Of a DNA stretch of 33,227 nt, positions 1 to 33,227 are shown piece after piece (within the stretch, counting starts at the first letter, position 1; each line of letters opens with the position of its first letter). Both the position numbers and the translations under genes were made by a program. The notes under the pieces were generated by a model that was not told the origin of the DNA, ran no database searches, and was given only the letters and a program-made list of their open reading frames with translations. The DNA comes from Kiloniellaceae bacterium (lineage in GTDB: Bacteria > Pseudomonadota > Alphaproteobacteria > Kiloniellales > J153). The stretch is from contig JAJFGP010000061.1 in NCBI GenBank assembly GCA_021776055.1, forward strand, positions 1 to 33,227, in the 5' to 3' direction.

Positions 1-38
1 CATCTGGCGAGCGTGAAAACAGTGTGACGCTAAGCACT

Positions 39-75
39 CCGGGCCAGCATTGCGCATCGGCCCGGGGCTTCTTTC
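39..75 (+). terminator. Possible terminator of a gene upstream of the window
   Basis: A 7-bp inverted repeat (ccgggcc at 39-45, ggcccgg at 59-65) with a 13-nt loop is followed by a pyrimidine-rich stretch (cttctttcatctt). It may end a transcript entering from the left. Bases 1-27 can be read as the last codons of such a gene (ending tga), but there is too little sequence to say. The T tract is interrupted, so this is weak. Confidence 0.3.
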
Positions 76-99
76 ATCTTCAAGAATACGAGGTAAATC

Positions 100-321
100 A
101 TGCCGCTTATCAACGTAAAAGTTTTCAAAGATGAACTCAGCGCCGATCAATCCAGAGACCTGATCGGCAAGATCACGGATGCCATCACGGACGTGACCAG
201 CGAAAAGCTGCGCGATGTGACTTGGGTTGTCATCGAAGAAATCAAGGACGGCCAATGGGGTGTGGGCGGCAATCCGCTCGGCCTTGGCGATGTAAAGAAA
301 ATCATGGCGGGTGGCAGCTAG
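100..321 (+). CDS. 4-oxalocrotonate tautomerase family protein
   Basis: This 73-residue protein has the tautomerase superfamily hallmark: Met-Pro at the start, so that removal of Met exposes the catalytic N-terminal Pro (MPLINVKVF), followed by the short beta-alpha-beta unit. The segment EKLRDVTWVVIEEI matches the region after the helix, where 4-OT-like proteins have the substrate-binding Arg and the second strand. It is slightly longer than the classic 62-residue 4-OT. Family members act as small oligomers in the cytoplasm and ketonise enols or related substrates; the actual substrate cannot be read from the sequence. An SD-like gaggt precedes the ATG by about 6 nt. It stands alone and converges with the lectin-like gene across a strong hairpin. 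Confidence 0.85.
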   Translation: MPLINVKVFKDELSADQSRDLIGKITDAITDVTSEKLRDVTWVVIEEIKDGQWGVGGNPLGLGDVKKIMAGGS

Positions 322-379
322 TCGACGAACAGCCAGTCGATGTTGGCGCGGGCGCAAAATCCCTGCACATCCGAGGTGC

Positions 380-411
380 GGCAAAGGGGGCGGATCATCG
401 CCCCCTTTGCC
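380..411. terminator. Bidirectional hairpin terminator between convergent genes
   Basis: A perfect 13-bp inverted repeat (ggcaaagggggcg at 380-392, cgccccctttgcc at 399-411) with a 6-nt loop (gatcat) lies in the 100-bp gap between the tautomerase gene and the convergent lectin-like gene. No long T run follows on either side, although the arm itself carries ttt. Position and symmetry suggest it ends both transcripts. Confidence 0.6.
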
Positions 412-421
412 TGAATTCGAC

Positions 422-1063
422 TTAGTCCGCCGCGAAGCAGTAGAGGAGCCCCGCGCCGCCGGTGCTTGCCAGATTCGCCTGGCTGCATCCCCTTGACCCA
501 TGCGCGGAGTTCCATGAGGTGTTGCCACCACCATGCCGGTCATGGTGTCCGACCTGCGCGCTGCCCTCGCCGGAGCTCGTCCAGTTGCTGCACGTATGGT
601 CATCCTTGCTGGGGAAGTAGGCTGTGCCGTCAGCCATCGAGCCGGTCAAAATGTCATGCTCGTTGCGTTCGTCATAGCGGCCCTTCACACGATTGCCGCT
701 TTCGTCCAAGGCGGTTCTGAGGACGATGTTCGGGTTCAAATGGAGTTGATCGAGATCGCTGGCGATCAGCTCTCCCATCGCGTTGTACCAGGGGCCAGGT
801 CCAATCCGGGTGCGAGCGGAAATGCCGCGCTTTCCGTCGGCCTGGGTGCTGAGATAGGCGCGCCACGTGCGCCCGGTGGACCCAGCCGCTTCCGCCAGCT
901 TTGTGCAATAAGCGTCGGCACCTTCAAGGCCGCCTAAATTTCCGCCCTGTCCGACACCGACGCTGGTGACGAAAAACCCCATCGGATGATCTTGAGCCAC
1001 CGCGAACGACGCGCTCATCAGAAACAGCACGCCCGCCACGGTTATTGTTTTTGTAACGTTCAT
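422..1063 (-). CDS. Secreted lectin-like (C-type lectin/endostatin-fold-like) protein
   Basis: This 213-residue protein begins with a clear Sec signal peptide (hydrophobic core VAGVLFLMSASF, cleavage expected after AVA at residue 23). The mature part has GGNLGGLEGADAYCTKLAE, TWRAYLSTQ, GPWYNAMGELIA, HDILTGSMADG, CSNWTSS, GHHDRHGG and SRGCSQANL, ending near LLYCF. I recognise this as a conserved bacterial secreted family whose pattern (GADAxC, WxAYLS, HDxLTGS, CxNWTS, terminal CF) recalls the C-type lectin/endostatin fold. Four Cys remain after the signal peptide, enough for two disulfides. It is probably periplasmic or extracellular and may bind glycans or surfaces; no catalytic role is evident. 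The ATG follows GGGAG by 6 nt. Confidence 0.7.
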   Translation of the reverse strand: MNVTKTITVAGVLFLMSASFAVAQDHPMGFFVTSVGVGQGGNLGGLEGADAYCTKLAEAAGSTGRTWRAYLSTQADGKRGISARTRIGPGPWYNAMGELIASDLDQLHLNPNIVLRTALDESGNRVKGRYDERNEHDILTGSMADGTAYFPSKDDHTCSNWTSSGEGSAQVGHHDRHGGGNTSWNSAHGSRGCSQANLASTGGAGLLYCFAAD

Positions 1064-1123
1064 GTCGACTCCCTTTCCTTGTCATACGCGCGCCGCGGCG
1101 ATCGGTCGCTTAGCTCCAGGGCC

Positions 1124-1140
1124 GTGACGCGGCACGTCAC
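1124..1140. promoter_or_regulatory. Dyad upstream of the lectin-like gene (possible operator)
   Basis: A 6-bp inverted repeat, gtgacg at 1124-1129 and cgtcac at 1135-1140, is separated by 5 nt and lies about 60 bp upstream of the start codon at 1063. The size suits a dimeric regulator site, but no known consensus is matched and it could also be a small RNA hairpin. Confidence 0.25.
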
Positions 1141-1249
1141 AGTTCTAGCTGCTTTTATCGATACCCAAAATGCGGTGCGTGGTCACAATGCTGTGCGTAG
1201 CCGCGATGGATTTGGCAACGACGGCTCACATGCGGCCGGGATCGGAAGA

Positions 1250-1912
1250 TTAGCCGGCCCGGTTGGTGCGTTTGCGGAGTAGGGCGATCAGGGCGTCGAT
1301 TTTGCCGCCTGAATTTTTCAGGACCGAGCCGTACTCGGAGCGCAGGGTCTGGGCCATGCTGAGGCCCTGAGCGACGACATCCAAGACCTTGAAGCCGCCG
1401 TCACGGCTGCGCAGGCGCCAATCGACGTGCGCGGCCTCGGCGTTTGGCGGGGCCACGGTCGAGCTGACCATGATCTGATTGTTTTCACTGACTTCGCGAA
1501 TGGCACCGATCTTGAATTTGGTGCCGGCGTAGCCGGCAAACTGAGGGGCAAACCGGTCGACCATCACGTCCTCGAACACCGCCAGGAATTCCCCCTGCGC
1601 GGCTTTATCGGCGGATCGCCAATAGCGGCCAAGAACGAAGCGGCCGATGGCCGGAACGTCAAAGTTGTCGTTGAAAAGCTGACGAAAGCGCTGCTTTCGC
1701 TCGGCGACCGGAACCGACTCATCGGCTAATTCCGCGATCGCCCTATCCGTGAGCGATAACAGGAAGGCGCCCGCGGCGTCTGCTTGATCCGCCCGCCCGG
1801 ATGCCGGTAGCCAGACGAGCGCCAAAACACCGACAATCGCCCCATTTACCCATCGTAAAAGGGCGCGGCGGTTTAGGCTTGTCTCAGTCAGTTGTCTCGG
1901 AATTGTCCGCAT
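1250..1912 (-). CDS. mlaC: MlaC-like periplasmic phospholipid-binding protein (toluene tolerance Ttg2/MlaC family)
   Basis: The chosen ATG at 1912 gives 220 residues. The N-terminus carries a twin-arginine-like segment (SLNRRALLRW) and a hydrophobic stretch (AIVGVLALVWLPASGRA), so export to the periplasm is expected. The mature part shows family features: ERKQRFRQLFNDNFDVPAI, FVLGRYWRSA, FLAVFEDVMVDRFAPQF and VDWRLRSRDGGFKVLDVV. MlaC proteins shuttle phospholipid between the MlaA-porin complex in the outer membrane and the inner-membrane MlaFEDB transporter. It directly follows mlaA and overlaps it by 29 bp, which supports translational coupling. No mlaFED genes are in the window. The frame is open further upstream, but that part lies inside mlaA and looks like a shadow. 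Confidence 0.85.
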   Translation of the reverse strand: MRTIPRQLTETSLNRRALLRWVNGAIVGVLALVWLPASGRADQADAAGAFLLSLTDRAIAELADESVPVAERKQRFRQLFNDNFDVPAIGRFVLGRYWRSADKAAQGEFLAVFEDVMVDRFAPQFAGYAGTKFKIGAIREVSENNQIMVSSTVAPPNAEAAHVDWRLRSRDGGFKVLDVVAQGLSMAQTLRSEYGSVLKNSGGKIDALIALLRKRTNRAG

Positions 1913-2735
1913 CGTCGCTGAAGTCGGGGTCGCTGAAGTCGGGTTCGCTGCCATAGAGGCCCGATGTCTGGCTGTCATCGCTGGCCCCATTGCGGATCTC
2001 GTTCGCTCGTGATTGTCGATAGAGCGAGCGTATGCGAGCATAGAAATCGATGGAGTCTCTTTGCAAATCGTCGATGGTATCGATGTTGCGCGAGCGCGTG
2101 TCGATACCGCCTACCGCCGTACGTATAAGCAGTTCATCTTCTATGTCATAGATCCGTCCGACATATGTCAACGGATCAAGAAAGGTATCGACAACCAAAC
2201 CGGCACCATCGCGCACTGACGAGGGGCCGAAGATCGGCAGCACCAGATAGAACCCCTCGCCGGCCCCATGGACCGCAAGGGTCTGTCCGAAATCCTCATC
2301 GTGATGGGGATATCCCCAACCATCCGCCACGTCGATGAGGCCCAGCACGCCGACGGTCGAGTTGATAAGGAACCGCATGGTGGTCGTTTCGGCGCGCGCC
2401 ATTTCGCCCTGGAACAGGTCGTTGGCCAAAACCACCGGCGAGCGCAGGTTGCGTATCACACTGCGAACCGAATCGCGCACCACGGCCGGCACAAGGAACC
2501 GGTAAGTCGCGGCCGCCGGCTTGAGGATGAAAACATCCAGCGTCAGATCGAAAGCGAACATGAACCGATTGACGGTTTCCAGCGGGTCGTTGTCATCGTC
2601 CTCGACGTCATAGACATCCGCGGATTCGCCGGGCACGCCGGAAGCCGGCGCGTCTTTGTCCTGGCTGGCACAGGCGGTCAAGGCCAGCAGAACCGCCAGC
2701 ACGGCCGCGAAACGGCGAATTACGCTGAATTCCAT
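1884..2735 (-). CDS. mlaA: MlaA/VacJ outer-membrane lipoprotein
   Basis: This lipoprotein of 283 residues starts with a basic then hydrophobic signal (IRRFAAVLAVLLALTAC) and a lipobox LTAC with Cys22 as the acylated residue. The VacJ/MlaA domain is clear: DPLETVNRFMFAFD near the N-terminus, then VRSVIRNLRSPVVLANDLFQG, FLINSTVGVLGLIDVA, DFGQTLAVHGAGEGFYLVLP and GPSSVRDGAG. MlaA extracts misplaced phospholipid from the outer leaflet of the outer membrane and hands it to MlaC, encoded next. The acidic C-terminal tail has an imperfect duplicated 15-bp unit (SEPDFSDPDFSD). An in-frame GTG at 2759 behind agga is an alternative start that would lengthen the signal peptide by eight residues. Confidence 0.92.
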   Translation of the reverse strand: MEFSVIRRFAAVLAVLLALTACASQDKDAPASGVPGESADVYDVEDDDNDPLETVNRFMFAFDLTLDVFILKPAAATYRFLVPAVVRDSVRSVIRNLRSPVVLANDLFQGEMARAETTTMRFLINSTVGVLGLIDVADGWGYPHHDEDFGQTLAVHGAGEGFYLVLPIFGPSSVRDGAGLVVDTFLDPLTYVGRIYDIEDELLIRTAVGGIDTRSRNIDTIDDLQRDSIDFYARIRSLYRQSRANEIRNGASDDSQTSGLYGSEPDFSDPDFSDDADNSETTD

Positions 2736-3160
2736 GAGAGAGAATAACCTAACAGGCACGTCGTCCTGACCTTTTCGCCTTACACAATGTCGCGCGTACC
2801 GTGTCAGTACTACCCAACCTAACAGCAGGACACGAGCAATTTCTCGCCGCCGCCAGCTATTGTCGTCCGTTCGGCCGAATCAGACCTTAACTTTGATCCA
2901 AACCCTGTCAAAACAACCCTAATGGAACCTTAAACGGTGCCGTATCCTCGCAGCGACCGTCGGCGCGAGTCATCATAGAGTCGCTCTGACGGCGAATCAG
3001 GTAACACAACACGCCCCGAAAGGCTAGAAAGCTCAAAAATTTGTCGATTGGCGGCAAGCCTATCTGTGGCAGAAATGTCGCAGTTTTTTGGCTTTTTTAC
3101 ATGCCTTTGCCGCGTCCCGGCAATGTTCTATCGTGCGCGCCGCGCGCAGCAGGAGCCCCT
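2736..3160. other. Gene-free divergent intergenic region
   Basis: About 400 bp separate mlaA (-) from the thioesterase gene (+), and I see no credible gene here. The stretch is more AT-rich than its surroundings and should hold both promoters, but no clear -35/-10 pair stands out. The 10-mer aacctaacag occurs twice (2745-2754 and 2817-2826), and a T-rich run lies at 3084-3099. A GC palindrome (gcgcgccgcgcgc) at 3136-3148 lies just ahead of the thioesterase ribosome-binding site. Confidence 0.5.
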
Positions 3161-3646
3161 ATGCAAGACCCATCGCCGCTCGATCTTCATGGCGACGTCG
3201 TGCGGCCGGAGTGGATAGACTACAACGGCCACATGAACGTCGCCTACTATCTGCTGGCCTTCGATGGGGCGGCGGATGCCTTTTTCGACGTCCTCGGCAT
3301 CAACGAAGCCTACCGGCAGGCCACACGGAGTACCACGTTTGCCGCTGAATGCCATATCACCTATCAGCGTGAAGTCGTCGCCGGGGACCCCTTGCGCTTC
3401 ACCGCTCAAATCATCGGCTTTGACGAGAAACGGATCCATTTTCTGCAAACCATGCACCATGCGGCTCAAGGATATATCGCCGCGACCAGCGAGTGGCTCA
3501 GCCTGCATGTAAATCTCGACCGGCGCCGCGTGTCGCCGATGCCGAAGGCGGTTCTTGGCCGCTTGGACGAGATCTATGCGGTTCACCAGCATCTGCCGCG
3601 CCCGCCGGAAGCGGGCCGTTCCATCGGCCTGAGGCGCCGGGCCTGA
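3161..3646 (+). CDS. Acyl-CoA thioesterase, 4HBT/hotdog fold
   Basis: This 161-residue protein has the hotdog thioesterase pattern near its start: RPEWIDYNGHMNVAYYLLAF, where the D-x-x-G-H-x-N motif (residues 20-26) carries the residues typical of the 4-hydroxybenzoyl-CoA thioesterase group. The rest fits one hotdog domain: FAAECHITYQREVVAGDPL, then FDEKRIHFLQTMHH. It resembles the thioesterase-like proteins related to the C-terminal domain of carnitine dehydrogenase (betainyl-CoA thioesterase type), so a short or polar acyl-CoA substrate is likely, though unproven. The ATG is preceded by AGGAG with 5 nt spacing, which decides the start over the longer open frame upstream. Confidence 0.85.
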   Translation: MQDPSPLDLHGDVVRPEWIDYNGHMNVAYYLLAFDGAADAFFDVLGINEAYRQATRSTTFAAECHITYQREVVAGDPLRFTAQIIGFDEKRIHFLQTMHHAAQGYIAATSEWLSLHVNLDRRRVSPMPKAVLGRLDEIYAVHQHLPRPPEAGRSIGLRRRA

Positions 3647-3672
3647 GGATTCGCATTGCCGTTACGGTCAGG

Positions 3673-4206
3673 ATGGACAATGTTAAGCCGATGATTCGCC
3701 TTATATCCCTATGTTTTAAAGCAATCGCCGCCTGGCTTGTCGCGGCAATGGTCGGGTCGGGCGCTGCTTTGGCCGGCTGTACCGACCCGCCGGCACCGGG
3801 GGTCAATTGGCAGCGCTGCATCTTTGACGGCCTGGATATCAGCCAGGCCGATCTCAGCGGTGCCCGGCTGCGCGACGGCAGCTTCTTTCGCGCCAACCTA
3901 TCGGGCAGCAATCTGTCGAAGTCCAGCGCCTTCAAGGCGAAGTTCGTCAACGCCGTGATGCGGGAGGCGGTGTTGGATGGGGCCAAGCTGTCCGAGGCCG
4001 ACTTCACCAAGGCGGATCTGACCAAAGCGTCGTTTCTGGGCGCCGATCTGCGGCGGACCCGTTTCTTCGATGCGATATTGCGAGAGGTCGATTTCAGCAA
4101 CGCGCGGCTGGGTGGTGCGGACTTCACACGCGCCGATCTCACGGGCGCCACATGGACCGACGGCAAACGCATCTGCGGCGAAGGATCGATCGGCCGCTGT
4201 AACTAA
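3673..4206 (+). CDS. Exported pentapeptide-repeat protein
   Basis: This protein of about 177 residues has an N-terminal export signal (hydrophobic LISLCFKAIAAWLVAAMVG) ending in ALAGC. The LAGC can be read as a lipobox (Cys36) or as a signal peptidase I site after ALA. The body consists of pentapeptide repeats of the A(D/N)Lxx type: ISQADLSGARLRDGSFFRA, ANLSGSNLS, AKLSEADFTKADLTKASF, GADLRR, VDFSNARLGGADFTRADL. These fold as a right-handed quadrilateral beta-helix. Cys residues at both ends (WQRCIF, RICGEGSIGRC) could cap the helix by disulfides in the periplasm. Function is unknown. The start could also be ATG at 3691; neither start has a strong Shine-Dalgarno. The last codons lie in a 16-bp tandem repeat. 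Confidence 0.8.
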   Translation: MDNVKPMIRLISLCFKAIAAWLVAAMVGSGAALAGCTDPPAPGVNWQRCIFDGLDISQADLSGARLRDGSFFRANLSGSNLSKSSAFKAKFVNAVMREAVLDGAKLSEADFTKADLTKASFLGADLRRTRFFDAILREVDFSNARLGGADFTRADLTGATWTDGKRICGEGSIGRCN

Positions 4207-4232
4207 CTAGATCGTTAACTAACTAGATCGTT
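4201..4232. repeat. Perfect 16-bp tandem duplication spanning two convergent stop codons
   Basis: The 16-mer aactaactagatcgtt occurs twice head to tail (4201-4216 and 4217-4232). The first copy supplies the stop codon of the pentapeptide gene (taa at 4204-4206). The second copy supplies the stop of the convergent acetyltransferase gene (cta at 4223-4225 on the plus strand). Stops are present in several frames on both strands. Confidence 0.95.
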
Positions 4233-4744
4233 CGGCCGCCACTATCTTCCTGGGCCAGGGCTCGTAAGGCGTCGCCATCCAGCCGGTAGGGCAGCCAGTC
4301 GGCGGAGTGGTTGAATGCCAAGCGCTCGTAAAAAGCTCGCGCCGGATTCCAGTTCAGCACCGAGAGATCGAGGCGCGGATAGCCGCGCTCGCCCGCCAGG
4401 CGCGCCAGGCGGGCCATGATGGCGCGGCCGACGCCCAAGCCGCGCGCCGATTCCGCCACATAGAGATCCTCCAGGTACAGACCGGCTCGGCCCTCGAACG
4501 TCGAGTAGTTGAGGAAGAACAGGGCAAGGCCCACGGCCTCGCCATCCACCTCCGCCAGCAAGCATTCGAACCGCCGGTCGGGGCCGAAGCCGTCGCGGCG
4601 GATGTCCGCCTCGGTCGCGCGCACGGCATGGAGCAGGTTCTCGAACTCGGCCAAGGCCCGGATCAGGCGCAGAATAGTTGCCGAATCCTGTGGCTCGGCC
4701 ATGCGGATGACGGGTGCCGCTGTGTGATTTTCGCTCTTATCCAT
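4223..4744 (-). CDS. GNAT family N-acetyltransferase (diamine/thialysine acetyltransferase-like)
   Basis: This 173-residue cytoplasmic protein is a single GNAT domain. Acetyl-CoA-binding motif A is visible as LYLEDLYVAESARGLGVGRA, with the pyrophosphate loop RGLGVGRA at residues 101-108. It is followed by NWNPARAFYERLAF, the usual motif B. The stretch FFLNYSTFEGRAGLYLEDLY is typical of the subgroup related to spermidine/spermine and thialysine acetyltransferases, so a small amine or amino-acid side chain is the likely acceptor; this is inference. The ATG at 4744 is preferred because the domain begins soon after it. A GTG at 4777 would add eleven residues. The gene converges with the pentapeptide gene and lies close to the divergent ClC gene. 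Confidence 0.85.
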   Translation of the reverse strand: MDKSENHTAAPVIRMAEPQDSATILRLIRALAEFENLLHAVRATEADIRRDGFGPDRRFECLLAEVDGEAVGLALFFLNYSTFEGRAGLYLEDLYVAESARGLGVGRAIMARLARLAGERGYPRLDLSVLNWNPARAFYERLAFNHSADWLPYRLDGDALRALAQEDSGGRTI

Positions 4745-4841
4745 GGGAACTAGCCATAGCAACAGCCCTGGGTGCACACAACGGTTGTCATCACGCGCTG
4801 GTTAATGGCGGATTTACTTGGCTCGTGCTACGACGGCGGGC

Positions 4842-6623
4842 ATGTCTCACCCCGCCGACTCACTGAACGGTGTGCTGGGCGCGCTCAGGCAGCTCAGCCG
4901 GAACGTGCAGGTGATCCTCTCGCTGCTGGCGGTGGCCATCGGTGCCGCCGCCGGTGTGGCCGCCATTGGCTTTCGCTATGTGATTGATCTGGTGCAACGC
5001 TTCGGCTTCGGCTTTGGCGGCGAGACGGTGGCGACCCTGGCCGCGGAATTGCCCTGGTGGCAGCTGCTCCTGGTGCCCGCTGCCGGCGGCCTGGCCATTG
5101 GCTTATTCGTCCATTACCTGATGCCGGGGCGCCGGCCGCACGGCGTTGCCGATGTCATCGAGGCCAATGCCCTGCGCGTCGGCCGAATGTCGGCGACCGT
5201 CGGGCTCAAAGCGGCCGTGGTCAGCGCCGCGTCAATCGGCGTTGGCGCCTCGGTCGGGCGCGAAGGGCCGGTTGTGCATCTGGGTGCTTCCGTTGGCGCC
5301 TGGGTGGCCAAGCGGTTGCATCTGGGGCGCACGCCGGCGCGCACTCTCTTGGGTTGCGGCGTCGCCGCCGCTGTTGCCGCCTCGTTCAACGCGCCGATTG
5401 CCGGGGCCTTCTTCGCCTTGGAGGTGGTGGTCGGCCACTACGCGCTGACGGCCTTCGCGCCCATCGTCATCGCTTCGGTGACCGGCACCATCATCAGCCG
5501 TATGCACTATGGCGATTTTCCTGCCTTCGTGATGCCCGCAATGCGCGCCATTACCTCGTTCTGGGAGTTGCCGGCCTTTGCCCTGCTGGGCGCTCTCTCG
5601 GCCATTGTCGCCATCGTCTTTATGCGCGCCGTATTTTTCACCGAGGATGCGGTGGCGCGGCTGCCAATGCCGCACTGGCTGCGCCCGGCGCTGGGTGGGC
5701 TCGCCGTCGGCCTTTTAGCCATTGTCTTTCCGCAGGTCCTCGGCGTCGGTTATGAGGCGACCGATGCGGCGCTGTCCGGGCTCTTTCCGTTGTGGCTGCT
5801 TCTCGCCCTGGTGATTGCCAAGACGGGGGCGACCGCCATCTCCTTGGGTTGTGGTTTTGGCGGTGGCGTCTTTTCGCCGTCGTTGTTCATCGGCGCGATG
5901 GTCGGTGGTGCCTTTGGCGTCGCCGCTACCAGCGCCTTTCCGGAGTTGTCCTCCGGCCCGGGGGCTTACACCATGGTCGGCATGGGGGCGATGGCCGGTG
6001 CGGTCCTGGGCGCGCCCATCTCCACGGTGCTGATGATCTTCGAGTTGACCGGCGATTACGCGGCGACGATTGCAGTGATGATCGCCACCGCGATCGCCAG
6101 CGTCATCACCCATCAGACGCAGGGCCGCTCGTTCTTCGGCTGGCAGTTGCTGCGCCGTGGTGTGGTAGTCCGCGGCGGCCAGGAAATCGGCCTGTTGCAC
6201 GCCATTCGGGCCCGCGACGTGATGGACACCGGTTATGAGACGGTCACACCGGAAACGCCGATCGCGGTGGTGCGCGCCCGCCTGCAGGCGGCGGTGTGCG
6301 GCGAGCTGTTTGTCGTCGATTCGGACGGCCGACTGACAGGGGTTATCGCCTATTCCGACATGCACGAGTCGGCTTTCGATACCAGCCACGACGCCGAGAT
6401 GACCGCCAAGGATGTGGCGCGTGCCCGGCCGATGGTCCTACAAGTCGATGATGATCTGGAGGCGGCCGTCAAGGCCTATGGGACGAGCGGCGAAGTTATC
6501 CTGCCGGTGATCGATCACCGGGACACCCGGCGCATCGTCGGCATCGCGCACGAACACAAAGTGATGCTCGCCTACCACCGCGCCCTCGACCAAGCCCGCG
6601 CCGAGGAACGCGGCGAGATCTGA
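4842..6623 (+). CDS. ClC-family chloride channel/antiporter with C-terminal CBS domain pair
   Basis: This 593-residue inner-membrane protein has the ClC core followed by two CBS domains (about residues 440-580: ARDVMDTGYETVTPETPI and AKDVARARPMVLQVDDDLE). ClC motifs are present: GVGASVGREGPVVHLGA, with the gating Glu at about residue 141, FNAPIAGAFFALEVV, and GGGVFSPSLFIGAMVGGAFG. The residue that corresponds to the internal proton Glu of E. coli ClcA (second E of IEEM) is Val (LEVV), as in channel-type ClCs, so obligatory Cl-/H+ exchange is less certain. The usual GSGIP selectivity segment is also altered (PHGVADV). The CBS pair may bind adenine nucleotides. ATG 4842 follows ggcggg; an upstream TTG at 4818 is less likely. 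Confidence 0.92.
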   Translation: MSHPADSLNGVLGALRQLSRNVQVILSLLAVAIGAAAGVAAIGFRYVIDLVQRFGFGFGGETVATLAAELPWWQLLLVPAAGGLAIGLFVHYLMPGRRPHGVADVIEANALRVGRMSATVGLKAAVVSAASIGVGASVGREGPVVHLGASVGAWVAKRLHLGRTPARTLLGCGVAAAVAASFNAPIAGAFFALEVVVGHYALTAFAPIVIASVTGTIISRMHYGDFPAFVMPAMRAITSFWELPAFALLGALSAIVAIVFMRAVFFTEDAVARLPMPHWLRPALGGLAVGLLAIVFPQVLGVGYEATDAALSGLFPLWLLLALVIAKTGATAISLGCGFGGGVFSPSLFIGAMVGGAFGVAATSAFPELSSGPGAYTMVGMGAMAGAVLGAPISTVLMIFELTGDYAATIAVMIATAIASVITHQTQGRSFFGWQLLRRGVVVRGGQEIGLLHAIRARDVMDTGYETVTPETPIAVVRARLQAAVCGELFVVDSDGRLTGVIAYSDMHESAFDTSHDAEMTAKDVARARPMVLQVDDDLEAAVKAYGTSGEVILPVIDHRDTRRIVGIAHEHKVMLAYHRALDQARAEERGEI

Positions 6624-6636
6624 GCGGCCAGAGTCG

Positions 6637-7788
6637 TTAATCGTCCAGAAGATAGGCGCCTTCGCGTTCGGGTAGAGTCTCTTTGCCCACGACCTTGGCG
6701 ATGGTCACGCCGGGCAAGGCGAATTTATGCAGCCGCCGGCTGAGCACCAGGCCGTCGGTGCCGGCGCGAATGGGTTGGCGCGCGGCCGTGGGATCGTCGG
6801 CCGCCGGATCGATCAGCCAGGCAATGACATCGCCCTTGCGTACCTTGTCGCCCAACTCCACCGGGTAGCTCAGCACACCGGCCGCCGGTGCCTTGATGGA
6901 ATCACAGGCGTCCAGGCGCGTCGCCTCGCACAAAGGCTTGGGTAGCGGACCCGGGTCGCCAGCAATGGCGCCATGTCGTTGCAGGGTACGGAACAGGGCC
7001 GCGGCATCCGGTTCGGCGAAGGTGTCGCCAACATCGGCCATACCGCGTAATTCCACGGTGCCGGCCAGGCAGGCGGCGGGAATGGGGTGATCGGGAAACC
7101 GTGCGGCCAGCCGCAGCCACGGGGTGGAATAGGCCTCGTCGAAGGAAGCGCCGCCCGACTGCTCGGCCAACATCACGGCGTGACAACCCAAATCAGCGGC
7201 CAGACCTTGCGCCTGTGGCCAATGGGCGGGGGTGACGAAGAGGTACATCAGCGCCTCCTCGTCGCAGTGCAGATCGAGGACCATGTCCGCATCGACCGCC
7301 TCGCGGGCCAGGGCCAAGCGCAGGCTGAGCAGTTCGTTGTGGACCGGCTGCGCCGCGATGGTCGCTAGCGCCTCGCGCAGCGCCGCGCGGATCAAGGCCA
7401 CGTTCTCCGCCGGCGAATCGGTCAGCTTGCCGTCCACCGCCTCGGCGACGGTCGGAAAAAAATCGGGCCAGTTGCGATTGAAGTTGCCACCGCCGCGCAA
7501 CTCGTAGCGGCCTAGCTGCTCGGCGTTGACGTACTGGTTTAGGCCGATGGGGTTGGCATAGGGGACCAGCACCACCTCGCCCGCGATGGCGCCGGCCGCC
7601 TGCGCCGCGTCGAGCAGGCGGGCCAGATGGTGTGCGACCAAAAGCGCCGGCGTCTCGTCGGCATGCAGGGAGGCCTGCACATAAACCTTCGGCCGGGCCT
7701 GTGCCTTGCCATAACGGCGTATGACCACCTCTCGGTGCGTGCCGGGGGTGGAGCCTTGTAAAGAGATTCGGTCGATCTGCCGCGCCAT
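6637..7788 (-). CDS. Succinylglutamate desuccinylase/aspartoacylase family zinc hydrolase
   Basis: This 383-residue protein belongs to the AstE/aspartoacylase branch of the M14 metallocarboxypeptidase fold. Zinc-ligand motif H-x-x-E appears in LHADETP (His42, Glu45) and the third ligand His in MVLDLHCDEE. The asparagine/arginine substrate-binding segment is GGGNFNRNWPDFF. The C-terminal third (APAAGVLSYPVELGDKVRKG, then GTDGLVLSRR) looks like the barrel/biotinyl-like tail common in this family. It would deacylate an N-acylated amino acid or hydrolyse a related amide; the substrate is not determined by context. It faces the ClC gene with only 13 bp between stops. No arginine succinyltransferase pathway genes are nearby, so an astE assignment is not justified. 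Confidence 0.85.
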   Translation of the reverse strand: MARQIDRISLQGSTPGTHREVVIRRYGKAQARPKVYVQASLHADETPALLVAHHLARLLDAAQAAGAIAGEVVLVPYANPIGLNQYVNAEQLGRYELRGGGNFNRNWPDFFPTVAEAVDGKLTDSPAENVALIRAALREALATIAAQPVHNELLSLRLALAREAVDADMVLDLHCDEEALMYLFVTPAHWPQAQGLAADLGCHAVMLAEQSGGASFDEAYSTPWLRLAARFPDHPIPAACLAGTVELRGMADVGDTFAEPDAAALFRTLQRHGAIAGDPGPLPKPLCEATRLDACDSIKAPAAGVLSYPVELGDKVRKGDVIAWLIDPAADDPTAARQPIRAGTDGLVLSRRLHKFALPGVTIAKVVGKETLPEREGAYLLDD

Positions 7789-7936
7789 GCTTGCCTCTGC
7801 GTTCCGCGATCACGTGTGACGCTAGTCATCGCCTGGCATACCGGCTTGGTCAAGCGGTGCGAATGCTGCGTTGAATACCTTTAGGTGCGCAATTGGTCTC
7901 CCTGGTGCTCCGCCCACAATGCTGCTGGGTTGACGG

Positions 7937-8638
7937 TCAGGCGGCGTGCGAGAGCGCCTTGTCCACCTGCTTGATCTGGGCCTCGACCGAGATTTTCCGG
8001 AACGAGGTGATGTCGCACCTACGGTCCTCGAACGCATCCACGTCGGGGTGTTTTGTCTGCCGATCCGCCATCGTGGAATCGCGTTCCCCTACCAGTTCCT
8101 CGATCTGTGGACGGAACAGACGCAGCATGGCGGTGACCCAGATGTTGGCGGGCCAGGACGGCCAGCCGAGATCCATCTCGAAGCGGTCCAGCATCTTTAC
8201 GACGTCATCTGCCGTGTACCAGTTGTCGGCGGTGACCCAGCGGTTGGTTGTGAAGAGGCCAATGGGGAACCCGGCGCGATCCATGGAGATGGCGATGAGA
8301 TGGCTGAGTTTGTCGTCTCGTTCTTTCATGTAGGCGGCTTTGGACTGTTTGATCGGGCGGCACTCGTTCGGCATGCCCTTTTCTCTGAGGAAAGTATGAA
8401 AGTGGCCGTGCTCCCCTTTCCTGTGGGAATGGTAGTAAAATTGAGAGTGCGTTTCCGAATCGTACACGTCGCCCTTGGGATAGTGGTCAAGCTCGTAGAA
8501 TTCCCCCTGTCCGCGAAGAATTTCGGCGACAACATTCGTGCCGCTTTTTTGGAGTACTCGGTAACACTCCACGATCTGTTCACCGGCGGTCGCCATCGCC
8601 TCTAGCTGCTCGCGGGGCAATTCTTTCACGCCCACCAT
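7937..8638 (-). CDS. DUF6969 family protein, histidine-rich
   Basis: This protein of 233 residues matches what I know as DUF6969, a conserved family without an assigned function. Conserved-looking blocks are ELDHYPKGDVYD, SQFYYHSHRKGEHGHFHTF, HLIAISMDRAGFPIGLFTTN, WVTADNWY and GWPSWPANIWVTAMLRLF. His at 52, 64, 70, 72, 77, 79 and 81, with nearby Asp/Glu, could form a metal site. No signal peptide or membrane segment is seen, so it should be cytoplasmic. ATG 8638 is chosen because a G-rich Shine-Dalgarno (aaaggggggg) lies about 6 nt upstream; a TTG at 8671 is the only longer choice. The C-terminal 40 residues are charged and look variable. Confidence 0.75.
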   Translation of the reverse strand: MVGVKELPREQLEAMATAGEQIVECYRVLQKSGTNVVAEILRGQGEFYELDHYPKGDVYDSETHSQFYYHSHRKGEHGHFHTFLREKGMPNECRPIKQSKAAYMKERDDKLSHLIAISMDRAGFPIGLFTTNRWVTADNWYTADDVVKMLDRFEMDLGWPSWPANIWVTAMLRLFRPQIEELVGERDSTMADRQTKHPDVDAFEDRRCDITSFRKISVEAQIKQVDKALSHAA

Positions 8639-8660
8639 CTGCGCCCCCCCTTTCCCGGAC

Positions 8661-8689
8661 CCGCGGTTCAAATGACCGCGGTTGGGTCA
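8661..8689. promoter_or_regulatory. Overlapping dyads upstream of the DUF6969 gene
   Basis: Two inverted repeats overlap here. One is ccgcggt (8661-8667) with accgcgg (8675-8681). The other is tgacc (8673-8677) with ggtca (8685-8689). They start 23 bp upstream of the DUF6969 start codon and could be an operator, but no consensus is recognised. Confidence 0.3.
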
Positions 8690-8744
8690 TCGGCATTAGA
8701 CATGCCCAATACGGGGCAGAGGATTGATCTGGATCAGTCCCCCT

Positions 8745-8759
8745 GTTCACGATTTGTTG
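8745..8759. promoter_or_regulatory. Near-match to the alphaproteobacterial LexA (SOS) box
   Basis: GTTCACGATTTGTTG fits the alphaproteobacterial SOS consensus GTTC-N7-GTTC except for the last base. It lies about 95 bp ahead of the first copy of the uvrD leader. uvrD is a common SOS gene, so the site may once have served uvrD. A single near-match of this size can occur by chance. Confidence 0.3.
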
Positions 8760-8818
8760 AAAGCGAACACAGAAACCGCCGATATCCGGCATTGGGCAAG
8801 GGCAGAAGTGTCGATGAC

Positions 8819-8858
8819 TCCCCGCCGCTCCGGCGCTATATAAGGGGCAGCACGATGG
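8819..8858 (+). repeat. Direct repeat copy 1 of the uvrD translation leader
   Basis: This 40-bp segment differs from bases 9669-9708 at one position (c at 8836, t at 9686). It holds a small dyad (cgccg-ctc-cggcg, 8823-8835), TATATAAGGGG and an ATG at 8855. Copy 2 is the authentic start of uvrD, exactly 850 bp downstream. Homology stops abruptly at both ends. Confidence 0.95.
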
Positions 8859-8884
8859 CTCGATCCCAAGAACGTCGTAAATAG
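8855..8884 (+). CDS. Nine-codon mini-ORF created by the uvrD leader copy
   Basis: The ATG of leader copy 1, with the same AAGGGG ribosome-binding site that serves uvrD, opens a frame of nine codons (MARSQERRK) and stops at TAG 8882-8884. The stop lies 8 bp before the lipoprotein start at 8893, and the stop codon is part of that gene's Shine-Dalgarno (TAGGAG). It could be translated as a leader peptide coupling translation into the lipoprotein gene. It may equally be a by-product of the duplication. Confidence 0.35.
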   Translation: MARSQERRK

Positions 8885-8892
8885 GAGTTTGT

Positions 8893-9522
8893 ATGCAAGC
8901 AATTAGGCTCGCATTCATGGCTATGGTCGTTGCGATGCTTTCCGGTTGTGCGGCCGACTCCGCCGTTCGGATGAACGGGAGTGCTCCAAGAACACTTACG
9001 CTGAGTGCTGCTGACCTTGACGGCGTTCTAATTGTCGGCATGCCAAGGGGGGCTCGCAAGGTCAATACTCTGGTGTTTCACTCATATGATCCGGTGAGCA
9101 ACTTGTTGATCTCACCTGAAAAAGGAGGGCAGGTCTTCGAGCTTTCTGGCGGTGGTACCTTGTTCGACGTTGTCGATACAGTTGGTCGCGTCCAATACAT
9201 TCTTCAGCGCATCCCGCTAGGATCATATTACCTGACGACTGTATATTGGGGCCCCTATGGTCGAACGCTATTGACGGAGGGTTCGGTGGCCGTCGAAGTG
9301 CAATCCGGCACTGCGAGATATGTCGGGAATCTGGAATTTCGCACACCGGTCCTTATCTTTCAGGATGTTACAATCCGGTTGGGTTCGAGGCACGATTCGG
9401 CTGCCCGGAGCTTCTTGGCAAAGTATCCAGGGATCGCTGTTGAGATGCAAAATCAAACACTGCAGATATTCAAGCTTAACTGTGTGCTCGATGACGGGAT
9501 CAAAGCCTGCTACGCGCCTTGA
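8893..9522 (+). CDS. Orphan outer-membrane-type lipoprotein of unknown function
   Basis: This 209-residue protein has a lipoprotein signal (AFMAMVVAMLSGC) with lipobox LSGC and Cys19 as the acylated residue; Ala at +2 suggests outer-membrane sorting. The mature part is beta-rich: TLVFHSYDPVSNLL, then IPLGSYYLTTVYWGPYGRT and SVAVEVQSGTARYVGNLEF. That last pattern (a strand, then an intake phrase such as VxVxxGxxxYxG) recalls the Ig-like/DUF2846-type lipoprotein domains, but this is only a resemblance. Two Cys near the end (LNCVLDDGIKACYAP) could form a disulfide. The gene is visibly less GC-rich than its neighbours and lies between two copies of the uvrD leader, pointing to acquired cargo. SD TAGGAG precedes the ATG by 5 nt. 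Confidence 0.75.
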   Translation: MQAIRLAFMAMVVAMLSGCAADSAVRMNGSAPRTLTLSAADLDGVLIVGMPRGARKVNTLVFHSYDPVSNLLISPEKGGQVFELSGGGTLFDVVDTVGRVQYILQRIPLGSYYLTTVYWGPYGRTLLTEGSVAVEVQSGTARYVGNLEFRTPVLIFQDVTIRLGSRHDSAARSFLAKYPGIAVEMQNQTLQIFKLNCVLDDGIKACYAP

Positions 9523-9668
9523 AACATAACCAAAATTTTGTTGGGCTTTAGGATATCCGATTCTGGGCTTCGATCGGGGTTCGTCATTAACCAGTGAGCG
9601 CTTCTTGATCAGTGTCCGCTGAAGTTTCAGCCGATACCAACAGACTGTCACCACAATCTCGCCCCTCG

Positions 9669-9708
9669 TCCCCGCCGCTCCGGCGTTATATAAGGGGCAG
9701 CACGATGG
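9669..9708 (+). repeat. Direct repeat copy 2: authentic uvrD leader
   Basis: This is the second copy of the 40-bp repeat (see 8819-8858). It contains the dyad at 9673-9685, TATATAAGGGG with the Shine-Dalgarno, and the uvrD start codon at 9705. Perfect preservation of the ribosome-binding site and start codon in both copies is notable. Confidence 0.95.
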
Positions 9709-11987
9709 ATCAGCCCCCGCTCAGCGATAGTCCCGATGCGACGCATCCGCATCTCGCCGCCCTTAATCCGGCGCAGCGGGAGGCGGTGTTGACGGTCGAT
9801 GGGCCGGTCTTGGTGCTTGCCGGGGCGGGGACGGGCAAGACGCGGGTTCTGACCACACGGCTGGCGCATTTGCTGCTTACCGGGCGGGCGCATCCGGGGC
9901 AGGTGCTGGCGGTGACCTTCACCAACAAGGCGGCGCGGCAGATGAAGGACCGGGTGGCCGGGCTGCTCGGTCGGCCGGTGGAGGGCTGGTGGCTGGGGAC
10001 GTTTCACGCCATCGCCGCGCGTATCTTGCGCATGCATGCGGAGAAGCTTGGCCTGCAAACGAACTTCACCATCCTCGATACGGACGACCAGTTGCGCCTG
10101 TTAAAGCAGGTGCTGACGGCGGAGAACATCGACGACCGCAAGCATCCGGCACGGGTAGTTCTGTCCGCCATCGATCGCTGGAAGGACCGGGGCCTGACGC
10201 CGGAAAGCGTCTCGGCGGGGGAGGCGGGGGATGTCGCCGGGGGCCGCGGTGTCGCCATCTATGCCCTCTACGAGGATCGCCTGCGCGCCCTCAACGCCTG
10301 CGATTTCGGCGATCTGATTCTGCACAACCTGACGCTTTGTCAGAAGTTTCCCGAGGTGCTGGCGGATTTCCACCGGCGCTTCCGCTATCTGCTGGTGGAC
10401 GAATACCAGGATATCAACGTGGCCCAATACCTGTGGCTGCGGCTGCTAGCGCGGGGGCACAACAACCTGTGCTGCGTCGGCGACGACGATCAGTCGATCT
10501 ACGGCTGGCGCGGCGCCGAGGTGGACAACATCCTGCGCTTTGAAAAAGATTTTCCCGGCGCCAAGGTGGTTCGGTTGGAGCGCAACTATCGCTCCACCGG
10601 ACGCATTCTGGCTACCGCTTCGGGCCTGATCGCTCACAACGAGGGGCGTTTCGGCAAGACCCTGTGGACCGAGGGGGAGGAAGGGGACAAGCTGCGCGTG
10701 CGCGGCTTGTGGGATGGCGAGGCGGAGGCGCGTTTCGTCGGTGAGGAGATCGAGTCCCTGCAGCGCCACGGCGAAAGCCTGGCGACCATGGCCATCCTGT
10801 TGCGTACCGGCGCGCAAAGCCGCGAATTCGAGGAACGGTTCCTGACCTTGGGCCTGCCGTACCGTATCGTTGGCGGTGCGCGGTTTTATGAGCGTATGGA
10901 AATTCGCGACGCGATGGCGTATTTGCGGGTTATCGAGTCGCCAAGTCATGATCTGGCCTTCGAGCGCGTCCTGAACAAGCCCAAACGCGGCCTGGGCGAG
11001 GCCACCGTGCGGGCCCTGCACGAGGCGGCACGGGCCACGGAAATCCCCCTCATGGAGGCGGCACGGCGCCTGGTGGGCACCGACGAGCTGCGCCCGGCGG
11101 CGCGGCGTTCGCTGACCGGACTGCTGGCCGATTTCGACCGCTGGCGGGACTTGTTGGCGCACCTGCCGCACACCGAGGTGGCCGAGGTGGTGCTCGATGA
11201 GTCCGGCTATACCGGGATGTGGATGAACGACAAATCGGCAGACGCGCCGGGCCGCCTGGAGAATCTCAAGGAACTGATCAATGCCATGGCCGACTTCGAA
11301 AGTCTGGCCGGCTTCCTCGAACACGTGGCCCTGGTCATGGATTTGAACGAGGCGGAAGGCGGGGAGATGGTCAGTGTCATGACCCTGCATGCCGCCAAGG
11401 GCCTGGAGTTCGATACGGTATTCCTAGCCGGCTGGGAGGAGGGGCTGTTTCCCAATCAGCGCGCCCTCGACGAAAGCGGTGCACGCGGGTTGGAGGAAGA
11501 GCGGCGGCTGGCCTATGTGGGCCTGACCCGGGCGCGCCAGCGGGTAATCCTTAGCTTCGCCGCCAACCGGCGGCTGCACGGCTCGTGGACGCCGGCCATC
11601 CCCTCGCGCTTTGTCGACGAGCTGCCGAAAGAGCACATCGAGGTGGAAAGCGATCAGGGGCTCTACGGCGCGCCGGTGCCCGGTGCGGGTAGCGGGTTTG
11701 GCGGTGGCAGCAATTTCACCGAGTGGGGGGCGAATCGCTGGAGCCCCGGCATGACCCGCGCCCGCGCGCGGCAGCCGGACGGCGCCGCGACTTTCGCCAC
11801 CACGGTTCGTGTCATCGAAAACGATCCCGTGGGTGGCTTTGTCCGAGGGGGGCGAATTTTTCACCGCAAGTTCGGCTATGGCACCGTGGCCGAGGTCGAG
11901 GGGGACCGGTTGGATATCGATTTCGACAAGGCAGGGCGCAAGAAAGTCATCGCCAGTTTTGTCGTGCCCGAGGATCAGGCGGGCTGA
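9705..11987 (+). CDS. uvrD: ATP-dependent DNA helicase UvrD/PcrA (SF1A)
   Basis: This 760-residue 3'-5' helicase acts in nucleotide excision repair, mismatch repair and removal of RecA filaments. All SF1 motifs are visible: Q motif LNPAQREAVL, Walker A GAGTGKT at residues 40-46, motif Ia TFTNKAARQMK, Walker B DEYQDIN, motif III GDDDQSIYGWRGA, motif IV NYRST, motif V VMTLHAAKGLEFD and motif VI YVGLTRARQRV. The C-terminus carries a Tudor-like tail (RIFHRKFGYGTVAEVEGDRL) as in PcrA/UvrD, which binds partner proteins. ATG 9705 behind AAGGGG is the start; the open frame continues upstream only through the leader repeat. It overlaps prmA at its stop codon. Confidence 0.97.
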   Translation: MDQPPLSDSPDATHPHLAALNPAQREAVLTVDGPVLVLAGAGTGKTRVLTTRLAHLLLTGRAHPGQVLAVTFTNKAARQMKDRVAGLLGRPVEGWWLGTFHAIAARILRMHAEKLGLQTNFTILDTDDQLRLLKQVLTAENIDDRKHPARVVLSAIDRWKDRGLTPESVSAGEAGDVAGGRGVAIYALYEDRLRALNACDFGDLILHNLTLCQKFPEVLADFHRRFRYLLVDEYQDINVAQYLWLRLLARGHNNLCCVGDDDQSIYGWRGAEVDNILRFEKDFPGAKVVRLERNYRSTGRILATASGLIAHNEGRFGKTLWTEGEEGDKLRVRGLWDGEAEARFVGEEIESLQRHGESLATMAILLRTGAQSREFEERFLTLGLPYRIVGGARFYERMEIRDAMAYLRVIESPSHDLAFERVLNKPKRGLGEATVRALHEAARATEIPLMEAARRLVGTDELRPAARRSLTGLLADFDRWRDLLAHLPHTEVAEVVLDESGYTGMWMNDKSADAPGRLENLKELINAMADFESLAGFLEHVALVMDLNEAEGGEMVSVMTLHAAKGLEFDTVFLAGWEEGLFPNQRALDESGARGLEEERRLAYVGLTRARQRVILSFAANRRLHGSWTPAIPSRFVDELPKEHIEVESDQGLYGAPVPGAGSGFGGGSNFTEWGANRWSPGMTRARARQPDGAATFATTVRVIENDPVGGFVRGGRIFHRKFGYGTVAEVEGDRLDIDFDKAGRKKVIASFVVPEDQAG

Positions 11988-12847
11988 GTACCGATTCACC
12001 CCTGACGTGGTGTGTACGCCTGCTGGCACCGGCCGGCGCATTGCCTCTGGTCGAGTTGGCCTTGGAAGACCTGGGGGGAGCGGTTGTGACCGATCACCAA
12101 CCGGCGGCCGAGGTTATCCCAATCGCTATCTATTTAGAGGACAAGCCGGATCGCGCTCGTGTCGTCGCGCTGCTTGCGGCGGCCGGGGTGGCGGCGCCGG
12201 ATATGACGATCGAGGCGTTGCCCGATACGGACTGGGTGGCGGAAAGCCAGAAGGCGTTGCCGCCGATTCAGGCTGGGCCGTTTTACGTATACGGCTCCCA
12301 TGTCACGGCGCTGCCCCTGGCGGACAGCATTCCGCTGTTGATCGATGCTAACGCGGCCTTTGGCACGGGCCGGCACGAGAGCACCGAGGGCTGTCTCGTT
12401 GTGCTGGCTGCCCTGGCGGAGGAACGGCGCGTTCAGCGGGCGCTGGATATGGGCTGCGGCTCCGGCATCTTGGCAATCGCTATCGCGAAGTTGTGGGACG
12501 CTTCGGTGCTGGCGGTGGACAACGATGCAAAGGCAGTTGGCGTGGCCGTGGAAAATGCCCGCATCAATAACGTTTCGTTGGCCATCGACGCGCGGCACGG
12601 GGACGGCTACCGTTGTGCGGCGGTCGGCCTCGGCGGGCCGTATGATCTGATTGTCGAGAACATCCTGGCGGACGCAATTTGCGCCATGGCGCCCGATCTG
12701 AGTCGCCATTTGGCGCCGGGCGGTGTTGCCGTGCTCTCTGGTCTGTTGGCGGAGCAGGCGGACCAGGTGCTGGCCGCGCACGCGCCTTTACGCCTCAAGC
12801 GCCAATGGCGCTTGGGCGATTGGGTCACGCTGGTTGTCGAGAAATAG
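11984..12847 (+). CDS. prmA: Ribosomal protein L11 methyltransferase PrmA
   Basis: PrmA trimethylates ribosomal protein L11 using S-adenosylmethionine. The catalytic domain is clear: FGTGRHESTEGCL, SAM-binding motif I LDMGCGSGILAIA, acidic strand end VLAVDNDAKAV, and IVENILADAICAM, the family's NILA motif. The N-terminal L11-recognition part (VRLLAPAGALPLVELALEDLG) is present. The start is uncertain because no in-frame ATG or GTG lies before that domain. CTG at 11984 overlaps the uvrD stop as CTGA and gives 287 residues, close to the family length. CTG 12002 or TTG 12041 are alternatives, the last trimming the first strand. The gene is evidently co-transcribed with uvrD and ends in a hairpin terminator. 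Confidence 0.9.
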   Translation: MSTDSPLTWCVRLLAPAGALPLVELALEDLGGAVVTDHQPAAEVIPIAIYLEDKPDRARVVALLAAAGVAAPDMTIEALPDTDWVAESQKALPPIQAGPFYVYGSHVTALPLADSIPLLIDANAAFGTGRHESTEGCLVVLAALAEERRVQRALDMGCGSGILAIAIAKLWDASVLAVDNDAKAVGVAVENARINNVSLAIDARHGDGYRCAAVGLGGPYDLIVENILADAICAMAPDLSRHLAPGGVAVLSGLLAEQADQVLAAHAPLRLKRQWRLGDWVTLVVEK

Positions 12848-12850
12848 AAG

Positions 12851-12890
12851 CCGGTCGCTGACCTTGCAATAAAGGCCGCGACCGGATTTT
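12851..12890 (+). terminator. Hairpin terminator of uvrD-prmA, possibly bidirectional
   Basis: An 8-bp arm ccggtcgc (12851-12858) pairs with gcgaccgg (12878-12885), extended inside by cc/gg across a small internal loop, and is followed by atttt on the plus strand. It starts 4 bp after the prmA stop and ends about 10 bp from the stop of the convergent DUF1127 gene, whose transcript would also meet it. Confidence 0.7.
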
Positions 12891-12895
12891 GATAG

Positions 12896-13654
12896 TTAGG
12901 CGGCGCCGGCTTGGGCTCGGTTCGCCGGATTGGCGATCCTGCGCTTGGCCATCACCTCGGGCACCCAGTCCACATCGCCCTTCACGTAGCCAAGGTCGGC
13001 CAACGTGGCACCATCCAGGCGGGCGATCTGCCCGGCAGCCAGGCGGCTAACGTGCCACTGACGCAGCGGCCGGACCGCGGTCTCAAGACGGGAAAGCAGC
13101 GCGTGCACAGGCGAGACGCTGGATTGGCCGGCGGGCACCTGTGCACTTCGCTTCTTCAGGATATTGTCCACCGCGGTTGGAATCTGACCGCGGGAAATGC
13201 CGATATCAGCCAGGACCCGGTCGGGCAGCTGCTCCAACTCGCGGATCGTCGCTCGACGCAACCGGGCGCTGCGCACTCTGGCGGTCAAAGTCTGCACAGA
13301 TGCCATGGCGGACGTGGTGCGATTCGGTTTGCCTGCTACTGGGCGTACCACTGGGCGCGCGGCCAACAGGGTCGCGATTTCAGCGATCTGATCGCGTCTC
13401 AGGCCGATGTCCTCCAGCATGCGATCGCTCAGGCTTTGCAGCTGTTTGATCGTCTGCCGGCGGCGCCGGGCGCGGACCAGAGACGACTCTCGGACAGCGC
13501 GGCCGATGGCGGCGAAGCCACGACTGGTCATGCTGGCCAGGGTCTCGGCGCGCAGGAGGCGTCCTCGGTTGATCAGGGTCTGGACATCGGTGGCGCTGGC
13601 CAAAGCGGGCGCCAGTCGGTCAAGCTCGGTATTCAGGTCGGATAGGCGGGTCAT
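12896..13654 (-). CDS. Protein with three tandem DUF1127 (YjiS-like) motifs
   Basis: DUF1127 proteins are usually 45-80 residues with one Arg-rich motif ending in L-x-D-I-G. This 252-residue protein has three: about residues 62-92 (RRRRQTIKQLQSLSDRM, LEDIGLRRDQI), 128-159 (RLRRATIRELEQLPDRV, LADIGISRGQI) and 195-230 (PLRQWHVSRLAAGQIA, LADLGYVKGDV). The third is the most divergent. The N-terminal 60 residues are helical and unassigned. Single-domain members have been linked to RNA turnover and to phosphate, carbon and nitrogen physiology in alphaproteobacteria; no such role can be read here. No signal peptide or membrane segment is seen. ATG 13654 follows GGAGAG by 6 nt. It is divergent from pepP. 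Confidence 0.8.
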   Translation of the reverse strand: MTRLSDLNTELDRLAPALASATDVQTLINRGRLLRAETLASMTSRGFAAIGRAVRESSLVRARRRRQTIKQLQSLSDRMLEDIGLRRDQIAEIATLLAARPVVRPVAGKPNRTTSAMASVQTLTARVRSARLRRATIRELEQLPDRVLADIGISRGQIPTAVDNILKKRSAQVPAGQSSVSPVHALLSRLETAVRPLRQWHVSRLAAGQIARLDGATLADLGYVKGDVDWVPEVMAKRRIANPANRAQAGAA

Positions 13655-13946
13655 TCTCAACTCTCCGTACGATTACGCGCACCCCTTGGTGCGCGGCAGA
13701 CCCAAATCGGGCCGTAACTCCTCTTTCCGTTGTCAGGAAGATAACCATGCGTTGGCTAAAATTCGAGCGATCTTTTTGCACCGCAGCATTGCAATAAATG
13801 AATAGGTAACAATGAATTAATCTTAGTTTCTAGTTTATGATACTGCGAGGCAGCAAATGCCCCTTGGCGGGCCGCTTGCCAGGGTTCGGGACGCTGTTTA
13901 GCTTGGCCCACGGGGAATCTTGGAACCACGAGGGGGCCCCTGGCCC

Positions 13947-15794
13947 ATGCCACAGGCGGCGAAGCGACCCAAAGCCCGCGGAGGGCCACAAGCAGGCGCC
14001 TCTGCCACCCGCCTGGCGGCCCTACGGGCCGAGCTAGACCGGCGCGGGCTGCATGGCTTCGTGGTGCCCCGCGCCGATGCTCACCTGGGTGAATACGTCC
14101 CTGCCTATGCCCAGCGCCTGGCCTGGTTGACCGGTTTTACCGGATCGGCCGGGATGGCGGTGGTCTTGTCCGACAAGGCCGCTATCTTCGTTGACGGCCG
14201 ATATACTCTTCAAGTGCGTGATGAGGCGGATGGGGACCTCTACGAGTTTTGCCATCTCATCGAAATGTCGCCGCAGAGCTGGATCGAGAGCCATCTCGGC
14301 AAGGGCAAAAAGCTCGGTTTCGACCCTTGGCTGCAGAGCGAAAGTCAGACTGGGCGACTGTGCGCCGTCGTGGAGACCGCCGGCGGCCTCCTGGTCGCCG
14401 TTGACGATAATCCCATCGATGCCATCTGGCCGGATCAGCCGGCGCCGCCCCTGGCGCCGATTGCGGCGCACCCGCTCGATGTTGCTGGCCGGCCGTCGGC
14501 GGACAAGCGGGCGGAGCTTGGCGAGGACCTGCGGAATAAGGGCGTTGCCGCCGCGGTTCTAACCCAGCCGGACTCGATAGCTTGGTTGCTGAATGTGCGT
14601 GGCGACGACGTGCCGCACACGCCCCTGCCGCTGTCGTTTGCTTTGCTCAAGGCCGACGGCGCCGTCGACTGGTTCGTGGCGCCGGAAAAGGTGACAAAGG
14701 AGTTGTTACCCCACCTGGGGAACGGCATCGCGCCGCGGCCGCCCGAAGAGTTCTCCCCGGCGCTGAAGGCTCTGGGCGCGGCGGGTGCCCGAGTCAGCGC
14801 CGATCCGGATGCGTCGCCATCGTGGGTCTTCTCCCGTCTGCGTGAGGCAGGGGCGACGATTGTTGCCGAAGCCGATCCCTGCCAATTGCCCAAGGCGCGT
14901 AAGAACCCGGTGGAGCTGGCCGGCGCCCGCGCCGCGCACGCTCGCGACGGGGTGGCGCTGACGCGCTTCCTGGCCTGGCTCGACGGTGAGATTGAGGCGC
15001 CTTCCGAAAAGGGCCTAAGTGAGCTCGAGGCGGCCGAGCGGCTTCTGGCTTTTCGCCGGGAAAGCGAACTGTATCGCGATCTTTCGTTCACCACCATCTC
15101 GGGGGCGGGGCCGAATGGTGCCATCGTTCACTACCGGGTGACCGAGGCGAGCGACCGGCGCTTAGGTCCGGGTGAGCTATTTCTGGTCGATTCCGGGGCC
15201 CAATACCGGGATGGCACCACCGACGTTACGCGGACAGTTGCGATTGGCACTCCCAGCGATGAAATGCGGGATCGCTTCACCCGTGTTCTTAAGGGGCACA
15301 TCGCCCTGGCCATCGCCCGGTTTCCGCATGGCACCTCGGGCAGCCAACTGGATGCGCTGGCCCGCTATCACCTGTGGCAGGCGGGTCTCGACTTCGACCA
15401 CGGCACGGGCCACGGCGTTGGCAGTTATCTCGGTGTGCACGAGGGGCCGCAGCGCATCGCCAAGGCACCGCAACGGGTGGCCCTGGAGCCGGGGATGATC
15501 GTCTCCAACGAGCCGGGCTATTACAAGACCGGCGCCTACGGCATCCGTATCGAGAATTTGGTGGTGGTCATTGAAAGCCGAGTCCAGCCGGGAGACGAGC
15601 GGGAGATGCTCGCCTTCGAGACCCTCACCTTGGCGCCTATCGATCTGCGCCTGGTCGAGCCGACGTTGCTGTCGCCGGCCGAGGTGGCATGGCTGGACGC
15701 CTATCATATGCGGGTGCGCGCTGCCCATACGCCAGCGCTGAACGCCACGGAGGCAGCCTGGTTGGCCGAAGCGACGCGGCCACTAGCGGGCTAG
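13947..15794 (+). CDS. pepP: Xaa-Pro aminopeptidase (M24B), long form
   Basis: This protein of about 615 residues is the three-domain aminopeptidase P type. Two creatinase-like N-terminal domains (ELDRRGLHGFVVPRADAHLG, WLTGFTGSAGMAVV; then DSIAWLLNVRGDDVPHTPL) precede the pita-bread catalytic domain. Metal ligands are visible: Asp in LVDSGAQY and DGTTDVTRT, His in HGTGHGVGSYLGVHEGP, Glu in NEPGYYKTGAYGIRIENLV. It removes an N-terminal residue preceding proline, in the cytoplasm, and needs divalent metal (usually Mn). The length matches the cytosolic XPNPEP1-like subgroup, not the ~440-residue E. coli PepP. ATG 13947 is chosen; TTG 13920 behind cgggga is possible. It converges with the 85-residue gene with 4 bp between stops. 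Confidence 0.92.
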   Translation: MPQAAKRPKARGGPQAGASATRLAALRAELDRRGLHGFVVPRADAHLGEYVPAYAQRLAWLTGFTGSAGMAVVLSDKAAIFVDGRYTLQVRDEADGDLYEFCHLIEMSPQSWIESHLGKGKKLGFDPWLQSESQTGRLCAVVETAGGLLVAVDDNPIDAIWPDQPAPPLAPIAAHPLDVAGRPSADKRAELGEDLRNKGVAAAVLTQPDSIAWLLNVRGDDVPHTPLPLSFALLKADGAVDWFVAPEKVTKELLPHLGNGIAPRPPEEFSPALKALGAAGARVSADPDASPSWVFSRLREAGATIVAEADPCQLPKARKNPVELAGARAAHARDGVALTRFLAWLDGEIEAPSEKGLSELEAAERLLAFRRESELYRDLSFTTISGAGPNGAIVHYRVTEASDRRLGPGELFLVDSGAQYRDGTTDVTRTVAIGTPSDEMRDRFTRVLKGHIALAIARFPHGTSGSQLDALARYHLWQAGLDFDHGTGHGVGSYLGVHEGPQRIAKAPQRVALEPGMIVSNEPGYYKTGAYGIRIENLVVVIESRVQPGDEREMLAFETLTLAPIDLRLVEPTLLSPAEVAWLDAYHMRVRAAHTPALNATEAAWLAEATRPLAG

Positions 15795-15798
15795 AAAA

Positions 15799-16056
15799 TC
15801 AGCTGCTTTCGGAGAACAGCGCCTTCATGTAGGCGTGCTGGATATCATTGATGTGGCGTGAGATTTCGGCCAAGTCCTGACCGATGCGCTCGGCCATGGC
15901 CAGATCCTCGCAGATAAACAGGTCGGTGGGCTCTGCCCAGCGTTGGGTCATATGAATTAAGGCGCGATAGGCGGCCTTTTCATCGGGCCGGCCGCCCTGG
16001 CCAAGGTCCTGAACCTTGTCGAGGATGAATTCGAGGCTGTCTTCGGCTTTCAGCAT
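15799..16056 (-). CDS. Small conserved-looking hypothetical protein (85 aa)
   Basis: I do not recognise this family. The 85-residue product is acidic and all-helical in appearance (EDSLEFILDKVQDLGQ, KAAYRALIHMTQRWAEP, DLAMAERIGQDLAEISRHI), with no signal peptide, Cys pair or membrane segment. It is a soluble cytoplasmic protein by these signs. The ATG follows aagggccggg with good spacing. It lies downstream of ligA on the same strand, 65 bp away, and may be the last gene of the lpxC-bamD-recN-ligA run, although a hairpin separates them. Codon use resembles the neighbours, so it is likely a real gene. Confidence 0.65.
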   Translation of the reverse strand: MLKAEDSLEFILDKVQDLGQGGRPDEKAAYRALIHMTQRWAEPTDLFICEDLAMAERIGQDLAEISRHINDIQHAYMKALFSESS

Positions 16057-16101
16057 GACCCGGCCCTTAAAACAGTAACGGTCGCCACCTTAGGCAGAGC
16101 C

Positions 16102-16121
16102 GGGTAAAGACTTGGTTTACC

Positions 16122-16122
<1 letters not shown>
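16102..16122 (-). other. Hairpin at the end of ligA
   Basis: A perfect 7-bp inverted repeat gggtaaa (16102-16108) and tttaccc (16116-16122) has a 7-nt loop and touches the last base of the ligA stop codon. There is no T tract on the minus strand, so it is more likely an mRNA 3'-end or processing structure than an intrinsic terminator. Confidence 0.4.
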
Positions 16123-19882
<3,760 letters not shown>

Positions 19883-19885
19883 AGT

Positions 19886-20135
19886 ATACCAAGTCTCGCT
19901 AATATTGACCCATTTCATGGCGGTGGATGGGCCGTCCGGCTAGGCGCGCGGCGCTCACCCCCCTCCCAACCTCCCCCCATCAAGGGGGGAGGGGCGGTCT
20001 ATCGCGACGTACCTTTTTCCCCCTCCCCCTTGTTGGGGGAGGGCCGGGGTGGGGGTGGCTCTTGAACGTTCGAACTATGCCAAGTCTCCCGAGGACTTCA
20101 CCATGAAATGGGTCAATATTAGCGAGACTTGGTAT
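19886..20135. mobile_element. 250-bp nested inverted-repeat element (MITE/REP-like) between bamD and recN
   Basis: The outer arms are perfect 35-bp inverted repeats (19886-19920 and 20101-20135, starting ataccaagtctcgctaat). Inside are two G/C-rich hairpins, 19970-19992 (loop atcaa) and 20021-20043 (loop ttgtt), which are themselves approximate inverted copies. The C-rich cacccccc...aaggggg pattern is familiar from REP-like repeats in alphaproteobacteria. There is no ORF of note and no transposase. The element fills the gap between the bamD stop (4 bp away) and the recN start (3 bp away). No clear target-site duplication is seen. Confidence 0.8.
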
Positions 20136-20139
20136 TGTC

Positions 20140-20976
20140 TCAAATGATCGAATTCCACACGCGGGATATCCAGGACCCCTTGGCCTCTTCGGGGCGCAGA
20201 TCGACGCCCGTCAGGAGCACGTAACTCTCGGCGTACCAGACGTTGCCCGGAAAATTGTGGCCAAGTACGGCGGCTGTGGCCTGGGCCTCGTCATTTATAC
20301 CAAGGGCTATATAGCTCTCCACCAGGCGGTGCAGGGCCTCGGGGACGTGTGTCGTGGTCTGGTAGTCCTGGATGACCATGCGGAAGCGGTTGATGGCTGC
20401 CAGGTATTCGCCTTGGCCCTGATAGAAACGGCCGATGTCCATGTGCTTGCCGGCGAGATGATCGCGCGCCAGGTCTACCTTCAGGTTGGCGTCACGGGCA
20501 TAGCGGCTTTCCGGGAAGCGCCGCACCACGTCGTCGAGCCCTTCGAGGGCTAGCTGGGTCATCTTCTGGTCGCGCCCGACATCCGATATCTGTTCATAGT
20601 AGCTGATGGCCCTCAGGTAATAGGCGTAGGGCGCATCCCGGCTGCCCGGGTGCAACTGGATGAAGCGGTCCAGGGCGTTGATGGCCTCGTCGTACTTGTT
20701 GTTCTGATAATGGGCGTACGCCGCCATGAGTTGGGCCTTGGAGGCCCAGACCGAATAGGGATGCTGGCGCTCCACCTCATCGAACAAGCGTGCCGCTTCG
20801 TCGTATTCGGCAGTCAAAAGCTGGTCCATCGCCGTGTTGTAGAGATCCTCGACCGGGCGCTCCACATAGGCCGGCTCTTCATCCGAACTACACGCCACAA
20901 GTCCTAGCAGCAGGAGGGTGACCGCAATCGCCCGCCCGAGCGTTGAAAAAATTTTACCGGAATCCTGTATCCGCAT
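20140..20976 (-). CDS. bamD: Outer-membrane protein assembly lipoprotein BamD
   Basis: This lipoprotein of 278 residues has signal TLLLLGLVAC and Cys29 as the acylation site, with Ser-Ser following, consistent with outer-membrane sorting. The mature part is a run of TPR-like helices: LYNTAMDQLLTAEYDEAARL, VWASKAQLMAAYAHYQNNKY, GSRDAPYAYYLRAISYYEQ, RFPESRYARDANLKVDLARD, YLAAINRFRMVIQDYQTT and HVPEALHRLVESYIALGI. This is the YfiO/ComL pattern. BamD is the essential lipoprotein partner of BamA in the beta-barrel assembly machine on the periplasmic side of the outer membrane. It lies between lpxC and recN, as in many alphaproteobacteria; an intrinsic terminator after lpxC implies its own promoter, or read-through. 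Confidence 0.96.
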   Translation of the reverse strand: MRIQDSGKIFSTLGRAIAVTLLLLGLVACSSDEEPAYVERPVEDLYNTAMDQLLTAEYDEAARLFDEVERQHPYSVWASKAQLMAAYAHYQNNKYDEAINALDRFIQLHPGSRDAPYAYYLRAISYYEQISDVGRDQKMTQLALEGLDDVVRRFPESRYARDANLKVDLARDHLAGKHMDIGRFYQGQGEYLAAINRFRMVIQDYQTTTHVPEALHRLVESYIALGINDEAQATAAVLGHNFPGNVWYAESYVLLTGVDLRPEEAKGSWISRVWNSII

Positions 20977-21073
20977 GGCCCTAACCGCAATTCCCAGATC
21001 GCGCCCCGGATTCGGGGCAGATTTCAGGACAGACTATAGAAATAAGGGCCTCCGGTCACAAGTGACTGGAATC

Positions 21074-21099
21074 AAAACGGCGCCCCGTCCGGGACGCCG
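21074..21099 (-). terminator. Intrinsic terminator after lpxC
   Basis: On the minus strand, cggcgtccc and ggggcgccg form a 9-bp stem (21091-21099 with 21078-21086, one G-T pair) with a 4-nt loop. It is followed by GTTTTGATT. It starts 26 bp after the lpxC stop, so part of the transcription should stop before bamD. Confidence 0.75.
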
Positions 21100-21124
21100 C
21101 AAATTCTTCAAACGTTGGGTGCTT

Positions 21125-22096
21125 TTACGCGCGCGCGGCGACCGCGCGTACCGGTGGCGCGGCGGCGCCCATGGCGGCTTCACCCACGGAGGCATCGAGA
21201 TCGGCGGCGGTTATCTCCCGCCAGGTCCAGGCGCTGGTGTCGGCAAACAAGGCTTTGAGCAGGCGCAAGGTCATGGCATGCCCCGAGCGCGTGCCACGAA
21301 CCCGCCCGGCCACCGGCGCTCCGGTCAGATAGAGGTCGCCGATCATATCGAGCACTTTGTGGCGGACGAATTCGTTGCCGTAACGCAGGCCGCCGTCATT
21401 GAGGATACCGCCGCCATCGACGACAACCGTATTGTCGAGCGACCCGCCGCGGCCTAATCCCATCTCGCGCAAATGGTCTACCTCGCGTAGGAAGCCGAAG
21501 GTGCGGGCGCGCGATACGTCGCGCTTGTAGTTGTCCTGTGTTACCTGGATCGCCCATTCCTGGCGGGCAACCGCCCGGCTGTCGAAATCGATTTCGAAAT
21601 CGATCCAAAGGCCCTGACCCGGGCTCAGCGTGGCGGACCGGTGTGGGTCCGAGACGGTGACGGGCTTGCGAATCTCCAGAATGCGGCGGGGCGCGTTTTG
21701 CGCGACCGTACCGGCACACTCCATCAGAAATACGAACGGCGCCGCGCTTCCGTCCATCACCGGCACCTCGGGCCCGTTCAACTCGACGATGACGTTATCG
21801 ATAGCCGAGCCCGAGAGGGCCGACATCAAATGCTCTACCGTCGCCACCTTGGCGCCATCGGACCCGACCAGTGTCGTGCACATGGGCGTTTCCACGGCGT
21901 TCCGCCAATCAGCGGCAATGTCTAGACTGTTGGCGATGTCGCTGCGGCGGAAGACGATGCCGTGGTTCGCCGGCGCGGGGTGCAGGGTCATATTGACCTT
22001 GGCGCCGCTGTGCAGGCCCACCCCGGAACAGTGAATGGCATTCTTCAGCGTGCGTTGCTGCAAAGCCTCGTGCCCGACACTGCTACCGTTCATCAT
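21125..22096 (-). CDS. lpxC: UDP-3-O-acyl-N-acetylglucosamine deacetylase LpxC
   Basis: This 323-residue zinc amidase catalyses the committed step of lipid A synthesis in the cytoplasm. Family markers are the N-terminal QRTLKNAIHCSGVGLHSG, the first zinc ligand in TVEHLMSAL, the substrate-binding VPVMDGSAAPFVFLM, and the second zinc site in FVRHKVLDMIGDLYLTG (His and Asp ligands). GRVRGTRSGHAMTLRLLKAL near the end carries the catalytic His region. Start is ATG 22096, with a second ATG at 22093 and only a weak SD. It follows ftsZ in the same direction but is separated from it by a terminator, so it probably has its own promoter in 22097-22226. Confidence 0.97.
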   Translation of the reverse strand: MMNGSSVGHEALQQRTLKNAIHCSGVGLHSGAKVNMTLHPAPANHGIVFRRSDIANSLDIAADWRNAVETPMCTTLVGSDGAKVATVEHLMSALSGSAIDNVIVELNGPEVPVMDGSAAPFVFLMECAGTVAQNAPRRILEIRKPVTVSDPHRSATLSPGQGLWIDFEIDFDSRAVARQEWAIQVTQDNYKRDVSRARTFGFLREVDHLREMGLGRGGSLDNTVVVDGGGILNDGGLRYGNEFVRHKVLDMIGDLYLTGAPVAGRVRGTRSGHAMTLRLLKALFADTSAWTWREITAADLDASVGEAAMGAAAPPVRAVAARA

Positions 22097-22226
22097 CTCT
22101 AGGTTCTACCTTGTTATCGCCGCTTTCGACCGCACGCTCTGTCTGCAGCCCGAGTACTCTCAAGCATGTCTGGGCAGCGCGCCCTAGCCAAACCGGAACC
22201 CCCCGAAAAGAACTTGGTCCTAAAAT

Positions 22227-22262
22227 ACTTCAGGGGAACATATAGACCTGTTCCCCTGAAGT
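22227..22262 (-). terminator. Intrinsic terminator at the end of the dcw cluster (after ftsZ)
   Basis: A perfect 14-bp inverted repeat (acttcaggggaaca, 22227-22240; tgttcccctgaagt, 22249-22262) has an 8-nt loop. On the minus strand it is followed by attttagg. It starts 72 bp past the ftsZ stop and should close the long mur/fts transcript before lpxC. Confidence 0.8.
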
Positions 22263-22292
22263 CCTCAAATCACTCTTTGTTACACTATGTTA

Positions 22293-22322
22293 CGAAGGAT
22301 TCCTGGGGCTTAGGAGCCTTCG
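22293..22322 (-). other. Second hairpin just after the ftsZ stop
   Basis: An imperfect stem, cgaagg/ccttcg at the base and tcct/agga above a small internal loop, encloses a 7-nt loop. It begins 12 bp after the ftsZ stop codon and lacks a T tract. It may protect or process the ftsZ mRNA 3' end, ahead of the real terminator. Confidence 0.4.
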
Positions 22323-22334
22323 TGAACACTTCCT

Positions 22335-24101
22335 TCAGTTCGCTTGTCGGCGCAAGAATGCGGGGATTTCAAGAAGATCTTCCTCACTCTGGCCGGGGTT
22401 GCTCCGCTCCGCCGGTTCTAGGCCGGTTAGACGGGTTTGGGTGCCTGCCCGTGGCTCGCTCGGGGTGTTTGGGCGGGCTGCCGGAAGCGGCGATGATGGC
22501 GCCACCGGCGGCTCGGCTCGTGCTGCCGGGCGGGCTTCGGGCAATGGTCGGGAGGCTAGGCTTGGTTCACTACTCATAGTAGAAATCGAACTCCTTGGTT
22601 CGCCCGATTGGGCTGCTGTTTGTAAGGCACGCGCCGCACCGCTCGTCATCTTTGCGAACAGGTTTTGCGCCCGTTTGCGGTCGAAAGTCGGTGCGGGCAT
22701 CGCCATGCTCTGGGGTGCCCGCGTACCGTCGGCTACCGAACTCGTGGCAAAGCGGGGAGGGGCGGCCTTTTCTGCCGCCCGGATTACCGGTGCCGCGATT
22801 TCAGCGCTAGCGACGACTTCCGGAATTGGCTCCGGCTCCGCCGGGCTGATCTCCAGCTCGGGTTCCACGGCCACCGCGTGGGCGGCCCCGTAACTCGCGG
22901 CGAAGACGCCGCTGCCGCCTGCCCGGCGCTGGCCAGGCATGGGGGCGGAAGCCGCCGGCACTGGTTTTGGCGCCTGGGCGAACTGCGGGACGGGCTGTGG
23001 CGCAGCCTCGGCCGCCGGTGCGATGGGTTCCGGATTTGCTTCCGGTCCATCTTCGGCCCTGGTTTCAGTTGGCGCCGTGCCGCCTCGTGCCGTGACCAGA
23101 CTGAGCGTGACCGGCCGCGGTGCCGCCATGGCTTCGGCGTCGATGCCGGTGGCCACAACGGATACCCGCACGCCACCCGCCATGTTCTGGTCGAAGGTAG
23201 AGCCGAAAATGATGTTGGCGTCCGGGTCCACCTCTTCGCGGATGCGATTAGCGGTCTCGTCCACCTCGAAAAGGGTCATGTCCGGACCGCCGGTGACGTT
23301 AATGAGGACGCCACGGGCGCCGCGCATGGAAACGTCATCGAGCAGCGGGTTCGAGATCGCCGCTTCCGCCGCCGCCAGGGCTCGGTTCTCACCCTCGGCA
23401 TAGCCGGTTCCCATCATCGCCTTACCCATCTCGGTCATGACCGCGCGGATGTCGGCGAAATCGAGATTGATCAGGCCGGGCATGACCATCAGATCGGTCA
23501 CCCCGCGCACCCCCGAGTGGAGCACATCGTCGGCCATCTTGAAGGCATCGGCGAAGGTGGTCTTCTCGTTGGCGACGCGGAAGAGGTTCTGGTTGGGAAT
23601 GACGATTAGGGTATCGACATGCTCGGTCAGCTCGTTGATTCCCGCTTCGGCCATGCGCATACGGTGCACACCCTCGAAGTGGAACGGCTTGGTGACCACG
23701 CCGACCGTCAGAATACCCGCTTCGCGCGCGGCGCGGGCGATGACCGGCGCACCGCCGGTACCCGTGCCACCACCCATACCGGCGGTGATGAACACCATGT
23801 TGGTGCCGTCGAATTCGCTGAGGATGTCGTCCAGTGCCTCTTCGGCGGCGGCCCGGCCGATGTCCGGCCGCGAGCCGGCGCCCAGTCCTTGCGTGATATT
23901 GCGGCCAAGCTGGATGCGCCGCTCGCACTTCGATAGTTGGATCGCCTGCGCGTCGGTGTTGGCGATCGCGAAATCCACGCCCTCTAGGTTGGCGAGGATC
24001 ATGTTGTTGACGGCATTGCCGCCGGCGCCGCCAACCCCGATGACGGTGATACGCGGCATCAGGTTGGCTTGGGTCTTCGGTACGTTCAAGTTCAAGGTCA
24101 T
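22335..24101 (-). CDS. ftsZ: Cell division protein FtsZ
   Basis: This tubulin-like GTPase has 588 residues. The GTPase core holds [14 protein letters not shown], tubulin signature GGGTGTG (residues 110-116), and the T7 catalytic region [12 protein letters not shown] Pro/Ala/Glu-rich, low-complexity linker of about 230 residues follows (after roughly residue 340), and the protein ends in the conserved C-terminal peptide [12 protein letters not shown] that binds FtsA and other partners. The long linker is typical of alphaproteobacteria. It forms the Z-ring on the cytoplasmic face of the membrane. ATG 24101 behind GGAGG is chosen over the in-frame GTG 24113, which overlaps that SD. Two hairpins follow the stop. 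Confidence 0.98.
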
Positions 24102-24194
24102 GGTAGCCTCCACTGCCCCTCCGTGTGGCTGAGACCGTCGCCGAGGCGAACGGCCAAGGATCCCGGCACCGCCGGAAATTCTGCTGAGTAACGT

Positions 24195-25466
24195 CTAGAA
24201 ATTCTCACGAAACCAATGCCCGACGCGGCCGATCAGGCCGGCGGGCTCCCCGTCTTGTGGCCGCGCCTGCATGGGTGCAGCCGCTTCCGCTAAGCTGGCA
24301 TAGACCAGCAATCCCGCGCCGGTGGCGTACGCCGGTCCGGCGGTTGCTTCGGCCAGCCCTCTAACGTGGACCGGGCGGCCGATGCGCACCTGCTTGTCGA
24401 GAATCAAGGCCGCCAGATCGGGCAGGCCCGCCAATTGGCTCGCGCCACCTGTCAACACTACGCGACGGCCGGCGATTTTCGCGAAACCGCTGGTCTCCAG
24501 GTGCGAGCGCACCAACTCGAATGTCTCTTCCAGACGCGGTTGAATAATGCCGACCAGCAGAGAGCGTGGTACTTGGCGCGTCTGATTGGGTTCGTCCTCG
24601 CCGACCTGCGGCACATCGATCATCTCGCGCTCGTCGGCGCTGACCGGCATCGCATGGCCGAACAGGGTTTTCATCCGCTCCGCTTGCGTCAGCGGCGTGG
24701 ATAGGCCGCGCGCGATGTCGCTGGTGACATGCATGCCGCCGACCGGAACGACATCCGTGTAGATGACATTGCCTTCGTAAAAGACGGCGATCGTCGTGGT
24801 GCCGCCGCCCATATCGATGACGGTGACCCCTAGTTCCTTCTCATCCTCGACCAGAGCCGCCAAGCCGGAGGCATAGGGCGCCACGACAAAGCCTGCGACG
24901 TCCAGGTGGCTGCGCTGCACGCAGGTCGTTAGATTGCGGACGGCGCCGGAGGCGGCGGTGACGACATGAATGTCGACGCCAAGCTGGTCGCCGTACATGC
25001 CGCGCGGGTCGCGGATACCGCGGTGCCCGTCGATGTTGTAGCCGGTGGGAATCGAATGGATGAGCTGCCGCCCGTTGCTGACCCACTCCACTTGCCCTTG
25101 CGCATCGTGGCCGTGGGTGAAAGCGCGCCGGAGGTCCGCGTCACCAATCTCGTGGCCGTTGATGGCGACCTCAACGCCGACCGAGCTTGATGCCGGATGA
25201 CCGCCGGATAGGCTGACGATGACGTGTTCGATTGTCTGCCCGGCCATTTGCTCGGCGGCGTGGACGGCGTTCAGAATGGTCATTTCCACGGCGGCCATGT
25301 CGACCACGGCGCCGCCCTTGATGCCCCGGCTGGCCTGCTGACCGATGCCGATGACATTAGGCATCGCGCCGTCATCGAGACGGGCGATAAAGCAACACAC
25401 CTTGCTGCAGCCCACGTCGAGGGCGGCAACCAGGCCGTGCCGGGCGCGGGCGGAACCCTTCCTCAT
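24195..25466 (-). CDS. ftsA: Cell division protein FtsA
   Basis: This 423-residue actin-like ATPase tethers FtsZ to the membrane and recruits later division proteins. Visible are the phosphate-1 region VAALDVGCSKVCCFIAR, the SHS2/1C domain (HVIVSLSGGHPASSSVGVEV), phosphate-2 VIDMGGGTTTIAVFYEGN, and the adenosine loop VVLTGGASQLAGLPDLA. The C-terminal RVGHWFRENF is the short amphipathic helix for membrane attachment. ATG 25466 follows gagagagcgagg. It is 31 bp downstream of ftsQ and 93 bp upstream of the ftsZ start; the spacer is rich in short dyads and could hold an ftsZ promoter. Confidence 0.97.
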   Translation of the reverse strand: MRKGSARARHGLVAALDVGCSKVCCFIARLDDGAMPNVIGIGQQASRGIKGGAVVDMAAVEMTILNAVHAAEQMAGQTIEHVIVSLSGGHPASSSVGVEVAINGHEIGDADLRRAFTHGHDAQGQVEWVSNGRQLIHSIPTGYNIDGHRGIRDPRGMYGDQLGVDIHVVTAASGAVRNLTTCVQRSHLDVAGFVVAPYASGLAALVEDEKELGVTVIDMGGGTTTIAVFYEGNVIYTDVVPVGGMHVTSDIARGLSTPLTQAERMKTLFGHAMPVSADEREMIDVPQVGEDEPNQTRQVPRSLLVGIIQPRLEETFELVRSHLETSGFAKIAGRRVVLTGGASQLAGLPDLAALILDKQVRIGRPVHVRGLAEATAGPAYATGAGLLVYASLAEAAAPMQARPQDGEPAGLIGRVGHWFRENF

Positions 25467-25497
25467 CCTCTCGCTCTCTCCATCCGCGGTTTACGCA

Positions 25498-26346
25498 TCA
25501 GGTGTCTTCCCCCGCCGGGCCCTGACCGGGTAGAACGGCGCCGGGCGCCGTGCGGACCACCAGGCGATCGGGCAGGCGCAGATCGATTGTCAGCACGTCG
25601 CGCTGCAGCACCTCGTGGCTGCGTTGCAGGCGGGCCAGTTCCGCCCAGGCCGCGGCGGTATCGGCGGCGGGCAGCCGCACGTCGATGCCGCTGTCCAAGC
25701 GAATGTTCCAACGTCGCCCCTGGACGCGGACCGCGGCCGTAACCTGGGCCCGCAAATCCGGTTCGCTGTCGAGGACCGCCAGCAAGGCGCCGGCGTTGCG
25801 TGGTGCGTCTTCGCCGACCAGCACGGGCAGCTTGGCGAAGGCCGTGGCCTTGGCGTCGGGGATAACCCGGCCATCCCGGTCGATGACCGCGAGCTTGCCT
25901 TCGTATTGCCAGAGGGCCATCGGCTCGCGTTCGCTCAGGCGCAGGAATACGGTATTGGGCAGGCGCCGCTCGACCGTGGCCGTGCGCACCCAGGGTAAAG
26001 TTTCCAAGCGTGCCTTGGCGGCATGCGGGTCGAAGGTCAAGATCGGCGTACCACGGGTGAGGCCCAGGGTCGCCAGGATGGCCTCGCCTTCGGTGCGGTT
26101 CCGCCCCTCGACCAGGACATCCTCGACGCTTAAACCGGCGCCGGCGCTGGCGGCAAAAAGGCCGTCGCCGAGCGCCGCGATCTGCCGTCCGTACCAACCG
26201 TCCAGCCACAAATAACCCAGGGTCACGATCGCCAATCCGCCGGCTCCGGCAGCGGCGAAGCGGGCCCGCCGCTGCCAATCGATCGGCAGCCGCCGCCGGC
26301 GACGCCGGCGCTCATAGTACCTGTCGTTGACGCCTACGAATCGCAT
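25498..26346 (-). CDS. ftsQ: Cell division protein FtsQ
   Basis: This 282-residue bitopic membrane protein has an Arg-rich cytoplasmic tail ([19 protein letters not shown]), one membrane helix ([18 protein letters not shown]), then a POTRA domain ([40 protein letters not shown]) and the beta domain ([27 protein letters not shown]). FtsQ links early and late divisome parts by binding FtsB/FtsL in the periplasm. ATG 26346 has GGAGAA 7 nt upstream and overlaps the end of ddl by 13 bp; the in-frame GTG at 26373 lacks this support. Confidence 0.95.
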
Positions 26347-27269
26347 GTCGCGTTCTCCACCATCCAGGCGCACAGATCGGCAAACGAAATGCCGCAGTGC
26401 GCCGCTTGTTCAGGAACCAGGCTGAGCGGGGTCATGCCCGGCTGCGTGTTGACCTCGAGAAAATAGAGATGACCTTTTGCCGCACCGTTGTTGGCGGGTG
26501 CGGTGTCGTCGTAGCGGAAGTCGGAACGGCTTACCCCGCGACAGCCCAAAGCCTTATGTACCGAACGCGCTGCTTGTAGGGCCGTCTCGGTAATCTCGGC
26601 GGGGATGAGGGCAGGAACGACATGATCGGCGCGGCCGTCGGTGTACTTCGCCTCGTAGTCATAAAAGCCTTCGCGCGGCTGAATCTCCGTCACCGCCAAG
26701 GACTCATCGCCCATAACCGCCACCGACAACTCGCGGCCGGGAATGAAGCGCTCGACCAGAATCTCGTCGCCATATTTCCATGTCGCCAAATCAATCGGCG
26801 GCGTGTTGTCACCCATTTGGACGATGCGCACGCCGACGCTGGAGCCTTCCTGTGCCGGCTTCACGACATAGGGGCGCTCCATCACGTCGCCGGCCGCCAC
26901 GTCTCGCGGGCTGACAATGATACCCTCCGGCGATATCACGCCAGCGGCGCTGGCGATGCTCTTTGTCATCTGCTTATTCATGGCCAATGCCGAGGCCATG
27001 ACACCGGAATGGGTGTAAGGGATACGCAGCAACTCAAGCAGACCCTGCACGCAACCATCCTCGCCCCAGCGGCCGTGCAAAGCGTTGAAGACCACGTCTG
27101 GGGCCGGGCTCAACGACTTGATCAGTTTCGCGACGTCGGTCCCCACATCGATCTCGCTGACGGTGTATCCGGCATCGCGCAACGCCTTGGCGCAGGCCCG
27201 GCCGGTAACCAGCGAGACCTCCCGCTCGGCCGAGCGTCCACCCATGAGCACGGCGACCTTGCGGCTCAT
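26334..27269 (-). CDS. ddl: D-alanine--D-alanine ligase
   Basis: This 311-residue ATP-grasp enzyme makes the D-Ala-D-Ala dipeptide of peptidoglycan precursors. It shows the N-terminal [19 protein letters not shown], the substrate region [35 protein letters not shown], and the ATP/Mg site [20 protein letters not shown]. This is the short DdlB-like type found in division clusters. The start codon overlaps the murB stop (ATGA) and follows GGGAGG. The frame is open much further upstream, but that part is a shadow of murB. Confidence 0.97.
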
Positions 27270-28216
27270 GACGCGCCTCCCGAGCGGTTGCCGGGAAGCG
27301 GGTTGCCGATGCGGCGAATTTCCCATTCCAACTCGACGCCGCAGGTCTTGCGGACGCGGGCGCGAACGTCTTCGCCCAAGGTCTCGATATCGGTGGCCGT
27401 GGCGGTACCGGTGTTGATCAAGAAGTTGCAATGCTGTTCCGAGACCATGGCGCCGCCGCGCCGCAGGCCACGGCAGCCGGCGCGGTCGATCAGCTCCCAT
27501 GCCTTGCCGTCGGGCGGATTTTTGAATGTCGAGCCGCCGGTGCGGGTGCGGATCGGCTGGCTGCCGGTGCGCGCCGCGTGAATCTCGGCAATACGGCGGG
27601 CGATGGCATCCGGCTCGTCCACATGGCCGTGCAGGCGGGCGCTCAGGAAGATCCAATCCTCCGGCACGCTGGAATGGCGATAGGTATGGCCCAGGTCTTC
27701 GGGCCGCAGGCGGTGAATGGTGCCGCTGGGGTCCACAGCCTCGGCCTCGACCAGGACGTCCTTGATTTCCTTGCCATAGGCTCCGGCGTTCATGCGCAGG
27801 CCGCCGCCGATGGTTCCAGGCACGCCGGAGAGAAACTCCAGCCCGGCCAGACCGCCGACCTTGGCCACCGTGGCGACATTGACGTCCAGGGCCACGGCGC
27901 CGCAGATCACATCTTGGCCGTCGACGGTGATGCCGGCGAACTCACGGCCCAGGCGCAACACGACACCCGGAATACCACCGTCGCGCACCAGTAGATTGGA
28001 GCCGACGCCAATGACGGTCAGTGGCACGTCGGCCGGCTTACCGCGCAGGAAATCGCATAGATCGTCGCGGTCGGCGGGGCGGTACAGCACCTCGGCCGGG
28101 CCGCCCACGCGGAACCAGGTCACACCGGCCAGCGAAACCTGCTCGCGATAGCGGCCCCGGACCGGGGGCAGGCGTTCGATGAGGGCTGTGTCCATGCGTT
28201 GTGCCATGGCGGTCAT
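27266..28216 (-). CDS. murB: UDP-N-acetylenolpyruvoylglucosamine reductase MurB
   Basis: This 316-residue flavoenzyme reduces the enolpyruvyl group of UDP-GlcNAc with NADPH, giving UDP-MurNAc. FAD-binding features are [32 protein letters not shown] and [21 protein letters not shown]. The catalytic segment [19 protein letters not shown] and the active-site Glu near [11 protein letters not shown] are present. It is of type II (no Tyr-loop insertion), as usual in alphaproteobacteria. ATG 28216 overlaps the murC stop; another in-frame ATG lies at 28207. Confidence 0.96.
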
Positions 28217-29655
28217 CTTCCCGCCCCCGCGGATTGCTTATCCTTAGCGGCGAAAATCTCTTCCAACTCCGCCGGCAGGGTTTGCGCCCAGGCGGTGATG
28301 TTGCCGGCGCCCAGGCAGACGACCAGATCGCCCGATGACGCCAGTTCGGAAAGGAGCGGGGCCAGCAGCAAGCGGTCGGTGAGCGCGGTCACGTTGCGAT
28401 GGCCGCGATCGCGCAAACCTTCGACCAGGGCGTCGCGGTCGGCACCCTTGATTGGCGCTTCGCCGGCGGCATACACATCGGCGACGATGACGTGATCGGC
28501 ATCGTTGAAGCAGGTGCAGAAATCTTCGAACAGGTCGGCGAGTCGTGAATAGCGATGCGGCTGCACGACGGCGAAGACCTTGCCTTGCGTGGCCTGGCGC
28601 GCCGCTTGCAGGACGGCGGCGATCTCCACCGGGTGGTGCCCGTAGTCGTCGATCACGGCGATGCCGCGCGCCTCGCCGACGCGCGTGAAGCGGCGCTTGA
28701 CGCCCTCGAACGCGCTTAAGGCATTGCGCGCAACATTGTCGGGAATACCCATCTCCAGCGCCACGGCAATCGAGGCTAGCGCGTTGAGCACGTTGTGGTC
28801 GCCGAGCATGGGCAGGCTGAAGCCCTCGATCGTTCGGTTGGTGCCGTGCGCCCGATCATCGACCTCTACGTCGAAGCACGCGGCGACGCCCTTGGTGGAC
28901 AAATTCACGGCACGCACATCGGCCTGCGGCCCAAATCCATAGGTGATGATTCGCCGGTCGCGAATACGGCCGATCAGCGATTGTACCGCCGGATGGTCCA
29001 GGCACAGAACGGCGACGCCGTAGAAGGGGATGTTCTCGACAAAAACCTCGAAGGCCCGATGCAAGGCCTCGACCGAGCCATAGAATTCCATATGCTCCGG
29101 GTCGATGTTGGTGACCACGGCGATGGTCGCGGGCAGCTTGGTGAAGCTGCCGTCGCTTTCATCCGCTTCCACCACCATCCAATCGCCCTGGCCCAGGCGC
29201 GCATTGGTGCCGTAGGCATTGACGATGCCGCCGATGACGACAGTGGGATCGAAGCCGCCGGTATCGAGCATGGCGGCGATCATCGAGGTGGTCGTGGTCT
29301 TGCCGTGGGTACCGCCGACGGCGATCGCCCACTTCAGACGCATCAGCTCGCCCAGCATCTCGGCGCGGCGGACGATGGGGACGAAACGCTCGCGCGCCGC
29401 CACCACCTCGGGGTTATCCGTTTTGACGGCCGAAGAGACGACGACAACCTGCGCCTGCTCCACGTTCTCCGCCCGGTGCCCGACCATCACATCGATGCCC
29501 ATGGTCCGCAGGCGCTGGACGTTGGCGTTCTCCGCCATGTCGCTGCCCTGTACGGTATAACCCTGACTGTGCAGAATCTCGGCGATACCGCTCATGCCGA
29601 TGCCGCCGATACCGACGAAGTGGATGGTTCCCAGATCGAGGGGCAGGGTCCTCAT
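28213..29655 (-). CDS. murC: UDP-N-acetylmuramate--L-alanine ligase MurC
   Basis: This 480-residue Mur ligase adds L-Ala to UDP-MurNAc. The N-terminal nucleotide fold ([18 protein letters not shown]), ATP P-loop [14 protein letters not shown], central [12 protein letters not shown] and [16 protein letters not shown], and the C-terminal [12 protein letters not shown] with VQPHRYSRL are all family-typical. ATG 29655 follows GGGGAGG and overlaps the murG stop by 4 bp (ATGA). A longer open frame to 30123 on this strand runs inside murG and is not part of the gene. Confidence 0.97.
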
Positions 29656-30797
29656 GCGGCGGCCTCCCCATGGGACGGCCGCTCGGCACCGTTGTCGTCG
29701 GTGGCAGCGGTTACCAGATCGGCCAAGGCGGCAGCCGCTCGGTCGCGTGCTGTCGCACGGGCGCAGCGGCCCGCGCGGGCCAAAAGCGCCGGATTGGAAA
29801 GAAGAGAGTCGAGGCGTTCCGCCAAGCTTTCCGGGGTTAGCATCGATTGCGGTACCAGCCAGCCACCGCCCGCTTCGACCAGGCGCTGGGCATTCGCCGT
29901 CTGATGATTGTCGGCGGCCCAGGGATAGGGAACCATGACGGCCGGTCGCCCGGCGGCGGCGAGCTCGGCCACGGTGGAGGCGCCGGCGCGGCTGATCACC
30001 AGGTGTGCCGCGGCCAGCCGTTCGGGCATGTTCTCGATGAAGGCGGCCAGCTCGGCCGTCACACCGCAGGTGCTGTAGGCAGCGGCCACCTTGTCGATCT
30101 CCGGACCGCGCACCTGCTGGCAAATCTCGATGCGCTGGCGCAACTCGGGCCGTAGCAGGCTGACGGCCGCTGGCACCACGCTATTGAAGACGGCCGCACC
30201 TTGGCTGCCCCCGACAACCAGCAGACGCAGCGGGCCCGCGTCGTCGGCGACTGCGACCGGACGGTTGGCCAACGCCGCGATTCCCGGCCGCACGGGATTG
30301 CCGGTAATGCGAATCTTGTCGCGGTCGGCGGGGCCAACCCCGTCGACCGACTCGAACGATGTGGCGATCGCCCAGGCGCGCCGCGCCAGCAGGCGGTTGG
30401 CGCGGCCGAGAACGGCGTTCTGTTCATGCAGGATCACGCGCCGGCCACGCCGTGCCGCGGCGAAGACCGTGGGCACCGAGGCGTAGCCGCCGAAGCCGAC
30501 CACCACGTCGCCGTTCAGGTTCTTCAGCAAGGCGCGTGCCTGTAGGAAACCGATGCCCAGATGCACGGCGCCGAGCAACCGCTTACCCAGGCCGGTGCCG
30601 GCTAGGCCACGGGCGCTGATGCAATGGGTTTCGACCTGCGGCAAGTCGGGGCCGAAGCCGCCGCCGCGCCGGTCGGTGATGAGGGCTACGCGCAGGCCAC
30701 GGGCCAGCAGTTCACGCGCCAAAGCTTGCGCCGGGAACATGTGCCCGCCGGTGCCGCCGGCTGCCAGGATCACCCAGTTTGCCTTGGACCGAGTCAT
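29652..30797 (-). CDS. murG: UDP-N-acetylglucosamine transferase MurG
   Basis: This 381-residue GT28 glycosyltransferase adds GlcNAc to lipid I on the cytoplasmic face of the membrane, making lipid II. Landmarks are the G loop [16 protein letters not shown] (residues 12-27), [30 protein letters not shown], the second G loop [12 protein letters not shown], and the UDP-GlcNAc site [19 protein letters not shown] with [15 protein letters not shown]. The start overlaps the ftsW stop in ATGA and follows GGGAGG. Confidence 0.97.
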
Positions 30798-31933
30798 ACG
30801 GGACCTCCCGCGCCGATGCGCCGCCGGGTCAGGGCCAGCACCATGCCCATGCCGACCGCCATGGCCAGCATCGATGAACCGCCATAGCTGATGAAGGGCA
30901 GGGTCATGCCTTTTGTCGGCATGAGATGCAGCGACGATGCCATGTTGATGAGCGCCTGCAGGCCGAACTGCGTTAGCAGGCCGGTGCCCGCGAGAAGCAC
31001 GAACAGGTTTTCTTCCTGTATCAGCCGGGAGAAGCTGCGCAACACGATAAAGGCGTACAGCCCGGTAATCATCAAGCAGACGAGCAAACCGAACTCTTCG
31101 CCCGCCACGGCGAAGATAAAATCGGAATGGGAATCCGGCAGCAGCGCCTTGACCGTGCCTTCGCCGGGGCCACGGCCCAGTAGACCACCATTCATGAAGG
31201 CCTCGATGGAGCGCTCGACCTGATAGCTGCCGGCGGCGGTTGGATCGAGGAACCCATTGATGCGGGCGCTGACATGCGGCAGCGCAAAATAGGCGCCGAT
31301 CAGGCCAAGTCCGCCGACCAGACCGAACAGGCCCACCAACTGCAATGACAGACCGGCCAGGAAAAGCTCGACGCCAAAGATAGCGCTAACCAGAAACGCT
31401 TGCCCGAGATCCGGCTGCCGGAGGAGAAGGCCGCCCAGCGCCAGCCATAGGGCGATGGCGATCCAGGTCTCGGGCCGGTGGGTCGGGAAGGAGCCGTCGC
31501 TATTCCGGGTCGAGAGCAGCCAAGCCAAGGTGACCGCGAACATGGGCTTGGCCAACTCGGACGGTTGAACCGAGACGCCGACGACATTGAGCCAACGCGT
31601 CGCGCCCTTGATCTCGGCGCCCATAAACAACGTCAGCGCAAGCAGAACGAGTGAAACCGCCAAGCCGACAACGGTGACGCGCCGCAAGGTGCGCGGGTCG
31701 AGTAGCGACACACCGATCAGCATCGCGAGTCCCAGGAACAGAAAGACGATTTGCCGCTGGGCAAGTTGAAAACTACCGAGGCCGCCAATACGGTCGGCGG
31801 CAACCGGCGAGGCGGTAAGGATCAACAACGCGCCAAAGCCCATCAGGCAAACCACGGCGGCCAGGGTCCAACGGTCCACGGTCCACCACCAGCGGCCGAG
31901 TAGGCTCGTATCGGTGCGGGCGAAGCGGATCAT
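30794..31933 (-). CDS. ftsW: Septal peptidoglycan polymerase FtsW (SEDS)
   Basis: This 379-residue polytopic inner-membrane protein of the SEDS family polymerises lipid II with its class B PBP partner (FtsI) at the septum. About ten hydrophobic segments are seen, beginning LAAVVCLMGFGALLILTAS. Family motifs are GATRWLNVVGVSVQPSELAK, DLGQAFLVSAIFGVELFLAG and the C-terminal FISYGGSSMLAMAVGMGMVL. The large periplasmic loop includes DSHSDFIFAVAGEEFG, with the expected acidic residues. ATG 31933 overlaps the murD stop and follows GGGAG. It lies between murD and murG. Confidence 0.97.
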   Translation of the reverse strand: MIRFARTDTSLLGRWWWTVDRWTLAAVVCLMGFGALLILTASPVAADRIGGLGSFQLAQRQIVFLFLGLAMLIGVSLLDPRTLRRVTVVGLAVSLVLLALTLFMGAEIKGATRWLNVVGVSVQPSELAKPMFAVTLAWLLSTRNSDGSFPTHRPETWIAIALWLALGGLLLRQPDLGQAFLVSAIFGVELFLAGLSLQLVGLFGLVGGLGLIGAYFALPHVSARINGFLDPTAAGSYQVERSIEAFMNGGLLGRGPGEGTVKALLPDSHSDFIFAVAGEEFGLLVCLMITGLYAFIVLRSFSRLIQEENLFVLLAGTGLLTQFGLQALINMASSLHLMPTKGMTLPFISYGGSSMLAMAVGMGMVLALTRRRIGAGGPV

Positions 31934-33227
31934 TGCAGATAGCTCCCGCCTGCTTGCGCCTGGTGATGTGTCGATGCATCGCGGTTGCCGGGCAGAGCTT
32001 CGACAATGGCGCGGAAGGTATTGCCCCGCGCCTCGAAATCGCTGAACTGATCGAAGGACGCGCAGGCCGGGGAGAGCAGCACCACGGCACCCGGGCGCTG
32101 CTCATGCTCGGCCAATTGCTGCGCCTTGCTTACGGCGGTGCTTAGATCGCCGCAGTGAGTCAGGGGCACGTTGCCGTCGAGCGCGGCGGCGAAAGCGGCT
32201 TCGGCCTCGCCGATTAGGTAGGCGTGTGCAATCTTGCGGAACCAGCGCTCCAGACCCGCCAAGCCGCCATCCTTGGGTTGCCCGCCGGCAATCCAATAGA
32301 TCGTTTCGTAGCAGGCGAGGGCCTTGCCGGCGGCTTCCACATTTGTGGCCTTGGAATCGTTGATGTAGGCGATACCCTCGATCACCGCGACCAATTCCTG
32401 CCGGTGCGGTAAGCCAGGGAAGCTGCGCAGTCCCGTGGCGATTTCAGATGGCTCGATGCCGGCCGCCTTGCTCGCGGCATAGGCGGCGGCCGCATTCTGC
32501 CAGTTGTGCTCGCCGGGCAGGCTTGGTGCGTCCTTCAGGTCGAGGACGCGCACCGCGCCGCCCTTGCTGTCGTCGGTGAGTGCGCCATCAAGGGCATAGA
32601 CGCCGCCGGGGCAGGCACGTTGGCTTGTGATCGGCATGACGATCTGTTCGGCGGCATTGGTTAGCTCGGCGAAGATGCCGCGGCTAATCTCATCGTCCAA
32701 TCCGACGACCGCGGTGTGCGGCGTGCGTTGATTGCGGAAGATCAGCCGCTTGGCGGCGGTGTAGCCCGCCATGCCGCCATGCCGCTCCAAATGATCGGCG
32801 GAGACGTTGAGCAGGACCGCCACGTCAAAGGTGATCGAAAGCGTAATTTCAAGTTGGTACGACGACATTTCGAGCACGTAAATGCCACCGGTCTCGAGGG
32901 GCGCCAGATCAAGCGCTGGCGTGCCCAGATTGCCGCCGACGGCTACCCTGCGGCCGGCCGTGGTCAGGATGTGGGCGATCAGTGCCGTCGTCGTCGATTT
33001 GCCGTTGGTGCCGGTGATACCGATGTACTTGGCGTTGCGCTGGGCGCGGGCCAGCAGCTCGATATCGCCGATGATTTCGCACCCGTGCGACTTGGCTAGT
33101 ACGGCGACCGGATGTGGTGCCGGGTGGGTGTGCGGAATGCCGGGCGAAATGACCAAGCTGCTCGGTTCGTGCCAATTGCAGTTGTAGAGATCGACCAAGG
33201 GCACACCGGCCGCACGGGCGGTGGCAC
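31930..33227 (-). CDS. murD: UDP-N-acetylmuramoylalanine--D-glutamate ligase MurD (5' end outside window)
   Basis: At least 432 residues are visible; the N-terminus lies beyond the right edge, where the frame stays open. MurD adds D-Glu to UDP-MurNAc-L-Ala in the cytoplasm. It shows VISPGIPHTHPAPHPV, the P-loop GITGTNGKSTTTALIAHIL, NVSADHLERHGGMAGYTAAK, LPGEHNWQNAAAAYAASKA, LPHRQELV and INDSKATNVEAAGKAL, then LLSPACASFDQFSDFEARG near the end. All are standard MurD motifs. A GTG at 33204 is not a credible start, because the domain-1 sequence continues upstream of it. The stop overlaps the ftsW start (ATGA). Confidence 0.96.
   Translation of the reverse strand, partial: ATARAAGVPLVDLYNCNWHEPSSLVISPGIPHTHPAPHPVAVLAKSHGCEIIGDIELLARAQRNAKYIGITGTNGKSTTTALIAHILTTAGRRVAVGGNLGTPALDLAPLETGGIYVLEMSSYQLEITLSITFDVAVLLNVSADHLERHGGMAGYTAAKRLIFRNQRTPHTAVVGLDDEISRGIFAELTNAAEQIVMPITSQRACPGGVYALDGALTDDSKGGAVRVLDLKDAPSLPGEHNWQNAAAAYAASKAAGIEPSEIATGLRSFPGLPHRQELVAVIEGIAYINDSKATNVEAAGKALACYETIYWIAGGQPKDGGLAGLERWFRKIAHAYLIGEAEAAFAAALDGNVPLTHCGDLSTAVSKAQQLAEHEQRPGAVVLLSPACASFDQFSDFEARGNTFRAIVEALPGNRDASTHHQAQAGGSYLQ

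Follow-up and report, generated by a model that had tools for sequence, protein, structure and literature searches.

Rhizobial genomes carry RIME repeats, which are about 108–110 bp long. RIME and the CIR repeats of Caulobacter and Brucella, both cited in PMC2573895 and PMC2229807, are, by description, the nearest alphaproteobacterial repeats to the element described here. According to these descriptions they share with our element an intergenic position and a palindromic structure, CIR consisting of two stem arms and a linker; unlike CIR, which is about 110 bp long and contains GANTC sites, the element has a length of 250–262 bp and no GANTC was found by inspection between positions 19886 and 20135. 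Prokaryotic MITEs, for instance Correia/NEMIS, RUP, ERIC and QMITE2 (reviewed in PMC10969869), resemble it in being short, gene-free and intergenic, with inverted terminal repeats, a target duplication and a transcript that folds as a long hairpin. Head-to-head hairpin pairs in many intergenic copies are shared with REP dimers, BIMEs and REPINs, and REP dimers located within long palindromes have been described in Anabaena variabilis and H. neapolitanus (PMC3733652), a precedent for the nesting of a REP-like family (B) within a MITE-like family (A) reported below.

The window, that is, the whole 33,227-nucleotide stretch of DNA analysed, contains a single long spaced inverted repeat, the arm pair within the bamD–recN gap (Table 1). 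As an earlier note made from the letters had claimed, the two arms are complementary at 35 of 35 positions across 180 nt, and the element fills the gap, lying 3 bp from the recN ATG and 4 bp from the bamD stop codon. The two C-rich hairpins that the note had placed between the arms were also recovered: 19970–19997 and 20020–20047 are each self-complementary, and a self-match in reverse orientation identifies the core as an inverted pair. The 261-nt strand comprising the element was predicted to fold at −152.1 kcal/mol, as compared with a mean of −100.3 for shuffled sequences (z −9.2), and none of 200 shuffles reached so low a value. An ORF scan found no frame of at least 60 aa wholly inside 19886–20135, and no T-run terminator was seen at the window copy. 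Against Rfam, the window gave no match at the gathering threshold, and nine loci searched at E values up to 10 gave none above the gathering score, only chance matches.

Table 1 Features of the bamD–recN region in the window.
Feature	Position	Strand	Basis
Family A left outer arm, TACCAA-type terminal inverted repeat	19886..19920	+	35/35 inverted repeat; related arms elsewhere in genome
Truncated left half of family A hairpin module 1 (CGGTGGATGGGCCGTCCGGCTAGGCGCGCGGCGC), with conserved CTAGGCGCG motif	19921..19954	+	blastn
Family B, two C-rich hairpins forming a REP-like head-to-head dimer, within or in place of the family A middle	19955..20060	.	blastn
Segment with a fragment like an element end (TGCCAAGTCTCCC)	20061..20100	.	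9–11 bp matches to family A ends
Family A right outer arm, complementary to the left one over its whole length	20101..20135	-	inverted-repeat match
recN, gene downstream	18200..19882	-	RecF/RecN/SMC domain; start MLVSL aligned in ~30 relatives
bamD (YfiO), gene upstream	20140..20976	-	YfiO PF13525; stop codon 20140–20142

The earlier note had proposed either a MITE or a pair of opposed REP sequences, and both descriptions turned out to apply, each to a different layer of the element. A genome search with the arm found it with 0–3 mismatches at eight places, the two window arms included, and in all, related arms occur at about 15 places of the same genome (G000) besides the window copy. Searching with the whole element returned 65 matches, which belong to two independent families: the outer arms define the dispersed, MITE-like family A, and the C-rich core defines family B, a pair of opposed REP-like hairpins that is dispersed on its own. 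A degenerate arm pattern matched seven of the nine genomes of the bacterial family, with 25 matches in G000 and 75 in G002, and the reversed control pattern had none. At most comparable family A sites of G000, the same-genus genome G001 has joined flanks, as at locus L044, where the empty site reads ...CACGTTAAGGGCG...; some sites (L043, L047 and L048) were too diverged to place the insertion junction. The arm recurs and the gap of relatives is empty, the reverse of the single arm and conserved gap sequence by which the note would have recognised a local structure, and the feature is a mobile repeat.

When the flanks were joined outside ATACCAA...TTGGTAT, the result was as a rule longer than the empty site by a single base (for example, GCGATCCTT joined to AGGGAGCC, as opposed to GCGATCTTAAGGAGCC), from which it follows that 3-bp duplications lie outside TACCAA...TTGGTA. 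Identical flanking triplets, mostly TAA or TTA, were present in 35 of 74 copies, against a shuffled mean of 21.4 (p 1e-4). These values fit insertion of family A at TWA with a 3-bp target duplication and ends TACCAA...TTGGTA. The triplets flanking the window copy differ (GTA/TTG); its actual left terminus is probably at 19887, with 19884–19886 as a decayed target duplication whose length is taken from the empty sites and the 74 copies.

Judged by sequence similarity, the window copy is a composite, with arms and left 68 bp from family A and a core from family B. Those 68 bp (19887–19954) are 75–87% identical by blastn to intact family A elements of G000, G002 and other genomes, and positions ~19953–20060 are 72–84% identical to more than ten dispersed family B copies that have no family A arms. 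The segment that follows, of about 40 bp, is probably rearrangement debris, its matches to family A ends being short and none of them significant. The covariance model R1, built for the family A module, detected no module in the window copy. Family B fits the definition of REP/REPIN sequences in forming short hairpins arranged as head-to-head dimers in many extragenic copies, and neither the GTAG nor the CGTC tag of the described super-families (PMC3733652) is present in its unit, TCACCCCCACCCC plus CCCTCCCCCATCAAGGGGGAGGG.

A first extraction gave 30 paired family A elements, mostly of 259–264 bp, with an intact length of about 262 bp. Full-length copies share one fold, in which an outer stem of about 32 bp encloses a pair of hairpins, each about 95 nt long, with a short linker. 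Reverse-complementing one hairpin shows it to be homologous to the other, so the element is a convergent, head-to-head pair of modules. The lower stem of a module, about 20 bp long, is nearly free in sequence; above it come the conserved internal loop YAGGMG / RACGC, the upper stem and, at the apex, a GATG..CATC hairpin. Modules were paired in 65 of the 74 loci scanned, 7–10 nt apart (23 nt in three), and seven of the nine unpaired loci reach contig ends. Family A thus has terminal inverted repeats, a constant 3-bp duplication, dispersed copies with empty sites and no coding capacity, as MITEs do; unlike MITEs, it has a GC-rich interior, which is unusual for them, made up of two homologous inverted modules with strict covariation. 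It also differs from REP units (20–40 bp) in its size, its outer stem of 32 bp and its target duplication. In short, family A is MITE-like in its working and REPIN-like in its interior.

The covariation is extensive. When 29 modules were aligned, changes on both sides were seen at 23 of the 25 consensus pairs, and 91.3% of the module stem cells were paired, as against 67.9% in shuffled data and 37–46% for slid structures. The outer arms behave in the same manner, with 28.3 of 30 positions identical within an element and 22.3 of 30 between elements (74 copies). In an identity-only alignment, G.T mispairs in module orientation outnumbered A.C mispairs in the lower stems (95 vs 34) and in the upper stems (95 vs 33), a hint that a single strand of the module is what folds, related copies not being independent of one another. 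By eye, five of the 74 copies, all in G002 (L297, L298, L300, L302 and L307), have left and right arms of different subfamilies (GGAGCG vs AGGACC or TCTCG); they are recombinants or the outcome of paired-end mobilisation of two copies, and because they exist, the arms need not pair perfectly. In G000 (L071, L072, L073 and L085) a further palindromic family was seen that shares the inner hairpin and has TAGAGCATGA...CCAAATGG as its outer arms; its ends resemble repeats known from rhizobia.

The same body, at the same length, was found not only with TACCAA/TWA ends but also with CTAG at both ends followed by AGC.., TGGC.. or CCCG.., CTAG having been a condition of one extraction of these copies but not of two others. 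In G007, a CTAG-ended palindromic element with the same kind of body is nested in a module of a TACCAA-ended element (L087), at the CTAG of that module's own CTAGGAGCG motif. Both this nesting element and the motif, which is canonical for the module, speak for CTAG as the target that is duplicated. An IS1380-family element in G293 (L365), which itself has CTAG duplications, has ends (CCYSAATTATTCAT) similar to those of the CCCG class. The resemblance is modest (mostly 10–11 of 18 bases) and covers only one CTAG terminus class, leaving aside the other CTAG classes and the TACCAA class, to which the IS1380 ends gave no match. A second IS group targeting CTAG in these genomes is represented in G007 (L368 1–848) and G018 (L359 1070–1924) by IS5-like elements about 850 bp long, whose ends read CTAG and whose terminal repeats read GGGTC...

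The full-length parent with a transposase that the earlier note had hoped for did not appear: the Y1_Tnp, PF13340, PF01609 and PF13586 loci yielded no candidate for the TACCAA ends, and this class is, unlike typical MITE families, without a matching IS here. The G000 assembly, in 183 contigs that break at repeats, carries one broken DDE_Tnp_1 gene and two RAYTs with no A or B repeats adjoining. A TACCAA pair around the RAYT of L258 was considered as a parent end and rejected as a chance match, given its lack of arm similarity. The RAYT gene of L256 (G000 contig C117) is flanked by a repeat of its own, AAGGGGACGCTACCCTTTT, unrelated to families A and B, and none of the RAYT loci retrieved for G000 and relatives contained a family B-type unit.

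The gap itself is short in most of about 30 relatives, with 7 bp between bamD and recN in G002, G006 and G008. In G003 it holds a remnant of 13 bp from a terminus of that genome's own family A subfamily, and G007, which belongs to another genus, has a family A copy of a different subfamily there (413 bp, L087 2295–2707), placed about 5 bp differently. Insertions at this gap thus look repeated rather than inherited. An in-frame ATG in the left arm (19918) could start RecN 12 codons before the conserved start, adding MKWVNISETWYT (window 19883–19918), and any read-through transcript from bamD into recN likely gains a very stable predicted hairpin from the element. A function of the element at recN can only be inferred.

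We consider it probable that the window element is a degraded, non-autonomous, MITE-like family A copy that was inserted in the 7-bp bamD–recN gap and was later invaded or remodelled by the REP-like dimer family B; a DDE-type transposase presumably moved it in trans. Family A, carrying no genes, would have entered the gap with duplication of a 3-bp TWA target, through a transposase acting in trans on its outer arms; DDE chemistry is suggested by the short, fixed duplication and the inverted ends. A family B dimer would afterwards have invaded or replaced the middle of family A, in what is presumably the order of events. Since the stems change by compensating substitutions, the folded modules may be selected as a single-strand structure, either RNA or ssDNA, although the covariation could also stem from template switching that homogenises the palindrome arms, and not from selection for the fold.

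A structured regulatory RNA, spread by transposition and kept for terminating, attenuating or stabilising transcripts at gene ends, would also explain the covariation of the modules and the very stable fold, and in 32 of the 74 copies the duplicated triplet is exactly the stop codon of an upstream ORF. However, this proportion does not exceed the one for non-coding TWA sites (77/213, p 0.13), so purifying selection suffices for the stop-codon positions and we discarded stop-codon targeting. The window copy, moreover, has no T-run terminator and has lost its modules, the same-genus genome is empty at most compared sites, and the symmetry of the palindrome makes an action in one polarity only impossible. 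Altogether, we regard this explanation as unlikely.

Rather less likely still is a REPIN/BIME reading, in which the entire family is a REP dimer that has expanded: a RAYT tyrosine transposase would mobilise it via a single-stranded intermediate, and the outer arms would be a mere extension. In its favour, the modules form hairpin pairs placed head to head and have an unpaired YAGG..RACG motif that is similar to the GTAG tag; G.T mispairs exceed A.C mispairs, as folding of one strand per module should produce; and six of the eight genomes have RAYTs. Nevertheless, TWA or CTAG duplications are not known from REP insertions. In addition, G002 and G008, with 69 and 25 modules respectively, gave no Y1_Tnp match, and the RAYT loci of G000 have no A or B repeats, that of L256 being flanked by its different repeat. 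A conserved cis-structure local to the bamD–recN operon is highly improbable and is refuted by the empty sites: G007 does have a family A element in the same gap and G003 its 13-bp remnant, but most relatives have a short gap, the G007 element is of another subfamily, shifted by about 5 bp and bearing the nested CTAG-type element, and copies lie at many unrelated loci. An inverted duplication produced by assembly or amplification can be practically dismissed, for despite the fragmented assembly and the repeats at contig ends, the same arms recur elsewhere with independent flanks, the empty sites match closely, the contig is long and the flanking genes are intact.

Beyond this locus, 38 of the order's 61 genomes gave R1 matches, the scored ones numbering 69 at most, and R1 was null in many relatives that had given as many first-look candidates in the order-level scan; in the class, 33 of the 241 genomes sampled had matches at E ≤ 1e-4. 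A plasmid collection yielded one partial match, a CTAG-type element on plasmid pCSC3H3 of the cultured Thalassospira marina, confirmed by R1, with an outer stem unrelated in sequence. A search of the literature on palindromic repeats, MITEs, RIME and CIR, mostly outside subscription papers, found no description of family A. We propose, tentatively and at somewhat less than an even chance, that family A is an undescribed class-wide element that conserves its fold and not its sequence: two convergent 95-nt modules form a Y-shaped body, which has acquired different ends (TACCAA/TWA, several CTAG classes and the unrelated outer stem of Thalassospira marina), and would hence be movable by different transposases.

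Small mobile repeats of bacteria are mostly recognised by their sequence, whereas the arms and stems of family A vary from copy to copy while remaining complementary, and a single body is combined with various ends and target sites across many alphaproteobacterial lineages. If our proposal is true, it would provide a non-autonomous element in which the use of more than one transposase can be tested. In its host genomes, family A places strong hairpins where genes end and between the genes of operons, and it may explain assembly breaks in these genomes.
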